DNA from: Nocardioides sp.
GTDB taxonomy: Bacteria; Actinomycetota; Actinomycetes; Propionibacteriales; Nocardioidaceae
Assembly (NCBI GenBank): GCA_025924815.1
Contig: JAICHQ010000006.1
Span: 1-64,000, forward strand
DNA: 64,000 nt
Reading direction: 5' to 3'
The notes under the pieces were generated by a model, which saw nothing but the letters and a program-made list of their open reading frames with translations, had not been told where the DNA came from and ran no database searches. Made by a program: the position numbers and the translations under genes. Shown here piece by piece: positions 1-64,000 of the stretch. Numbering within the stretch: the first letter of the stretch is position 1; each line of letters opens with the position of its first letter.

Positions 1-2
1 AG

Positions 3-371
3 GCCGCGCGCCAGGCCGTCAACGCGATCGCCAACCCGACCATGCCCGAGGTCGGCGAGCGCTACCTCGGCACGGTCGTGAAGACGACCAACTTCGGTGC
101 GTTCGTCTCCCTGCTCCCGGGCAAGGACGGGCTGCTCCACATCACCAAGCTCCGTGCTCTGGTGGGCGGCAAGCGGGTGGAGAACGTCGAGGACGTCGTC
201 TCGGTCGGCCAGAAGATCCAGGTGGAGATCGGCGAGATCGACGACCGCGGCAAGCTGTCGCTGATCCCCGTCGTCGAGGACGACAGCGCGAAGGGCGACG
301 GTGCGCAGGGCGAGGCTCCCGCGCCGGCCACCCCGGAGTCGACCGAGGCCGAGGCCCAGGTCACCGAGTGA
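3..371 (+). CDS. pnp: Polyribonucleotide nucleotidyltransferase (PNPase), C-terminal S1 domain, 5' truncated by window
   Basis: Reading frame open from window start; '[33 protein letters not shown]' is a PNPase S1 domain. Confidence 0.93.
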
Positions 372-378
372 CCCGACC

Positions 379-1743
379 GTGACCCACCAGGCATCTGCGA
401 CGACCGGCCGGCAGCCCGCTGCCGGCCGGTCGTCGGTCTCCCCGCTCCCCGCGGCCGGCCGGCCCTCGGGCACGACCCGGACCCTGCTGAGGGAGGACGG
501 CGGCGTCGTCCGGCGTACGACGCTGCCGAGCGGCCTGCGGATCATCACCGAGCAGGTTCCCGGCCAGCGCTCGGCGACCATCGGCGTCTGGGTGGGCGTG
601 GGCTCCCGCGACGAGGGGGCCACCGTGCACGGCTGCTCCCACTTCCTGGAGCACCTGCTGTTCAAGGGCACCCCCGAGCGGTCGGCGCTCGACATCTCGA
701 TCGCGCTCGACGCGGTCGGCGGGGAGTTCAACGCCTTCACCGCCAAGGAGTACACCTGCTTCCACGCGCGCGTCCTCGACCAGGACCTCCCCCTCGCGGT
801 GGACGTGCTCGGTGACATGGTCACCTCGTCGCTGATCACCGAGGACGACGTCGACGCCGAGCGCGACGTGATCCTCGACGAGATCGCGATGCACGACGAC
901 GACCCCGACGACGTCGCCCACAACCTCTTCGCGTCGCTGGCCTGGGGCGACTCGCCGCTGGGCCGTCCCATCGCGGGCACCGCCGAGACCATCGAGGCGA
1001 TGACCCGCGACCAGATCCGTCGCTTCTACGCCCGCCACTACCGGCCCGAGCGGATGGTCGTCTCGGTCGCGGGGAGCGTCGACCACGCGAAGGTCGTCCG
1101 CCTCGTGCGCACGGCCTTCTCGCGGCGGGACTTCCTGGCCGGCACCGCACGACCGGTTCCGGCGCGACAGACCGACAAGCCGCGCAAGGTCGGCACCGGC
1201 ATCGCCGAGGCGAGCCGGCAGTTCGAGCAGGTCAACGTCGTGCTGGGGGTGCAGGGCCTGACCCGGTCCGACGACCGGCGGTTCGCCCTCGGCGTCCTCA
1301 ACGCCGCCCTCGGCGGCGGCACGTCGAGCCGGCTCTTCCAGGAGGTGCGTGAGAAGCGCGGCCTGGCCTACTCCGTCTTCTCCTTCGCCAGCCAGCACGT
1401 CGACGCCGGACTGGTCGGGGTGTCCGTCGGCTGCCTGCCGAACAAGCTCGAGCAGGTCCTCGACGTCGTCAGGGCCGAGCTGGCCAAGATCGCCCAGGAC
1501 GGCATCGACGCCGAGGAGCTCACTCGCGGCAAGGGACAGCTCAAGGGCGGGCTCGTCCTCGGTCTCGAGGACTCCGCCTCGCGGATGACCCGGCTCGGGA
1601 AGTCCGAGCTGGTCGACGACGAGCTGCTCGCCATCGACGAGGTGCTCGCACGCATCGACGGTGTCACGCTCGACGACGTACGCATCCTGGCGGCGGAGCT
1701 GTTCTCCCAGCCGGAGATCCTGGCGATCGTCGGGCCCCGCTGA
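379..1743 (+). CDS. M16 family zinc metallopeptidase (pitrilysin-like)
   Basis: HFLEH (HxxEH) zinc motif, TLPSGLRIITE N-terminus; follows pnp as in many actinobacteria. GTG start at 379 is likelier than the ATG at 301. Confidence 0.92.
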   Translation: MTHQASATTGRQPAAGRSSVSPLPAAGRPSGTTRTLLREDGGVVRRTTLPSGLRIITEQVPGQRSATIGVWVGVGSRDEGATVHGCSHFLEHLLFKGTPERSALDISIALDAVGGEFNAFTAKEYTCFHARVLDQDLPLAVDVLGDMVTSSLITEDDVDAERDVILDEIAMHDDDPDDVAHNLFASLAWGDSPLGRPIAGTAETIEAMTRDQIRRFYARHYRPERMVVSVAGSVDHAKVVRLVRTAFSRRDFLAGTARPVPARQTDKPRKVGTGIAEASRQFEQVNVVLGVQGLTRSDDRRFALGVLNAALGGGTSSRLFQEVREKRGLAYSVFSFASQHVDAGLVGVSVGCLPNKLEQVLDVVRAELAKIAQDGIDAEELTRGKGQLKGGLVLGLEDSASRMTRLGKSELVDDELLAIDEVLARIDGVTLDDVRILAAELFSQPEILAIVGPR

Positions 1744-1904
1744 GCCTGGATCCCCCGATTTTCGCCTGCTGCGCGCCACCAGCCGGGGCGCTGGCTGCGT
1801 TGTGGACGCTCAACGGACAACCAGTACGACGCTCGCGCCTACGCCTTGCCATCACGCCCACCTGGTGACGCTCGCGACGCCGCAAATCGGTGGACCCAGC
1901 CTGA
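1743..1904. repeat. Copy 1 of a 162-bp imperfect inverted-repeat (hairpin) element
   Basis: Aligns without gaps to 14774..14935 with about 12 mismatches by eye; ends are inverted repeats (AGCCTGGATCC.CCGATT / AATCGGTGGACCCAGCCT). Confidence 0.9.
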
Positions 1905-1913
1905 GCCGTCCGC

Positions 1914-2621
1914 TCACGGCGCGGTGACGTGGACCAGCCCGTAGAAGCCCGGCATCTGCTGCGGGCCGTCGAGGGTCCACAGCACCTTCTGCTTCCCGCG
2001 GACGTCCGGCACGCGCACCCGCATCTCGAACCGGATGTTCTGGAACGCCGGCAGGACGGGCCGACCCTGTGCGTCGTGGAACGGGACAGCCTCGCAGTTC
2101 AGGCGATGGGTCCAGTAGGCGAAGCGGCCGAAGGCGATGTTGTAGTCCGGGCACGGGTCCAGGCGCAGCGTGGTGGACGACTCCAGCACCGCGACGAACC
2201 GCAGCAGGTCTCCCGGGTGGGCCCGGCCCGAGATGTGGCCGGTCGCCGAGACGCGGTCGTACGGCGTGACGACGTGGCTGTCGACCCCGCGACGGACGTC
2301 CGGGTGCCCGGCGGGGAGGTCGCGCCACGGGACGACCGTCGCGCCCGAGCCCCGATCGGGGGTGGTGTGGCTCGTCGCCACCGTGCTGGGATCGGTGGTC
2401 GGGGACGGTGTTCCGCCGCCGAGGCCGCTGATGATCGAGGCGCCTCCGACCACGACCAGCACCGCCGCGGCCGTCGCCACGAACGGCCGCCAGGGAACGC
2501 GGCGCCGCGGCAGCGACTCGTCGAGCCGGTCGACCGGGACCGTCGGTGGTGGGGGCTGCTCGGCCTGCCAGCGGCGGGAGGCGGCGGAGAGCCGCTCGTC
2601 CATCGGGTCGAGATCAGGCAT
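1914..2621 (-). CDS. Hypothetical membrane-anchored protein, probable regulator partner of the adjacent sigma factor
   Basis: Starts MPDLDPMDERLSAASRRW; single TM segment (PFVATAAAVLVVVGGASII); 8-nt overlap with upstream sigma gene. Confidence 0.7.
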   Translation of the reverse strand: MPDLDPMDERLSAASRRWQAEQPPPPTVPVDRLDESLPRRRVPWRPFVATAAAVLVVVGGASIISGLGGGTPSPTTDPSTVATSHTTPDRGSGATVVPWRDLPAGHPDVRRGVDSHVVTPYDRVSATGHISGRAHPGDLLRFVAVLESSTTLRLDPCPDYNIAFGRFAYWTHRLNCEAVPFHDAQGRPVLPAFQNIRFEMRVRVPDVRGKQKVLWTLDGPQQMPGFYGLVHVTAP

Positions 2622-3129
2622 CGTCGTCTCCCAACAGGTTGCGCAACCGCGCCCGGGCCTGATGCAGGGTCGCCTTGACGGTGCCGGGCGCACAGCCCAT
2701 CACCTCGGCGGTGGTGGCGACGTCCAGCCCCACGAAGTAGTACAGGTCGACCGCGAGGCGCTGCCGGCGGCTGAGGCCCGCGACCGCTCGCTCGAGGTCC
2801 AGGTCGTGCGCCGGCGCCGGGACTGCGGACTCGACCGAGTCGACCAGCTCGACCACCGACGCCGGCTGCCGCGTCCGGTGTCGGCGGCAGCGATCGGACA
2901 GGATCCCGACCAGCCAGGCGACCGGCGTGCCCCGCGACGCGTCGTAGGTCGACCACCGCTGCCAGGCGCGGATCAGCGCCTCCTGCACGACGTCGTCGCG
3001 GTCGGCCGGCGCGACCTGTCGCGCGGCGTACCGGGTCATCGCCGTCAGGTGAGGCTCCACCCAGCGCGCGAACTCCCCAGGGGTCCCGCGCTCGGTCATG
3101 TCCTGCCCTCCGGAGACCAGTGTCTCCAT
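2614..3129 (-). CDS. RNA polymerase ECF-type sigma factor
   Basis: Region 2 'DDVVQEALIRAWQRW' and region 4 'RRQRLAVDLYYFVGLDVATTAEVMGCAPGTVKATLHQARARLR'. The start may be the internal ATG at 3099. Confidence 0.9.
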   Translation of the reverse strand: METLVSGGQDMTERGTPGEFARWVEPHLTAMTRYAARQVAPADRDDVVQEALIRAWQRWSTYDASRGTPVAWLVGILSDRCRRHRTRQPASVVELVDSVESAVPAPAHDLDLERAVAGLSRRQRLAVDLYYFVGLDVATTAEVMGCAPGTVKATLHQARARLRNLLGDDDA

Positions 3130-3134
3130 GACCC

Positions 3135-3164
3135 TTCTACGCCGCGAGCGGCCATGCCGGTTTA
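3135..3164 (-). promoter_or_regulatory. Putative autoregulated ECF promoter upstream of sigma factor 1 (TAAACCGG / CGTAGAA)
   Basis: CCGGTTTA at 3157..3164 recurs upstream of the second ECF sigma gene (43428..43435) at similar spacing from a CGT-rich -10-like box. Confidence 0.35.
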
Positions 3165-3192
3165 GGCCGGACCCGGGGGCGTTGGCACCGGG

Positions 3193-3708
3193 CTACGGCG
3201 TGAGCATCGCGACGCCGGCGCAGGCGACGGCCCAGAGCACACTGGTGAACGTGCCGATGATGAACCGCTCGGCCACCCCGGTGTCCTCGCCGCTGCGGAG
3301 CTCCGGGTAGCGCCCGAGGCCCTTGACCGCGAGCACGATCGCGAGCCCCGGAGCCCACCCCGCCACCAGCGCGACGTACACCCCGAGCCGCTCGAGGGCG
3401 CCGATCCAGGCGCCGCCGCGGAGCACGGTGCCGGCGTGGGTGACCCGTTCCGGGTCCTCGACGAAGGCGAAGACCTGCGTGGTCACGAGTCCTCCGCCCG
3501 CGACCGCGAGGATGCCGGCGAGCACCGTGATCCCCCGGTCGAGGTGGTGGGCCGTGCCGCCGGTCCAGCCGACCAGCAGGGCGGCCGCGAGCAGCACGAG
3601 CGAGCCGGCCGCGACGACGCGCGCCGCCCGGCCGGTCGCGATCCCGGCCACGGACGCGACCGCGGCCACGCCGACCAGCAGCGTGACGAGGACCTCCTGG
3701 GCGTTCAA
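3193..3708 (-). CDS. Multi-pass membrane protein of unknown function
   Basis: Hydrophobic; probable TTG start overlapping the stop of 3705..4298 (TTGA). Confidence 0.65.
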   Translation of the reverse strand: MNAQEVLVTLLVGVAAVASVAGIATGRAARVVAAGSLVLLAAALLVGWTGGTAHHLDRGITVLAGILAVAGGGLVTTQVFAFVEDPERVTHAGTVLRGGAWIGALERLGVYVALVAGWAPGLAIVLAVKGLGRYPELRSGEDTGVAERFIIGTFTSVLWAVACAGVAMLTP

Positions 3709-4298
3709 CGGCCACCTCCGAGTGCGGTGCGGGTCAGGAACTCCACGAGCTCGCGGGCGCGGCGGCCCTCCGCGATGCCGGCGGCCGCGGCTCGCTGACT
3801 GACCGCCGACTGGCTGATGCCGATCCGCGCGCCGGACTCCTCGTAGGTCAGGCCCTGGTCGACGAGGTCGGCGACCTCCCAGCCCCGCGGCGTACGCCGG
3901 GACAGCAGCGCCGCCCACAGCCACACGGCCGACTCCAGGGCGCGGACCCCGTCGCCGTCGCCGACCGCCCGGACGTGCCAGGGGCTCGACTTGGCGTGCG
4001 TGACCGCTTCGCGGGCATGGAGGTACGCCGGGCCCCGGCCGGCGCGGGCCTGCTCGGCGAGGGGCGTCTCGACGGCTCCGATGCCGATCCCGATGTTCCA
4101 CTCCCCGGATCGCAGGAGCGGCTCGAGCGCGGCGACCAGCGCAGCGGGCTCGTCGAGGACGCCCTGGAGCTCATCGCCCACGGTGCGTTCGAAGGCGAGC
4201 AGGGTGGGCACCTCCGCGAGAGACGCGAGGGCCGCCGGCACCCGGTCGGTGCCGGTCCGGCTCCCGTCCTGGTCGACGGTCAGCACCACCACGTCCAT
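3705..4298 (-). CDS. SatD-like HTH protein
   Basis: Start MDVVVLTVDQDGSR and C-terminal HTH 'LTYEESGARIGISQSAVSQRAAAAGI' are characteristic of SatD-family proteins. Confidence 0.75.
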   Translation of the reverse strand: MDVVVLTVDQDGSRTGTDRVPAALASLAEVPTLLAFERTVGDELQGVLDEPAALVAALEPLLRSGEWNIGIGIGAVETPLAEQARAGRGPAYLHAREAVTHAKSSPWHVRAVGDGDGVRALESAVWLWAALLSRRTPRGWEVADLVDQGLTYEESGARIGISQSAVSQRAAAAGIAEGRRARELVEFLTRTALGGGR

Positions 4299-4328
4299 CG
4301 GAAGCCTCCCTCTGATGCGACCTCAAGT

Positions 4329-4344
4329 TTAGAAAATAATCTAA
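4329..4344. promoter_or_regulatory. AT-rich inverted repeat TTAGA-N6-TCTAA upstream of the SatD-like gene
   Basis: Direct reading of ttagaaaataatctaa, about 30 nt upstream of the ATG at 4298 (- strand), in otherwise GC-rich sequence. Confidence 0.5.
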
Positions 4345-4370
4345 TATCTAGTCAACATCAGGGAATGATC

Positions 4371-4886
4371 TCATCTCCGCCCGATGATGGCGACCACCGG
4401 CGGCGCCTTCTGGTCGACCACGGAGACCCGGAAGCCGCCCTCGGTCAGGGCCGCCGAGGCCTTCCGGACGATGTTGGGCACCAGCTCGGGCTGCGTCGTC
4501 TCGTAGTAGAGGTAGACCGCACCGCCCGGAAGCACCCGATCGTGCAGCAGCGCCACCTCGTCGGCGCAGCTGCGCACCCAGAACAGGTTGACGTTGAACG
4601 CGAAGGCCTTGTGCAGCCGCTTGACCGGCACCCGCAGGGTGGCCAGGTCGATCTGGCGCACGGTGAGGCGCCCCGCGTCGACGTACTTCTGGTTGCGGCG
4701 CCGGGTGCGGTCGACGCCGGACTCGGACCTGTCGATCGCGAACAGCTTGCCGGTGGTGAGTCGCTGGCAGATCAGCTCGGCGCCATAGCCGGCGCCGCAG
4801 CCGATCTCGAGGACGTTGTCGCCCGGTTGTGGGTCCATCAGCTCGACGGCCCAGATCATCCGCGGAGGGATCTGCGGAACTGGCAT
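4371..4886 (-). CDS. Class I SAM-dependent methyltransferase (PCMT-like)
   Basis: 'PQPGDNVLEIGCGAGYGAELI' SAM motif I; 'IPPRMIWAVELMDPQ' resembles the PCMT family. Confidence 0.8.
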   Translation of the reverse strand: MPVPQIPPRMIWAVELMDPQPGDNVLEIGCGAGYGAELICQRLTTGKLFAIDRSESGVDRTRRRNQKYVDAGRLTVRQIDLATLRVPVKRLHKAFAFNVNLFWVRSCADEVALLHDRVLPGGAVYLYYETTQPELVPNIVRKASAALTEGGFRVSVVDQKAPPVVAIIGRR

Positions 4887-4956
4887 GCCCTCAGCCTGCC
4901 AGATCCCCGCCGGATCCTTGCCGGACCCTGGCTGCCCGTCCGTCGGGGTGCCTTAG

Positions 4957-5760
<804 letters not shown>

Positions 5761-6072
5761 CTACCAGCCCGGGACCACGAGGCGGACCAGTGCGGCAGCG
5801 GCCGCGGCCGTGAACACCACGACCAGGAACGGCGTCCGCAGCAGCAGCGCCACCACCGCCGCGGCGAGACCGGCCGCCCGGGCGTCGAGGGTGAGTCTCG
5901 TGCCGTCGGCGAAGACCTGCACCGCGACCAGCGCGGCGAGGAGAGCGACCGGGATCAGGTCGGCGACGCGTTCGACCACCGGGTGGTCGAGGACCCGCGC
6001 GGGCAGGGAGACACCCGCCAGCTTGAGGAGGTAGCACCCGGCGCCGGCGCCGAGGATCGCCAGCCAGGTCAT
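5761..6072 (-). CDS. azlD: Branched-chain amino acid exporter subunit, AzlD family
   Basis: Small membrane protein overlapping AzlC by 4 nt; AzlD-like 'LPARVLDHPVVERVADLIPVALLAALVAVQ'. Confidence 0.87.
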   Translation of the reverse strand: MTWLAILGAGAGCYLLKLAGVSLPARVLDHPVVERVADLIPVALLAALVAVQVFADGTRLTLDARAAGLAAAVVALLLRTPFLVVVFTAAAAAALVRLVVPGW

Positions 6073-6788
6073 GGCCCGGGAAGCTCCGTCCGGTCGCCGG
6101 CCGACCGGGTGAGGACCCCCGCGAGCAGGGCGACCCCACCGGCCACGAGCACGGGAACCCCGGCCGCCGTCACCGGCACGACTCCGAGCGCGACGGCCGC
6201 CGCACTGACGGCGATCACCCGGTTGCGCGCATCGGCCAGGCGTGGCCACAGCAGGGCGAGGAACGCGCCGCCGACGGCCGCGTCGAGCCCGTAGTCACGA
6301 GGGTCGCCGATCAGGTTGCCGGCGACGGCCCCGACGAGCGTGAACAGGTTCCACAGGACGAAGACGGCCAGCCCGGTGGTCACGAAGCCGGTGCGGGCGA
6401 GGTCACGGGAGTCCCGGGTCACCGACATCGCCGTCGACTCGTCGATGACCAGGAGGGCCGCGGCCGGCCGCCGCCAGCCCCGGAAGTCCAGGAGGGGTGT
6501 GAGCTTGAGGCCGTAGAGGGTGTTGCGGGTGCCGAGCATCAACGAGGTCAGGGCCCCCGACCACATGGCGCCGCCGGCGGCGACGACGCCGACGAAGGCG
6601 AACTGGGAGGCACCGGTGAACATCACCAGGGACAGCACACAGGTCTGCGGCACCGAGAGCCCGGCGGCTACCGAGACGGCACCGAAGGACACGCCGTACA
6701 GCCCGGTGGCGATGCCCACGCCGAGGCTGTCGCGGACGACCGCGCGGTGCGCGGCCGCCGAGGGCGCGCTGCTCCCAGGATCGACCAC
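6069..6788 (-). CDS. azlC: AzlC family ABC-type/branched-chain amino acid permease
   Basis: 'GVSFGAVSVAAGLSVPQTCVLSLVMFTGASQFAFVGVVAAGG' is an AzlC signature. Confidence 0.93.
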   Translation of the reverse strand: MVDPGSSAPSAAAHRAVVRDSLGVGIATGLYGVSFGAVSVAAGLSVPQTCVLSLVMFTGASQFAFVGVVAAGGAMWSGALTSLMLGTRNTLYGLKLTPLLDFRGWRRPAAALLVIDESTAMSVTRDSRDLARTGFVTTGLAVFVLWNLFTLVGAVAGNLIGDPRDYGLDAAVGGAFLALLWPRLADARNRVIAVSAAAVALGVVPVTAAGVPVLVAGGVALLAGVLTRSAGDRTELPGP

Positions 6789-6808
6789 GCGCCGACCCTA
6801 GGCGACGG

Positions 6809-7030
6809 TCAGTGGCGGCGGGTCACGCGGATCGGTCGCGGCTGCTCGTGCTGCCCGTGCACGAGGACGTACGCCGCCAGCAGGCCCAATAGGCCGCCGG
6901 CCAGGGCCCCCCCGGAGATGGCGATGGGAAGCGGCGTGGAGTGGGCGATCCAGACGCCGGCGAGGATGCCGAAGCTCAGGCTGATCGCGCCGAGCACGAT
7001 CCGATGGAGTATCGGCAGTGGACCGAACAT
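6809..7030 (-). CDS. Small two-TM hypothetical protein
   Basis: MFGPLPILHRIVLGAISLSFGILAGVWIAHSTPLPIAI...; glycine-rich TM segments. Confidence 0.6.
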   Translation of the reverse strand: MFGPLPILHRIVLGAISLSFGILAGVWIAHSTPLPIAISGGALAGGLLGLLAAYVLVHGQHEQPRPIRVTRRH

Positions 7031-7095
7031 CGTTGCCTCCTGTCGGGGCGAGGGAGTCCATCGTGACCGCACGGCGGCCGAAAACCAAGCAGTGA

Positions 7096-7638
7096 TCATG
7101 ACACAGCGGTGTGCAGCCGCACCTGCCTGACCTGCGTCGTCCCCGTGCCGTCGAGATCGAGCGTGCGCGAGGCGCCGTCGGCGGCCCAGCCGGCCTCGGT
7201 CAGGAACCTGCGCAGCACGTCGTCCTCGGCGACCAGCCAGGTCACGCTCCGGGTGAAGCCGTCCGCGGCCATGGTGTCCACCGCTGCCTGGACCAGCCGC
7301 GAGCCGTGGCCCCGGCCGCGCTCGTCGGCGTCCACGGTGAGCTCCATCAGCTCGCCATCCCTGACGCCGTCGCAGTCGGGATCGGTCGCCGGGGTCGTGA
7401 TGGCGAACCCTACGACCCGGTTGCGCTCGAGAGCGACCAGGGCCCGGTGTCGCGCGTCGGCGGGCCGCTCCAGCGCGTCGCGCCAGAGCTGGGCGAAGTC
7501 CGCCTCGCGCAGGTCGCCGGCGGCCGGCACCAGATCGACGTACGACGTGGCCCAGGCGCGCGCCTGGATCGCGGCGATGGCCTCGGCGTCGTCGGCCCAG
7601 GCGATGCGGACCGAGACGTCGGCAGAGGGCGTGCTCAC
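7096..7638 (-). CDS. GNAT family N-acetyltransferase
   Basis: 'ELMELTVDADERGRGHGSRLVQAAVDTM' acetyl-CoA motif. Confidence 0.9.
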   Translation of the reverse strand: MSTPSADVSVRIAWADDAEAIAAIQARAWATSYVDLVPAAGDLREADFAQLWRDALERPADARHRALVALERNRVVGFAITTPATDPDCDGVRDGELMELTVDADERGRGHGSRLVQAAVDTMAADGFTRSVTWLVAEDDVLRRFLTEAGWAADGASRTLDLDGTGTTQVRQVRLHTAVS

Positions 7639-7721
7639 GGGTCCATGGTCGCAGCGAAGGCGGTGTTACACAGCATCGGCACTGATGCAGAAAGTCGTCA
7701 TGGCGCTGCTACGGTGGGTGT

Positions 7722-8711
7722 GTGTACGGCAACGACTTCGGGGGCGACCAGCACACCCGCCACGAGCCCGACAGGCCGCACGACGACCGGGCGTTCACTG
7801 CGCTGCTCGCCGGCGAGGGCCGGGTCGAGCCACGCGACGACATGCCCGAGGGCTACCGCAAGACGCTCGTGCGGCAGATCGCCCAGCACGCGCACTCCGA
7901 GATCATCGGGATGCAGCCGGAGGGCAACTGGATCAGCCGGGCACCCAGCCTGCGCCGCAAGGCGATCCTGATGGCCAAGGTGCAGGACGAGGCGGGTCAC
8001 GGTCTCTACCTGTACGCCGCGGCCGAGACGCTCGGCGTCGACCGGGCCGACCTGGTCGACCAGCTGCACTCCGGGCGGCAGAAGTACTCCTCGATCTTCA
8101 ACTACCCGACGCTCACCTGGGCCGACGTGGGTGCGATCGGCTGGCTGGTCGACGGCGCCGCGATCACCAACCAGGTGCCGCTGTGCCGCTGCTCCTACGG
8201 GCCCTATGCCCGCGCCATGGTGCGGGTCTGCAAGGAGGAGTCGTTCCACCAGCGGCAGGGCTTCGAGATCCTGTACACGCTCTCGCACGGCACGCCGTCG
8301 CAGAAGGCGATGGCCCAGGACGCCGTCAACCGCTACTGGTGGCCGTCGCTGATGATGTTCGGCCCGCCCGATGACGACAGCCCCAACTCCGCGCAGTCGA
8401 TGGCCTGGGGCATCAAGCGCTTCAGCAACGACGAGCTGCGGCAGCGCTTCGTCGACATGACCGTGCCCCAGGCCCAGGCGCTCGGACTGACGCTGCCCGA
8501 CCCCGACCTCCGCTGGAACGACGAGCGCGGCGGCTACGACTACGGGGAGATCGACTTCACCGAGCTTTTCGAGGTGATCCGGGGCAACGGCCCCTGCAAC
8601 ACCGAGCGGATGGCCCACAAGCGCGCCGCCCACCAGGCCGGGGCCTGGGCCCGCGACGCGGCCGAGGCGTACGCCGAGAAGCACGCGCGTCGTACCGAGT
8701 CGGTGGCCTGA
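7722..8711 (+). CDS. paaA: 1,2-phenylacetyl-CoA epoxidase subunit PaaA
   Basis: [25 protein letters not shown] and the [13 protein letters not shown] di-iron motif. Confidence 0.97.
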
Positions 8712-9043
8712 TGGCCTCCACAGGCTCGACCGACGGGAAGAACCCCGACCCGACAGGCTCGGGACGGCGCTGGCCGCTGTGGGAGGTCTTCGTCCGAGCC
8801 CGACGTGGCCTGTCGCACGTACACGCCGGCTCGCTGCACGCCCCTGACGCCGAGATGGCGCTGCGCAACGCGCGCGACCTCTACACACGGCGCGGTGAGG
8901 GGGTCTCGCTGTGGGTCGTGAGGTCCTCCGACATCGAGGCGTCGACGCCCGACGAGCGCGACTCGTTCTTCGACCCCGCCGCCGACAAGATCTACCGTCA
9001 CCCGACGTTCTACGACGTGCCCGAGGGGGTCGAGCATCTGTGA
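8711..9043 (+). CDS. paaB: 1,2-phenylacetyl-CoA epoxidase subunit PaaB
   Basis: 'WPLWEVFVRARRGLSHVHAGSLHAPDAEMALRNARDLYTRRGEGVSLWVV'; 1-nt overlap with paaA. Confidence 0.96.
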   Translation: MASTGSTDGKNPDPTGSGRRWPLWEVFVRARRGLSHVHAGSLHAPDAEMALRNARDLYTRRGEGVSLWVVRSSDIEASTPDERDSFFDPAADKIYRHPTFYDVPEGVEHL

Positions 9044-9789
9044 CCTCCGCCAAGACGTTGCTACTCGACTACACGCTCGGGCTCGCCGACGACGCACTCG
9101 TCTCGGCCCAGCGGATGGGCTGGTGGATCAGCCGCGCCCCCGAGCTCGAGGAGGACGTCGCGCTGGCCAACATCGGTCTCGACCAGCTCGGCCAGGCGCG
9201 GTCCCTGCTGACCTACGCCGGGCAGCTCGAGGGTGTGGGCCGCACCGAGGACGATCTGGCCTACCTCCGCGACGAGCGCGACTTCCGCAACGTCAAGCTC
9301 GTCGAGCGGCCGATGACCGACTTCGGCGTCGCCATGGCCCGCCTGCTGGTCTTCGCGACCTACCAGCTCCACCTCTACCGGGGGCTGTCCGTGAGCAGCG
9401 ACGACACCCTGTCCGGCGTGGCCGCGAAGGCGGTCAAGGAGGTGGCCTACCACGTCGACCACGCCGCGCACTGGGTGCTGCGTCTGGGCGACGGCACCGA
9501 GGAGTCCCACGCGCGGATGCAGGCGGCGCTCGACGCCGAGTGGCCCTACGTCGACGAGCTGTTCGCGCCCCTCGACCCGTCGCTCGCCGGGCACGTCGCG
9601 GACCCGGCTGCGCTCCGCGAGGACGTGCTGACCGACGTACGCCGGGTGGTCACGGAGGCCACGCTCTCGATGCCCGAGGTGTCGCCCGCCCTCGGTGGCG
9701 GCCGCGAGGGGCTCCACACCGAGCATCTCGGCTACCTCCTGGCCGAGCTGCAGCACCTGCACCGGTCCCATCCGGGGGCGACATGGTGA
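9040..9789 (+). CDS. paaC: 1,2-phenylacetyl-CoA epoxidase subunit PaaC
   Basis: GTG start overlapping the paaB stop; 'EEDVALANIGLDQLGQARSLLTYAG' and 'AKAVKEVAYHVDHA'. Confidence 0.95.
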   Translation: MTSAKTLLLDYTLGLADDALVSAQRMGWWISRAPELEEDVALANIGLDQLGQARSLLTYAGQLEGVGRTEDDLAYLRDERDFRNVKLVERPMTDFGVAMARLLVFATYQLHLYRGLSVSSDDTLSGVAAKAVKEVAYHVDHAAHWVLRLGDGTEESHARMQAALDAEWPYVDELFAPLDPSLAGHVADPAALREDVLTDVRRVVTEATLSMPEVSPALGGGREGLHTEHLGYLLAELQHLHRSHPGATW

Positions 9790-10283
9790 CGAGCTCCCTG
9801 AGCGGGGTCGTGTCGCGTGCGCGGGAGGTCGCCGCGACCGTGCTCGACCCCGAGCTGCCGCAGGTCACCATCGAGGACCTCGGGATCCTCCGCGACGTCA
9901 CCGAGGACGACCAGGGCCGGGTCCACGTGACGATCACGCCGACGTACTCCGGCTGCCCGGCGATGGAGACGATCCGGGAGGACCTCATCGACGTGCTGAC
10001 CCTCGCCGGATACCAGCGCGTCGACATCGAGTTCGTGCTGAGCCCGGCCTGGACCACCGACGACCTCACCGAGACCGGACGCCGCAAGCTCGTCTCTGCC
10101 GGCATCGCACCGCCGGGGCCCGCCCGGCCCGCCACTCCAGTGACCGTGGCGCTCTCGGTGCGCTGCCCGCAGTGCGGCAGCCTCGACACCCGGGAGTCGA
10201 GCCGTTTCGGCTCGACCGCCTGCAAGAGCCTGTGGGTCTGCCGCTCCTGCCGGGAGCCCTTCGACCACTTCAAGGCCCTGTAG
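9783..10283 (+). CDS. paaD: Phenylacetate-CoA oxygenase subunit PaaD
   Basis: DUF59-type N-terminus plus C-terminal CPQCGS...CKSLWVCRSCREPFDHFK. Confidence 0.95.
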   Translation: MVTSSLSGVVSRAREVAATVLDPELPQVTIEDLGILRDVTEDDQGRVHVTITPTYSGCPAMETIREDLIDVLTLAGYQRVDIEFVLSPAWTTDDLTETGRRKLVSAGIAPPGPARPATPVTVALSVRCPQCGSLDTRESSRFGSTACKSLWVCRSCREPFDHFKAL

Positions 10284-10286
10284 CCC

Positions 10287-11351
10287 ATGTCCGGCCAGCC
10301 CCGGTTCCACCCGCTGCGGGTGGCCGCCGTCGAGCCGCTGACCGACGACTCGGTCGCCATCTCGTTCGCGGTCCCCCCGCCGCTCGCCGACGACTACCGC
10401 TTCGTGCACGGCCAGCACCTGATCATCCGCGGCGACGACGGCGAACGCCGTAGCTTCTCGATCTGCACCACGCCACGCTCCGGCATCCTGACGATCGGGG
10501 TGAAGAAGCTGCCGGGCGGCGCCTTCTCCCGGGGCGTGGTCGACGTGCTGCACGCCGGTGACGAGCTCGACGTGATGACGCCGTCGGGGAGGTTCACCAC
10601 CCAGTTGGACCCCGCATCGGCCAAGACCTACGTCGCGATCGCGGCCGGCTCCGGCATCACCCCGATCATCTCCATCGTCTCGACGATCCTGGAGGAGGAG
10701 CCGAGGTCGCAGGTGATGCTCGTCTACGCCAACCGCACCACCCGCACCGTGATGTTCCTCGACGACCTGCACGACCTGAAGGACCGCTTCCGGGATCGTT
10801 TCCAGCTGGTGCACGTGCTGTCCCGCGAGCAGCAGGACGTCGAGCTGTTCTCCGGCCGTCTCGACGGCGACCGCCTGAGCCGGATCCTGAAGTCGCTGCT
10901 CCCGGCCGAGGACGTCGACGAGTGGTTCCTCTGCGGCCCCCAGCAGATGGTCGTCGACCTGCGCCAGGTGATCCTCGACCACGGTGTCGACGCCCACGCC
11001 GTCCACACCGAGCTCTTCCACGCCGACCCCGTGCCGCACACCCCCGAGGCGCTGGCCTCGTCGGTCGAGGGTGCCGCCCACGTCACCATTCGGCTCGACG
11101 GCCGCTCGTCGGACTTCGAGCTCCGGCCCGACGGGGTCGGGGTGCTGGAGGCGGCCCTCGAGGTGCGCAGCGACCTCCCGTTCGCCTGCCGCGGCGGCGT
11201 CTGCGGCACGTGCCGGGCCAAGCTGGTGGAGGGCACGGTCGCGATGGACGTGAACTACGCACTGGAGCCCGAGGAGGTCGCCGCGGGCTACGTGCTCACC
11301 TGTCAGTCGCACCCCACGTCGGAGCGGGTCGTCCTCGACTACGACGCGTGA
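10287..11351 (+). CDS. paaE: Phenylacetate-CoA epoxidase reductase subunit PaaE
   Basis: FAD/NAD reductase domain plus plant-type 2Fe-2S motif CRGGVCGTCRAKL...C. Confidence 0.95.
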   Translation: MSGQPRFHPLRVAAVEPLTDDSVAISFAVPPPLADDYRFVHGQHLIIRGDDGERRSFSICTTPRSGILTIGVKKLPGGAFSRGVVDVLHAGDELDVMTPSGRFTTQLDPASAKTYVAIAAGSGITPIISIVSTILEEEPRSQVMLVYANRTTRTVMFLDDLHDLKDRFRDRFQLVHVLSREQQDVELFSGRLDGDRLSRILKSLLPAEDVDEWFLCGPQQMVVDLRQVILDHGVDAHAVHTELFHADPVPHTPEALASSVEGAAHVTIRLDGRSSDFELRPDGVGVLEAALEVRSDLPFACRGGVCGTCRAKLVEGTVAMDVNYALEPEEVAAGYVLTCQSHPTSERVVLDYDA

Positions 11352-11388
11352 GCCGATCTCGTCGGTCGAGCCTGGCGCGATCCGTGGG

Positions 11389-11991
11389 TCAGCGGTAGCG
11401 CTCGGGCAGTGCCGAGCCCATCTTCACCTGCGGCTTGGGCTGCCTCAGGAAGCGCACCTGGAGCGCGCGCATCAGGGCGTACGTCGTGATCCCCTTGCTC
11501 GGGTCGGCCCGGTCGGGGAAGCGCCGCGTGACCTCCTTGCGCAGCTTCCAGCGCAGGCGGAAGCCCTCGACGATCACGACGAGCAGCAGGGCGGGCAGGG
11601 CAGCGTTGGCGTAGGCGGCGAGGGTGGTGCTGCCGCTGTAGCCGAAGAACAGCAGAACCACCATCGCGGGCAGCATCAGCTCGAGCAGCGAGAAGTTGCT
11701 GTCGACGTAGTCGCGCACGAAGCGGCGTACGGGCCCCTGGTCGCGGGCGGGCAGGTAGCGCTCGTCGCCGTTCCGCATCGCCGCGCGCATCTTGGAGCTG
11801 GACTCCGCACGCGAGAGCTTGCGGGCGGCGGCCTGCTCCTTGCGGGTGCGCGGCACCTTCGCTCTCGCCTTCCGGGCGGCCTCCGCCTCGCGGCGCGAGG
11901 GGGTGGGGCGGCCCTTCTTCTGGTCAGCGCTGGAGAGGTCGACCTCCGCGGACGTGGTGGCGGGGGACTCGGACTTGGTACGACGGAACAA
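11389..11991 (-). CDS. DUF3043 domain-containing membrane protein
   Basis: 'KKGRPTPSRREAEAARKAR' N-terminus with two TM helices, typical of actinobacterial DUF3043 proteins. Confidence 0.87.
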   Translation of the reverse strand: MFRRTKSESPATTSAEVDLSSADQKKGRPTPSRREAEAARKARAKVPRTRKEQAAARKLSRAESSSKMRAAMRNGDERYLPARDQGPVRRFVRDYVDSNFSLLELMLPAMVVLLFFGYSGSTTLAAYANAALPALLLVVIVEGFRLRWKLRKEVTRRFPDRADPSKGITTYALMRALQVRFLRQPKPQVKMGSALPERYR

Positions 11992-12097
11992 CGCTCGGCT
12001 TCCCTGGGGGTGGACGATGGAGATGGGCCGCGACGGCCCGGAGGGCCCAGCCTACCGTCGCCGTCCGTGTCTTGACGCCTACCCATAGGCTGACCAC

Positions 12098-12895
12098 ATG
12101 AGCATGTGGCAACGCATCAGCCTGATCTTCAGGTCCAAGGCCAACAAGGCCCTCGACCGTGCCGAGGACCCACGCGAGACGCTCGACTACAGCTACCAGC
12201 GGCAGCTCGACCTGCTCGCCCAGGTACGCCGCGGGGTCGCCGACGTGGCCACGTCACGCAAGCGCGTGGAGCTCCAGGTCAACCAGCTCCAGGCGCAGTC
12301 CGACAAGCTGCAGGGCCAGGCGGAGCAGGCGATCACGGCCAACCGGGAGGACCTGGCCCGCGAGGCGCTCACCCGCAAGTCCGGGCTCACCTCGCAGATC
12401 ACCGACCTCAAGACCCAGCAGGCCCAGCTCCAGGGTGAGGAGGAGAAGCTCACCCTCGCCCAACAGCGGCTCAGCGCGAAGGTGGAGTCGTTCCGCACCC
12501 GCAAGGAGACGATCAAGGCGACCTACACCGCCGCCGAGGCCCAGACCAAGATCAACGAGGCGATGTCGGGCATCGGCGAGGAGATGGGCGACGTCGGCAT
12601 GGCGATCCAGCGGGCCGAGGACAAGACGGCCCAGATGCAGGCTCGTGCCGGCGCGATCGACGAGCTGATCGCCTCCGGGGCCCTCGACGACGCGAGCTCG
12701 CTGAACAACGGCGACGACATCTCCCGAGAGCTCGAGGCGATGAGCTCGCACTCCGAGGTGGAGGCCGAGCTGGCCCGGCTCAAGGGTGGCTCCACGCCGC
12801 AGGCGATCGAGGGCGGCCAGGACTCCTCCGGGATCCTCGAGGGCGAACCGCAGGCCCAGGGTCAGGCGTCCGGCGAGTCCAAGGAAGCGCCGTGA
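12098..12895 (+). CDS. pspA: PspA/IM30 family membrane stress protein
   Basis: 'RISLIFRSKANKALDRAEDPRETLDYSYQRQ' coiled-coil PspA. Confidence 0.94.
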   Translation: MSMWQRISLIFRSKANKALDRAEDPRETLDYSYQRQLDLLAQVRRGVADVATSRKRVELQVNQLQAQSDKLQGQAEQAITANREDLAREALTRKSGLTSQITDLKTQQAQLQGEEEKLTLAQQRLSAKVESFRTRKETIKATYTAAEAQTKINEAMSGIGEEMGDVGMAIQRAEDKTAQMQARAGAIDELIASGALDDASSLNNGDDISRELEAMSSHSEVEAELARLKGGSTPQAIEGGQDSSGILEGEPQAQGQASGESKEAP

Positions 12896-13170
12896 TCGTC
12901 CGGATCCTCGGCGAGGGCCAGTACGACCTGTCCGACGACGCGGTGTCGACGCTGAACGACCTCGACGCAAAGGTCGAGTCCGCCATCGAGGCCGGCGACG
13001 AGGCGACGTTCCGCGAGGCGCTCGCGGCGCTGCTCGACGGTGTCCGCACGGCCGGGGTGCCGCACGACCCCGAGTCGCTGGACTCCTCCGAGCTGATCCT
13101 GCCGATGGCCGACGCGACGCTGGCCGAGGTCACGGACATGCTCAGTGGTGACGGGCTGATCCCTGGCTGA
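12892..13170 (+). CDS. pspAA: PspA-associated protein PspAA
   Basis: 'MIVRILGEGQYDLSDDAVSTLNDLDAKVESAI'; ATG overlaps the pspA stop. Confidence 0.9.
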   Translation: MIVRILGEGQYDLSDDAVSTLNDLDAKVESAIEAGDEATFREALAALLDGVRTAGVPHDPESLDSSELILPMADATLAEVTDMLSGDGLIPG

Positions 13171-13215
13171 CGCCCGCCTCCTGCCCCGCTTGGGCCGTTC
13201 AGGGACAATGGCACT

Positions 13216-14142
13216 ATGGCTCGCACGCGTTTCGCCCCCGACCACGGTCTGACCGCTCGCATGACGTCGGTCATGTTCCTGCTCGGAGCGGTCTTCGTCG
13301 CGCTGATCGTGATCCTGATGTTCGTGCTACCGGTCGGCTGGGCGCCGTTCATCGCGATCATCGGGCTCGGCATCGCCTGGGGCCAGTGGTACTTCTCCGA
13401 CACCGTCGCGATGAAGGCGATGCGCGCACGCGAGGTGACGCCCCAGGAGGCGCCCGAGCTGCACCAGATGATCGACCGCCTGTGCGCACTCGCGGACATG
13501 CCGAAGCCCCGGGTCGGCGTCGCCGACGTGAAAGTCCCGAACGCGTTCGCCACCGGACGCTCGCCGAACCGCTCGGTGGTCTGCGTGACCACCGGAATCC
13601 TCGGCCTGCTGACCGCAGACGAGATGGAGGGAGTGCTCGCCCACGAGCTGAGCCACGTCGCCCACCGCGACGTGACGGTGATGACCGTCGCCTCGACCGC
13701 CGGCATCCTGGCCGGGATGCTGAGCCGTGGTGCCCAGTGGGGAGCGTTCTTCGGGGGCGGTCGGCGCGACAACAACAACCAGGGCGGGCTGCCGATCTGG
13801 CTGGTCGTGCTGGTCGTCAGCCTGGTCGTGTACGCCGTCAGCTTCTTCCTCACCCGGCTGCTCTCGCGCTACCGCGAGCTCGCCGCCGACCGCGCGGGCG
13901 CCCAGCTGACCATGAAGCCCCGCGCCCTCGGGACGGCGCTGCAGAAGATCTCGGGCGGCATGAACGCCATCCCCACCGCCGACCTCCGCGCCTCGAGCTC
14001 GATGAACGCCTTCTTCATCGCTCCGGCGATCAAGGGCGTCAGCCTCAGCCAGCTCACCTCGACCCACCCCTCGCTCGAGCAGCGGCTCGAGCAGCTCGCG
14101 CGGATCGAGGCCGACCTCAGCCGGCCGAGCGATCCCGCGTGA
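13216..14142 (+). CDS. htpX: M48 family protease HtpX
   Basis: HELSHVAHRD zinc motif (HExxH), TM segments. Confidence 0.94.
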   Translation: MARTRFAPDHGLTARMTSVMFLLGAVFVALIVILMFVLPVGWAPFIAIIGLGIAWGQWYFSDTVAMKAMRAREVTPQEAPELHQMIDRLCALADMPKPRVGVADVKVPNAFATGRSPNRSVVCVTTGILGLLTADEMEGVLAHELSHVAHRDVTVMTVASTAGILAGMLSRGAQWGAFFGGGRRDNNNQGGLPIWLVVLVVSLVVYAVSFFLTRLLSRYRELAADRAGAQLTMKPRALGTALQKISGGMNAIPTADLRASSSMNAFFIAPAIKGVSLSQLTSTHPSLEQRLEQLARIEADLSRPSDPA

Positions 14143-14711
14143 CCTTCTGGGACGCCGTCACCGGCCGGACCAAGCCCAAGCGGGCGAACCTCGACTCGCT
14201 GTTCCTGGTGCCGTCGGCGGCGGTGACGCTACAGACCGCGGCCGGGTTCACGCCGACCGGCACCGGCTCGGTGTGCTTCCGCGCACCCGAAGGCGCGGCG
14301 TACCAACAGACCCAGGACGAGGTCGTGGCCCTGTTGCGCGACGACGCCGACAAGCCCCACGTCCAGGTGCACCGCGACGACTTCGGCTTCACCTGGCTGG
14401 TCGTCGACCGCGTCGACGACGACGTCGAGGGGCTGTGCACCGACCTGCACGCAGTCAACACGTCGTTGGAGGAGCAGGGCTTCGCCACCGGGCTGCTGTG
14501 CTCGCTGGTGCCGTTCCACGACTCCGCCGGCCGCACCGCCGGGCTGGTCTACCTCTACAAGCAGGGCACGTTCTACGCCTTCGCCCCCACCGGCCCGAAG
14601 ACCCGCGACAACCTGCTCGAGATCCAGCTCCGCGACACCCTCGCCGGCGAGCTGCCCATGGAGCAGGACCTCCAGCGCTGGCTCGCCCTCTGGGGAGCCC
14701 CCGGCCTCTAG
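14139..14711 (+). CDS. pspAB: PspA-associated protein PspAB
   Basis: 'VTFWDAVTGRTKPKRANLDSLFLVPSAAVTLQ'; GTGA overlap with htpX. Confidence 0.87.
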   Translation: MTFWDAVTGRTKPKRANLDSLFLVPSAAVTLQTAAGFTPTGTGSVCFRAPEGAAYQQTQDEVVALLRDDADKPHVQVHRDDFGFTWLVVDRVDDDVEGLCTDLHAVNTSLEEQGFATGLLCSLVPFHDSAGRTAGLVYLYKQGTFYAFAPTGPKTRDNLLEIQLRDTLAGELPMEQDLQRWLALWGAPGL

Positions 14712-14773
14712 TCCGACTCGGCGTGCGAAGCATCAGGGAACGACGTCGGGACACCAGAGAGGTGGCAGACCTC

Positions 14774-14935
14774 AGCCTGGATCCACCGATTCTCGCCTGC
14801 TGCGCGCCACCAGCTGGGGCGCTGGCTGCGTTGCAGACGCTCAACGGACAACCAGTACGACGCTCGCGCCTGCGTCTTGCCAGCACACCCACCTGGTGAC
14901 GCTCGCGACGCCGCAAATCGGTGGATCCAGGCTCA
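14774..14935. repeat. Copy 2 of the 162-bp imperfect hairpin element
   Basis: Perfect 18-nt terminal inverted repeat AGCCTGGATCCACCGATT / AATCGGTGGATCCAGGCT; ungapped match to 1743..1904. Confidence 0.92.
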
Positions 14936-16114
14936 GTCGCGGTGGGAGCGGCCGGGGAGGTCGAGCATCCGCTGAAGCGCGATCCGGGCGTGGTGCTCCG
15001 TGTCGGGGTCGACCGAGACCCGGTTGACCACGACACCGTCGCCCAGCGACTCCAAGGCCCAGACCAGATGGGGGAGGTCGATCCGGTTCATCGTCGAGCA
15101 GTAGCACACGCTGCGGTCGAGGAAGAGGATCTCCTGCTCCGGGTGCTCACGAGCCAGGCGCTGCACGAGGTTGAGCTCGGTGCCGATCGCCCACACCGAC
15201 CCCGCCGGGGCGGCCGCGACGGCCGCGATGATGAACTCCGTCGACCCGACCAGGTCGGCCCGGGTCACGACGTCGTGGGTGCACTCGGGGTGCACCAGCA
15301 CCCGCACTTCGGGCCGCTTCCGCCGCAGCTCGTCGACGACGTCCGGGGAGAACCGACCGTGCACGGAGCAGTGCCCCTTCCACAGGATCATCCGGGCCGC
15401 CGCGAGCTCCTCCGGCGCCACCCCGCCCCCGAGGCGGCGGGGGTCCCACACGACGCACTCGTCCAAGGTCAGCCCGAGCTTGAGGACGGCCGTGTTCCGG
15501 CCCAGGTGCTGGTCGGGCAGGAACAGCACCTTCGCGTGAGGCACCTGGCCGAACGCCCACTCCAGGGCCACGTCGGCGTTGCTCGACGTACACACGGCGC
15601 CGCCGTGGCGTCCGCAGAACGCCTTGATGTCGGCGGAGGAGTTCATGTAGGTGATCGGGACGACGCTCTCGGCGATGCCGGCGGCGGCCAGTGCGTCCCA
15701 GCAGTCCTCGACCTGCACCAGCCGCGCCATGTCGGCCATCGAGCAGCCGGCCGCGAGGTCGGGCAGCACCACGATCTGGTCGGGCGAGGTCAAGATGTCG
15801 GCCGACTCCGCCATGAAGTGGACGCCGCAGAAGACGATGTACTCCGCCCCGGGTCGGGCCGCGGCGTCGCGCGCGAGCTTGAAGGAGTCGCCGGTGACGT
15901 CGGCGAACCGGATCACCTCGTCGCGCTGGTAGTGGTGACCGAGCACGAAGACCCGGTCGCCCAGCGCCTCCTTCGCCGCTCGTGCCCGGGCGACGAGGTC
16001 GGGGTCGGACGGCACCGGCAGGTCGCCCGGGCACTCCACCCCGCGCTCGGCGTTCAGGTCGGTGCCGCGGCCGAGCGGGAGCAGGGGTAGGTCCACGGTG
16101 CTCATGGGCGCCAT
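14933..16114 (-). CDS. nadA: Quinolinate synthase
   Basis: 'VLGHHYQRDEVIRFADVTGDSFKLARDAA', VHPECTHDV, conserved cysteines. Confidence 0.96.
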   Translation of the reverse strand: MAPMSTVDLPLLPLGRGTDLNAERGVECPGDLPVPSDPDLVARARAAKEALGDRVFVLGHHYQRDEVIRFADVTGDSFKLARDAAARPGAEYIVFCGVHFMAESADILTSPDQIVVLPDLAAGCSMADMARLVQVEDCWDALAAAGIAESVVPITYMNSSADIKAFCGRHGGAVCTSSNADVALEWAFGQVPHAKVLFLPDQHLGRNTAVLKLGLTLDECVVWDPRRLGGGVAPEELAAARMILWKGHCSVHGRFSPDVVDELRRKRPEVRVLVHPECTHDVVTRADLVGSTEFIIAAVAAAPAGSVWAIGTELNLVQRLAREHPEQEILFLDRSVCYCSTMNRIDLPHLVWALESLGDGVVVNRVSVDPDTEHHARIALQRMLDLPGRSHRD

Positions 16115-16124
16115 CGTAGGGAGA

Positions 16125-16997
16125 TCACATGAGGGCGCCGTGGGCGAGGTACGGCTTCGGCGGCCGCATGCTGCGCAGCGCCAGGTAGCCCTCCTGGTGG
16201 AGCTCCAGCCGGGCCGCCAGCCCGACGTCGACCGCCCACGCGTTCTCGGGGGTGATGTGGCCGATCAGCACGTCCTCGCTCGAGGCGATCGCCTCCCACA
16301 TCAGCCGGGCCGCCGTACGCCGATCGGTCGCCGCCAGCAGGGCCACCCCGCCGTCGAGATAGGCGTACCCCTGGGCGGACGAGGTCTCGCTGACCACCAG
16401 CCGGTGCTGGCGCATCAGCAGATGGTGGTCGACGCCGTGGGCGGCGCCACGCGTCCGCCGGTCCACGGAGTCCATCAGGTCGATGTCGGTCTCGGTGCCC
16501 TCGCGGACCTGCCCCACCGCGGGGATCTGCGCGCGGTCGGGCGTGCCGCGCAGGAACATCTGGGGGTGCAGCCGGAAGCCGGCGTCGTGGTAGCGACGCA
16601 GCGCCCGAGGGTCGCTGGACGCGTTGAGCATCCCGCGGAGAGCGCCGCGCCCGTGCTCGAGAGCCGGTGCGAGCAGCGCCTTGCCGAGGCCGTGTCCCTG
16701 CGAGCCGGGCACCACGGCGTACGTCGCGAGCAGCCACATCTTCTCGCGCACGAACGAGATCACGACCCCCAGCAGCTCGTCGTCGCGCTCGGCCACCCAG
16801 CAGCCGCCAGGGTCCGTGGCGACCAGGTGGCGAGCGCGGTCGACCCAGCTGGCGCCTCGCCCGGGCGGCCGGATCTCCGGGTCCGGCCACGAGCGGCGGA
16901 ACATCCGGGTGTCGAGCTCGTGGAATCCGACCGCCGTCACCCGTTCGGCGGCCGGCGCGTCGTCGGCAGTCATCGGCCGGATCCGCAGGTCGCTCAT
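16125..16997 (-). CDS. GNAT family N-acetyltransferase
   Basis: MSDLRIRPMTADDAPAAERV; 'YAVVPGSQGHGLGKALLAPALEHG'. Confidence 0.86.
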   Translation of the reverse strand: MSDLRIRPMTADDAPAAERVTAVGFHELDTRMFRRSWPDPEIRPPGRGASWVDRARHLVATDPGGCWVAERDDELLGVVISFVREKMWLLATYAVVPGSQGHGLGKALLAPALEHGRGALRGMLNASSDPRALRRYHDAGFRLHPQMFLRGTPDRAQIPAVGQVREGTETDIDLMDSVDRRTRGAAHGVDHHLLMRQHRLVVSETSSAQGYAYLDGGVALLAATDRRTAARLMWEAIASSEDVLIGHITPENAWAVDVGLAARLELHQEGYLALRSMRPPKPYLAHGALM

Positions 16998-17052
16998 CGG
17001 CCACAACCTAGGGCACGCGCATCGCCCCGACACGTCGTGGGCACGAGGGTGC

Positions 17053-18171
17053 ATGACCTCGGTACGCAAGGTCGGTGTCGAGGAGGAGCTCCTGCTGGTC
17101 GACACCGCCACCGGTGAGCTCGCCAGCGGTTCCGGACACGTGCTGCACGAGCATCGCGCGGAGCGGGGCGGCGCCCCTGCGTCGCGCGCTTCGCGCGATC
17201 TCGAGGGCGAGCTCCTGCGGCACATGGTCGAGACCCACACCGATCCTTCGGTCGACCTGGCCGAGATCGACCGCCAGCTGCGCGAGGCGCGGCGCACCGC
17301 CCGCACCGCCGCCGAACAGTCCGGGCTCGCCCTGGCGGCGGTCGCCACCCCACCGCTGGGAGCCTCGGAGCCGGCGGTCACTGCCGACCCGCGCTACGAG
17401 CGGATCGCGGCGGAGTTCGGCGACCTGAGCCGTCACGCCGGAACCCTCGGGATGCACGTCCACGTCGACATCGCGGACGACGACGAGGGCGTGCGGGTCA
17501 TCGACGGGCTACGACCGTGGCTGCCGATCCTGGTCGCCCTGTCGGCGAACTCGCCGTTTGCCGCGGGCCGCGACACCGGATATGCGTCGTGGCGCCACCA
17601 GGTGTGGTCGCGCTGGCCCACCGCCGGGGCGGCCGAGCCGTTCGGGTCGGTCGCGGAGTACCGCCGGGTGAGCCGGTGCCTGATCCGCAGCGGAGCCGCG
17701 CTCGACCCCGGGATGCTCTACTACGACGCCCGGCTGGCCGCGGACTACCCGACGGTGGAGATCCGGGTGGCCGACACCTGTACCGACCCGGACGACGCGC
17801 TGATCGTGGTCGCGCTCGCCCGGGCGCTGGTCGAGACCCTGGCCCGCGTCACCGCGCCGGCTGAGGCCGTGCGCAGCGATCTGCTGCGGGCCGCCGGCTG
17901 GCGCGCCGCGAGGTACGGCGTGGGCGGCGACCTCGTGCACCCGGTGACCTGGGAGCTCGTGTCGGCGCCGGAGGCTCTGGCAGCCCTCGTCGACCACGTG
18001 GCGAGCGCGCTGTCCGACGCGGGCGACCTCGACCGGGTCACCGACGGTCTGGCCAGGCTGTCGGCGACGGGCAACGGCGCGCGCCGGCAGCGCTCGGCGT
18101 ACGAGCGGACCGGCGAGCTGCGCGCGGTCGTCGGCGACCTCGTGACCCGGACGGCAGCCTCCGTGGGGTGA
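17053..18171 (+). CDS. Carboxylate-amine ligase / glutamate-cysteine ligase family 2 (YbdK-like)
   Basis: VGVEEELLLVD, GMHVHVDIAD, EIRVADTCTD motifs of the GCS2 family. Confidence 0.92.
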   Translation: MTSVRKVGVEEELLLVDTATGELASGSGHVLHEHRAERGGAPASRASRDLEGELLRHMVETHTDPSVDLAEIDRQLREARRTARTAAEQSGLALAAVATPPLGASEPAVTADPRYERIAAEFGDLSRHAGTLGMHVHVDIADDDEGVRVIDGLRPWLPILVALSANSPFAAGRDTGYASWRHQVWSRWPTAGAAEPFGSVAEYRRVSRCLIRSGAALDPGMLYYDARLAADYPTVEIRVADTCTDPDDALIVVALARALVETLARVTAPAEAVRSDLLRAAGWRAARYGVGGDLVHPVTWELVSAPEALAALVDHVASALSDAGDLDRVTDGLARLSATGNGARRQRSAYERTGELRAVVGDLVTRTAASVG

Positions 18172-18187
18172 GCGGCAGGATGGCCGG

Positions 18188-19273
18188 GTGCGTGTGCTGA
18201 TCGCTCCCGACAAGTTCGCCGGGACGCTGACCGCCGTCGAGGCGGCCCGGGCCGTCGCGGACGGCTGGCTGCGTCAGGCCCCGGCGGACGATGTCGACCT
18301 CGCCCCGATGGCAGACGGCGGACCGGGCTTCGTCGACGTGCTCCACGAGGCGCTGGGCGGTGAGCTGTCGGCCGTGACCGTCACCGGACCCCATCACGAG
18401 CGCGTGCCGGCCGCGGTGCTGCGACGCGAGGAGCGCGCCTGGATCGAGAGCGCGCAGGCCTGCGGGCTCGCCCTCACCCGGGGCGAGCGCGCCGAGAGCG
18501 CCACCACCTGGGGCGTGGGAGAGCTGGTCATGCACGCGATCGAATCGGGGGCCACCGACATCGTGGTCGGAGTCGGCGGCTCGGGGACCAACGACGGCGG
18601 CGCCGGGCTGCTCGGCGCGCTCGGCGCCACGGCCGACCGGCCGCTCGACGGCGGCGCTGCCGGCCTCGACGGCGTCACCAGGGTCGAGCTGGACGCGGCC
18701 CGCGCACGCCTGGACGGGATCACGGTCACCTGCGCCGGCGACGTCGACAGCCCGCTGACCGGCCTGTTCGGCGCGACCAAGACCTTCGGACCGCAGAAGG
18801 GCATCGCAGAGGACCGGCTGCCGGCCGTCGACGCCGTGCTCGAGGGGCTCGCCGTGGCGACCGATCGGCGTACGTCCCTGGAGCAGGGCGCCGGAGCCGC
18901 CGGCGGTCTGGGCTTCGCCCTGCTGCTCCTGGGCGCCTCCCGGTGTCCCGGTTTCGACGTCGTCGCCCGCGCGGTCGACCTGCCCGGCCGGGCCGCGAAG
19001 GCGGACCTCGTGATCACGGGCGAGGGTGCGTTCGACTTCTCCAGCCGCTCCGGCAAGGTCCCGTACGGCGTGGCCGCGGTCGCCGCCGAAGCCCTCCGGC
19101 CGTGCGTCGCAATGGCCGGCAAGGTCCTGGTCGGCTCGCGCGAGATGCGTGCCCTCGGCATCGAGTCGGCGTACTCCCTGGTGGACCTGGTGGGGGAGGA
19201 GCAGGCGTTCGCCGACCCGGCGGGCAGTCTGCGCGATCTCGCGGCGCGTGTGGCGCGCACCTGGTCGCGCTGA
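18188..19273 (+). CDS. glxK: Glycerate kinase
   Basis: 'MRVLIAPDKFAGTLTAVEAARAVADGW' and 'VGGSGTNDGGAGLLGALGA'. Confidence 0.93.
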   Translation: MRVLIAPDKFAGTLTAVEAARAVADGWLRQAPADDVDLAPMADGGPGFVDVLHEALGGELSAVTVTGPHHERVPAAVLRREERAWIESAQACGLALTRGERAESATTWGVGELVMHAIESGATDIVVGVGGSGTNDGGAGLLGALGATADRPLDGGAAGLDGVTRVELDAARARLDGITVTCAGDVDSPLTGLFGATKTFGPQKGIAEDRLPAVDAVLEGLAVATDRRTSLEQGAGAAGGLGFALLLLGASRCPGFDVVARAVDLPGRAAKADLVITGEGAFDFSSRSGKVPYGVAAVAAEALRPCVAMAGKVLVGSREMRALGIESAYSLVDLVGEEQAFADPAGSLRDLAARVARTWSR

Positions 19274-19419
19274 CCGGCCCCGTCCGTCCCACCGCCGTCC
19301 CCCCGCCGTCAAACCGCCGGGAGGCGATCGCGCGGAATAACCAGCGTTGTGCGAGAATTGCACCCGTCAGACGCGCCCGAGAGACGCGCCTCTCCGACAC
19401 CGACGAAGGAGCAACGAGC

Positions 19420-19773
19420 ATGACCGACCAGGTCACCGAGCGACGCACCGACCAGATCAACCTGAGCCCGGTCGCGGCCTCCAAGGTGCAGAGCCTGCTC
19501 GAGCAGGAGGGTCGCGACGACCTCCAGCTGCGCATCTCCGTGCAGCCCGGCGGCTGCAGCGGTCTGCGCTACCAGCTGTTCTTCGACGAACGCACTCTCG
19601 ACGGTGACGTGGTCACCGACTTCGACGGCGTCGGCGTCGTCGTCGACCGGATGAGCGTCCCCTACCTCAACGGCGCGATGATCGACTTCGTGGACTCGAT
19701 CGAGAAGCAGGGCTTCACGATCGACAACCCGAACGCCGGTGGCTCCTGCGCCTGCGGCGACTCGTTCCACTGA
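19420..19773 (+). CDS. erpA: Iron-sulfur cluster insertion protein (HesB/ErpA family)
   Basis: 'SVQPGGCSGLRYQLFF' and C-terminal 'GGSCACGDSF' cysteine motif. Confidence 0.94.
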   Translation: MTDQVTERRTDQINLSPVAASKVQSLLEQEGRDDLQLRISVQPGGCSGLRYQLFFDERTLDGDVVTDFDGVGVVVDRMSVPYLNGAMIDFVDSIEKQGFTIDNPNAGGSCACGDSFH

Positions 19774-19847
19774 CGGGCCACTGACAGTTCACTGACGCAC
19801 ACCGGCCCGCCACGGGCCGGTGGCCGCGCCCGTCGTCCTGCCCGCTG

Positions 19848-20054
19848 CTAGTCGAGGTGCAGGTGGAGGGCGTTCGCGATCCTGGTGGCGGACTCGTCGA
19901 CCGCGATCTCGCGTACGGTGGCCTCGCGCGTGGTGTCGCCGTACTCCGGGCTCGGGCCCATGCCGAGGTGCAGAGCCCGTCCCGCGGCGGCGGCGTCGGC
20001 CCGCAGGGTGGCCGGTGAGTCGATCTCTTCGTACGACGCGTGGGTGCCGCTCAT
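19848..20054 (-). CDS. Small conserved hypothetical protein
   Basis: Starts MSGTHASYEEIDSPATL; fills the gap between erpA and the kinase on the opposite strand. Confidence 0.6.
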   Translation of the reverse strand: MSGTHASYEEIDSPATLRADAAAAGRALHLGMGPSPEYGDTTREATVREIAVDESATRIANALHLHLD

Positions 20055-20117
20055 GAGAACGACGCTAGCGGCTACCGATGGGTACTCCCAGCCGGAAATC
20101 ACCTAGTCTTCCCGAAC

Positions 20118-21095
20118 GTGCCCCTGCTGATCTGCGGTTCGATCGCCACCGACCACCTGATGACCTTCCAGGGGCGGTTCAAGGACTCCCTCGTCGTCGA
20201 GCAGCTCGACAAGCTCGCGGTCTCCTTCCTCGTCGACGACCTCGAGATCCGGCGCGGGGGAGTGGCTCCCAACATGTGCTTCGGGCTGGGGCGGCTCGGG
20301 CTCCACCCGGTGCTGGTCGGCGCGGCCGGCGAGGACTTCGACGACTACCGCAGCTGGCTGGAGCGCCATCACGTCGACTGCTCGTTCGTGCACATCTCGG
20401 AGACCAAGCACACCGCTCGCTTCGTGTGCACCACCGACTCCGCGATGGCACAGTTCGCGTCCTTCTACCCCGGCGCGATGAGCGAGGCCCGGCTGATCGA
20501 GCTGGCGCCGATCGTCGAGCAGGTGGGTGCTCCCGACTTCGTGCTGATCGCGGCCGACGATCCCGAGGGGATGGTCCGCCACACCCACGAGTGCCGGCAG
20601 CGCGGCTACGCGTTCATCGCCGACCCGAGCCAGCAGCTGGCCTTCAGCGACGGGGCCCTGATCCGCGACCTGATCGACGGCGCGACGTACCTGTTCTCCA
20701 ACGAGTACGAGTCGCACATGATCGAGTCCAAGACCGGGTGGTCGGCCGAGGAGGTGCTCGACCGGGTCGGCGCCCAGGTGACGACCCTCGGCGCCGACGG
20801 CGTGCGGATCACGGGGCGCGGCATGGAGCCGGTCGAGGTCAAGGCGGCCCCCGGCGTGGCGGCCGTCGAGCCGACCGGCGTCGGAGACGCCTTCCGAGCG
20901 GGCTTCCTCGCGGGCCTGGAGTGGGGCTTCGGCCACGAGCGCTCGGCCCAGGTCGGCTGCGTGCTGGCGGCGTACGTCGTGGAGACGGTCGGCACGCAGG
21001 AGTACTCCTTCACCCGGCCTGAGTTCGTCGAGCGTCTCCGGGCGGCGTACGGCGACCAGGCCGCGGCCGACGTCGGGGGCCACATGCTCGGGTGA
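20118..21095 (+). CDS. PfkB family carbohydrate/nucleoside kinase
   Basis: RRGGVAPNMCFGLGRLG, EPTGVGDAFRAGFLAG PfkB signatures. Confidence 0.93.
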   Translation: MPLLICGSIATDHLMTFQGRFKDSLVVEQLDKLAVSFLVDDLEIRRGGVAPNMCFGLGRLGLHPVLVGAAGEDFDDYRSWLERHHVDCSFVHISETKHTARFVCTTDSAMAQFASFYPGAMSEARLIELAPIVEQVGAPDFVLIAADDPEGMVRHTHECRQRGYAFIADPSQQLAFSDGALIRDLIDGATYLFSNEYESHMIESKTGWSAEEVLDRVGAQVTTLGADGVRITGRGMEPVEVKAAPGVAAVEPTGVGDAFRAGFLAGLEWGFGHERSAQVGCVLAAYVVETVGTQEYSFTRPEFVERLRAAYGDQAAADVGGHMLG

Positions 21096-21102
21096 GCGCC
21101 GC

Positions 21103-21327
21103 TCACTCCACCCGGCGTACGACGTAGCGGGGCACCTCGTCCCCGGCGAGGTCCTCCCCGACGTACTCATGGCCGGTCATCCGGCACCACGCGGGTACGT
21201 CGACGCGCGCGGCCGCGTCGGAGGCGACGACCGCGATCAGGTCGCCGACGGCGACGTCCCGCACATGTCGCGCGAGCTCGATGATCGGGGCCGGGCAGAC
21301 CATCTCGCGGCAGTCGAGCTGGAGCAT
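21103..21327 (-). CDS. TusA-like sulfurtransferase
   Basis: 'LQLDCREMVCPAPIIELARHV' with the CPxP motif. Confidence 0.87.
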   Translation of the reverse strand: MLQLDCREMVCPAPIIELARHVRDVAVGDLIAVVASDAAARVDVPAWCRMTGHEYVGEDLAGDEVPRYVVRRVE

Positions 21328-22490
21328 CAGATCCGCGCCCGCAACCGCTCGACCGCTCCGGGAAGCGCCTCGAGGAACCTGGTCACGTCGTCGTCGGTCG
21401 TCCCTCGGCCGACGGACACCCGGACGTTGCCGTGCGTGAGGGCGCCCATCGCCGCGAGCACGTGGCTGGGCTCGAGCGTCGACGACGTGCACGCGGACCC
21501 GCTGGCGACCTCGAACCCGAGCCGGTCGAGCTCGCTCACCAGGGCCTCACCGTCGACGTACAGGCACGAGAACGTGACCACGTGGGGGAGTCGCTCGACC
21601 GGGTCGCCCACGACGTCGATGTCGGGGAGGCCGCCCACCACACGCCGGATCCGCATCACGAGCGCGTTCGTCCGCGCGTTCTCGGCGGCGCGCTCGGCGA
21701 CGACCGCCTGCAGCGCCGCGGCGGCCGCCAGCACGGCCGGCACGTTCTCGAACCCGCTCTCCCGCTCGCCCGCTCGCTCGTCGGGAGGGAACGGGTCGTG
21801 CCACCGGGTCCCGCGGCGTACGACGAGCACGCCGACGCCCGCGGGACCACCCCACTTGTGGGCCGACGCGGCCAACGCCGACCAGCCCTGCGGCAGTGGG
21901 AGCCGGCCGGCCGACGCGCACGCGTCGACGAAGAGAGGGACGCCGTCCAGTCGCTCGGCCACCGACTCCACCGGCTGGATGGTGCCGACCTCGTGGTTGG
22001 CGGACTGGCAGGCCACGACGGTCGCGCCGGCGAGGCCGGCTGCGCCCGGAGGGAGGTCGTCGAGCCGCAGCCGACCGGCGGGGTCGACCCCGACCGACCG
22101 GGTGGTCGCCCCCGACCACTCGGCGGCGTGCAGGACGGCGGAGTGCTCGACCGCCGAGTGGACGACCAGTGGGCCCTCGCCGCCGGAGCCACGGCCGGGA
22201 CCGAGCAGCCCGAGCAGCCCGCGCTGGACGGCATCGGTGCCGGACGACGCGAACGTCACCTCGTCGGGCCGTACGCCGAGCGCCTCGGCCGTGGCGGCGC
22301 GGGCGTTGTCGAGGACGAGCCGGGCGGCCCCGCCGGCGTGGTGGAGCCGGCGCGGGTCGGCGTACGCCGTGTCCAGCGCGGCCTCGAGCGCCCGTCGGGC
22401 GGCCGGGTGCAGAGCCTCGCCGGACGCGGAGTCCAGGTAGACCCGTCGGCCCGGTTCGGGGCTCCCCTCCGACGTCGTCGTGCTCGACAC
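21327..22490 (-). CDS. Cysteine desulfurase (NifS/IscS-like)
   Basis: SAHKWGGPAGVG PLP lysine, SGSACTSS catalytic cysteine loop; ATGA overlap with the TusA-like gene. Confidence 0.93.
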   Translation of the reverse strand: MSSTTTSEGSPEPGRRVYLDSASGEALHPAARRALEAALDTAYADPRRLHHAGGAARLVLDNARAATAEALGVRPDEVTFASSGTDAVQRGLLGLLGPGRGSGGEGPLVVHSAVEHSAVLHAAEWSGATTRSVGVDPAGRLRLDDLPPGAAGLAGATVVACQSANHEVGTIQPVESVAERLDGVPLFVDACASAGRLPLPQGWSALAASAHKWGGPAGVGVLVVRRGTRWHDPFPPDERAGERESGFENVPAVLAAAAALQAVVAERAAENARTNALVMRIRRVVGGLPDIDVVGDPVERLPHVVTFSCLYVDGEALVSELDRLGFEVASGSACTSSTLEPSHVLAAMGALTHGNVRVSVGRGTTDDDVTRFLEALPGAVERLRARI

Positions 22491-22608
22491 GCGGCCAACC
22501 TAGACCTCGCGCGAGGCGCCGACTTACCGGCGACCCACCCCCCGAGCGGGCCGGAGGTTCGGATAGTGTGCTGGATGTTGGACAACGCCTGAGCAGAAAG
22601 GCTCGTTC

Positions 22609-23526
22609 GTGGGTCGGCAAGTCTCCGCTGCCTCGGCCGCGACTCCCCGTCGTACGCCCCGTCGTACCCGTGCCATCGCCGGCAGAGCAGGTGTCGTCCT
22701 CGTCGGTGCAGTGGTCCTGCTCAGCCTGACCGGCTGCAGCGAGAAGACCCGGCACGAGTGGTCCAACCTGGCCATGCCCGACCCCATCACGACTCAGGGC
22801 GAGCACATCTTCCTGCTCTGGCGGTGGGCCTGGATCGCGGCGCTGGCCACCGGCGCGCTCGTCTGGGGCCTGATCTTCTACGCCAGCTGGCGGTTCCGCC
22901 GTCGCAGCGACGACGAGGTGCCGGTCCAGACCCGCTACAACCTGCCGCTCGAGATCTTCTACACGATCGTGCCGATCATCATGGTCGTGGTGTTCTTCGT
23001 GCACACAGAGCGCACCCAGAACATCATCCGCGAGGAGGTCCCCAACCCCGACGTGACGATCTACGTCGTGGGCCAGCAGTGGACCTGGACCTTCAACTAC
23101 ATGCCCGGTGGCGAGATCAACACCCCGGGCAACCAGGTGCTCTACACCGTGGGCCAGGCGGGCAACCCGCCCACGCTGGTGCTCCCGGTGGACAAGACCG
23201 TCGAGTTCAAGCTCCACTCACCCGACGTGATCCACGACTTCGGTGTCCCGGGCTTCCTGGAGAAGGAGGACGTCATCCCCGGCCCGGTCGCGGACGACAA
23301 CCACTTCCAGGTGAAGCCGACCGTGGTCGGCGACTATCGTGGGAAGTGCTTCGAGCTGTGCGGGGTCTACCACTCGCGGATGCTCTTCAACGTCAAGATC
23401 GTCAGCGACGCCGACTTCCAGGCCTACCTGCAGCAGCTTCGGACGCAAGGCGACATCGCGAACCAGCCGCTGCTGGGCGGTATCACCAGCCAGACGCAGG
23501 CAGGGCTCGAGGGAGGCTCCGAATGA
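22609..23526 (+). CDS. ctaC: Cytochrome c oxidase subunit II
   Basis: Lipobox [17 protein letters not shown]; CuA motif [14 protein letters not shown]. Confidence 0.97.
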
Positions 23527-25274
23527 CCGCCATCAGTCCGTCCACCACTGCCACCGGGGGCCCCGCGCCGCGACGCGAGCTGGGTCGGACGATCATCAAG
23601 GTCATCACCTCGACCGACCACAAGGTGATCGGCAACCTCTACCTCGGTACGTCGTTCGCCTGGTTCCTCATCGGTGGCGTGATGGCCATGCTGATGCGGT
23701 CCGAGCTGGCCAACCCGGGCATGCAGTTCGTCAACGACGAGGTCTACAACCAGCTGTTCACGATGCACGGCACGATCATGCTGCTGCTGTTCGCGACGCC
23801 GCTGTTCTTCGGGTTCGGCAACGCGATCATGCCGCTCCAGATCGGAGCGCCCGACGTCGCATTCCCCCGGCTGAACATGTTCAGCTACTGGCTGTTCCTC
23901 TTCGGGGGGCTGATCGCCGGCTCCGGGTTCTTCACCCCCTCCGGCGCCGCCGACTTCGGATGGTTCGCCTATACCCCGCTGTCTGACGCGGTCCGATCTC
24001 CGGGCGTGGGTGGCGACCTGTGGGTCATGGGTCTGTGGATGGCCGGTCTGGGCACCATCCTCGGTGCGGTCAACTTCATCACCACGATCATCTGCATGCG
24101 TGCTCCCGGGATGACGATGTTCCGGCTGCCGATCTTCTGCTGGAACACGATGGTCACCAGCCTGATGGTGCTGATCGCGTTCCCGGTGCTGGCCGGCGCA
24201 CTGCTCTCGCTCGAGGCCGATCGACAGCTGGGAGCGCACGTCTTCGACACCAGTCACGGCGGGCCGATCCTTTGGCAGCACCTGTTCTGGTTCTTCGGCC
24301 ACCCCGAGGTCTACATCATCGCGATCCCGTTCTTCGGGATCATCACCGAGATCCTTCCGGTGTTCAGCCGCAAGCCCGTGTTCGGCTACATCGGCCTGGT
24401 CGGTGCCACGCTGGGCATCGCGACCCTGTCGACCGCGGTGTGGGCCCACCACATGTTCGTCACCGGCAAGGTCGACCTGCCGTTCTTCTCCGGGATGACC
24501 TTCCTGATCGCCGTACCCACCGGGGTGAAGTTCTTCAACTGGATAGGCACGATGTGGGGGGGATCCATATCCTTCGACACCCCCATGCTGTGGTCCGTCG
24601 GCTTCCTGACGACGTTCCTGTTCGGTGGCTTGACGGGCGTCATCCTGGCGAGCCCGCCGCTGGACTTCCACGTGTCCGACTCCTACTTCGTGGTGGCGCA
24701 CTTCCACTACGTCGTCTTCGGCACGGTGGTGTTCGCGATGTTCGCCGGCTTCTACTACTGGTGGCCGAAGCTGACCGGCCGGATGCTCGACGAGCGCCTC
24801 GGCAAGGTCCACTTCTGGATGCTGTTCCTGGGCTTCCACACGACGTTCCTGGTCCAGCACTGGCTGGGCGTCGAGGGGATGCCGAGACGGATCGCCGACT
24901 ACCTGCCGGAGGACGGCTTCACCACGCTCAACCAGGTCTCGACCGTCGGTGCGTTCCTGCTCGGAGCCTCGATGCTGCCGTTCTTCTACAACGTCTGGAT
25001 CTCCCGGCGCGCTCCGCTCGTCGAGGTCGACGACCCCTGGGGCTGGGGCCGCTCGTTGGAGTGGGCGACCAGCTGTCCGCCGCCACGGCACAACTTCGAC
25101 TCGATCCCGCGCATCCGCTCCGAGTCGCCGGCCTTCGACCTGCACCACCCGGAGATCGCCGCGATCGAGATGGAGGACAACTACGCCATGGCGGGCACCG
25201 GCGGCTTCGCCGACGCACCCGACGTCGAAGGGCGTGAGGAGCACCTACGCGACCAGATGGGGGATGACTCGTGA
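23523..25274 (+). CDS. ctaD: Cytochrome c oxidase subunit I
   Basis: [20 protein letters not shown] heme/CuB ligand motifs. Confidence 0.98.
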
Positions 25275-25669
25275 GAGCAGAAGCCTGGATCTTCGCGTTC
25301 GTCACGACCTTCTTCGTCGTCGTGAGCCCGGTCTACTGGTTCGCCTCCGGCGAGTGGGCCGGCACCGCAGCCCTGGTGATGACCGCGCTCCTGGCGGCGA
25401 TGGTGACGGTCTACCTCGGCTTCCACGCAGCGAAGATGGAGCCGCGGCCCGAGGACCGCAAGGACGCCGAAGTCGCCGAAGGCGCCGGGGAGATCGGCTT
25501 CTTCCCGCCGTACTCGTGGTGGCCGCTGTGGTGCGCCGCCTCGCTTGGCGTCATCGTGTACGGCGTTGCGTTGCTCGCCTACTGGCTGATCATCATCGGG
25601 TTCGGTCTCGGCGCTCTGGCACTGTCGGGCTGGATCTTCGAGTACTACCGCGGCGAGCACGCCCACTGA
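25271..25669 (+). CDS. ctaF: Cytochrome c oxidase subunit IV (actinobacterial)
   Basis: ATGA overlap with ctaD; '[40 protein letters not shown]'. Confidence 0.94.
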
Positions 25670-25833
25670 CCGCTCCCGCCTCCCGCAGCAAGCTCGCAGC
25701 GCCGTCACAGCAACCTCCGACGGCCGTCTCGCGTCCTACCGGACGTGAGGTCCCGTGTGGCCGCCAATTCCCGTTCGAGGTGGGGTGGCGGGTTACATTG
25801 GGGCGACCGTCCTTTACCTTTCCGGGGAGTCCG

Positions 25834-27048
25834 ATGTCCTTCACCCGCGCCCGCGTGCCGATGATGCTCGGCACGCTGCTGGCCGTCTCGCTGCTGGCCG
25901 CCGGATGCGGCTCCGGCGACTCCACGCCCGCCGCCGGCGGCGGGGGGCTGAAGGACGTCTTGTCGAGCAAGTCCCCCCAGCCGGACGTCGTCCAGGCGGC
26001 CGTCCACACCAATGTCGGCGGCGGTGCCAGGTCCGTCCCCGTCGACCGGCTCGTCTCCGTCACCGCCGACTCCGGCACGCTGACCTCGGTCGTGGTGAGC
26101 TCGAAGTCCGGGTCGGTGCCCGGGAAGCTCTCGGCCGACAAGAAGACCTGGACGGCGGGCACGCTGCTGGAGCCCGACACGGCGTACACCGTGACCACGC
26201 AGGTGTCCGCCGACGGCGGGCCGTCGGTCCGGAAGGTGACCCGCTTCCACACTGCGGCGCTGAGCCTCGACCAGCAGACCTACCCCTCGATCGCGCCTCT
26301 CGACGGCCAGACGGTGGGGGTCGGGATGCCCGTGATCGTGCGCTTCGACGTGCCCGTCACCGACCAGGCGTCGATCGAGAAGCACCTCCACGTGGTGTCA
26401 CAGCCGGCCCAGAAGGGCTCGTGGCACTGGCTGAGCAACACCGAGGTGCACTGGCGTCCGGCCTCGTACTGGAAGGCGGGCAGCACGGTCACGGTCAACG
26501 CCGACATCAACAGCGTCCCGGCCGGCAACGGGATCTTCGGTCAGCTCGACCGGAGCATCACCTTCCACGTGGGAGCCGCGCACATCTACAAGGTCAACAT
26601 GAAGACCGACCAGATGCAGGTCTTCAGCAACGGCACGCTGCTGCGCACACTGCCGGTCACGACCGGGCAGCAGCCGGCGTACACGACCCGGTCCGGCACC
26701 AAGGTCATCATCGAGAAGTTCCCCTCCAAGGACATGAACTCCGAGACGGTGGGCATCACCGGCGCCGACGCCTACAACATCAAAGGCGTCCAGTGGGCGA
26801 TGCGGGTGACCTACTCCGGTGAGTTCGTCCACGCCGCGCCGTGGTCGGTGGCCAGCCAGGGCCACGCCAACGTCTCGCACGGTTGCACGGGCCTGAGCAC
26901 GGCCAACGCCGACTGGCTCTACCACATGACCAACGTCGGCGATGTCGTGGAATACACCGGCAGCAACCGTCCGATGGACCTCACCAACGGCTACGGTGAC
27001 TGGAACGAGTCCTTCAAGACCTACGCCGAGGGCTCCGCCCTCCGCTGA
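25834..27048 (+). CDS. L,D-transpeptidase lipoprotein with Ig-like domains (LdtMt2-like)
   Basis: Lipobox LLAAGCGS; YkuD catalytic motif 'HAAPWSVASQGHANVSHGCTGLS'. Confidence 0.95.
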   Translation: MSFTRARVPMMLGTLLAVSLLAAGCGSGDSTPAAGGGGLKDVLSSKSPQPDVVQAAVHTNVGGGARSVPVDRLVSVTADSGTLTSVVVSSKSGSVPGKLSADKKTWTAGTLLEPDTAYTVTTQVSADGGPSVRKVTRFHTAALSLDQQTYPSIAPLDGQTVGVGMPVIVRFDVPVTDQASIEKHLHVVSQPAQKGSWHWLSNTEVHWRPASYWKAGSTVTVNADINSVPAGNGIFGQLDRSITFHVGAAHIYKVNMKTDQMQVFSNGTLLRTLPVTTGQQPAYTTRSGTKVIIEKFPSKDMNSETVGITGADAYNIKGVQWAMRVTYSGEFVHAAPWSVASQGHANVSHGCTGLSTANADWLYHMTNVGDVVEYTGSNRPMDLTNGYGDWNESFKTYAEGSALR

Positions 27049-27413
27049 TCGGTCACGAGGCGGCTGGCTTCACGCGGGCCAGATCGTGCCCGATGGCGCG
27101 AGAGAACGCGGCGCTCAGCAGTTGGGTGGTCGATCGGGCTGCAGCGTGTCACCTCGGCATCCCCTGAGCGCATCGCCGAGCTCGGCCCAGGCGCGGGGTC
27201 GGCCTGGAGGCCTTGCTCGGGAAGTTCCAGACGCGCAGGGCCGGGCACTACCACCGACCCGTGCTGCATCGAACGGAAGCACATCGACGAGGTCGGACAC
27301 GACCCGGACCAGCGACAGCCCGGCCATCGGACAGCCCGTGCGGGCTTGTCACCACACGCGTCCCACTCCGGACCGAATCCCGTCACTTCGTGGCCGTTGC
27401 AACGCCTCCTATG

Positions 27414-27447
27414 TGCAGGTTTCCCCGGACGTCCGGGGAAACCTGCA
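27414..27447. repeat. 34-bp perfect palindrome TGCAGGTTTCCCCGGACGTCCGGGGAAACCTGCA
   Basis: Each half is the exact reverse complement of the other; lies between convergent ldt and qcrB. Confidence 0.95.
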
Positions 27448-27518
27448 GCGCCCGCCCAACCCCACGACATAGCAACGCCGCCCGCCCGGGAGGGAGGGGT
27501 GGGGAGCCGGGGTCCGGG

Positions 27519-29270
27519 TCAGTGCTGGCGGAGGGGTACGTCGTCGGCGTCGCGGAGGGCGTGGTCGTCGAACTCGTGCCCCGAGGCGGGGTGGTCGAGT
27601 CCGCTCTCGAGCTCGTGGGTGTGCTCCGCGTGGTGGCGGGCCTCCTCCAGCTCCTCTGCGGTCGGCTTCTGCACGTTGTCGGCGAACATCCCCTTCGACA
27701 GCTTGGCCCGGATCCTCTCCGCACGCGTGCCCGGAGCGACGACGCCGTTCTCGTCGACGTCCGAGTCGACCTCGTGGATCTCGTCGCGCTGACGCGCGGT
27801 GAGCGTGTAGGCGCTGGCCTCGCCGATCGGCAGGTGCCGCTCGGAGTATCCGCCGTCGGGCGACCGCATGATGATGCCGGTCTCGTAGCCGTGGAGCACG
27901 CGGTTGTTGTCGGCGCGTTGCAGCCCGATGCACCAACGACGCGTCACGTAGAACACGATCGGCGGGACGACGAAGATCGCGGTCCGCATGAAGTACGTGA
28001 TGGAGTTCAGGCTCCAGTGGAAGTGCGTGGCCAGGATGTCGTTGCCGCCGGCCGCCCAGAGGAGGCCGTACTCGGTGACCATGGCCGCCATGAACGCCGT
28101 GCGGGTGGGGGCATTGCGGGGGCGTTGCAGCAGGTGGTGCTCACGCCGGTCTCCGGTCACCCACTGTTCCAGGAACGGCCAGCCGATCACCATCCCGAAC
28201 AGTAGGAAGGGTGCTATCTGGCCGGGGATCATCACGTTCCAGGAGATCGTGTGCCCCCAGATATGGGTCTCCCAGTTGGGCATGATGCGCAGCAGACCCT
28301 CGGCGATGCCCATGTACCAGTCGGGCTGCGAGCCCGCGGTCACCTGGGAGGGGTCGTAAGGCCCGTACTTCCAGACCGGGTTGATCGACAGCAGCGCGCC
28401 CATCAGCGCGGTGACGCCGAAGACCATGAAGAAGAAGCCGCCGGCCTTCGCGGCGTACACCGGGAGCATCGGGTAGCCCACGACGTTCTGCTCGGTGCGT
28501 CCGGGGCCGGGCCACTGGGTGTGCTTGTGGAACACCAGGAGCAGCATGTGCGCGCCGATGAGCGCGAGCAGCAGGCCGGGGATCAGCAGCACGTGGAGGA
28601 TGTAGAGACGTGGGATGAGCACGTCGCCCGGGAACTCCCCACCGAACAGGAAGAACGACATGTACGACCCGACCACCGGCGTCGCCTTGATCAGGCCGTC
28701 GGCGATGCGGAGCCCGGTTCCCGAGAGGAGGTCGTCCGGCAGGGAGTAGCCCGCGAAGCCCTCGAGGATGCCCAGCAGCAGCAACGTCGCGCCGATGACC
28801 CAGTTCAGCTCGCGCGGCTTGCGGAACGCCCCGGTCAGGAAGGTCCGCATCATGTGCACGAACATCGCCGCGATGAACAGGTTGGCCGACCAGTGGTGCA
28901 TCTGCCGCATGAGCAGGCCACCGCGCACGTCGAAGGAGATGTGCAGGGTCGAGGCGTACGCGTCGGACATCGGTACGCCGCGCAGCTGGGAGTAGGAGCC
29001 CTCGTAGACCGACTCGGACATGCTCGGGGTGAACCACAGGGTCAAGAACGTGCCGGTCAGCAGCAGGATCACGAACGACCACAGGGCGATCTCGCCGAGC
29101 ATGAACGACCAGTGGTCGGGAAAGACCTTGCGGAGGTTCTTGCGCATGAGGGTGGCCAGCCCCAGCCGGTCGTCGGCCCAGCCGGCGACGGCGCCGGCCT
29201 TGCCGGGCTTCTTCGCGGTGGCGGCCGTGCCGCTGTTGGTGTCGGCGATCTTGCTGGTGTCCAGGGACAT
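27519..29270 (-). CDS. qcrB: Cytochrome bc1 complex cytochrome b subunit
   Basis: 'HHWSANLFIAAMFVHMMRTFLTGAFRKPRELNWVIG', PEWY-like region. Confidence 0.97.
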   Translation of the reverse strand: MSLDTSKIADTNSGTAATAKKPGKAGAVAGWADDRLGLATLMRKNLRKVFPDHWSFMLGEIALWSFVILLLTGTFLTLWFTPSMSESVYEGSYSQLRGVPMSDAYASTLHISFDVRGGLLMRQMHHWSANLFIAAMFVHMMRTFLTGAFRKPRELNWVIGATLLLLGILEGFAGYSLPDDLLSGTGLRIADGLIKATPVVGSYMSFFLFGGEFPGDVLIPRLYILHVLLIPGLLLALIGAHMLLLVFHKHTQWPGPGRTEQNVVGYPMLPVYAAKAGGFFFMVFGVTALMGALLSINPVWKYGPYDPSQVTAGSQPDWYMGIAEGLLRIMPNWETHIWGHTISWNVMIPGQIAPFLLFGMVIGWPFLEQWVTGDRREHHLLQRPRNAPTRTAFMAAMVTEYGLLWAAGGNDILATHFHWSLNSITYFMRTAIFVVPPIVFYVTRRWCIGLQRADNNRVLHGYETGIIMRSPDGGYSERHLPIGEASAYTLTARQRDEIHEVDSDVDENGVVAPGTRAERIRAKLSKGMFADNVQKPTAEELEEARHHAEHTHELESGLDHPASGHEFDDHALRDADDVPLRQH

Positions 29271-29272
29271 GG

Positions 29273-30379
29273 TCAGCCTCGCTCCCAGAAACTCGGCCCG
29301 ACGGGCTGGGTGAAGTCGCGCTTCGCCGCCAGATAGCCTTCGTCGTCGACGGTGAGCTCGAGCTGCGGAAGCGCCCGGGCCGCCGGCCCGAACAGCACCC
29401 GGCCGCTGTCGGTCAGGTCGAACGTCGACTGGTGGCAGGGGCAGAGCAGGTGATGGGTGGTGCGCTCGTTGAGCGAGATCGGACACCCGACGTGGGTGCA
29501 GATCTTGGAGTAGCAGACGATCCCCTCGACCGACCAGTTGCGCGTCTGCTCCGACACGATCTCGCTGGGCAGCATCCGGTGCAGGATGACCGCTGCCTTC
29601 GACTTGTCGACCAGCAGGTCGGTGCCCTCGACGATCGGCTGCTTGGTCTCGGCGTCGACGGCGAACATCACCTCCGGCTCGGCGTTGACCAGGTCGCCGA
29701 GCTCGAGGTCGGTGACCTTGATCGGCGTCCCGACGACGTCACGCACCACGCGCTGGAGCGTGCGGTCCTGGGTCTGCCACCACGCCTGCATCTCGGGCGT
29801 CCACGTGTCGAGGTCCCAGATCGTGTGGTCGAGCTTGTCGCCCGGCAGCGGCCCGAGGTCGCGCAGCATCACGATCGGCAGCAGCCCGAGGATGCCACCC
29901 GCTGCGAGCAGGGAGTTGCGGATCAGCGGGCGGCGTCCGAGCCCTGACTCCTCGAGGCCGACCTGGAGGATGCTGACGGTCGCCTCGCGGTCCTCCTGGG
30001 AGGACGACGCGGGGTGGCGCATCTCGACGATCTCGTGGTCGCCCATCAGCTTGCGAGCCCACTGGATCATCCCGGCGCCCATGCCGAGCAGGGTCACCGC
30101 CAGGCAGAGGCCGAGCATCACGTTGGAGGCGCCGAGGTTGCCGATCGTGTCGGGGTGGTCGCCGACCTTGAAGATCACGTAGCTGGCGATGAAGCCGACG
30201 GCACCCACGATCGCCAGCCCGAACAGGCCGGCGACCTGGCGCTCGGCGCGCTTCTCGGCCCGGGGGTCGACGTCCGTCGGCCGCCACTGGTGGGCGGGCA
30301 GCCCGGGGTCGGGGATCGGTTCCTGCGTGGCGACCTGAGCGTGCTCGCCGGACGTGGACTCCGGAAGGTGGTCCGACAT
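29273..30379 (-). CDS. qcrA: Cytochrome bc1 complex Rieske iron-sulfur subunit
   Basis: CTHVGCPISL...CPCHQSTFD Rieske motifs, N-terminal TMs. Confidence 0.97.
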   Translation of the reverse strand: MSDHLPESTSGEHAQVATQEPIPDPGLPAHQWRPTDVDPRAEKRAERQVAGLFGLAIVGAVGFIASYVIFKVGDHPDTIGNLGASNVMLGLCLAVTLLGMGAGMIQWARKLMGDHEIVEMRHPASSSQEDREATVSILQVGLEESGLGRRPLIRNSLLAAGGILGLLPIVMLRDLGPLPGDKLDHTIWDLDTWTPEMQAWWQTQDRTLQRVVRDVVGTPIKVTDLELGDLVNAEPEVMFAVDAETKQPIVEGTDLLVDKSKAAVILHRMLPSEIVSEQTRNWSVEGIVCYSKICTHVGCPISLNERTTHHLLCPCHQSTFDLTDSGRVLFGPAARALPQLELTVDDEGYLAAKRDFTQPVGPSFWERG

Positions 30380-31245
30380 CAGCTCTCCGCCTTCTGCTTC
30401 GACGACCGGGCGGTGTGGGCCGCGATCCACGTGGCGACGCCGACCAGCGAGCCGATCCCCAGCAGCCAGGCGAACACGCCCTCACTGACCGGACCGATCC
30501 CGCCCAGGCCGAAGCCGCCGTAGTCGGGGTTGTCCTGCAGGGACTGCAGGTAGGCGATGATGTCCTGCTTCTCCTCGACCGACAGGTTGCCGTTGGAGAA
30601 GTTGTCCATCGCCTGGGGGCCGGTGAGCATGGCCTCGAAGATGTACTTGGGCTCGACCCCGCGGATCTTCGGTGCGAAGCCGCCGTTGGGCATCGCACCG
30701 CCGGAGCCCTCGAAGTTGTGGCACGCGCTGCAGTTGGTCCGGAAGATCGCGCCACCGCGGACGATCGCCTCCTGGCGCTGCTCGTCGGTCATGTGGTCGA
30801 TGCTGTAGTCGGAGGCGGTGGGGATCGCCGGACCGGGGCCGAGCGACGCGACGTACGCCGCGAGGGCCGCGATCTCGTCGGGTGTGTACGCCTGCTCCTT
30901 CTGGGGGACCTGCGGGCCCGGCTTGACCGCCGGCATCCGGCCGGTGCCGACCTGGAAGTCGACCGCGGCGGCGCCCACGCCGACCAGGGCCGGGCCGAGC
31001 TGGTTGCCGTCGAGGGTCTTCACGCCCTGGCCGTTGTTGCCGTGGCAGAACGAGCAGCCGACCAGGAACAGCTGGTGCCCTTGCTTGATCTGGGCCGCCG
31101 AGTTGTCCTCGGAGGCCGATGCGGGGGAGAAGGCGGCGTACAGCCCACCCGTCAGGAGCAGCCCGAGCAGCACCACCAGGAGCCCGGCAAGGGGGCCGCG
31201 GCGATACCGGGAGAGACGTCCGAGGGGGCGGTTCAGGAGTCGCAC
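30379..31245 (-). CDS. qcrC: Cytochrome bc1 complex di-heme cytochrome c subunit
   Basis: Two CxxCH motifs (CSFCH, CSACH), C-terminal TM; GTG start. Confidence 0.96.
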   Translation of the reverse strand: MRLLNRPLGRLSRYRRGPLAGLLVVLLGLLLTGGLYAAFSPASASEDNSAAQIKQGHQLFLVGCSFCHGNNGQGVKTLDGNQLGPALVGVGAAAVDFQVGTGRMPAVKPGPQVPQKEQAYTPDEIAALAAYVASLGPGPAIPTASDYSIDHMTDEQRQEAIVRGGAIFRTNCSACHNFEGSGGAMPNGGFAPKIRGVEPKYIFEAMLTGPQAMDNFSNGNLSVEEKQDIIAYLQSLQDNPDYGGFGLGGIGPVSEGVFAWLLGIGSLVGVATWIAAHTARSSKQKAES

Positions 31246-31261
31246 AGTCGATCCCTTGCGG

Positions 31262-31912
31262 TCACTTGATGAGGTAGATGGTGGCGAACAGACCGATCCA
31301 GACCACGTCGACGAAGTGCCAGTAGTAGGACACCACGATCGCACTGACCGCCTGCTCGTGCGTGAAGCGTTTGGCCAGGAAGGTGCGGCCGAGCACGAAC
31401 AGGAAGGCGATCAGCCCGCCGGTCACGTGGAGGGCGTGGAAGCCGGTGGTGAGGTAGAACATCGTGCCGTATCCCGAGGAGGGGATGGTGATTCCCTCCT
31501 TGACCAGCGTGGCGTACTCGCTGCCCTGTCCGGCGACGAACACCGCGCCCATCACGTAGGTGAGGATGAACCACTCGCGCAGCCCCCAGCCCTTCACCTG
31601 GAACACCGAGCCGGTGCGCCCGACCTGTCCGCGCTCGGCGGCGAAGACGCCGAGCTGGCAGGTCAGCGACGAGAGGACGAGGATCGTGGTGTTGGCGGCC
31701 GCGTAGGGCACGTCGAGCTTCTCGGTGCTCTGCGCCCAGAGGTCCGGACTGACCGCGCGGATCGTGAAGTACGACGCGAACAGGGCCGCGAAGAACATCA
31801 GCTCGCTGGACAGCCAGATGATGGTTCCGACGCTGACCATGCTCGGGCGGTCGTGGTGTCCGTGCAGCCGGGAGGCCGGAATCGTCGTCGAAGCTGTCGC
31901 CACGGGATGCAT
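31262..31912 (-). CDS. ctaE: Cytochrome c oxidase subunit III
   Basis: '[21 protein letters not shown]'-type N-terminus and '[14 protein letters not shown]...[20 protein letters not shown]'. Confidence 0.97.
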
Positions 31913-32001
31913 TATGTCCCGAGCCGTCCCCGGGAGGCACCCCGACCCCCTGGGGTGGGCGAGTTGTCGGCAACTTCCCGACTCGACCTAAGGTCGCCGA
32001 C

Positions 32002-32985
32002 ATGAGCCCAGGCGCGATCCCACCCGTGCTGCACGGTGCCGGAGGCCAGGAGGAGTCCCTCCCGAGGTTCACCCTGGGCACCGTCTTCACGCAGTGGGAG
32101 CCGGTGTCCTGGGCGACCCTGCTGATCCTGCTGACCGCGGCGGTCTACCTGGCAGGCGTGTGGGCGATGCGCCGGCGCGGCGACCGATGGCCGATCGGAC
32201 GGACCGCGGCGTTCCTCGGGGGGATGGTGGCGGCGGCGGTGGCCACCGTCTCCGGCCTGGGCACCTACGACGACACCCTCCTGAGCGTGCACATGGTCCA
32301 GCACATGGTGCTGTCGATGGTGGTGCCGCTGGCGATGGCGCTCGGAGCCCCGCTCACCCTGGCCCTGCGCACGCTGCGACGGCGCCCGCGCGGCTGGCTG
32401 CTGGTGGTCCTCCACTCGCGCATCGCGAGGGTGCTCTCCTTCCCGCCGCTCACGTTCGTGCTGTTCGTGATCACGCCGTGGGCCCTGTACTTCAGCGGCT
32501 GGTATCCCGCCACGCTGCACCACGACTACCTCCACGAGATGACCCACCTGCACATGGTTCTCGTCGGTTGCCTCTTCTTCTGGCCGCTGATGGGCGTCGA
32601 CCCGGTGCCCGGACGGATCGGCTACCCGGCGCGGATGCTGCTCGTGGCGCTGACGCTGCCCTTCCATGCCTTCATGGGCGTCACGATCATGGCCCAGAGG
32701 CGCCTGATCGGAGGGGACTGGTACCCCGATCTCCACCAGGGCCCGATGGGGGCCTGGCTCCCGGCGCCCCACGCCGACCAGAACGTGGCCGGTGGCATCC
32801 TGTGGAGCTCCGGCGACGCGGTCGGCCTGATGTTCTTCGCGGTGCTGTTCGCCCAGTGGGTGCGCTCCTCGATGGCTGAGGCCCGCCGCGAGGACCGCAG
32901 GCTCGACCTGATCGAGGCCCGCGAGGCCCGCGCGGCCGCCGCGGGCGATGCAGCCTCGGCGCCGGACGGTAACCTGCTGCCGTGA
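32002..32985 (+). CDS. Cytochrome c oxidase assembly protein, CtaG (caa3) family
   Basis: Multi-TM with 'HMVQHMVLSMVVPLAMALGAPLTL' and 'HLHMVLVGCLFFWPLMGVDP'. Confidence 0.92.
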   Translation: MSPGAIPPVLHGAGGQEESLPRFTLGTVFTQWEPVSWATLLILLTAAVYLAGVWAMRRRGDRWPIGRTAAFLGGMVAAAVATVSGLGTYDDTLLSVHMVQHMVLSMVVPLAMALGAPLTLALRTLRRRPRGWLLVVLHSRIARVLSFPPLTFVLFVITPWALYFSGWYPATLHHDYLHEMTHLHMVLVGCLFFWPLMGVDPVPGRIGYPARMLLVALTLPFHAFMGVTIMAQRRLIGGDWYPDLHQGPMGAWLPAPHADQNVAGGILWSSGDAVGLMFFAVLFAQWVRSSMAEARREDRRLDLIEAREARAAAAGDAASAPDGNLLP

Positions 32986-33422
32986 GTGACTCCCACGACG
33001 CCGGGCCGCACGAGACCGGTCAGCAGCGGCTGCGCGTGCTCGTCTACAGCGACGACGTCAACGTCCGGCAGCAGGTGATCCTCGCCCTCGGCCGCCGCCC
33101 GCACCCCGACCTGCCCGAGCTCGAGTACGTCGAGATCGCCACCGAGCCCGTCGTGCTGTCCAACATGGACGCCGGTGGCATCGACCTGGCGATCCTCGAC
33201 GGCGAGGCGGTCCCGGCCGGCGGCATGGGCATCGCCAAGCAGCTCAAGGACGAGATCTACCGCTGCCCCCCGATCCTGGTGCTGATCGGCCGGCCCCAGG
33301 ACGCCTGGCTCGCCACCTGGTCGCGGGCCGAGGCGGTCGTGCCGCACCCGATCGATCCCGTCCGGCTGGCGGAGGCCGTCACCACGCTGCTGCGGCCGCG
33401 CGTGCCGGCCGCCACCTCCTGA
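32982..33422 (+). CDS. Stand-alone receiver-like protein (atypical response regulator)
   Basis: 'LRVLVYSDDVNVRQQVILAL...IDLAILDGEAVPAGGMGIAKQLKDE'; no output domain. GTG start overlapping the ctaG-like stop. Confidence 0.75.
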   Translation: MSDSHDAGPHETGQQRLRVLVYSDDVNVRQQVILALGRRPHPDLPELEYVEIATEPVVLSNMDAGGIDLAILDGEAVPAGGMGIAKQLKDEIYRCPPILVLIGRPQDAWLATWSRAEAVVPHPIDPVRLAEAVTTLLRPRVPAATS

Positions 33423-33427
33423 CGCCC

Positions 33428-34456
33428 GTGTCTCCCACGTGGAGCGAGGTGCTCGGCGCCCTCGTCCAGCGCGAGGACCTCACCGGCGAGCAGACGCAGT
33501 GGGCGATGGGGGAGATCCTCGCCGAGGCGGCATCCCCTGCCCAGGTGGCGGGCTTCGCGGTCGCCCTGCGCGCGAAGGGCGAGACGATCGACGAGGTCAC
33601 CGGTCTGCTCGAGGCGATGTACGCCGTCGCCACGCCGCTGGCGGTCCGGGGTCGTGCCCTCGACGTCGTCGGCACCGGCGGCGACCGCTCGATGAGTGTC
33701 AACATCTCCACCATGGCCGCGATCGTGGCCGCGGCAGCCGGGGCCCGGGTCGTCAAGCACGGCAACCGGTCGGCGTCGAGCCAGGCCGGGTCGGCCGACG
33801 TGCTCGAGGCGCTGGGCATCCGCCTCGACCTGCCGCCCGACCGGGTCGCCGGGCTCGCGGAGGAGGTCGGCATCACGTTCTGCTTCTCGGCGGCGTTCCA
33901 CCCGGCCATGCGGCACGCGGCGGTGCCGCGTCGTGAGCTGGCCATCGCCACGACGTTCAACATCCTCGGTCCGCTCGCGAACCCGGTGCGCCCCGCAGCG
34001 CAGGCGATCGGCTGCGCCGACCCACGGATGGCGCCGCTGATGGCCGGGGTCCTCGCCCGTCGCGGTGTCGACGCCTGGGTCTTCCGCGGTGACGACGGGC
34101 TCGACGAGCTGACCACGACCACCACGTCGCACGCGTGGCAGGTCCACGAGGGTGCCGTCGTCCCCGCCACGGTGGATCCGGGCGCCCTCGGCATCGCTCC
34201 GGCCCGGCCGGACGACCTCCGCGGCGGCGACGTGCAGCACAACGCCGCTGTCGTACGCCGGGTCCTCGACGGTGAGCCGGGCTCCGTCCGCGACGCGGTG
34301 CTGCTGAACGCGGCGGCCGCCCTGGCCGTCTACGACCAGCCCGCGGTCCCGGTGGAGGAGGCGCTGCCGGTGGCCCTGCTTCGGGCCCGCGAGTCGGTCG
34401 ACACCGGTGCCGCCGCCGCCTTGCTCAGCCGCTGGGTCGAGGCCTCGGCGCGCTGA
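33428..34456 (+). CDS. trpD: Anthranilate phosphoribosyltransferase
   Basis: DVVGTGGDRSMSVNIST, KHGNRSASSQAGSADVLEALG. Confidence 0.97.
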   Translation: MSPTWSEVLGALVQREDLTGEQTQWAMGEILAEAASPAQVAGFAVALRAKGETIDEVTGLLEAMYAVATPLAVRGRALDVVGTGGDRSMSVNISTMAAIVAAAAGARVVKHGNRSASSQAGSADVLEALGIRLDLPPDRVAGLAEEVGITFCFSAAFHPAMRHAAVPRRELAIATTFNILGPLANPVRPAAQAIGCADPRMAPLMAGVLARRGVDAWVFRGDDGLDELTTTTTSHAWQVHEGAVVPATVDPGALGIAPARPDDLRGGDVQHNAAVVRRVLDGEPGSVRDAVLLNAAAALAVYDQPAVPVEEALPVALLRARESVDTGAAAALLSRWVEASAR

Positions 34457-35837
34457 GCATCTCCAGGGTGTCCGAGCGGTGTTCGATCGACCACCCCTGT
34501 TGCGAGACCAGCGCGTAGGCCAGGCGTGAGTCGGGCCGGAGCACCGCGATCCTCGCGCCGGTGGCGCGCAGGTCCCGGGCCCAGCCCGGCCCGACCCGCA
34601 GGAGTCGGTCGTTGCGGTCCAGCTCGGCGGTGGTGAAGGTGTCGCCGTAGCCGTGCATCATCAGGTCCAGTCGGGGGTAGCGCCACATCAGGTAGCCCCC
34701 CAGGGCCCAGTCGTTGAGCACCTTCGTGCCCGCCGGGAGGCCACCGAGCGCCGGGTCGACCCAGCCCGGCTCCGACATCGGGTCGGCGGACGTATGGGGC
34801 ACCGTGAGCGCCAGGACGACCAGCGACACCGCGGCGCCCCCCAGCACTGCGCGGCGCTCGCGGCGACCCACCGGCGTACGCCGACCCGCCAGCGTCTGGA
34901 GGGGGGCCGCGGCGAGCGGGGCGAGCATCGCGGCGCCCACCGCCACCGTGCGCTCCGAGTACGCCGCGAACACCCCCGCCACGACGATCAGCAGCGTCTC
35001 GGTCCAGGAGTTGCGTTCCCGTCGCCACAGCCCCACCAGCGTGGCCGCCAGTAGGACGGCGAAGCCGGCGGAGCTCCAGGAGACCCAGTCGGGCGCCTGC
35101 CACTCGGAGAAGTACCGGGTCCGTGAGCCGACCTCGGCCACGGCGCCGTACAGGGCAGGCCCGACCGGGGTGAGCGCCGCGGCGGCCGCGCAGGCCGCCG
35201 TGACCGCGGCCGACCGGACGACGACCCCCCGCGGAGCGCGGTCGAGGACCAGCCCGACGGTCGAGACGGCGCCGACGACCAGCGCCACCGGCCACATCCC
35301 GTGCAGCATCGCCCACAGCCACACCAGCGGCACCAGCCACCAGCGGAGCCGCCGGTCGTCGAGCGTGCGCAGCCAGGCGGCCACGACGACGGCGCAGAGG
35401 AGGTAGCTGACGACCTGGGGGCGCATGGACAGCCCGCTCTGCATCGCGAAGAGCGCGACGGCGGTCACCGGCATCGCGACCAGCGGCTCGACCCGACCGC
35501 GCACCGCGGCGTACACGCCGAGGAAGAGCACGACCTCGAGCAGCCCCGACAGCCAGGCCACGCCGGCCAGGCCGAGCTCGCCCTCGGTCCGGGCCATGAC
35601 GACCTCGGAGAGCCACTGGGTGGGCACCCAGTCGGCGGTTGCGAAGGTGCTGACGCTGCCCGGATGGCGGATCGTCCAGCCGTGCAGGAACTCGTGGCCG
35701 AACCTCAGGTGGAAGTAGGTGTCGGTGTTGGTCAGCGGGCGTGCGGTGTTCGCGACGAGGCAGACCAGGATCCCGGCCATCACCAGCCAGGGCAGCACCA
35801 CCCGCAGGCGAGCCAGGACGCGTCCGGCGCGGGTCAC
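34425..35837 (-). CDS. Multi-pass membrane protein, glycosyltransferase-like fold
   Basis: Many TM helices; follows a GT2 gene; 3' end overlaps trpD 3' end by 32 nt. Confidence 0.75.
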   Translation of the reverse strand: MTRAGRVLARLRVVLPWLVMAGILVCLVANTARPLTNTDTYFHLRFGHEFLHGWTIRHPGSVSTFATADWVPTQWLSEVVMARTEGELGLAGVAWLSGLLEVVLFLGVYAAVRGRVEPLVAMPVTAVALFAMQSGLSMRPQVVSYLLCAVVVAAWLRTLDDRRLRWWLVPLVWLWAMLHGMWPVALVVGAVSTVGLVLDRAPRGVVVRSAAVTAACAAAAALTPVGPALYGAVAEVGSRTRYFSEWQAPDWVSWSSAGFAVLLAATLVGLWRRERNSWTETLLIVVAGVFAAYSERTVAVGAAMLAPLAAAPLQTLAGRRTPVGRRERRAVLGGAAVSLVVLALTVPHTSADPMSEPGWVDPALGGLPAGTKVLNDWALGGYLMWRYPRLDLMMHGYGDTFTTAELDRNDRLLRVGPGWARDLRATGARIAVLRPDSRLAYALVSQQGWSIEHRSDTLEMLSAPRPRPSG

Positions 35838-35847
35838 CCGCGTCGGC

Positions 35848-36552
35848 TCAGCCCGCCGAGCGGAGTCGCTCGAGGGCGAGGTCGAAGACGATGTTGAGGG
35901 CGTTGACGTTGGACTGCCCCCGCCGCCGCGTCTCATCCGCGTAGTCGATCACGACCGGCGCCTCGGTCCAACTGAGGCCACGCCGGGCGATCAGGCCCAG
36001 GAGCTGGCTGGCGTGCGCCATGTCGGCCAGGGTGAGGTCGATCTGCTCGATCGCGCGCCGGTTGAGGACGCGCAGCCCGTTGTGGGTGTCGGTGACCTGG
36101 AGCCGCGTCGTCGCCCGGGTGAAGGCGATGCCCGCGCGCAGCACGGCGCGTCGTGCCGCCGGCACCTCGCTGTCGGGCGCCAGGAAGCGCGAGCCCAGCA
36201 CGACGTCGACCCCGGTGTCGCGGGCGACGGCCAGCAGCGACAGGGCGTCCTCGACCCGGTGCTGCCCGTCGGAGTCGAAGGTGATCACGTGGCGCATTCC
36301 CGGATCGGTCAGCGCGTAGGCGAAGCCGGTCTGGAGCGCCGCTCCCTGGCCGAGGTTGCTCGGGTGGCGGACGACGTGGGCGCCGGCAGCGCGGGCGAGG
36401 TCGGCGGTGCGGTCGGTGCTCCCGTCGTCGACCACGACGACCCGCCCGAACTCCGAGCGCAGACCGGAGACGACGGTTGCCACGCCGGCCTCCTCGTCGA
36501 GGGCAGGCACGACCACCGTCACGTCGACGTGCGGCACGTGCTGACCCGGCAT
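35848..36552 (-). CDS. Family 2 glycosyltransferase (dolichyl-phosphate mannosyltransferase-like)
   Basis: 'VTVVVPALDEEAGVATVV...VVVDDGSTDRTADLARAAGAHVVRHPSNLGQGAALQTGF'. Confidence 0.92.
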   Translation of the reverse strand: MPGQHVPHVDVTVVVPALDEEAGVATVVSGLRSEFGRVVVVDDGSTDRTADLARAAGAHVVRHPSNLGQGAALQTGFAYALTDPGMRHVITFDSDGQHRVEDALSLLAVARDTGVDVVLGSRFLAPDSEVPAARRAVLRAGIAFTRATTRLQVTDTHNGLRVLNRRAIEQIDLTLADMAHASQLLGLIARRGLSWTEAPVVIDYADETRRRGQSNVNALNIVFDLALERLRSAG

Positions 36553-36615
36553 GGCCGAAGCGTAGGTCTCGGCGAGCCTCCGCGGCACCCGTTCGGAAGA
36601 AGTCTGGCCGTTCGG

Positions 36616-37476
36616 TCAGCCGGCGTGGTCCGAGGCGGTGACGAAGTCGATCAGCTCCTCGACCCGGCCGAGAAGCGCCGGCTCGCAGTCGGCGTACGAC
36701 GCGACCCGCGACAGGATCTGCCGCCAGGCGCGAGCCAGGTCGGCCTGGTCGGCGTGGGGCCAGCCGAGGACCTCGCAGACGCCGTGCTTCCACTCGACGT
36801 CACGAGGGACGTCCGGCCATGCGCTCAGGCCGAGGCGGTCCGGCTTCACGCCCGCCCAGACGTCGACGAACGGGTGACCGACCACCAGCACGTGCTCGCC
36901 GATACCGGAGCGACGTACGTCGTCGGCGATCCGGCTCTCCTTCGAGCCCGGCACGAGGTGGTCGACCAGCACCCCCACCCGGCGCCCACGGGCGGGTCCG
37001 AAGGAGTGCAGCTGCGCGACCAGGTCGTCGACGCCGCCGAGATGCTCGACCACCACGCCCTCGACGCGCAGGTCGTCGCCCCAGACCTTCTCGACGAGCT
37101 CCGCGTCGTGACGTCCCTCGACGAAGATCCGGCTCTCACGCGCCACGCGGGCCCGGTCGCCGCGCACGGCCACCGAGCCCGAGGCCGTACGCCGGTCGGC
37201 CGCCGGCACCGGGCGCGTCACCGGTGGGGTCAGCACCACCGGGCGGCCCTCGAGCAGGAACCCGGGGCCGAGGGGGAACCCGCGGCGCCGGCCGCGACGG
37301 TCCTCCAGGGTGAGGGTGCCGAGGTCGCGGTCGACGCCGACGATCTCACCGCAGAAGTCGGTCGTCACCTCCTCGACCACAAGGCCGAGGGTGGCGTCGG
37401 CCGGGGTGGCGCGTCCACGCGGGGGCGTGCGCCAGTCGGAGGCGAGCACGTCCGGTCCGTACCGGTCCGAGGTCAC
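36616..37476 (-). CDS. DUF3097 family protein
   Basis: 'FVEGRHDAELVEKVWGDDLRVEGVVVEHLGGVDDL' toprim-like segment of actinobacterial DUF3097. Confidence 0.86.
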   Translation of the reverse strand: MTSDRYGPDVLASDWRTPPRGRATPADATLGLVVEEVTTDFCGEIVGVDRDLGTLTLEDRRGRRRGFPLGPGFLLEGRPVVLTPPVTRPVPAADRRTASGSVAVRGDRARVARESRIFVEGRHDAELVEKVWGDDLRVEGVVVEHLGGVDDLVAQLHSFGPARGRRVGVLVDHLVPGSKESRIADDVRRSGIGEHVLVVGHPFVDVWAGVKPDRLGLSAWPDVPRDVEWKHGVCEVLGWPHADQADLARAWRQILSRVASYADCEPALLGRVEELIDFVTASDHAG

Positions 37477-37526
37477 CGGTCCACGCTAGGAGCAGGCGGG
37501 GTGGCCGACGTCGAGGCGCGCCGGGG

Positions 37527-37808
37527 TCAGCCCTCGGCGTCGTCGGAGTCGGAGGACGCCGCGCCGGATGACGCGTCGGCCGCGCCGCCTCCCCCCTGGG
37601 CGGCGTCCTCCGACCCGCCGCTCGAGCTGTTGCTCGCGCCGTCTCGAGCGGTGTCCTTCAAGATGTCGTCGGGCACGTCGTCGCCGGCCGGTTGCGCGAG
37701 CGGGTTGTCCTCGCTCGACCGGAGATCCTCCGGCAGCTGCTCCTCGGACACCGACAGCGGTCCGTCGTCGGTGCTGTCGGACTCGGGCTCCGACGACTGG
37801 TTGCTCAT
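37527..37808 (-). CDS. Small acidic Ser/Asp/Glu-rich hypothetical protein (93 aa)
   Basis: ATG at 37808; low-complexity sequence fitting the gap between flanking genes. Confidence 0.55.
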   Translation of the reverse strand: MSNQSSEPESDSTDDGPLSVSEEQLPEDLRSSEDNPLAQPAGDDVPDDILKDTARDGASNSSSGGSEDAAQGGGGAADASSGAASSDSDDAEG

Positions 37809-37864
37809 GTCGACCGTTCTATGCGCAGCCGTCGTGGGGCGCACCACCCGGAGGGGTGTGGCAG

Positions 37865-38716
37865 TCAGATCAGGGGGAGCCGGCGGACGCCGGGCGGCAG
37901 CTGCGCGAACCCACGCACGACCGCGTGGCGGAGGGCTTCGCGGGGGAACGGCCACTCGCCCTCCGCGAGCGCGCGGTCGACCGGCACGCCCGAGGCGGCC
38001 AGGTCCTGCACGACCTGGGCGGCGATCGCGATGTCCTGGCGCTGCTGCTCGACGAAGTCGCGGTCGACCAGCGCCCCGTGACCGGGGACGACGACGGTTC
38101 CGGGCCCGATCAGGCCGAGCACGACGTCGAGCGTGCCCGGCCACTCCAACGGGTGGCAGTCGTCGCCGTACGCCGGGGGGCCGCTCTCCTCGACCAGGTC
38201 GCCGGCCAGCAGGACGTCGGCGTCGGGCACCCGGATCACCGCGTCGCCGGCGGTGTGCCCCCGCCCCGGGTGGACCAGCTCGACCTGCCGGTCGCCGAGG
38301 TCGAGCACGCGCACCGAGGAGAACGTGTGGTCGGCCGCCACGACCCGCGTCTCGAGCACCTCGTCGAGGTGCGGGTCGTCGTGCCCCTCGCCGAACCGCT
38401 CCCTGGCCCGCTCGCCGGCCTCGACGGTGCGCTCGGCGGCGACCTCGTGGGCGTGGATCGGGACCGCGCCGAAGGCCGCACGGAACGCGCCGTTGCCGAA
38501 GGTGTGGTCGAAGTGCTCGTGGGTGTTCACCACGGCCGTGACCTCGCCGACCCCGAGGTCGCGCACCTGGACGACGATGGCCCGGGCCGCCCGCTCCGAG
38601 CCCTGGGTGTCCACGACCACCAGACCCGCCGAGCCGCCGACCAGGCAGACGTTGAGGTCGTACCACTCCTGACGGGCCACCCACACCCGGTCCGCCACCT
38701 CCACGAACGCCGTCAC
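37865..38716 (-). CDS. MBL-fold metallo-hydrolase
   Basis: [12 protein letters not shown] (HxHxDH), '[11 protein letters not shown]'. Confidence 0.92.
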
Positions 38717-38735
38717 CCCGGCGACCCTAGTAGGC

Positions 38736-38762
38736 TTGGCACTCCGGCCCGGTGAGTGCCAG
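38736..38762. promoter_or_regulatory. CIRCE operator upstream of hrcA
   Basis: TTGGCACTC-N9-GAGTGCCAG, close to consensus TTAGCACTC-N9-GAGTGCTAA. Confidence 0.88.
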
Positions 38763-38816
38763 CCGGATGCTCGGCGGCTCGGGGCCGGTCGTGCAGGGCG
38801 CGACGAGGAGGTGGCG

Positions 38817-39833
38817 ATGCAGGACGAACGCCGTCACGCCGTGCTGCGCGCGATCGTCGAGGACTACGTCGCCACTCAGGAGCCGGTCGGCTCCAAGGCG
38901 CTCGTCGAGAGGCACGGGCTGGGCGTCTCGCCGGCCACCGTGCGCAACGACATGGCCGTCCTGGAGGAGGAGGGGCTGATCACCCAGCCGCACACCAGCG
39001 CCGGCCGCATCCCCACCGACAAGGGCTACCGCCTCTTCGTCGACCGGCTGACCACGATCAAGCCGATGACGACCGCCGAGCGACGGGCGATCGCCACCAT
39101 CCTCGACGGTGCCGTCGACCTCGACGACGTCGTCCAGCGGTCGGTGCGGCTGCTGGCCCAGCTGACCCACCAGGTCGCGATCGTGCAGTACCCCACGCTC
39201 TCGCGGTCGACGGTGCGGCACGTCGAGCTGGTCGCGCTCGCCCCGACCCGGCTGATGGTGATCGTGATCTTGAGCTCGGGACGGGTGGAGCAGCGCCTGG
39301 TCGACCTGGCCGTGACGGTCGCCGACGACGACGTCGCCGATCTCCGTGGGCGTCTCGCCGCCGCCGTCAACGGGCAGGTCATCGCCGACGCGGCGGCCGA
39401 GCTCGGTGCCCTGGAGGCTCCGTCCGGCGACCTGGGGGTCCAGGCAGCGGTCATCGACGTCCTGGTCGAGGCCATGTCCGACCACCGCTCCTCCGAGCGG
39501 GTCGCCGTCGGGGGCGCTGCCAACCTGGCCAGGTTCGGCGACAGCTTCGAGGTGTCAGTGCGTCCCCTCCTCGAGGCCCTCGAGGAGCACGTGGTGCTGC
39601 TCAAGCTGATCGGCGAGGCCCAGACCGGCGGCCTGGTCACGGTCCGGATCGGTCACGAGGGCCCCTACCAGGAGTTCGCCAGCACGAGCGTGGTCTCGAC
39701 CGGCTACGGGCCGGGCGACGAGGCCGTCGGCAACCTGGGGGTCGTGGGCCCAACCCGCATGGACTACCCGGGAACGATGGCGGCGGTCCGCGCGGTCGCC
39801 CGCTACGTCTCCCGCATCCTCGACGAGGCATAG
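38817..39833 (+). CDS. hrcA: Heat-inducible transcription repressor HrcA
   Basis: '[51 protein letters not shown]'. Confidence 0.97.
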
Positions 39834-39847
39834 GAGCCTTCTGCCAG

Positions 39848-41017
39848 ATGTCCGCTGATCCCGATCTGTACGAGGTGCTCGGCGTGCCCCGCGACGCCGA
39901 CGCCGACGCGATCAAGAAGGCCTACCGCCGGCTGGCGCGCCAGCTGCACCCCGACGTCAACCCCGATCCGGCGACCCAGGACCGGTTCAAGGAGGTCTCG
40001 CGCGCCTACGAGGTGCTCAGCGACCCCCAGAAGCGGGCGGCGTACGACCGCGGCGGAGACGTGTTCGGCGGGGCCGGCGGCTTCGGGGCCGGGTTCTCCT
40101 TCACCGACATCATGGACGCCTTCTTCGGAGGCCAGGGCGGCGGCGCAGGTCGCGGTCCGCGCCCGCGCAGCCACCGCGGCCAGGACGCGTTGATCCGGAT
40201 GGAGGCGTCGCTGGCGGAGGCGGCGTTCGGCGTCTCCCGCGAGCTCAAGGTCGACACCGCCGTGCTGTGCACGACCTGCAACGGCGAGGGAGCCGCGCCC
40301 GGAACCTACCCGGTGCCCTGCGAGACCTGCCGCGGCACGGGCGAGGTGGCCCACGTCCAGCGGTCCTTCCTGGGTGAGATCCGCACGCTGCGACCGTGCG
40401 CGGCGTGCCGCGGCTTCGGCACCCTGATTCCCGACCCCTGCCGCGAATGCTCCGGCGACGGCCGGGTGCGGGCGCGCCGCTCCATCACGGTGAAGATCCC
40501 GGGCGGCGTCGACACCGGCACGCGCGTCCAGCTGGCCGGACAGGGCGAGGTCGGCCCGGGCGGCGGTCCTCCGGGAGACCTCTACGTCGAGGTGCACGTC
40601 ACCCCGCACCCGGTCTTCACCCGGGACGGCACGACGTTGCACTGCACGGTGACCGTGCCGATGACCGCGGCCGCGCTCGGCACCACGCTCACCCTCCCGA
40701 CGCTGGAGGCCGACGTCGAGTCCGGCGCGGGCAGCGGCGTCGAGACGTCGTTCGAGCTCGACCTGAAGCCCGGCACCCAGTCGGGCAGCGAGCACACCTT
40801 CCGCGGCCGCGGGGTCCCCGGTCTCCGCGGTGGCCGAGGCGATCTCGTCGTGACCGTCGCCGTCGAGACTCCGACGCGGCTCGACCCCCGGCAGGAGGAG
40901 CTCCTGCGCGAGCTGGCCGCGATCCGGGACGAGGAGAAGCCCGACGGGAGGCTCGGCCAGGACCGACCCTCGGGCTCGGTCTTCGGACGCATCCGCGACG
41001 CGTTCAACCCGCATTGA
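39848..41017 (+). CDS. dnaJ: Molecular chaperone DnaJ
   Basis: J domain '[31 protein letters not shown]', four CxxC zinc motifs. Confidence 0.97.
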
Positions 41018-41029
41018 GGTCCGGCTCCG

Positions 41030-41770
41030 ATGTCGCTGCCGATCCACTGGGTCGCGTCGCTGGCCGGCAGCCGGGTGGGGGACCGGATCACGGTCGAGGG
41101 TGACGAGGCGCACCACGCGGTCGCCGTACGCCGGCTCCGCGTCGGCGAGGCGCTCGTGCTGACCGACGGAGCGGGCACCCGGGTCACGGGCACGGTCGCC
41201 GAGACCGGGAAGCGCCGACTCGTCGTCACCGCCGACGAGGTCGAGAGCGTGCCGGAGCCCGGGCCACGGTTCACCGTCGTCCAGGCCGTCCCGAAGGGCG
41301 ACCGCGGCGAGCTCGCCGTCGAGGTGCTGACCGAGATCGGCGTGGCCACGATCGTGCCGTGGACTGCGGCGCGCTCGGTGCCGGTCTGGCGGGGGGACCG
41401 GGCGGCGAAGGCGCTCACGCGGTGGCGGACGACCGCACGGGAGGCTGCCAAGCAGGCGCGGCGCGCATGGTTCCCGGAGGTCGTCGACCCGGCGTCCACC
41501 GAGGAGGTCGCCCGTCTGCTCGCCCGGGCCGACCTGGCGCTCGTCCTCCACGAGGACGCCGACGCGTCCCTACGCTCCCTGGAGCTCCCGGCCGAGGGGT
41601 CGGTCGTCGTGGTGGTCGGCCCGGAGGGCGGGCTGACCGAGGACGAGGTCGGCGCGTTCACGGCGGCCGGTGCGCACGCCGTACGCCTGGGGGTCGAGGT
41701 GCTGCGCACCTCGACCGCGGGACTCGCCGCGGTCTCCGCCCTGCTGGCGCGCACACCCCGTTGGCGGTGA
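41030..41770 (+). CDS. rsmE: 16S rRNA (uracil(1498)-N(3))-methyltransferase
   Basis: 'DEAHHAVAVRRLRVGEALVLTDG', 'VVVGPEGGLTEDEV', 'RLGVEVLRTSTAGLAAVSALL'. Confidence 0.96.
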   Translation: MSLPIHWVASLAGSRVGDRITVEGDEAHHAVAVRRLRVGEALVLTDGAGTRVTGTVAETGKRRLVVTADEVESVPEPGPRFTVVQAVPKGDRGELAVEVLTEIGVATIVPWTAARSVPVWRGDRAAKALTRWRTTAREAAKQARRAWFPEVVDPASTEEVARLLARADLALVLHEDADASLRSLELPAEGSVVVVVGPEGGLTEDEVGAFTAAGAHAVRLGVEVLRTSTAGLAAVSALLARTPRWR

Positions 41771-41776
41771 GGACGG

Positions 41777-42838
41777 CTACTTCACCGTGATGACCCGGGT
41801 GTCGACCTCGGGTCTGTTGCGGCCGGACGGGTCGTCGTTCTGTGCCACCAGGGTGTACGTCCCCGGCGTCACCTTCGACAGGTCGAGGGTGACCTGCCAC
41901 GGGAACAGCTTGTCGGCGTAGGTTCCGCCGATGGTCGCTCGGGTCAGGAAGTGCTTCCCGTCGCGCCGGAGGAACACAGCCACGCTGCCCTCGAAGGCGT
42001 TGTTCACGCCGGTGACGTGCAGCTTCCCGGACACCACGTCGCCCTCGTTCGGGTTGGAGATGCTGACGTGCGAGAGGGTCGCGAGCACCTTGCCCTGGGC
42101 GATCGGCTCGGACGTCGGGACGCCGAGCACACGGTCGACCGGAGTGCCGTGCCGGATGAACTGCACGGGCAACCGGGTGTGGAAGGCGGCTTGGAGTGTG
42201 TACACCACCTGCTGCACCGCTGCCCTCGCGTCGTCCGGGGTCATCCCGGCGGGGCGGTCCGCGGGCGCCGTGGCAGAGGGGGTCACGAAGATGGCGCCGG
42301 CATCCGGGTTGACCTTGGCGCCCTTCAGCCATCCCCGTTGCCAGGCGGTCGAGTAGTCGGGGTCGAGCGGTGTGGACTCGAGGTCGTCGACGGCGAGCGC
42401 GGCGACCGGCTCCGAGGTGGGTCCCCGGTGGAACTCCCGGAAGAGGACGGGTCTGCCCTTCGGGTCGGCGCCGACGTAGTAGACGGCGTACGCCGTGGTC
42501 TCGGTCCCCCCCGTGGCCGACGTCGGGAGACCACTCGCGGTGTCGGTCGCCGTCGCGGTCGTCGGGTGGAGCGAGCTGCCGGGGTCGGTGGCCGGCCCGA
42601 GGCTCGTGTTCTTGTCGATCGACATCGAGGCGACGTAGGCGGTGACGCCGATCACCGCCGCGGTCGCCACGATCCCCACGGCGGCGTGCCAGGAACGCGA
42701 GCGGGACATGGGGACCACCTTCGGGCGGGGGTGCACCGACACCCGGAGCTCGTCGAGCCGGCTGTCGGGGTCGATGTCGGACACCGCGTCGGACAGCAGC
42801 CGTCGCAGCCGCGCCTCGTCGTCGACACGGTCGTTCAT
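41777..42838 (-). CDS. Membrane-anchored protein with C-terminal Gmad2 (Ig-like) domain
   Basis: N-terminal TM; GerMN-like middle; 'VSISNPNEGDVVSGKLHVTGVNNAFEGSVAVFLRR'. Confidence 0.78.
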   Translation of the reverse strand: MNDRVDDEARLRRLLSDAVSDIDPDSRLDELRVSVHPRPKVVPMSRSRSWHAAVGIVATAAVIGVTAYVASMSIDKNTSLGPATDPGSSLHPTTATATDTASGLPTSATGGTETTAYAVYYVGADPKGRPVLFREFHRGPTSEPVAALAVDDLESTPLDPDYSTAWQRGWLKGAKVNPDAGAIFVTPSATAPADRPAGMTPDDARAAVQQVVYTLQAAFHTRLPVQFIRHGTPVDRVLGVPTSEPIAQGKVLATLSHVSISNPNEGDVVSGKLHVTGVNNAFEGSVAVFLRRDGKHFLTRATIGGTYADKLFPWQVTLDLSKVTPGTYTLVAQNDDPSGRNRPEVDTRVITVK

Positions 42839-43374
42839 CGCGTTTCCTCCAGGGCCGGTCCGAGGTCTGCGCGCAGGGCGGCTGCACCACGGGAGGCGTG
42901 GCTCTTGACCGCGCCACGGCTGATCCCGAGCAGGTCGGCGATCTCGGCCTCGGAGAGGTCGAGGTAGTAGCGCAGCACCAGCACCTCGCGCTGGCGGCGC
43001 GAGAGCCGGTGCAGGGCGTCGAGCACCGTCGCGCGCCGAGCCAGGTCGTAGGTCGCTTGGTCGGCACCCGCCGCGGGCTCCGGCGGCATCTCGCGGTCGG
43101 CGTGCCGCCGCACGACCCCGAGGTGTCGCAGGTGCGACCGGGAGCGGTTGACGACGCTCCGGCGGAGGTAGGCCAGCGCCTTGTCGGGGTCGTGCAGTCG
43201 GTTCCACTTCGCGTGCACCGCGAGGAAGCAGTCCTGCACTATCTCCTCGGCGGTGCCCACGTCGTGGACCAGGAGCACGGCGAGGCGGACCAGCTGCCGG
43301 AAATGGGCGGCGTACAGCAGCTCGAGCGCCTCGTCGGCGCTCCAGCCGGACGGCCGGCTCCGGGTCGGAGCCAT
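42835..43374 (-). CDS. SigE-family ECF RNA polymerase sigma factor
   Basis: 'GTAEEIVQDCFLAVHAKW' and 'LSRRQREVLVLRYYLDLSEAEIADLLGISRGAVKSHASRG'. Confidence 0.93.
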   Translation of the reverse strand: MAPTRSRPSGWSADEALELLYAAHFRQLVRLAVLLVHDVGTAEEIVQDCFLAVHAKWNRLHDPDKALAYLRRSVVNRSRSHLRHLGVVRRHADREMPPEPAAGADQATYDLARRATVLDALHRLSRRQREVLVLRYYLDLSEAEIADLLGISRGAVKSHASRGAAALRADLGPALEETR

Positions 43375-43403
43375 CAGCCGGACCTCCGCATGTCCGATCA
43401 CGC

Positions 43404-43435
43404 TAGTAGCACGTCCCGCCGGCCCGGCCGGTTTA
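43404..43435 (-). promoter_or_regulatory. Putative autoregulated ECF promoter upstream of sigma factor 2
   Basis: CCGGTTTA (43428..43435) shared with the sigma factor 1 upstream region; TAGTAGCACG as -10-like box. Confidence 0.33.
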
Positions 43436-43473
43436 CCTGCCGGGCCGTCGAGCTGTCGTGCGAGCATGGGCTG

Positions 43474-43812
43474 GTGAACGACTGCATCTTCTGCGGGATC
43501 CTGGCGGGGGAGATCCCCGCGGACGTCGTCGCCGAGAGCGAGACCGTGCTCGCCTTCCGCGACCGGAACCCGCAGGCGCCGTTGCACGTCCTGGTCATTC
43601 CGCGAACGCACGCGACGAACGTCGCCGAGCTCGCCGACCTCGAGCCGGAGACCGTGGCCGAGCTGGTCAGGGTCGCGCAGCGGGTCACCGCCGACGCCGG
43701 GTACGACAGCTATCGCCTCGTGGCCAACACCGGGGAGGACGCCGGACAGTCGGTCTTCCACACCCACCTGCACGTGCTGGCCGGGCGGACCCAGGCATGG
43801 CCCCCCGGCTGA
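43474..43812 (+). CDS. HIT family protein (HinT-like)
   Basis: CIFCGILAGEIPADVVAE; QSVFHTHLHVLAGR (HxHxHx motif). GTG start. Confidence 0.95.
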   Translation: MNDCIFCGILAGEIPADVVAESETVLAFRDRNPQAPLHVLVIPRTHATNVAELADLEPETVAELVRVAQRVTADAGYDSYRLVANTGEDAGQSVFHTHLHVLAGRTQAWPPG

Positions 43813-44999
43813 CCGGTCGCACGGCGGCGGTGAGCGCGGCCGCGTTCGTGGCCGCGCTGGCCACGGTGCTGGCGCTCGTGGCGGCCTCGCGCGGCGGCCG
43901 GCCTGGGGCGGCGCCGCAGGTCCAGCCGACCGCGCCGGCCTCGTCGGCGCACCTGCCGACGCATCCCGTCGCCGCGGTGAAGCCCCGGCCGTTGCGAGCG
44001 GGGGAGAGCCGGATGGCGCTGCGGATGCCCGCCGCCTACCGACCGTCGGCGCCCGCCGGTGCCGGCACCGACGACTACCGCTGCTTCCTGCTCGACCTGC
44101 ATCTCACCGCTGACCGGTTCCTGACCGGCACCTTCGTCCGGCCCGGCGACCGGGCCGAGGTCCACCACGTGATCCTGTTCCGCGTCGACCCGGACCAGGT
44201 CTCGGCGGCCGAGCAGCTGGACGCCGGCGATCCTGGCCAGGGCTGGACGTGCTTCGGTGACAGCGGCCTGCCCAACAGCAACGACCTCGACAACGCGCCC
44301 TGGCTCGGCGCCTGGGCCCCCGGTGACCAGGAGTCCGTCGACGCGCCGGGGTACGGCGTACCGGTGCCGGCCGGGAGCCGCATCGTCATGCAGGTCCACT
44401 ACAACCTGCTCGCCGGCGACCGCCCGGACCGGTCCGCCGCCCTGCTGCGGCTCGCGTCGCCCTCGGCGCGTCTGACGCCGATCGAGACGATGCTCCTGCC
44501 GGCGCCAGTGGAGCTGCCGTGCCGTCCCGAGCACGCCGACGGTCCGCTCTGCGACCGCACCGCCTCCGTCGCCGACGTCGTGCACCGGTTCGGCGCCGTC
44601 GGCCGGACCGACGACCTCCTGAACTTCCTCTGCGGTCCGCAGAGGTCCTCGGAGATCACCTCGTGCGCACGCACCATCCGCGAGCCGACGACGATCCGGG
44701 CCGTCGCCGGGCACATGCACCTCCTCGGCCGCTGGATCAAGATCCAGGTCGACCCCGGTACTCCGCGCGCGCGGACGGTCCTCGACATCCCGCTGTGGAA
44801 CTTCGACGACCAGGCCGCCCAGCAGATCAGGCCGGTCTCGCTGCGGCCCGGCGACACGGTGAAGGTCACCTGCAGGCACGTGCAGTGGCTGCGCGACCAG
44901 CTGCCGGCGTTCCGCGGCCAGCCCGACCGCTACGTCGTGTGGGGCGAGGGCACCACCGACGAGATGTGCCTGGGGATCCTCGTCGTCACGCATCCCTGA
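43797..44999 (+). CDS. Copper type II ascorbate-dependent monooxygenase (PHM/DBM)-fold protein
   Basis: EVHHVILFRV, MQVHYN, AGHMHLLG and DEMC correspond in order to PHM copper-ligand motifs; N-terminal TM/signal. Confidence 0.72.
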   Translation: MAPRLTGRTAAVSAAAFVAALATVLALVAASRGGRPGAAPQVQPTAPASSAHLPTHPVAAVKPRPLRAGESRMALRMPAAYRPSAPAGAGTDDYRCFLLDLHLTADRFLTGTFVRPGDRAEVHHVILFRVDPDQVSAAEQLDAGDPGQGWTCFGDSGLPNSNDLDNAPWLGAWAPGDQESVDAPGYGVPVPAGSRIVMQVHYNLLAGDRPDRSAALLRLASPSARLTPIETMLLPAPVELPCRPEHADGPLCDRTASVADVVHRFGAVGRTDDLLNFLCGPQRSSEITSCARTIREPTTIRAVAGHMHLLGRWIKIQVDPGTPRARTVLDIPLWNFDDQAAQQIRPVSLRPGDTVKVTCRHVQWLRDQLPAFRGQPDRYVVWGEGTTDEMCLGILVVTHP

Positions 45000-45069
45000 T
45001 CGCCGTCGTACGCCGTCGAGGGCAAAGGGTTGGGTGCGAGGGGGTGGCCGCCCGTAGCATGTCGATGCG

Positions 45070-46098
45070 ATGACAGAGAGCCGACAGACCGACCAACCCC
45101 AGGGCGCCCGACACACCGTCGTGGTGCCCGGCAGCATCGACATGGTCCGCCTGCTCGGGCCCGGCGACTCTCATCTGGGGCTCATCGAGCGGTCCTTCGA
45201 CCTGCGGCTGCACGTGCGCGGCAACCGGATCACCCTCGAGGGCGAGCCCGGCGAGGTCGCCCTGGCCGAGCGGCTCCTGGACGAGCTGGTCACCTTGATC
45301 AGGTCCGGTCAGGGCATCAGCGACGAGACGGTCGAGCGGGTGCTGGCGATGCTGCGTGCCGAGACCACCGAGCGCCCGGCCGACGTGCTGTCGCTGAACA
45401 TCCTGAGCAACCGCGGCAGGTCCATCCGGCCCAAGACGCTCAACCAGAAGCGCTACGTCGACTCCATCGACAAGCACACGATCACCTTCGGCATCGGCCC
45501 GGCCGGCACCGGCAAGACCTACCTGGCGATGGCCAAGGCCGTCCAGGCGCTGCAGGCCAAGCAGGTCAACCGGATCATCCTGACCCGGCCCGCGGTCGAG
45601 GCCGGAGAGCGGCTCGGCTTCCTGCCCGGCACCCTGAGCGAGAAGATCGACCCCTACCTGCGGCCGCTCTACGACGCTTTGCACGACATGGTCGACCCCG
45701 ACTCGATCCCCAAGCTGCTGGCCGCGGGCACCATCGAGGTCGCACCGCTGGCGTTCATGCGGGGGCGGTCGCTCAACGACTCCTTCATCATCCTCGATGA
45801 GGCACAGAACACCTCGCCGGAGCAGATGAAGATGTTCCTGACCCGGCTCGGCTTCGGTTCCAAGATCGTGGTCACCGGCGACGTGACCCAGGTCGACCTG
45901 CCCGGCGGTGTGAAGTCCGGCCTGCGCGTCGTGCAGGGCATCCTCGAGGGGCTCGCCGACGTCTCGTTCCAGCGGCTGACCGCCCACGACGTCGTGCGAC
46001 ACAAGCTCGTGGGTCAGATCGTGGCGGCGTACGACGAGTTCGACGCCGGCCGGCCGCACGTCACCGGTGGCCGCTCCGCCGGCGACGACGCCAGGTGA
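45070..46098 (+). CDS. phoH: PhoH family protein
   Basis: GPAGTGKTYLAMAKAVQALQ Walker A; FIILDEAQNTSPEQMKMFLTRLGFGSKIVVTGD. Confidence 0.97.
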   Translation: MTESRQTDQPQGARHTVVVPGSIDMVRLLGPGDSHLGLIERSFDLRLHVRGNRITLEGEPGEVALAERLLDELVTLIRSGQGISDETVERVLAMLRAETTERPADVLSLNILSNRGRSIRPKTLNQKRYVDSIDKHTITFGIGPAGTGKTYLAMAKAVQALQAKQVNRIILTRPAVEAGERLGFLPGTLSEKIDPYLRPLYDALHDMVDPDSIPKLLAAGTIEVAPLAFMRGRSLNDSFIILDEAQNTSPEQMKMFLTRLGFGSKIVVTGDVTQVDLPGGVKSGLRVVQGILEGLADVSFQRLTAHDVVRHKLVGQIVAAYDEFDAGRPHVTGGRSAGDDAR

Positions 46099-46111
46099 CC
46101 GGCGGCCCGCG

Positions 46112-46564
46112 GTGAGCATCGAGGTGCTCAACGAGTCGGGGCACGAGCTCGACGTCAACCGGCTGGCCGCCCTGAGCCGGTTCGTGATGGAGCAGCTGCG
46201 CGTCCACCCACTGGCCGAGCTGTGCATCAAGGCCGTCGACGAGCCGACCATCGCGGCGCTCAACCAGCAGTGGATGGAGAAGGAGGGGCCCACCGACGTG
46301 CTCGCCTTCCCGATGGACGAGCTCCGGCCGGGGCTGGTCAACGAAGACCCCGAGGAGGGCGTGCTCGGCGACCTCGTGCTCTGCCCCGAGGTGGCCCGGA
46401 AGCAGGGCGAGACGGCCGGCCACGGCACCGAGGCGGAGATCGAGCTGCTCACCGTGCACGGCATCCTCCACCTGCTGGGCTACGACCACGCCGAGCCCGC
46501 GGAGCATCGCGAGATGTTCGGGCTCCAGGACCAGCTGCTCGCCGCCTGGCGCAGCCAGGCGTGA
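46112..46564 (+). CDS. ybeY: rRNA maturation RNase YbeY
   Basis: HGILHLLGYDH metal motif; PTDVLAFPMDE. GTG start. Confidence 0.97.
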   Translation: MSIEVLNESGHELDVNRLAALSRFVMEQLRVHPLAELCIKAVDEPTIAALNQQWMEKEGPTDVLAFPMDELRPGLVNEDPEEGVLGDLVLCPEVARKQGETAGHGTEAEIELLTVHGILHLLGYDHAEPAEHREMFGLQDQLLAAWRSQA

Positions 46565-46568
46565 CCCG

Positions 46569-47870
46569 GTGGTGAGCGAGCCGATCGGCGGCCCGGTGAC
46601 GCTCCTGGTCTCCGCCGGCGCCCTGATCGTGCTCGCGGGCGTGTTCTCGGCCGCCGACGCCGCCCTCACGACGTACTCCCGCGCCCGCGCGGAGGAGCTC
46701 GTCGGCGAGAGACGCGCCGGCGCCGCGCGGCTGGTCTCGCTGCTCGACGACCGTGCCCGCTACCTCAACACCGTGATCCTGCTGCGGCTCCTGTGCGAGA
46801 CGGCCGCCGCGGTGCTGCTCACGCTCGTCGTGCTGCGCTGGTACGACGGCGCACGCTGGCCGACGGTGCTGACCACGGTCGGCGTGATGCTCGTGGTCTC
46901 GTTCGTCGTCGTGGGCGTGGCACCCCGCACGCTCGGACGCCAGCACGCGGACCGCGTCGCGCCGGTCGCCGCCGTCATCGTGTGGTACGCGACGCGGGTG
47001 CTGGGGCCGATCCCGCAGTTGCTGATCCTGGTCGGCAACGCGATCACCCCCGGCCGCGGCTTCCGCAGCGGCCCGTTCTCGACCGAGACCGAGCTGCGCG
47101 AGCTGGTCGACTACGCGGAGGCGTCCGCCGTGATCGAGTCCGGCGAGCGGGAGATGATCCACTCGGTCTTCGAGTTCGGCGACACGATCGCGCGCGAGGT
47201 GATGGTGCCGCGCGGCGACGTGATCTACATCGAGCGCACCAAGAACCTCCGCCAGACCCTGTCGCTGTTCCTGCGCTCCGGCTTCTCGCGGGTGCCGGTG
47301 ATCGGGGACAACCTGGACGAGGTCGTCGGCTTCGCCTACCTCAAGGACGTCGTACGCCGCGACTTCGAGGACCCCGGGGTGGAGTTCACCCAGCACGTCG
47401 ACGAGGTCATGCGCCCGGCCCTCTACGTGCCCGAGTCCAAGCCGGTCGACGCCCTGCTGTCAGAGATGCAGGCGTCGCGGCAGCACATCGCGGTCGTCGT
47501 CGACGAGTACGGCGGCACCGCCGGGCTGGTCACGATCGAGGACCTGCTGGAGGAGATCGTCGGTGAGATCACCGACGAGTACGACGCCGAGCAGTTCGAC
47601 ACCGAGACGCTTGCCGACGGCACGGTCCGCGTCTCCTCCCGCTTCCCGATCGACGACCTCGACGACCTGTTCGGCTTCGACGTCGAGGAGGAGGACGTCG
47701 ACTCGGTGCTCGGCCTGATGGCCAAGCACCTCGGCCGGGTCCCGATCCCCGGCTCCCACGTCGAGGCACACGGTCTCCGCTTCGTCGCCCAGGCCGCGGC
47801 CGGGCGGCGGAACAAGATCGAGAGCGTCGTGGTCGGCCGGCTGACCGGGGAGGAGCCGGACGCCGGCTGA
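46569..47870 (+). CDS. Hemolysin-family/CNNM transmembrane protein with CBS and CorC-type domains
   Basis: 'EREMIHSVFEFGDTIAREVMVPRGDVIYIE', DEYGGTAGLVTIEDLLEEIVGEI. Confidence 0.95.
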   Translation: MVSEPIGGPVTLLVSAGALIVLAGVFSAADAALTTYSRARAEELVGERRAGAARLVSLLDDRARYLNTVILLRLLCETAAAVLLTLVVLRWYDGARWPTVLTTVGVMLVVSFVVVGVAPRTLGRQHADRVAPVAAVIVWYATRVLGPIPQLLILVGNAITPGRGFRSGPFSTETELRELVDYAEASAVIESGEREMIHSVFEFGDTIAREVMVPRGDVIYIERTKNLRQTLSLFLRSGFSRVPVIGDNLDEVVGFAYLKDVVRRDFEDPGVEFTQHVDEVMRPALYVPESKPVDALLSEMQASRQHIAVVVDEYGGTAGLVTIEDLLEEIVGEITDEYDAEQFDTETLADGTVRVSSRFPIDDLDDLFGFDVEEEDVDSVLGLMAKHLGRVPIPGSHVEAHGLRFVAQAAAGRRNKIESVVVGRLTGEEPDAG

Positions 47871-47981
47871 GAGGTCGTGTCCGTCCTGTTCGGGGAACCT
47901 TTTCGGAATCGACGACAATTCTCGGGTTCGGCGCGCACACTGACCGACACACGAGGGAAACGACTTTCGGGGGAGAGCACG

Positions 47982-48446
47982 ATGGATGTCGATAACGCAC
48001 TCGATGACCCGCTCGGACCGGCCGCTGCCGGGGTCACGGACGAACCGGCGGACGTGGTCACGACGGCTCCCGCCGAGCCGAGCACGCACCGGGACGAGCC
48101 GGTGGGCGCCGCTGCGCGGCTGCTCGAGGTGGCTGCCACGACGGCTGACCGGCTCGTTGCTGACGCGCGGACCGAAGCCGGGTCGCTCGTCGCCGCCGCA
48201 CAGGCCGAGGCCGATGCGCTCCTGCGGACGAGCCGCGACCAGGCGCAGCAGGTCGCGGCCGAGCTCGACCGGGAACGTGCCACCGCACTCGCCGGGCTGG
48301 CCGAGGAGAAGGCGGCCTGCGAGGCGCAGATCGGCGCGCTACGCCAGATGCACAGCAGCCACCGCGACGAAATGCGTCGCCACCTCACCCAGCAGCTGAC
48401 GTTGCTCGACGCGGTCGTGCTCGAGCCGCCCCGTATCGGCGCCTGA
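47982..48446 (+). CDS. Coiled-coil, alanine-rich hypothetical protein (DivIVA-like coiled coil)
   Basis: 'ATTADRLVADARTEAGSLVAAAQAEADALLRTSRDQAQQVAAELDRERA'. Confidence 0.65.
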   Translation: MDVDNALDDPLGPAAAGVTDEPADVVTTAPAEPSTHRDEPVGAAARLLEVAATTADRLVADARTEAGSLVAAAQAEADALLRTSRDQAQQVAAELDRERATALAGLAEEKAACEAQIGALRQMHSSHRDEMRRHLTQQLTLLDAVVLEPPRIGA

Positions 48447-48677
48447 CCGGGGCTCGGGGCCGTACTCGACTCCGGCTTCCGTCTCGGTCAGCCGTCGCCA
48501 CGCCTGGAAGCCGCCACGGAGGTCGGCAGGCGATGGGGGGCTCGACGGGTCGAGCCGCCACTCCAGGACGTTGCGATCGACGACCACCCCACCCACGAGC
48601 GCTCCGTCTCGGTCACGCTGCTCGACCGGGCGGATGTCGACGACCAGGGCGCCGGCGGCCGGACGCCGGGCCGACAT
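48339..48677 (-). pseudogene. Internally deleted rhodanese-like domain protein
   Basis: Starts ALVVDIRPVEQRDRDGALVGGVVVDRNVLEWRLDPSSP, then jumps to DLRGGFQAWRR; the segment that normally carries the catalytic cysteine is absent; runs antisense into 47982..48446. Confidence 0.65.
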
Positions 48678-48697
48678 CGCCGACTAGCCTCGGGCCC

Positions 48698-49018
48698 ATG
48701 GCTGACCTGTCGTCCGAGGACCAGAAGCTGATCACGCTCGCGCGGTCGGCGATGGCTCGCACGGGCGCGCCGGAGGGCGCGGCTGTGCGCGACCTCGACG
48801 GACGCACGTACGCCGCGGCCGCGGTGGCCCTCGCCCATCTCAGCCTGACCGCGCTCGAGGTCTGCGTCGCGATGGCCGTCTCGTCGGGCGCGAAGGGGCT
48901 CGAGGCGGCCGTGCGGCTGGGCGGCGAAGGCGCACCCGACCTGGGGGCGCTGCACGAGCTCGGCGGAGCAGACGTCGTCGTCCACCTCGGTGACGCTCGA
49001 GGCCGGCTCACCGCATGA
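48698..49018 (+). CDS. Cytidine deaminase-like protein lacking zinc-binding motifs
   Basis: 'DQKLITLARSAMARTGAPEGAAVRDLDGRTYAAAAVALAHLSLTALEVCVAMAV'; no HAE/CAE or PCxxC. Confidence 0.7.
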   Translation: MADLSSEDQKLITLARSAMARTGAPEGAAVRDLDGRTYAAAAVALAHLSLTALEVCVAMAVSSGAKGLEAAVRLGGEGAPDLGALHELGGADVVVHLGDARGRLTA

Positions 49019-49882
49019 CCGCACGGGCGGCGGCGGCCGGCACCTGGTCGCTCGGGGGCCGCACCGTCAACCGGCTTCGGTGCGATGCGCCTGAGCGGCA
49101 CCGGGGGCATGGGTCGCGGCGACGACCGCGACCCCGAGCGGTCTGCCGAGGTCGTACGCCGCGCGGTCGAGCTCGGCGTCAACCGCGTCGACACGGCGGG
49201 CTTCTACTTCTCCGGGACCGGCCGGGCCAACCAGATCATCCGCACCGCGCTCGCGCCGTACCCGGGTGACCTCACCATCGCCACCAAGGTCGGTCCGGGC
49301 CGCGACCTGGTCACCGGCGAGTGGGGCGACTGGGCCCGGCCCGAGGATCTCCGGGCCCACGTCGAGCACAGCCTCGAGACCCTCGGCCTCGACCGGCTCC
49401 ACCTCGTCTACTACCGCAGCAACGGCCGTGACGACGTACCGGCGGCGGCCGCGCTGGGGGACGCGGGGCTGCTCGAGCACGTCGGTCTGTCCAACGTCGG
49501 GACCGAGGTCCTGTCACAGACCCGGCAGGTGACCGAGATCGTGTGCGTGCAGAACCGGCACGCCCCCGGCTTCGAACGGGCCGACGCCGGCGACGTGCTC
49601 AGCGCCTGCGGCGACGCGGGCATCGCGTTCGTCCCGTTCTTCACGATCGCCGGCCAGGCGCGCGAGGGCTCCGCCGAGGAGCAGTACGACGTCGTCCGCG
49701 CGATCGCGGACGCCCACGACGTCACGCCTGCCCAGGTGCGGATCGCGTGGACGTTGTCGCTGGGCGAGCACGTGCTCGCCATCCCCGGCACCGGCGACCC
49801 GGCGCACCTGGAGCAGAACGTCGCCGCGGCGGCCCTGGATCTCAGCACCGCGGAGCTCTCTCGGCTCTCGGCGCTCGGCTGA
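49015..49882 (+). pseudogene. Aldo/keto reductase with N-terminal frameshift
   Basis: ATG at 49015 (ATGA overlap with upstream gene) reads AGTWSLGGRTVNRL; the remainder FGAMRLSGTGG...SALG is in another frame; junction near 49072..49078. Confidence 0.75.
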
Positions 49883-49939
49883 GACCGATCAACCGGACCC
49901 CTCCTCCGTTCCCCGGCGACTCGGAGTAAGTTTCCGTCC

Positions 49940-51361
49940 GTGCTCACCGGACAGGCGGCCCACGAGGGGGCGGTGGCGCGCCTCCGGGCGTCGTACGCCG
50001 CCGTCCCGGCGGGGCAGACGGTGCGCCTGGCCAAGAAGACCTCCAATCTCTTCCGCCCCCGCACCAGGAGCGACGCGCCCGGCCTCGACGTCTCCGGCCT
50101 CGCCGGGGTGATCTCCGTCGACACCGAGGCGCAGACCGCCGACGTGCAGGGCATGTGCACCTACGAGGACCTCGTCGACGCGACCCTGCCGCTCGGCCTC
50201 ATCCCGTACGTCGTGCCGCAGCTGCGCACGATCACGCTCGGCGGGGCCGTCAGCGGCCTCGGCATCGAGTCGACCAGCTTCCGGCACGGGCTGCCCCACG
50301 AGTCGGTCGTCGAGATGGACATCTTCACCGGGGCCGGCGAGGTGGTGACCACCTCGCCGGCCCGGGACGACGAGCACCGCGACCTGTTCGACACGTTCCC
50401 CAACTCCTACGGTTCGCTCGGCTACGCCACGCGGCTGCGGATCAGGCTGGAGCGGGTGCCTTCGTACGTCTCCCTGCGCCACGTGCGCTTCGACGACGCC
50501 GGTCTGCTCTCGAAGACGATCTCGCAGATCATGGAGACCCGGGAGTACGACGGCGTTCGCATCGACGGGCTCGACGGCACGGTCTTCGCGCCGGGGGAGT
50601 ACTACCTGAGCCTGGCGACGTGGACGGACACGCCTGCCGTGGTCTCGGCCGGCTCGGCCGGCAGCGAGGGCGTCCGGACGCCGTCGGACTACACCGGCCG
50701 GGAGATCTACTACCGCTCGATCCAGCAGCGCGCGGCAGCCGGATCCGGGAGCGACGTGCTGACGATGTACGACTACCTGTGGCGCTGGGACACCGACTGG
50801 TTCTGGTGCTCCCGGGCCTTCGGTGCCCAGCATCCGGTGGCACGCCGGCTGTGGCCGCGTCGCTACAAGCGCTCCGACGTCTACTACCGGATGGTCCGGC
50901 TCGACCAGCGCTTCCACGTCGGCGCCTGGCTCGACCGCCGCAAGGGGAACCCGGAGGGCGAGCGCGTCGTGCAGGACGTGGAGATCCCGGTCGACCGGCT
51001 CGGGGAGTTCCTCGACTGGTTCGACGCCGAGGTCGGCATGCGCCCGGTCTGGCTGTGCCCGCTGACCGCCTCGCGGAAGTGGCCGACCTACCCGTTGCAG
51101 CCGGACCAGACCTACGTCAACGTCGGCTTCTGGGGCAACGTCGGGGTCGGCCCCGAGGCGCCGAACGCTCCGCGCAACCGCGCGATCGAGGCCAAGGTGC
51201 ACGACCTCGACGGGCACAAGTCGCTGTACTCCGAGGCGTTCTACGACCAGGACACGTTCGACCGGCTCTACGACGGCGCCAACCTGACTTGGGTCAAGGA
51301 CCGCTACGACCCGGAGCACCGACTGACCAGCCTCTACGACAAGGCCGTGAGGAGACGATGA
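49940..51361 (+). CDS. tmsA: FAD-binding oxidoreductase, BfaA/TmsA-like (10-methylene fatty acid reductase candidate)
   Basis: FAD_binding_4-type 'PYVVPQLRTITLGGAVSGLGIESTSFRHGLPHESV'; immediately precedes a CFA-synthase-like methyltransferase. Confidence 0.72.
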   Translation: MLTGQAAHEGAVARLRASYAAVPAGQTVRLAKKTSNLFRPRTRSDAPGLDVSGLAGVISVDTEAQTADVQGMCTYEDLVDATLPLGLIPYVVPQLRTITLGGAVSGLGIESTSFRHGLPHESVVEMDIFTGAGEVVTTSPARDDEHRDLFDTFPNSYGSLGYATRLRIRLERVPSYVSLRHVRFDDAGLLSKTISQIMETREYDGVRIDGLDGTVFAPGEYYLSLATWTDTPAVVSAGSAGSEGVRTPSDYTGREIYYRSIQQRAAAGSGSDVLTMYDYLWRWDTDWFWCSRAFGAQHPVARRLWPRRYKRSDVYYRMVRLDQRFHVGAWLDRRKGNPEGERVVQDVEIPVDRLGEFLDWFDAEVGMRPVWLCPLTASRKWPTYPLQPDQTYVNVGFWGNVGVGPEAPNAPRNRAIEAKVHDLDGHKSLYSEAFYDQDTFDRLYDGANLTWVKDRYDPEHRLTSLYDKAVRRR

Positions 51362-51362
51362 G

Positions 51363-52658
51363 ATGCCCACGATGAGGATCGCGGACGCGTTCACCCAGCT
51401 GCTGACCGGACCGCTGCCACTGCGGGTCACGGCGTACGACGGGAGCAGCGCCGGACCCGAGGACGCTCCGTTCGGGCTCGAGGTCCGCAACGAGCGCGGC
51501 CTGGCCTACCTGATGACCGCACCCGGCGACCTCGGCCTCGGCCGGGCCTACGTGTCCGGCGACCTGGGCGTGACCGGCGTCCACCCGGGTGACCCCTACG
51601 AGGGCCTCAGGGCGCTGCAGAAGGGCCTGAAGTTCCGGATGCCGTCACCGGCCGAGGCGGTCCGGCTCGCCACCGGGCTCGGTCTGTCGCACCTCAAGCC
51701 CCCGCCGCCCCCGCCCCAGGAGCACCTGCCTCGGTGGCGCCGCGTCGTCGAGGGCCTGCGCCACTCGCGCAAGCGCGACTCCGAGGCGATCCACCACCAC
51801 TACGACGTCTCCAACACCTTCTACGAGCACGTCCTCGGTCCGTCGATGACCTACACCTGTGCGGTGTTCCCCACCGAGGACGCGACCCTGGAGCAGGCGC
51901 AGTTCTACAAGTACGACCTGATCGCCCAGAAGCTCGACCTCAAGCCGGGCATGCGTCTGCTCGACGTCGGCTGCGGGTGGGGCGGCATGGTCCGTCACGC
52001 CGCCGAGCACTACGGCGTGAAGGCGCTCGGGGTGACCCTGTCGCGCGAGCAGGCGACGTGGGCGCAGGAGCGGATCAAGAAGATGGGGCTCGACCATCTC
52101 GCCGAGGTCCGGCACAGCGACTACCGAGAGGTCGGCGAGTCGGGCTTCGACGCGGTGAGCTCGATCGGCCTGACCGAGCACATCGGCGTGCGGAACTACC
52201 CGTCGTACTTCGGCTTCCTCCGCGACCGGCTGCGCCCCCAGGGCCGGCTGCTCAACCACTGCATCACGCGGCCTCACAATCGGCACACCGAGACCGGCGC
52301 GTTCATCGACCGCTACGTGTTCCCCGACGGCGAGCTCACCGGCTCGGGCAGGATCATCACCGAGGCGCAGAACGTCGGCCTCGAGGTGATGCACGAGGAG
52401 AACTTCCGGCTCCACTACGCGCGGTCCCTGGCCGGCTGGTGCCACAACCTCCAGGAGAACTGGGACGCCTGCGTCGCCGAGGTCGGCGAGCCCACGGCGC
52501 GGGTCTGGGGTCTCTACATGGCCGGATCGCGGCTCGGGTTCGAGCGCAACGAGATCCAGCTCCACCACGTGCTGGCCACGAAGACCGACGAGGGTGGCGG
52601 GGCGGCGTACCCGATCCGACCGACCTTCCCGATGGACGCGACGTACCCCGGCGCCTGA
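51363..52658 (+). CDS. tmsB: SAM-dependent methyltransferase, cyclopropane-fatty-acid-synthase-like (BfaB/TmsB/UfaA-like)
   Basis: 'IHHHYDVSNTFYEHVLGPSMTYTCAVFP', 'LLDVGCGWGGMVRHAAEHYGVKALGVTLSREQ'. Confidence 0.82.
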   Translation: MPTMRIADAFTQLLTGPLPLRVTAYDGSSAGPEDAPFGLEVRNERGLAYLMTAPGDLGLGRAYVSGDLGVTGVHPGDPYEGLRALQKGLKFRMPSPAEAVRLATGLGLSHLKPPPPPPQEHLPRWRRVVEGLRHSRKRDSEAIHHHYDVSNTFYEHVLGPSMTYTCAVFPTEDATLEQAQFYKYDLIAQKLDLKPGMRLLDVGCGWGGMVRHAAEHYGVKALGVTLSREQATWAQERIKKMGLDHLAEVRHSDYREVGESGFDAVSSIGLTEHIGVRNYPSYFGFLRDRLRPQGRLLNHCITRPHNRHTETGAFIDRYVFPDGELTGSGRIITEAQNVGLEVMHEENFRLHYARSLAGWCHNLQENWDACVAEVGEPTARVWGLYMAGSRLGFERNEIQLHHVLATKTDEGGGAAYPIRPTFPMDATYPGA

Positions 52659-52662
52659 CGGG

Positions 52663-53709
52663 CTAGACCGGCACCGCAGTACTGCGCAGCCGACGGGCGC
52701 GCAGGTAGCGCCACGTCGCGATGATCGTCAGGGCGAAGGCGACGCCGGCGATCTCGTCGATGACGTAGTGCTCGCCGCCGTAGACCAGGCTGATCGCCAT
52801 CGCCGTCGGGTACAGCGCCAGCAGGACCTTGCCCCACCACGGCTTGCCGAACCAGAAGAAGCCGGCGGCGAGGGTCGCGTACGCCATGTGGAGGGAGGGC
52901 ATGGCGGCGACCGGATTGACGAGGTACTGGCTCTGGTCGAGCGCACCACCCACCAGCTTCAGGCCGATCTGGTCGAAGCCCACCGACGTCAGTCGCAGCA
53001 CTCGCGGCCCGGGGAACACCCCATCGGCGTCGGCCAGCCAGGGCGGCGCCATCGGGAACAGGAAGTACGTCGAGACGCCCGCCACGGCGAGGGCCACGAC
53101 CATCCGCATCCACACCCGGAAGCGGCCGCGGTTGCGCAGCCAGAGGACGACGGCGACGGTCGGCATCACCAGGAAGTGGGTGCTGTAGGTGAGGCTGACC
53201 AGCACGCCGTACCACGGGTGGACCTCGCCGGGGTGGAGATGCTCCTGCACCCAGGTCGTCGGCATCCCACCCATCCCGAGGTGGTGACCGATCCAGCCGT
53301 CGACCCGGATCGGGAAGTCCACGTGCAGGGGCAGGCCGAGGCTGTTGTGGACGTCGTCGATGGGGTACACGCGGGCCTTGACCTGGGCCGCGGTGTACGG
53401 CGTGGCGAACCCGCGGCTGTAGTCGTAGGCGAGCAGCACGGCCTCGAACGGGACCCAGTCGGCCATCATCCGGCGCCAGGCGGCCCAGCCCTTGCCGAGC
53501 ACGGAGATCGACAGCAGCACGAGGATCGCGCCGGCGAGGCCGATGCGGTCGGTCGGGATGCCTTGGAGCCGCAGGAAGACCAGACAGCCCACGACGTAGA
53601 GGCCGAAGGTGGCCCAGCGGATCCGCCGCCACGGGAGCTCCCGGGGCGGCCGGGGGACCGGTCCGCCCCGCCGAGTGTCCGGGGCGGAGGAGACGTCGAG
53701 AGCGGGCAC
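52663..53709 (-). CDS. PAP2-family phosphatase (inositol phosphorylceramide synthase-like)
   Basis: 'NPVAAMPSLHMAYATLAAGF' and 'GGEHYVIDEIAGV' PAP2 motifs. Confidence 0.9.
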   Translation of the reverse strand: MPALDVSSAPDTRRGGPVPRPPRELPWRRIRWATFGLYVVGCLVFLRLQGIPTDRIGLAGAILVLLSISVLGKGWAAWRRMMADWVPFEAVLLAYDYSRGFATPYTAAQVKARVYPIDDVHNSLGLPLHVDFPIRVDGWIGHHLGMGGMPTTWVQEHLHPGEVHPWYGVLVSLTYSTHFLVMPTVAVVLWLRNRGRFRVWMRMVVALAVAGVSTYFLFPMAPPWLADADGVFPGPRVLRLTSVGFDQIGLKLVGGALDQSQYLVNPVAAMPSLHMAYATLAAGFFWFGKPWWGKVLLALYPTAMAISLVYGGEHYVIDEIAGVAFALTIIATWRYLRARRLRSTAVPV

Positions 53710-53753
53710 CCGGCGATGCTAGTCGGCTCCGTCAACGCACTAGCCTGGAGTCG

Positions 53754-54515
53754 ATGACCACCAGGGGCCAGCGGCACGCCGCCGTCGTGACGCGACGCGA
53801 GCAGGTCTCTGCGCATCTCGTGCGGCTGACGATGAGCGTGCCGGGCTTCGAGTCGACCGGAATCCTCGACGAGTGGGTGGGGCTGGTCGTCCCCGGCCAG
53901 TTCCAGGTGCGTTACTACACGGTGCGCTCGTGGGCGGGCGACGAGCTCGTGGTCGATGTGGTCGTCCACGACGAGGGGTTGGTCACCGGGTGGGCGAGCG
54001 GCGACTGCGTCGGCGACACCCCGGAGATCACCGCGGCCCAGGGCTCCTTCTCGCCGCCCGACGACGCGGCCTGGCTGCTCCTCGTGGGCGACCTGACCGC
54101 CCTGCCCGCGATGGCGCGCATCGTAGCGGGCTCCGAGCTCCCGACCCGCATCTGGGCGGAGGTCGCCGACGACCTGACCGGCTACCTGCCGGCGGGCACC
54201 GACGTCACCTGGCTGGCGCCTCCCGCCGACGGACGGTCGGGGCTCGCGGAGGTCGTCGAGGGCATCGACTGGCCGGAGGGCGAAGGCTACTTCTGGATGG
54301 CCGGTGAGTCGGCACAGATGCGCGCGATCCGCAAGCACCTGATGCGCGAGCGCGGGCTGCCCACCTCGGCGTACGACGTCATGGGCTACTGGCGCGCGGT
54401 GTCCTCGCGACAGCTGCGCGCGGTGGACCCGGAGCCTATCTGGCGGGCCGGCAAGGAGCGGGGGCTCAGCGACGAGCAGATCTGGGCCGACTACGACCGG
54501 GCCCACGGTGTCTGA
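53754..54515 (+). CDS. Siderophore-interacting protein / ferric-siderophore reductase
   Basis: 'RYYTVRSW', 'LLVGDLTALPAMARI', 'GEGYFWMAGESAQMRAIRKHL'. Confidence 0.93.
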   Translation: MTTRGQRHAAVVTRREQVSAHLVRLTMSVPGFESTGILDEWVGLVVPGQFQVRYYTVRSWAGDELVVDVVVHDEGLVTGWASGDCVGDTPEITAAQGSFSPPDDAAWLLLVGDLTALPAMARIVAGSELPTRIWAEVADDLTGYLPAGTDVTWLAPPADGRSGLAEVVEGIDWPEGEGYFWMAGESAQMRAIRKHLMRERGLPTSAYDVMGYWRAVSSRQLRAVDPEPIWRAGKERGLSDEQIWADYDRAHGV

Positions 54516-55446
54516 CTACTACGCACCTCCCGAGGGCTACCGCAGCGGCTTCGCGTCGTTCGTCGGGCGCCCGAACGCAGGCAAGTCCACGCTGACCAAC
54601 GCCCTGGTCGGACAGAAGATCGTGATCACCTCCGACAAGCCGCAGACCACGCGCACCGTCGTGCGCGGCATCGTGCACCGCGCGGACGCGCAGCTGATCC
54701 TGGTCGACACGCCGGGGCTGCACCGGCCGCGGACCCTCCTCGGCGAACGGCTCAACGATCTCGTGCGGACGACGTGGGCCGAGGTCGACGTCGTGGCCGT
54801 GTGCTTCCCGGCCGACGAGAAGGTCGGGCCGGGCGACCGGTTCCTGGTGACCGAGCTGGCCAAGGTCCGGCGTACCCCGAAGGTCGCGGTCGCCACCAAG
54901 ACCGACCTGGCGACCGGTGAGCGGATCGGGCAGCACCTGCTCGACATCGCCGAGCTCGGACGCACGACCGGCACGGAGTGGGCGGAGATCGTGCCGGTCT
55001 CGGCCGTCTCCGGGGACCAGGTCGGGCTGCTGGCCGACCTGCTGGTCGGGTTGATGCCGGAGGGGCCGCCGCTCTACCCCGACGGTGACCTCACCGACGC
55101 CCCCGAGGAGGTCCTGGTCGCGGAGCTCATCCGTGAGGCCGCGCTGGACGGCGTACGCGACGAGCTGCCGCACTCGATCGCCGTCGTCGTGGAGGAGATG
55201 GGCCTGCGCGAGGACCGCCCCGCCGAGCGGCCTCTGCTCGACGTCAGCGCCAACCTGTACGTCGAGCGGTCGTCGCAGAAGGGCATCGTGATCGGTCACC
55301 GGGGCGCGCGTCTGCGCGCGGTCGGCACGGCCGCGCGCCGGCAGATCGAGTCGCTGCTCGGCACCCCGGTCTACCTCGACCTGCACGTGAAGATCGCCAA
55401 GGACTGGCAGCGCGACCCCAAGCAGCTGCGCAAGCTGGGGTTCTGA
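54508..55446 (+). CDS. era: GTPase Era
   Basis: GRPNAGKSTLTNALVGQK, DTPGLHRPRTLLG, C-terminal KH domain. Confidence 0.97.
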   Translation: MSDYYAPPEGYRSGFASFVGRPNAGKSTLTNALVGQKIVITSDKPQTTRTVVRGIVHRADAQLILVDTPGLHRPRTLLGERLNDLVRTTWAEVDVVAVCFPADEKVGPGDRFLVTELAKVRRTPKVAVATKTDLATGERIGQHLLDIAELGRTTGTEWAEIVPVSAVSGDQVGLLADLLVGLMPEGPPLYPDGDLTDAPEEVLVAELIREAALDGVRDELPHSIAVVVEEMGLREDRPAERPLLDVSANLYVERSSQKGIVIGHRGARLRAVGTAARRQIESLLGTPVYLDLHVKIAKDWQRDPKQLRKLGF

Positions 55447-55456
55447 ACGCTGGTGG

Positions 55457-56275
55457 TCAGCTCGGCGCCCAGCAGACGCCGTAGGTCTGGCCGTCGCGCC
55501 ACTGCCGGAGGTCGGGCCACTGGTAGGACCAGCGGTAGCTGAGGGGGTCGGCGGCGACGGAGCTCCCGGCGTCCTGGCACGGCTGCTGCCCGGCCGACCG
55601 CACCGTCGCCTCGCCCGGGTACTTCCCGGGCGGGAAGCCGACAGTGCGCAACGCCTCCCAGCTGTGCGGCGCCGCGCAGATGCGCTGCTCGAAGCCGGCG
55701 CTGCCGGGCTCCGCCGTGCCGCACAGGGCATAGTGGTCGCGGCCGTCGGTGCGGTCGAGGACGCCCTGGAGCGGTCCGCGCAGCAAGGCGAGGCTCTGGT
55801 CGCCACGCAGCGCGATCGCCACGCACTCGAACCAGTGCCCCCCGCGCGCCGCCTGGTCGACGGTGGGGGTGAACCACACGGCGCGGAGCATGCTGAGGCG
55901 CCGATCGTCGACCGTGCCCCCGACGTACGTCGCGAACCGGCGCGGGCAGACCGTCGACTCGAGTCCGTGGACCTGGTTCCCGTCCACCGCCAGGCTCTTG
56001 TCGAAGCTGCCGACGAAGTAGGTCACCGCGGTGTGCACGCCGCTGCACGGCACCGGCTTCTTGTCGTGGGTGGGGGCGAGCGCCTCGTCGTACCCGAGCC
56101 GGTAGCAGGCGTTCGAGGGCGGCGGCTTCGGCGGCTTCGGCGGCGGCGAGACCGTCTCGTTCGTTGTCGGCGTGGGGGAGTGCAGGAGGGGCGTCGGGTC
56201 GGCCCGCGAGGAGCTGTCGGAGCCCGTGCACCCGGTGAGGAGCAGGGCCGTGACGATGACGACGGCGAGCCTCAC
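55457..56275 (-). CDS. Septum formation-family lipoprotein (paralog 1)
   Basis: Lipobox LLLTGCTG; repeated Cys/His-containing segments similar to the neighbouring gene. Confidence 0.75.
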   Translation of the reverse strand: MRLAVVIVTALLLTGCTGSDSSSRADPTPLLHSPTPTTNETVSPPPKPPKPPPSNACYRLGYDEALAPTHDKKPVPCSGVHTAVTYFVGSFDKSLAVDGNQVHGLESTVCPRRFATYVGGTVDDRRLSMLRAVWFTPTVDQAARGGHWFECVAIALRGDQSLALLRGPLQGVLDRTDGRDHYALCGTAEPGSAGFEQRICAAPHSWEALRTVGFPPGKYPGEATVRSAGQQPCQDAGSSVAADPLSYRWSYQWPDLRQWRDGQTYGVCWAPS

Positions 56276-57060
56276 GAGTCCGTCCTCGCCCAGCACACCG
56301 ACCGCCGGTTCCCGGCTGCCCACTCGGCCTCGTGGAACCACGAGTAGCCGAAGTCGTAGTCGACCGGGTAGTCCAGCCAGGCGCCGACCGACTTCGAGCA
56401 GAAGTCGCGGGTGCGGGACTGGACGACCCGGTCTCCGGGGTAGTCGTCGCTCGGGGTGCCGAGCACGATGGTGGTCACGGCCCGCCAGTCGTGCTTGTCG
56501 GTGCAGGGGACCTTCACCGCACCGCTGACCGTCGCCCCCTGCGCGCAGACCATCCACTCGTCCTTCGGACGGCCGAGCAGCAGCCCCTTGGTGTGGGCCG
56601 GGAGGTCGACGTAGGTGCGCGTCTGGTCGCCCCCGCCGATGACGTCGCAGCGGTACCACCGGGCGCCGGCGTCCCAGGCCTCCTGGCTCGGACGGAACCA
56701 CGCCCAGCTCAAGATCGTGCGCATCGCCAGGCTCTCGTCGGCGCCGGTGAAGTCGATGAACTCGCGCGAGCACGTCCGGTAGGCGAAGGCCGCCATGTCG
56801 CTGTCGGCGTACGGCGCGTGGTCGAACTGCGCGGGTAGCGGGCCGACGGCGTAGGTCTGCGCGGTGTGCGGCTGGTCGCAGGAGATCGGGTCGGTGGCAT
56901 TGTCCGGCTGGGCGACCTCGTCGGGAGTGAGCAGCCGGCAGGCGCCGAGGTCCGGAGCCTGCACGTCGGCCGACGCCTGCGGCTTCGAGGACCACAAACA
57001 GCTCGTCAGGAGGAGCGCGAGCAGCGCCAGCGGGGCGGCGACCCGCCAGGCGTGCGGCAT
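56272..57060 (-). CDS. Septum formation-family lipoprotein (paralog 2)
   Basis: Lipobox LLLTSCLW; PISCDQPHTAQTYAVG, WYRCDVIGG; 4-nt overlap with paralog 1. Confidence 0.75.
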   Translation of the reverse strand: MPHAWRVAAPLALLALLLTSCLWSSKPQASADVQAPDLGACRLLTPDEVAQPDNATDPISCDQPHTAQTYAVGPLPAQFDHAPYADSDMAAFAYRTCSREFIDFTGADESLAMRTILSWAWFRPSQEAWDAGARWYRCDVIGGGDQTRTYVDLPAHTKGLLLGRPKDEWMVCAQGATVSGAVKVPCTDKHDWRAVTTIVLGTPSDDYPGDRVVQSRTRDFCSKSVGAWLDYPVDYDFGYSWFHEAEWAAGNRRSVCWARTDS

Positions 57061-57163
57061 TGCGGCGTAACCCCCACCGGCTCGGGACCAGAACGTCGCG
57101 AGCCTACCCAAGTGACCAGGCCGTCCGGCCGACCGGCTGCGGGCCCCTGACATCATCGGCGAC

Positions 57164-58597
57164 ATGACGACGACGCTGTACCGGGCCGGATGGATCGTGG
57201 CGTTCCAGGACGGCGAGCACCGGATCCTGCGCGACGGATGTGTGGTCGTCGACGACGACCGGGTGGTGCACGTGGGGCCGGCGTACGACGGTCCTGTCGA
57301 CCGCAGCGTCGACGTCTCCGACCGGATCGTCACGCCGGGCCTCATCAACACCCACGCCCACCTCGACGAGTCGCCGATCGACAAGTCGGTGCAGGAGGAC
57401 GTGGGCAACCGCCAGTTCTGGCTGACCGGGCTGATCGAGATCCTCCCAACCGAGATGGCCGGGCTCGACGACGACGGCGAGCGTGCCTGCGTCGACTACT
57501 CGTTGATCGAGCTGGCCCGCACCGGCACCACGACGGTTCTGCAGATGGGCGGTCTGGAGGACTACGCAGCGGACGCCATCGAGGCGAGCGGCCTGCGCGG
57601 TTACGTCGCGCCGATGTATCGCTCCGGGCGCTGGTCCACCCCGGATGGCAGGCGCGTCGAGTACGCCTGGGACGCCGACGACGGGCGTGCGGGCTTCCAG
57701 CGCGCCACGGCGTACGTCGAGGGGCTGCGCGGGCGTGCCGACGGCCGGGTGCAGGGCTTCCTGGCGCCGGCCCAGGTCGACACCTGCAGCGAGGCGCTGC
57801 TGCGCGACTCCAAGGCGGCCGCCGACGCCCTCGGCGTCCCGATCTCGCTCCATGCGTCGCAGGGCGTGTGGGAGTTCCAGGAGATGACGCGTCGGCACGG
57901 CCGGACGCCCGTCGAGTGGCTCAGCGACCTCGACTTCCTCGGGCCGCGCACGGTGCTCGGCCACGCGGTCTTCCTCAGCGGCAACTCCTGGGTGAACTTC
58001 GCCGGCGACGACCTCGGGCTGCTCGCCGCGTCGGGCACCTCGGTGTCCTACAACGCGTGGTGCTTCATCCGGCGTGGACTGGTGATGGAGTCGTTCCCGG
58101 GGTACGTCGAGGCCGGCGTCAACATGTGCCTGGGCACCGACACCGCCCCGCAGTCGATGATCGAGTCGCTGCGCTGGACCGCGATCGCCGGCAAGGTCGC
58201 GGCGCGGCGTACCGATGTCTCGACGGCGCGGCAGGTCTTCGACGCCGCCACCGTGAACGCGGCCCGGATGCTCGGCCGTGACGACCTGGGGCGGATCGCG
58301 GCCGGGGCCAAGGCCGACCTGCTGTTCTGGCGCGCCGACGGCTTCACGATGACGCCGATGCGCGACCCGATCCGCAACCTCGTCTACTACGCCCAGCCCT
58401 CCGACCTCGCCGACGTGCTGGTCGACGGGCGACCGGTGGTCGAGGACGGTCAGGTGCTGGGGGCGGACGTCGAGACCGCCACCCGCCGCGTGCAGGAGGC
58501 CGGGGAGCGGATGTGGTCGCGGTGGGCCGACGGCGACTGGGCAGGGCGCACGCTCGACGAGGTCGCGCCGCAGACCTATGCCGACTTCACCGGCTGA
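57164..58597 (+). CDS. Amidohydrolase family protein (TRZ/ATZ-type)
   Basis: 'VTPGLINTHAHLDESPIDKS', LHASQGVWEFQEM, LGTDTAPQSMIESLRW, AGAKADLLFW. Confidence 0.93.
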   Translation: MTTTLYRAGWIVAFQDGEHRILRDGCVVVDDDRVVHVGPAYDGPVDRSVDVSDRIVTPGLINTHAHLDESPIDKSVQEDVGNRQFWLTGLIEILPTEMAGLDDDGERACVDYSLIELARTGTTTVLQMGGLEDYAADAIEASGLRGYVAPMYRSGRWSTPDGRRVEYAWDADDGRAGFQRATAYVEGLRGRADGRVQGFLAPAQVDTCSEALLRDSKAAADALGVPISLHASQGVWEFQEMTRRHGRTPVEWLSDLDFLGPRTVLGHAVFLSGNSWVNFAGDDLGLLAASGTSVSYNAWCFIRRGLVMESFPGYVEAGVNMCLGTDTAPQSMIESLRWTAIAGKVAARRTDVSTARQVFDAATVNAARMLGRDDLGRIAAGAKADLLFWRADGFTMTPMRDPIRNLVYYAQPSDLADVLVDGRPVVEDGQVLGADVETATRRVQEAGERMWSRWADGDWAGRTLDEVAPQTYADFTG

Positions 58598-59448
58598 GCC
58601 GGACGCCGGTTGACCAACCGGACGCCCAGCACGACCAGCCCCGCACCGACGACCAGCGAGGCGTGCAGCGCCTCGTTGAGATAGATCGCGCCTATCACGA
58701 GCGAGACCAGCGGCACGAAGAAGATCACCGCCGCGGCCCGTGTCGCCTCCCCGGCGCCGATCAGCGCGAACCACAGGCCCCACGACATCGAGGTCCCGAT
58801 GAAGGTGCTGTAGGTCAGCGCCACGACGAACTCCGTGGTCCACGAGATCGAGACGCCCTCGAACGCGGCGCCGAGGGCGCAGAGCACGACGCCGCCGACC
58901 GTGAACGGCAGCGCGACCGCCCACCAGAGGTCCACGGGTGCCCGCTTCACGGTGATCGTGCCCAGCGACCAGGCGAGCGCCGTACCGAGGGCGTAGCAGA
59001 TCCCCACGAACGAGACGTGGCCGTCCAGCGCGCCGATCCCGACGGCGACGATGCCGGCGAACCCGAGCACGAGCCCGACGTACGCCGAGCGCCCGACCCG
59101 CTCGCCGAGCAGCGGACCGGCGAGCACGCCGGTGATGACCGGTTGGAGATAGATCAGGACGGCTGCCAGCCCCGACGGCAGGTCCTCGATCGCCAGCACC
59201 TGGAGGCCGAACATCCCGATCACGTTGAGGAGCGTGAGGGCGGCGTACCACCCGAGGTGCCCGCGCACCGACGGCACGCGCCCCAACCTGAGGGCGATCA
59301 CCATCACCGCCAGGCCGCCGACGACCGAGCGGATGCCGCCGAAGAGCACCGGCGGACAGTGCTCCAGCCCCACCTTGACCGCCGCGAAGGTCGAGCCCCA
59401 CGCGAGGATCAGCACGACGATCATCACGGTTCGTCGACGGTCGTCCAC
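58576..59448 (-). CDS. EamA/DMT-family transporter
   Basis: Ten-TM EamA repeat; 'LAWGSTFAAVKVGLEHCPPVLFGGIRSVVGGLAV'. Confidence 0.92.
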   Translation of the reverse strand: MDDRRRTVMIVVLILAWGSTFAAVKVGLEHCPPVLFGGIRSVVGGLAVMVIALRLGRVPSVRGHLGWYAALTLLNVIGMFGLQVLAIEDLPSGLAAVLIYLQPVITGVLAGPLLGERVGRSAYVGLVLGFAGIVAVGIGALDGHVSFVGICYALGTALAWSLGTITVKRAPVDLWWAVALPFTVGGVVLCALGAAFEGVSISWTTEFVVALTYSTFIGTSMSWGLWFALIGAGEATRAAAVIFFVPLVSLVIGAIYLNEALHASLVVGAGLVVLGVRLVNRRPAQPVKSA

Positions 59449-59449
59449 G

Positions 59450-59640
59450 GTGCGAGCCTGCCAGCCTCAGCGATGGTGGGTGAAGCGGTCGTCGGTCGAG
59501 GCGAGGCGGCGGGGTCACGCGTCCCGGGGGCCTCGGGGTCGTCCGGGTGCTCGGCCAGCCAACGCTCGAAGCCGGCGGCGCACCCCGACTCGAAGGTGTC
59601 CCACTCGCCCCGGACTGCCTGGTGCGCGGCCAGGGGGCCT
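59450..59640 (-). pseudogene. C-terminal remnant of another protein (methyltransferase-like tail)
   Basis: 'LAAHQAVRGEWDTFESGCAAGFERWLAEHPDDPEA' reads as a protein C-terminus without a recognisable N-terminal part. Confidence 0.4.
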
Positions 59641-59659
59641 CTGCAAGGGCGACGGGCGC

Positions 59660-60660
59660 CGGGTCGTCCGCCGCGCGCAGGCCTGACCGCAGACCTCGTC
59701 TCCACCCGGGAGGCGATGGCCGCCGGGACCGTGTCGCCGGAGCAGGCCGAGATCATCGTCCGCTCGATCGAGGTCCTGCCGTCCGGGCAGGCCGTGCGGA
59801 CCCGGGGTGAGGTGACCCTGCTCGACCATGCGGCGAGCTTCGACGCCACTGACCTGGCGCGGGCGGGGCGGCACCTGGTGCACGTCGTCGACCCCGACGG
59901 GGCCGACCGGAAGCTCGAAGCGGAGCTGGCGCGGGAGGAACGCGCCGCCCACCTCGGCCGCTACCTGTCGATCACCTCCGACGGCGCCGGCGGGGTCCGG
60001 GTCAAGGGCCGCGGTTCCGCCGAGGACGGAGCCCTGCTCAAGGACGTCCTCCTGCCCCTCGCCACGCCCATCCCCGCCACCGAGCCGGACGAGCCGGCGG
60101 GCTGCGACGGCCGCGACGGCGGGAAGGTCCACGATCCTCGCGAGGGCGGTGCCCGGATGTGGGACGCGTTGATCGCCACCGTCAAGCATGCGATGGTCAC
60201 CGACCTGCCTCCCGAGTCCCACGGTGCACCCGCCCGGCTGCTGGTCGCGGTCACCCTCGACGCCCTCGAGAGCCGACTCGCCGACAGCGCGATCACCGGG
60301 TTGGCCGGTCTCACGGGGACCGGGATGGAGCTGTCGGTCTCGACCATCCGTCGACTGGCCTGCGACGTCGAGCTCGTTCCCGTCGTCCTCGACTCCCAGG
60401 GCGCTTCACTGGACGTCGGACGGGCCAGCAGGCTGGTCACCGCCGCGATCCGGGTCGCCCTGGTGCTCCGCGACCGGCACCTGGCGTTCCCCGACTGTGA
60501 TCGGCCACCGTTGATGTGTCGATCCGGCACTGGATCAACGGCGGCGAGACGAAGCTGGACAATCTCGTGCTCCTGTGCGGTCACCGTCACCGGGTGATTC
60601 ACGACACACCGTGGGAAGTCAGACTCGATTCCGACGATCACAGACCCGAATTCGAGCCAC
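59660..60660 (+). pseudogene. DUF222/HNH endonuclease (13E12-repeat-like) remnant, N-truncated and frameshifted
   Basis: 'AMAAGTVSPEQAEIIVRSIEVLP...LRDRHLAFPDCDRPP' in one frame; 'IRHWINGGETKLDNLVLLCGHRHRVIHDTPWEVRL' in another (from 60516). Confidence 0.88.
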
Positions 60661-60730
60661 CGCCCAGATGCGGTGTGGAAATGCCTGGATCCGACAACGA
60701 CCACGACGAGAATGAGCCGTGCGCTGCAGA

Positions 60731-61243
60731 TCAGTTCACGTTGCCCAGATACCCCCGGCGATCGGCGACCGGCGTGGCCAGCCATCCGGCCAGTGTCTTC
60801 GGCCACAACGGCTGGTCGGCCAATCCCTCGAGGGGGATCCACCTGATGTCGGTCTGCCAGCGATCGCCTTCGCCGTCGAAGTGTGGCTCCGCGCCGGGCG
60901 CGAGTGAGCAGAAGAAGTAGGCCTCGAGCTGGTGGTGCGGGCCGTCGTGCTCGGCGAACTCGTGATCGGCACCGATGTACTCGCGCAGGAAGGCGAAGTC
61001 GCCGACCACGACGTCACAGCCGATCTCCTCCCGACACTCCCGCCGCAGCGCCGCGTGCGCGTCCTCGCCATGGTCCTGGCCGCCACCCGGAAACAGGTAG
61101 AACGGGGGGAAGTCTCCGGAGTTGACCGTCACGAGGAGCCGACCGTCCCGAACGATGATGGCCTTGTTCGCGACCCGGATCGTGGGGGCGACTCCGACGC
61201 GGATCCCGGGCGGGTTCGTCAACCGGCTCGGGTCTGGATTCAC
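60731..61243 (-). CDS. NUDIX hydrolase
   Basis: GGGQDHGEDAHAALRRECREEIG Nudix box (GX5EX7REUXEEXG-like). Confidence 0.92.
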   Translation of the reverse strand: MNPDPSRLTNPPGIRVGVAPTIRVANKAIIVRDGRLLVTVNSGDFPPFYLFPGGGQDHGEDAHAALRRECREEIGCDVVVGDFAFLREYIGADHEFAEHDGPHHQLEAYFFCSLAPGAEPHFDGEGDRWQTDIRWIPLEGLADQPLWPKTLAGWLATPVADRRGYLGNVN

Positions 61244-61274
61244 GGCGCGATCCTCCCACGGGCGTGGACGCGCC

Positions 61275-61304
61275 CTGACGCGCCGTACGCCGGGCTGTTA
61301 CGGT
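61275..61304 (+). promoter_or_regulatory. Putative leu leader promoter (CTGACG-N18-TACGGT)
   Basis: -35-like CTGACG at 61275..61280 and -10-like TACGGT at 61299..61304, placing a start site a few nt before the leader ATG. Confidence 0.45.
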
Positions 61305-61313
61305 GTCAGCCTC

Positions 61314-63177
<1,864 letters not shown>

Positions 63178-63186
63178 GCCCCTCGC

Positions 63187-63417
63187 TCACGCAGTCTTCC
63201 GGCCGCGGACGCCGCGGACCACGAGGTAGGTGGCGGAGACCAGGAAGGCGAGGGCGCTGAGCAGGAACAGGATCCAGCCGGTGGTGCCGAGCCAGCCCGG
63301 GCCGTTCTCCCAGTAGGTGCCGGACTGTCCCGATGCGCTGAGCTGGAAGAAGCAGAAGGCGAGCACGAGAAGAGCGGCGAGGCTCCGGATCGGGTGGGTC
63401 GTGAGCTGGTGTCGCAT
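63187..63417 (-). CDS. Small membrane hypothetical protein (2 TM)
   Basis: MRHQLTTHPIRSLAALLVLAFCFFQLSA...GWILFLLSALAFLVSATYLVV. Confidence 0.68.
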   Translation of the reverse strand: MRHQLTTHPIRSLAALLVLAFCFFQLSASGQSGTYWENGPGWLGTTGWILFLLSALAFLVSATYLVVRGVRGRKTA

Positions 63418-63497
63418 GAGGTCCTCCGTGTGGTGGTGCGGCCGGTTGCCGCGGACGGGGGAACTGTCGGTCAGACAGCCTGAATGAGGGGAGGGAC

Positions 63498-63524
63498 GGC
63501 TGTCCCGGCTGACCCGGGACAGCC
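63498..63524. promoter_or_regulatory. Inverted repeat GGCTGTCCCGG-CTGAC-CCGGGACAGCC between divergent genes
   Basis: 11-bp perfect arms with a 5-nt spacer in the divergent intergenic region. Confidence 0.6.
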
Positions 63525-63585
63525 TCCCGGCGAGCCGGATCGTCGATCAGGTGCGCGGAGGCCCCGTGGCGCACACAATGTCGCC

Positions 63586-64000
63586 ATGAACCAGGAGCGG
63601 GCCGCACGCGGGGGCATCGCCGTCGGGGTGCTCGGCGTGCTGCTCGCCCTCGCGGGGTTCTGGCTGGCCTGGGGACCGGGGGACCGGTCTCTGTCCGGGC
63701 TGGTCCACGACAACACCCTGAACAACGCCGCCAATGGGGTCTGGATCTCGGTCCTGGCGATCGTGCTGCTGCGGATCCGCCCCGGCAACCGGATCGGCTG
63801 GGTGGTGCTGGCGGTCGCGCTCGCCAACAGCGTCACGATGTTCGGCAACGGGTGGGCGCTCGCGTCGTACCACTGGGCCCTGCCGGCACGATCCTTCTTC
63901 GCGTGGTGGGGCGCCTGGCCCTGGGCCCCGGCCTTCCTGCTGGGATCCTCGTTGCTGCTGTTGATCTACCCCAGCGGCCACACGGTGTCGCGGTCAGGGC
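63586..64000 (+). CDS. Membrane sensor (histidine-kinase N-terminus-like), truncated by window end
   Basis: ATG at 63586 opens 'MNQERAARGGIAVGVLGVLLALAGFWLAW...RPGNRIGWVVLAVALANSVTMFGNGWA', open to the window end; 'NRIGW' TM module is common in actinobacterial sensor kinases. Confidence 0.6.
   Translation, partial: MNQERAARGGIAVGVLGVLLALAGFWLAWGPGDRSLSGLVHDNTLNNAANGVWISVLAIVLLRIRPGNRIGWVVLAVALANSVTMFGNGWALASYHWALPARSFFAWWGAWPWAPAFLLGSSLLLLIYPSGHTVSRSG

Follow-up and report, generated by a model that had tools for sequence, protein, structure and literature searches.

Two copies of a short repeat lie within the first 64,000 nucleotides of contig JAICHQ010000006.1 of a Nocardioides sp. (assembly GCA_025924815.1; this whole stretch is referred to as the window), and one of them abuts the stop codon of nadA. 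The locus raises the question of whether the element supplies the stop codon of its neighbor, as had been proposed in an earlier note on this DNA, or came to rest at a stop codon that was already there. Our reading, to which we assign a probability of roughly 0.8, is that the repeat is a non-autonomous, MITE-like element that was moved in trans by an IS1380-family transposase, survives at stop codons by virtue of its TNA target, and carries a conserved core with exchangeable ends.

Both copies have a length of 158 bp; copy 1 is located at positions 1744–1901 between two TGA triplets (1741–1743 and 1902–1904), and copy 2 at 14775–14932 between two TCA triplets (14772–14774 and 14933–14935). Their equal length and ungapped match, previously described with about 12 differences, were borne out (92% identity without gaps; about 13 differences over 166 nt). 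The terminal inverted repeat of copy 2 is perfect, as had been claimed, but it comprises 17 nt (GCCTGGATCCACCGATT) rather than 18, because the outermost A of the 18-mer quoted earlier is part of the duplicated TNA target. The terminal repeat has four matches in the window, compared with 0.03 expected from shuffles. Two further full copies are present in the draft genome (C75:2077 and C15:8604), and each of the four is in contact with a stop codon and sits between convergent genes according to our own gene calls, which were based on a simple codon-usage score. The dispersed copies, the target-site duplications, and the existence of insertion sequences with like ends support the previous designation as a mobile repeat. 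The features of the two window copies are the following:

14772–14774, no strand: left target duplication (TCA) of copy 2 (sequence; TNA duplication across the element set, 28 of 35 identical)
14775–14791, plus strand: left terminal inverted repeat of copy 2, GCCTGGATCCACCGATT, an IS1380-type end (the IS1380 end of L358 matches with 1 mismatch in 17; others match too)
14792–14915, minus strand: conserved structured core of copy 2, minus being the folded strand (folding energies, covariation, model R1)
14916–14932, minus strand: right terminal inverted repeat of copy 2 (perfect match to the left end)
14933–14935, minus strand: right target duplication of copy 2, the nadA stop codon TGA (sequence; nadA relatives)
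14933–16114, minus strand: nadA (quinolinate synthase), the target gene, C-terminus unaltered (ORF; 29 element-free relatives)
1741–1743, plus strand: left target duplication (TGA) of copy 1, the stop codon of the M16 peptidase gene at 301–1743 (sequence; ORF)
1744–1760, plus strand: left terminal inverted repeat of copy 1 (sequence; repeat scan)
1761–1884, minus strand: structured core of copy 1 (alignment to copy 2; model R1 match)
1885–1901, minus strand: right terminal inverted repeat of copy 1, imperfect (sequence; repeat scan)
1902–1904, no strand: right target duplication (TGA) of copy 1 (sequence)

The TCA at 14933–14935 is indeed the stop codon of nadA on the minus strand, but it was not supplied by the element. 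None of the 29 relatives examined from the order carries an element at this place; nadA ends in TGA in every one of them, and in all but one this codon is found at the aligned last residue. The last 12 residues are identical in several element-free relatives, including one from the same genus with 84% identity, and the comparison of C-termini that had been recommended revealed that the last codons were unaltered by the insertion. The TGA endings of the element-free homologs rule out the element as a supplier of the stop codon. Target-site duplications, also sought at the suggestion of the earlier note, were evident among IS1380-type elements: of 35 such elements, 32 are flanked by TNA on either side, and the two triplets are identical in 28. 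The conservation of the TGA in the 29 relatives, together with the repetition of the triplet at the left end of copy 2, shows that the stop predates the insertion. The nadA TGA is the duplicated TNA target and was present before the element inserted into CTGAG (nadA strand); the stop was preserved because the target duplication retained the TGA. The TGA duplication of copy 1 suggests that the M16 gene likewise had a pre-existing stop.

The association with gene ends would follow largely from the choice of target. An IS1380-family transposase would recognize the 17-bp ends and duplicate a TNA triplet, preferably inside CTNAG; surviving insertions would then come to lie at gene ends because the harmless CTNAG sites in GC-rich genomes are mostly stop codons, and each stop would be kept by the duplication. 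At the studied loci, 117 CTNAG sites can be hit without breaking a gene; 70 of these (about 60%) are stop codons and 34 are located in convergent gaps. When any TNA at which an insertion would leave genes intact is considered, stop codons account for 267 of 822. The link to stop codons and convergent pairs, originally drawn from two copies, holds for all four copies in the draft genome and extends to the family: 26 of 27 IS1380-type insertions are found at a stop codon and 16 of 27 between convergent genes (versus 34 of 117 CTNAG sites; p about 0.001), counts in which junctions may be off by a few bases and the insertions are not all independent. Target preference probably explains most of the stop association, but both 26/27 and 16/27 exceed the target expectation, an excess that could be produced by selection against other sites.

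The same excess is what one would expect of a bidirectional terminator or 3'-UTR element that is selected by the host at convergent gene ends, with a hairpin that stops transcription or stabilizes or processes mRNA and a mobility that is only incidental. The hairpin is very stable, and those of ERIC and Correia elements alter mRNA processing (PMC2229807, PMC10969869). However, the link to stop codons (26/27) is mostly accounted for by the target, and convergent gaps are not enriched for elements that combine this core with other end types. Between tandem genes, an antisense orientation of the folded strand (53 cases) prevails over a sense orientation (25 cases; p 0.002; 40 to 19 after thinning), which is the opposite of the expectation for an mRNA-end element and suggests that the hairpin is harmful within operon transcripts. 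There is also no T-tailed terminator: a scan for intrinsic (Rho-independent) terminators with a GC-rich stem and a T run found none in 14600–15100, and this candidate was rejected. In view of this evidence, we consider a host-selected terminator or 3'-UTR element unlikely.

Elements with TA-type ends are located at stop codons in about half of the cases (43/85). Elements of this type (L112, L061, L089, L118, and others) were also often encountered just upstream of start codons. Among 46 element ends situated 5–20 nt from a start codon, 27 form a −10-like TAnnnT at the junction; alongside stop codons, such start-proximal junctions are apparently another preferred location of TA targets. The rule that replaces the stop-supplying element would be that the non-genic TNA and TA targets in GC-rich genomes are largely stop codons and −10 boxes.

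The mobilization in trans by an IS1380-family transposase is suggested by the ends. Related genomes contain IS1380-family transposases flanked by AGCCTCGATCCACCGAT, AGCCCGGATCCACCGGT, GCCCTGATCCACCGA, and GCCTCGATCCGTGGAAC, with a TNA duplication in each case; the first of these ends (AGCCTCGATCCACCGAT) shows 1 mismatch in 17 to the window ends. The IS1380 ends of L358 have 0/17 mismatches to element L032 and 1/17 to the window ends, and L359, L360, L366, and L362 are likewise IS1380 transposases between ends of this kind, with TNA duplications. The autonomous transposon with shared ends that the earlier note proposed to look for is represented by IS1380 elements (L358, L359, L360, L362, and L366), but the identical 17-mer of the window is not among them. 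One IS1380 whose ends are related (agreement at 12 of 17 positions) is present in the window's own genome, and an IS-length pair of the exact window ends was absent from the ten genomes searched. It took a comparison of element ends with IS loci to uncover these parents; searches with PF01609, PF13359, and PF13340 in nine genomes of the genus yielded no parent in most of the element-rich genomes, and the tested transposase families are missing from several element-rich genomes.

Ends of other insertion sequences match other element subfamilies, namely those of IS5 (TAGGGCGTGTCTCC; L170, L354), IS1182 (TAGGAG...GCTGAACAA; L172, one end seen), and IS630 (TAGTGCCTCG...; L341); for two to three end types, no IS parent was found. 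Elements with these ends would be moved in trans by whichever IS family the ends belong to.

With its 158 bp (MITEs span 50–500 bp), 17-bp inverted repeats, dispersed copies, target-site duplication, lack of a transposase gene, and ends common to autonomous IS1380 elements, the repeat has many properties of a MITE. Miniature non-autonomous elements are derived from a single transposon family, and their interior usually, but not universally, stems from the parent by deletion; we know of none with a conserved folded core of this kind. If the repeat were an ordinary MITE, i.e., an internally deleted IS1380 whose interior is an IS remnant, its ends and target duplication would be readily accounted for. 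However, the IS loci examined contain no core (no credible match in end-matched loci; best E 0.024), elements with IS5-, IS1182-, and IS630-type ends share it, and its conservation, with covariation, extends over an order and further, which renders such an origin very improbable. A plain IS deletion derivative was rejected because the IS loci lack the core and several end types share it.

In divergent copies, an interior of about 110–120 nt stays alike, whereas the outer 20 bp or so are wholly different yet self-complementary. The single element pictured in the earlier note was correctly perceived as a mobile repeat, but its conserved, strand-specific hairpin interior and the occurrence of unrelated ends on the same core had been missed. 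An alignment of 60 sequences comprises 41 pairs, 32 of them with compensatory changes, and 92.9% of the cells are paired (covariation score 0.520 versus 0.180 shuffled). Core pairs on the minus strand include 333 G-U versus 18 A-C cells, whereas the outer stems have 67 versus 52. The minus strand is more stable in 105/105 elements, with a mean gain of about 21 kcal/mol; for the whole copy 2 element, the folding energies are −113 kcal/mol (minus) versus −90 kcal/mol. Model R1 matches both copies on the minus strand (copy 2, 14781–14926, E 6.6e-32; copy 1, 1750–1895, E 5.5e-30). The minus strand of the core is predicted to be one long hairpin with conserved internal loops, and the asymmetry of G-U and A-C cells, together with the stability of this strand, indicates that one folded strand is conserved in the core and that the ends behave as double-stranded DNA.

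In alignment A2, a near-invariant GGCAAGGCG (columns 50–60) and CAACGC.GCC (101–115) lie on opposite sides of an internal loop, an arrangement that would be compatible with a protein-binding or tertiary motif. Rfam covariance models gave no match up to E 10 at 1740–1905 or 14770–14937, and none at distant relatives. At L084, L080 (G009), and L041/L055 (G020), the copies measure about 60 bp: the core is deleted and the IS1380-type ends are intact.

Our best guess is that the core is a structured RNA, either selfish or weakly regulatory. Alternatively, the folded strand might be active in the form of single-stranded DNA, such as at replication forks or in a transposition intermediate, because G-T pairs in DNA would also give a strand-specific wobble, and the core-deleted, end-intact copies L080 and L084 look like products of slippage across a hairpin. 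The ends, however, belong to four DDE transposase families with short target duplications, for which we know of no need for a folded strand, and the antisense excess between tandem genes speaks for an effect at the transcript level; a function as single-stranded DNA therefore appears possible but doubtful.

The structured core is not bound to a particular type of end. It carries at least six unrelated end types, four of which match IS1380, IS5, IS1182, and IS630, and cores can be 88–90% identical despite unrelated ends, as in L157 and L136. A tree built from the cores of 95 elements shows 12 end-type changes (minimum 5), the exact number being soft because the tree is short on columns. These results would be in agreement with a novel kind of mobile element: a conserved structured RNA that has neither a transposase nor fixed ends and that moves among Actinomycetota by taking over, time and again, the terminal repeats of the IS family active at the time (IS1380, IS5, IS1182, IS630, or one of at least two others). 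We give this scenario about even odds. Ends may be exchanged by insertion beside an IS end, followed by a template switch across the hairpin that would place an inverted copy of the IS end on the other side of the element.

With the element as query, relatives were found in 16 of 59 related genomes, some of them via the interior alone. A pattern scan retrieved 75 stretches, mostly from Nocardioides; others were labeled Pimelobacter, Propionibacteriaceae, and Microlunatus. Within the order, 51 of 99 genomes are hit by the covariance model, with as many as 31 matches in a single genome; across the phylum, the model has matches in 7 of 119 genomes, including one of another class with 26 copies; these genome counts are approximate, since weaker matches without a proper outer stem (L373–L375, L377–L379) may not be elements. 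The topology is retained in distant copies, most of which have TA or CTAG at their boundaries. The genome of the other class (G245; loci L233–L252) has its own, IS630-like end type. The exact core pattern was not found in viral contigs, nor the element in plasmid and phage records. One locus on a contig filed under a Nostocoides MAG (L101) has flanks identical to those of a copy in the window's own genome (L003; C15) and probably represents a mis-binned Nocardioides contig.

Small palindromic mobile repeats, such as ERIC, Correia, and RUP, are well known (PMC2229807, PMC10969869). ERIC/IRU of enterobacteria is an intergenic, imperfect palindrome of 127 bp with TA termini and a stable hairpin transcript whose orientation matters (PMC2229807). 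The present element is also a short, imperfect, and intergenic palindrome predicted to form a stable hairpin, but its ends switch between unrelated types, its target is TNA or TA, its hosts are Actinomycetota, and IS parents of several end types were seen; no relation to ERIC was found in a comparison made by way of Rfam, either at the two window copies or at distant relatives. RUP of Streptococcus pneumoniae and Correia/NEMIS of Neisseria are MITE-like and have TA targets, and RUP shares its ends with IS630-Spn1 (PMC2229807); as the reviews describe them, each has one kind of end, whereas the core of the present element has at least six. Mobilization of miniature non-autonomous elements in trans is known (PMC4133298), and the likeness to these elements consists in the small size and the lack of an own transposase. 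The window copies resemble IS1380-family insertion sequences in their terminal sequence and the 3-bp TNA duplication, but they lack a transposase, and the IS loci lack the core.

In the openly readable articles searched, no description was found of this hairpin-core family or of a core shared among the ends of different IS families. The family, which spans an order and beyond and whose core persists longer than the transposon ends it carries, is apparently undescribed. With a covariance model and insertion sequences with matching ends at hand, the reading is directly testable. If the exchange of ends is real, small mobile elements do not have to originate from a single parent IS, and different transposase families can be used one after another by the same conserved, RNA-like core.
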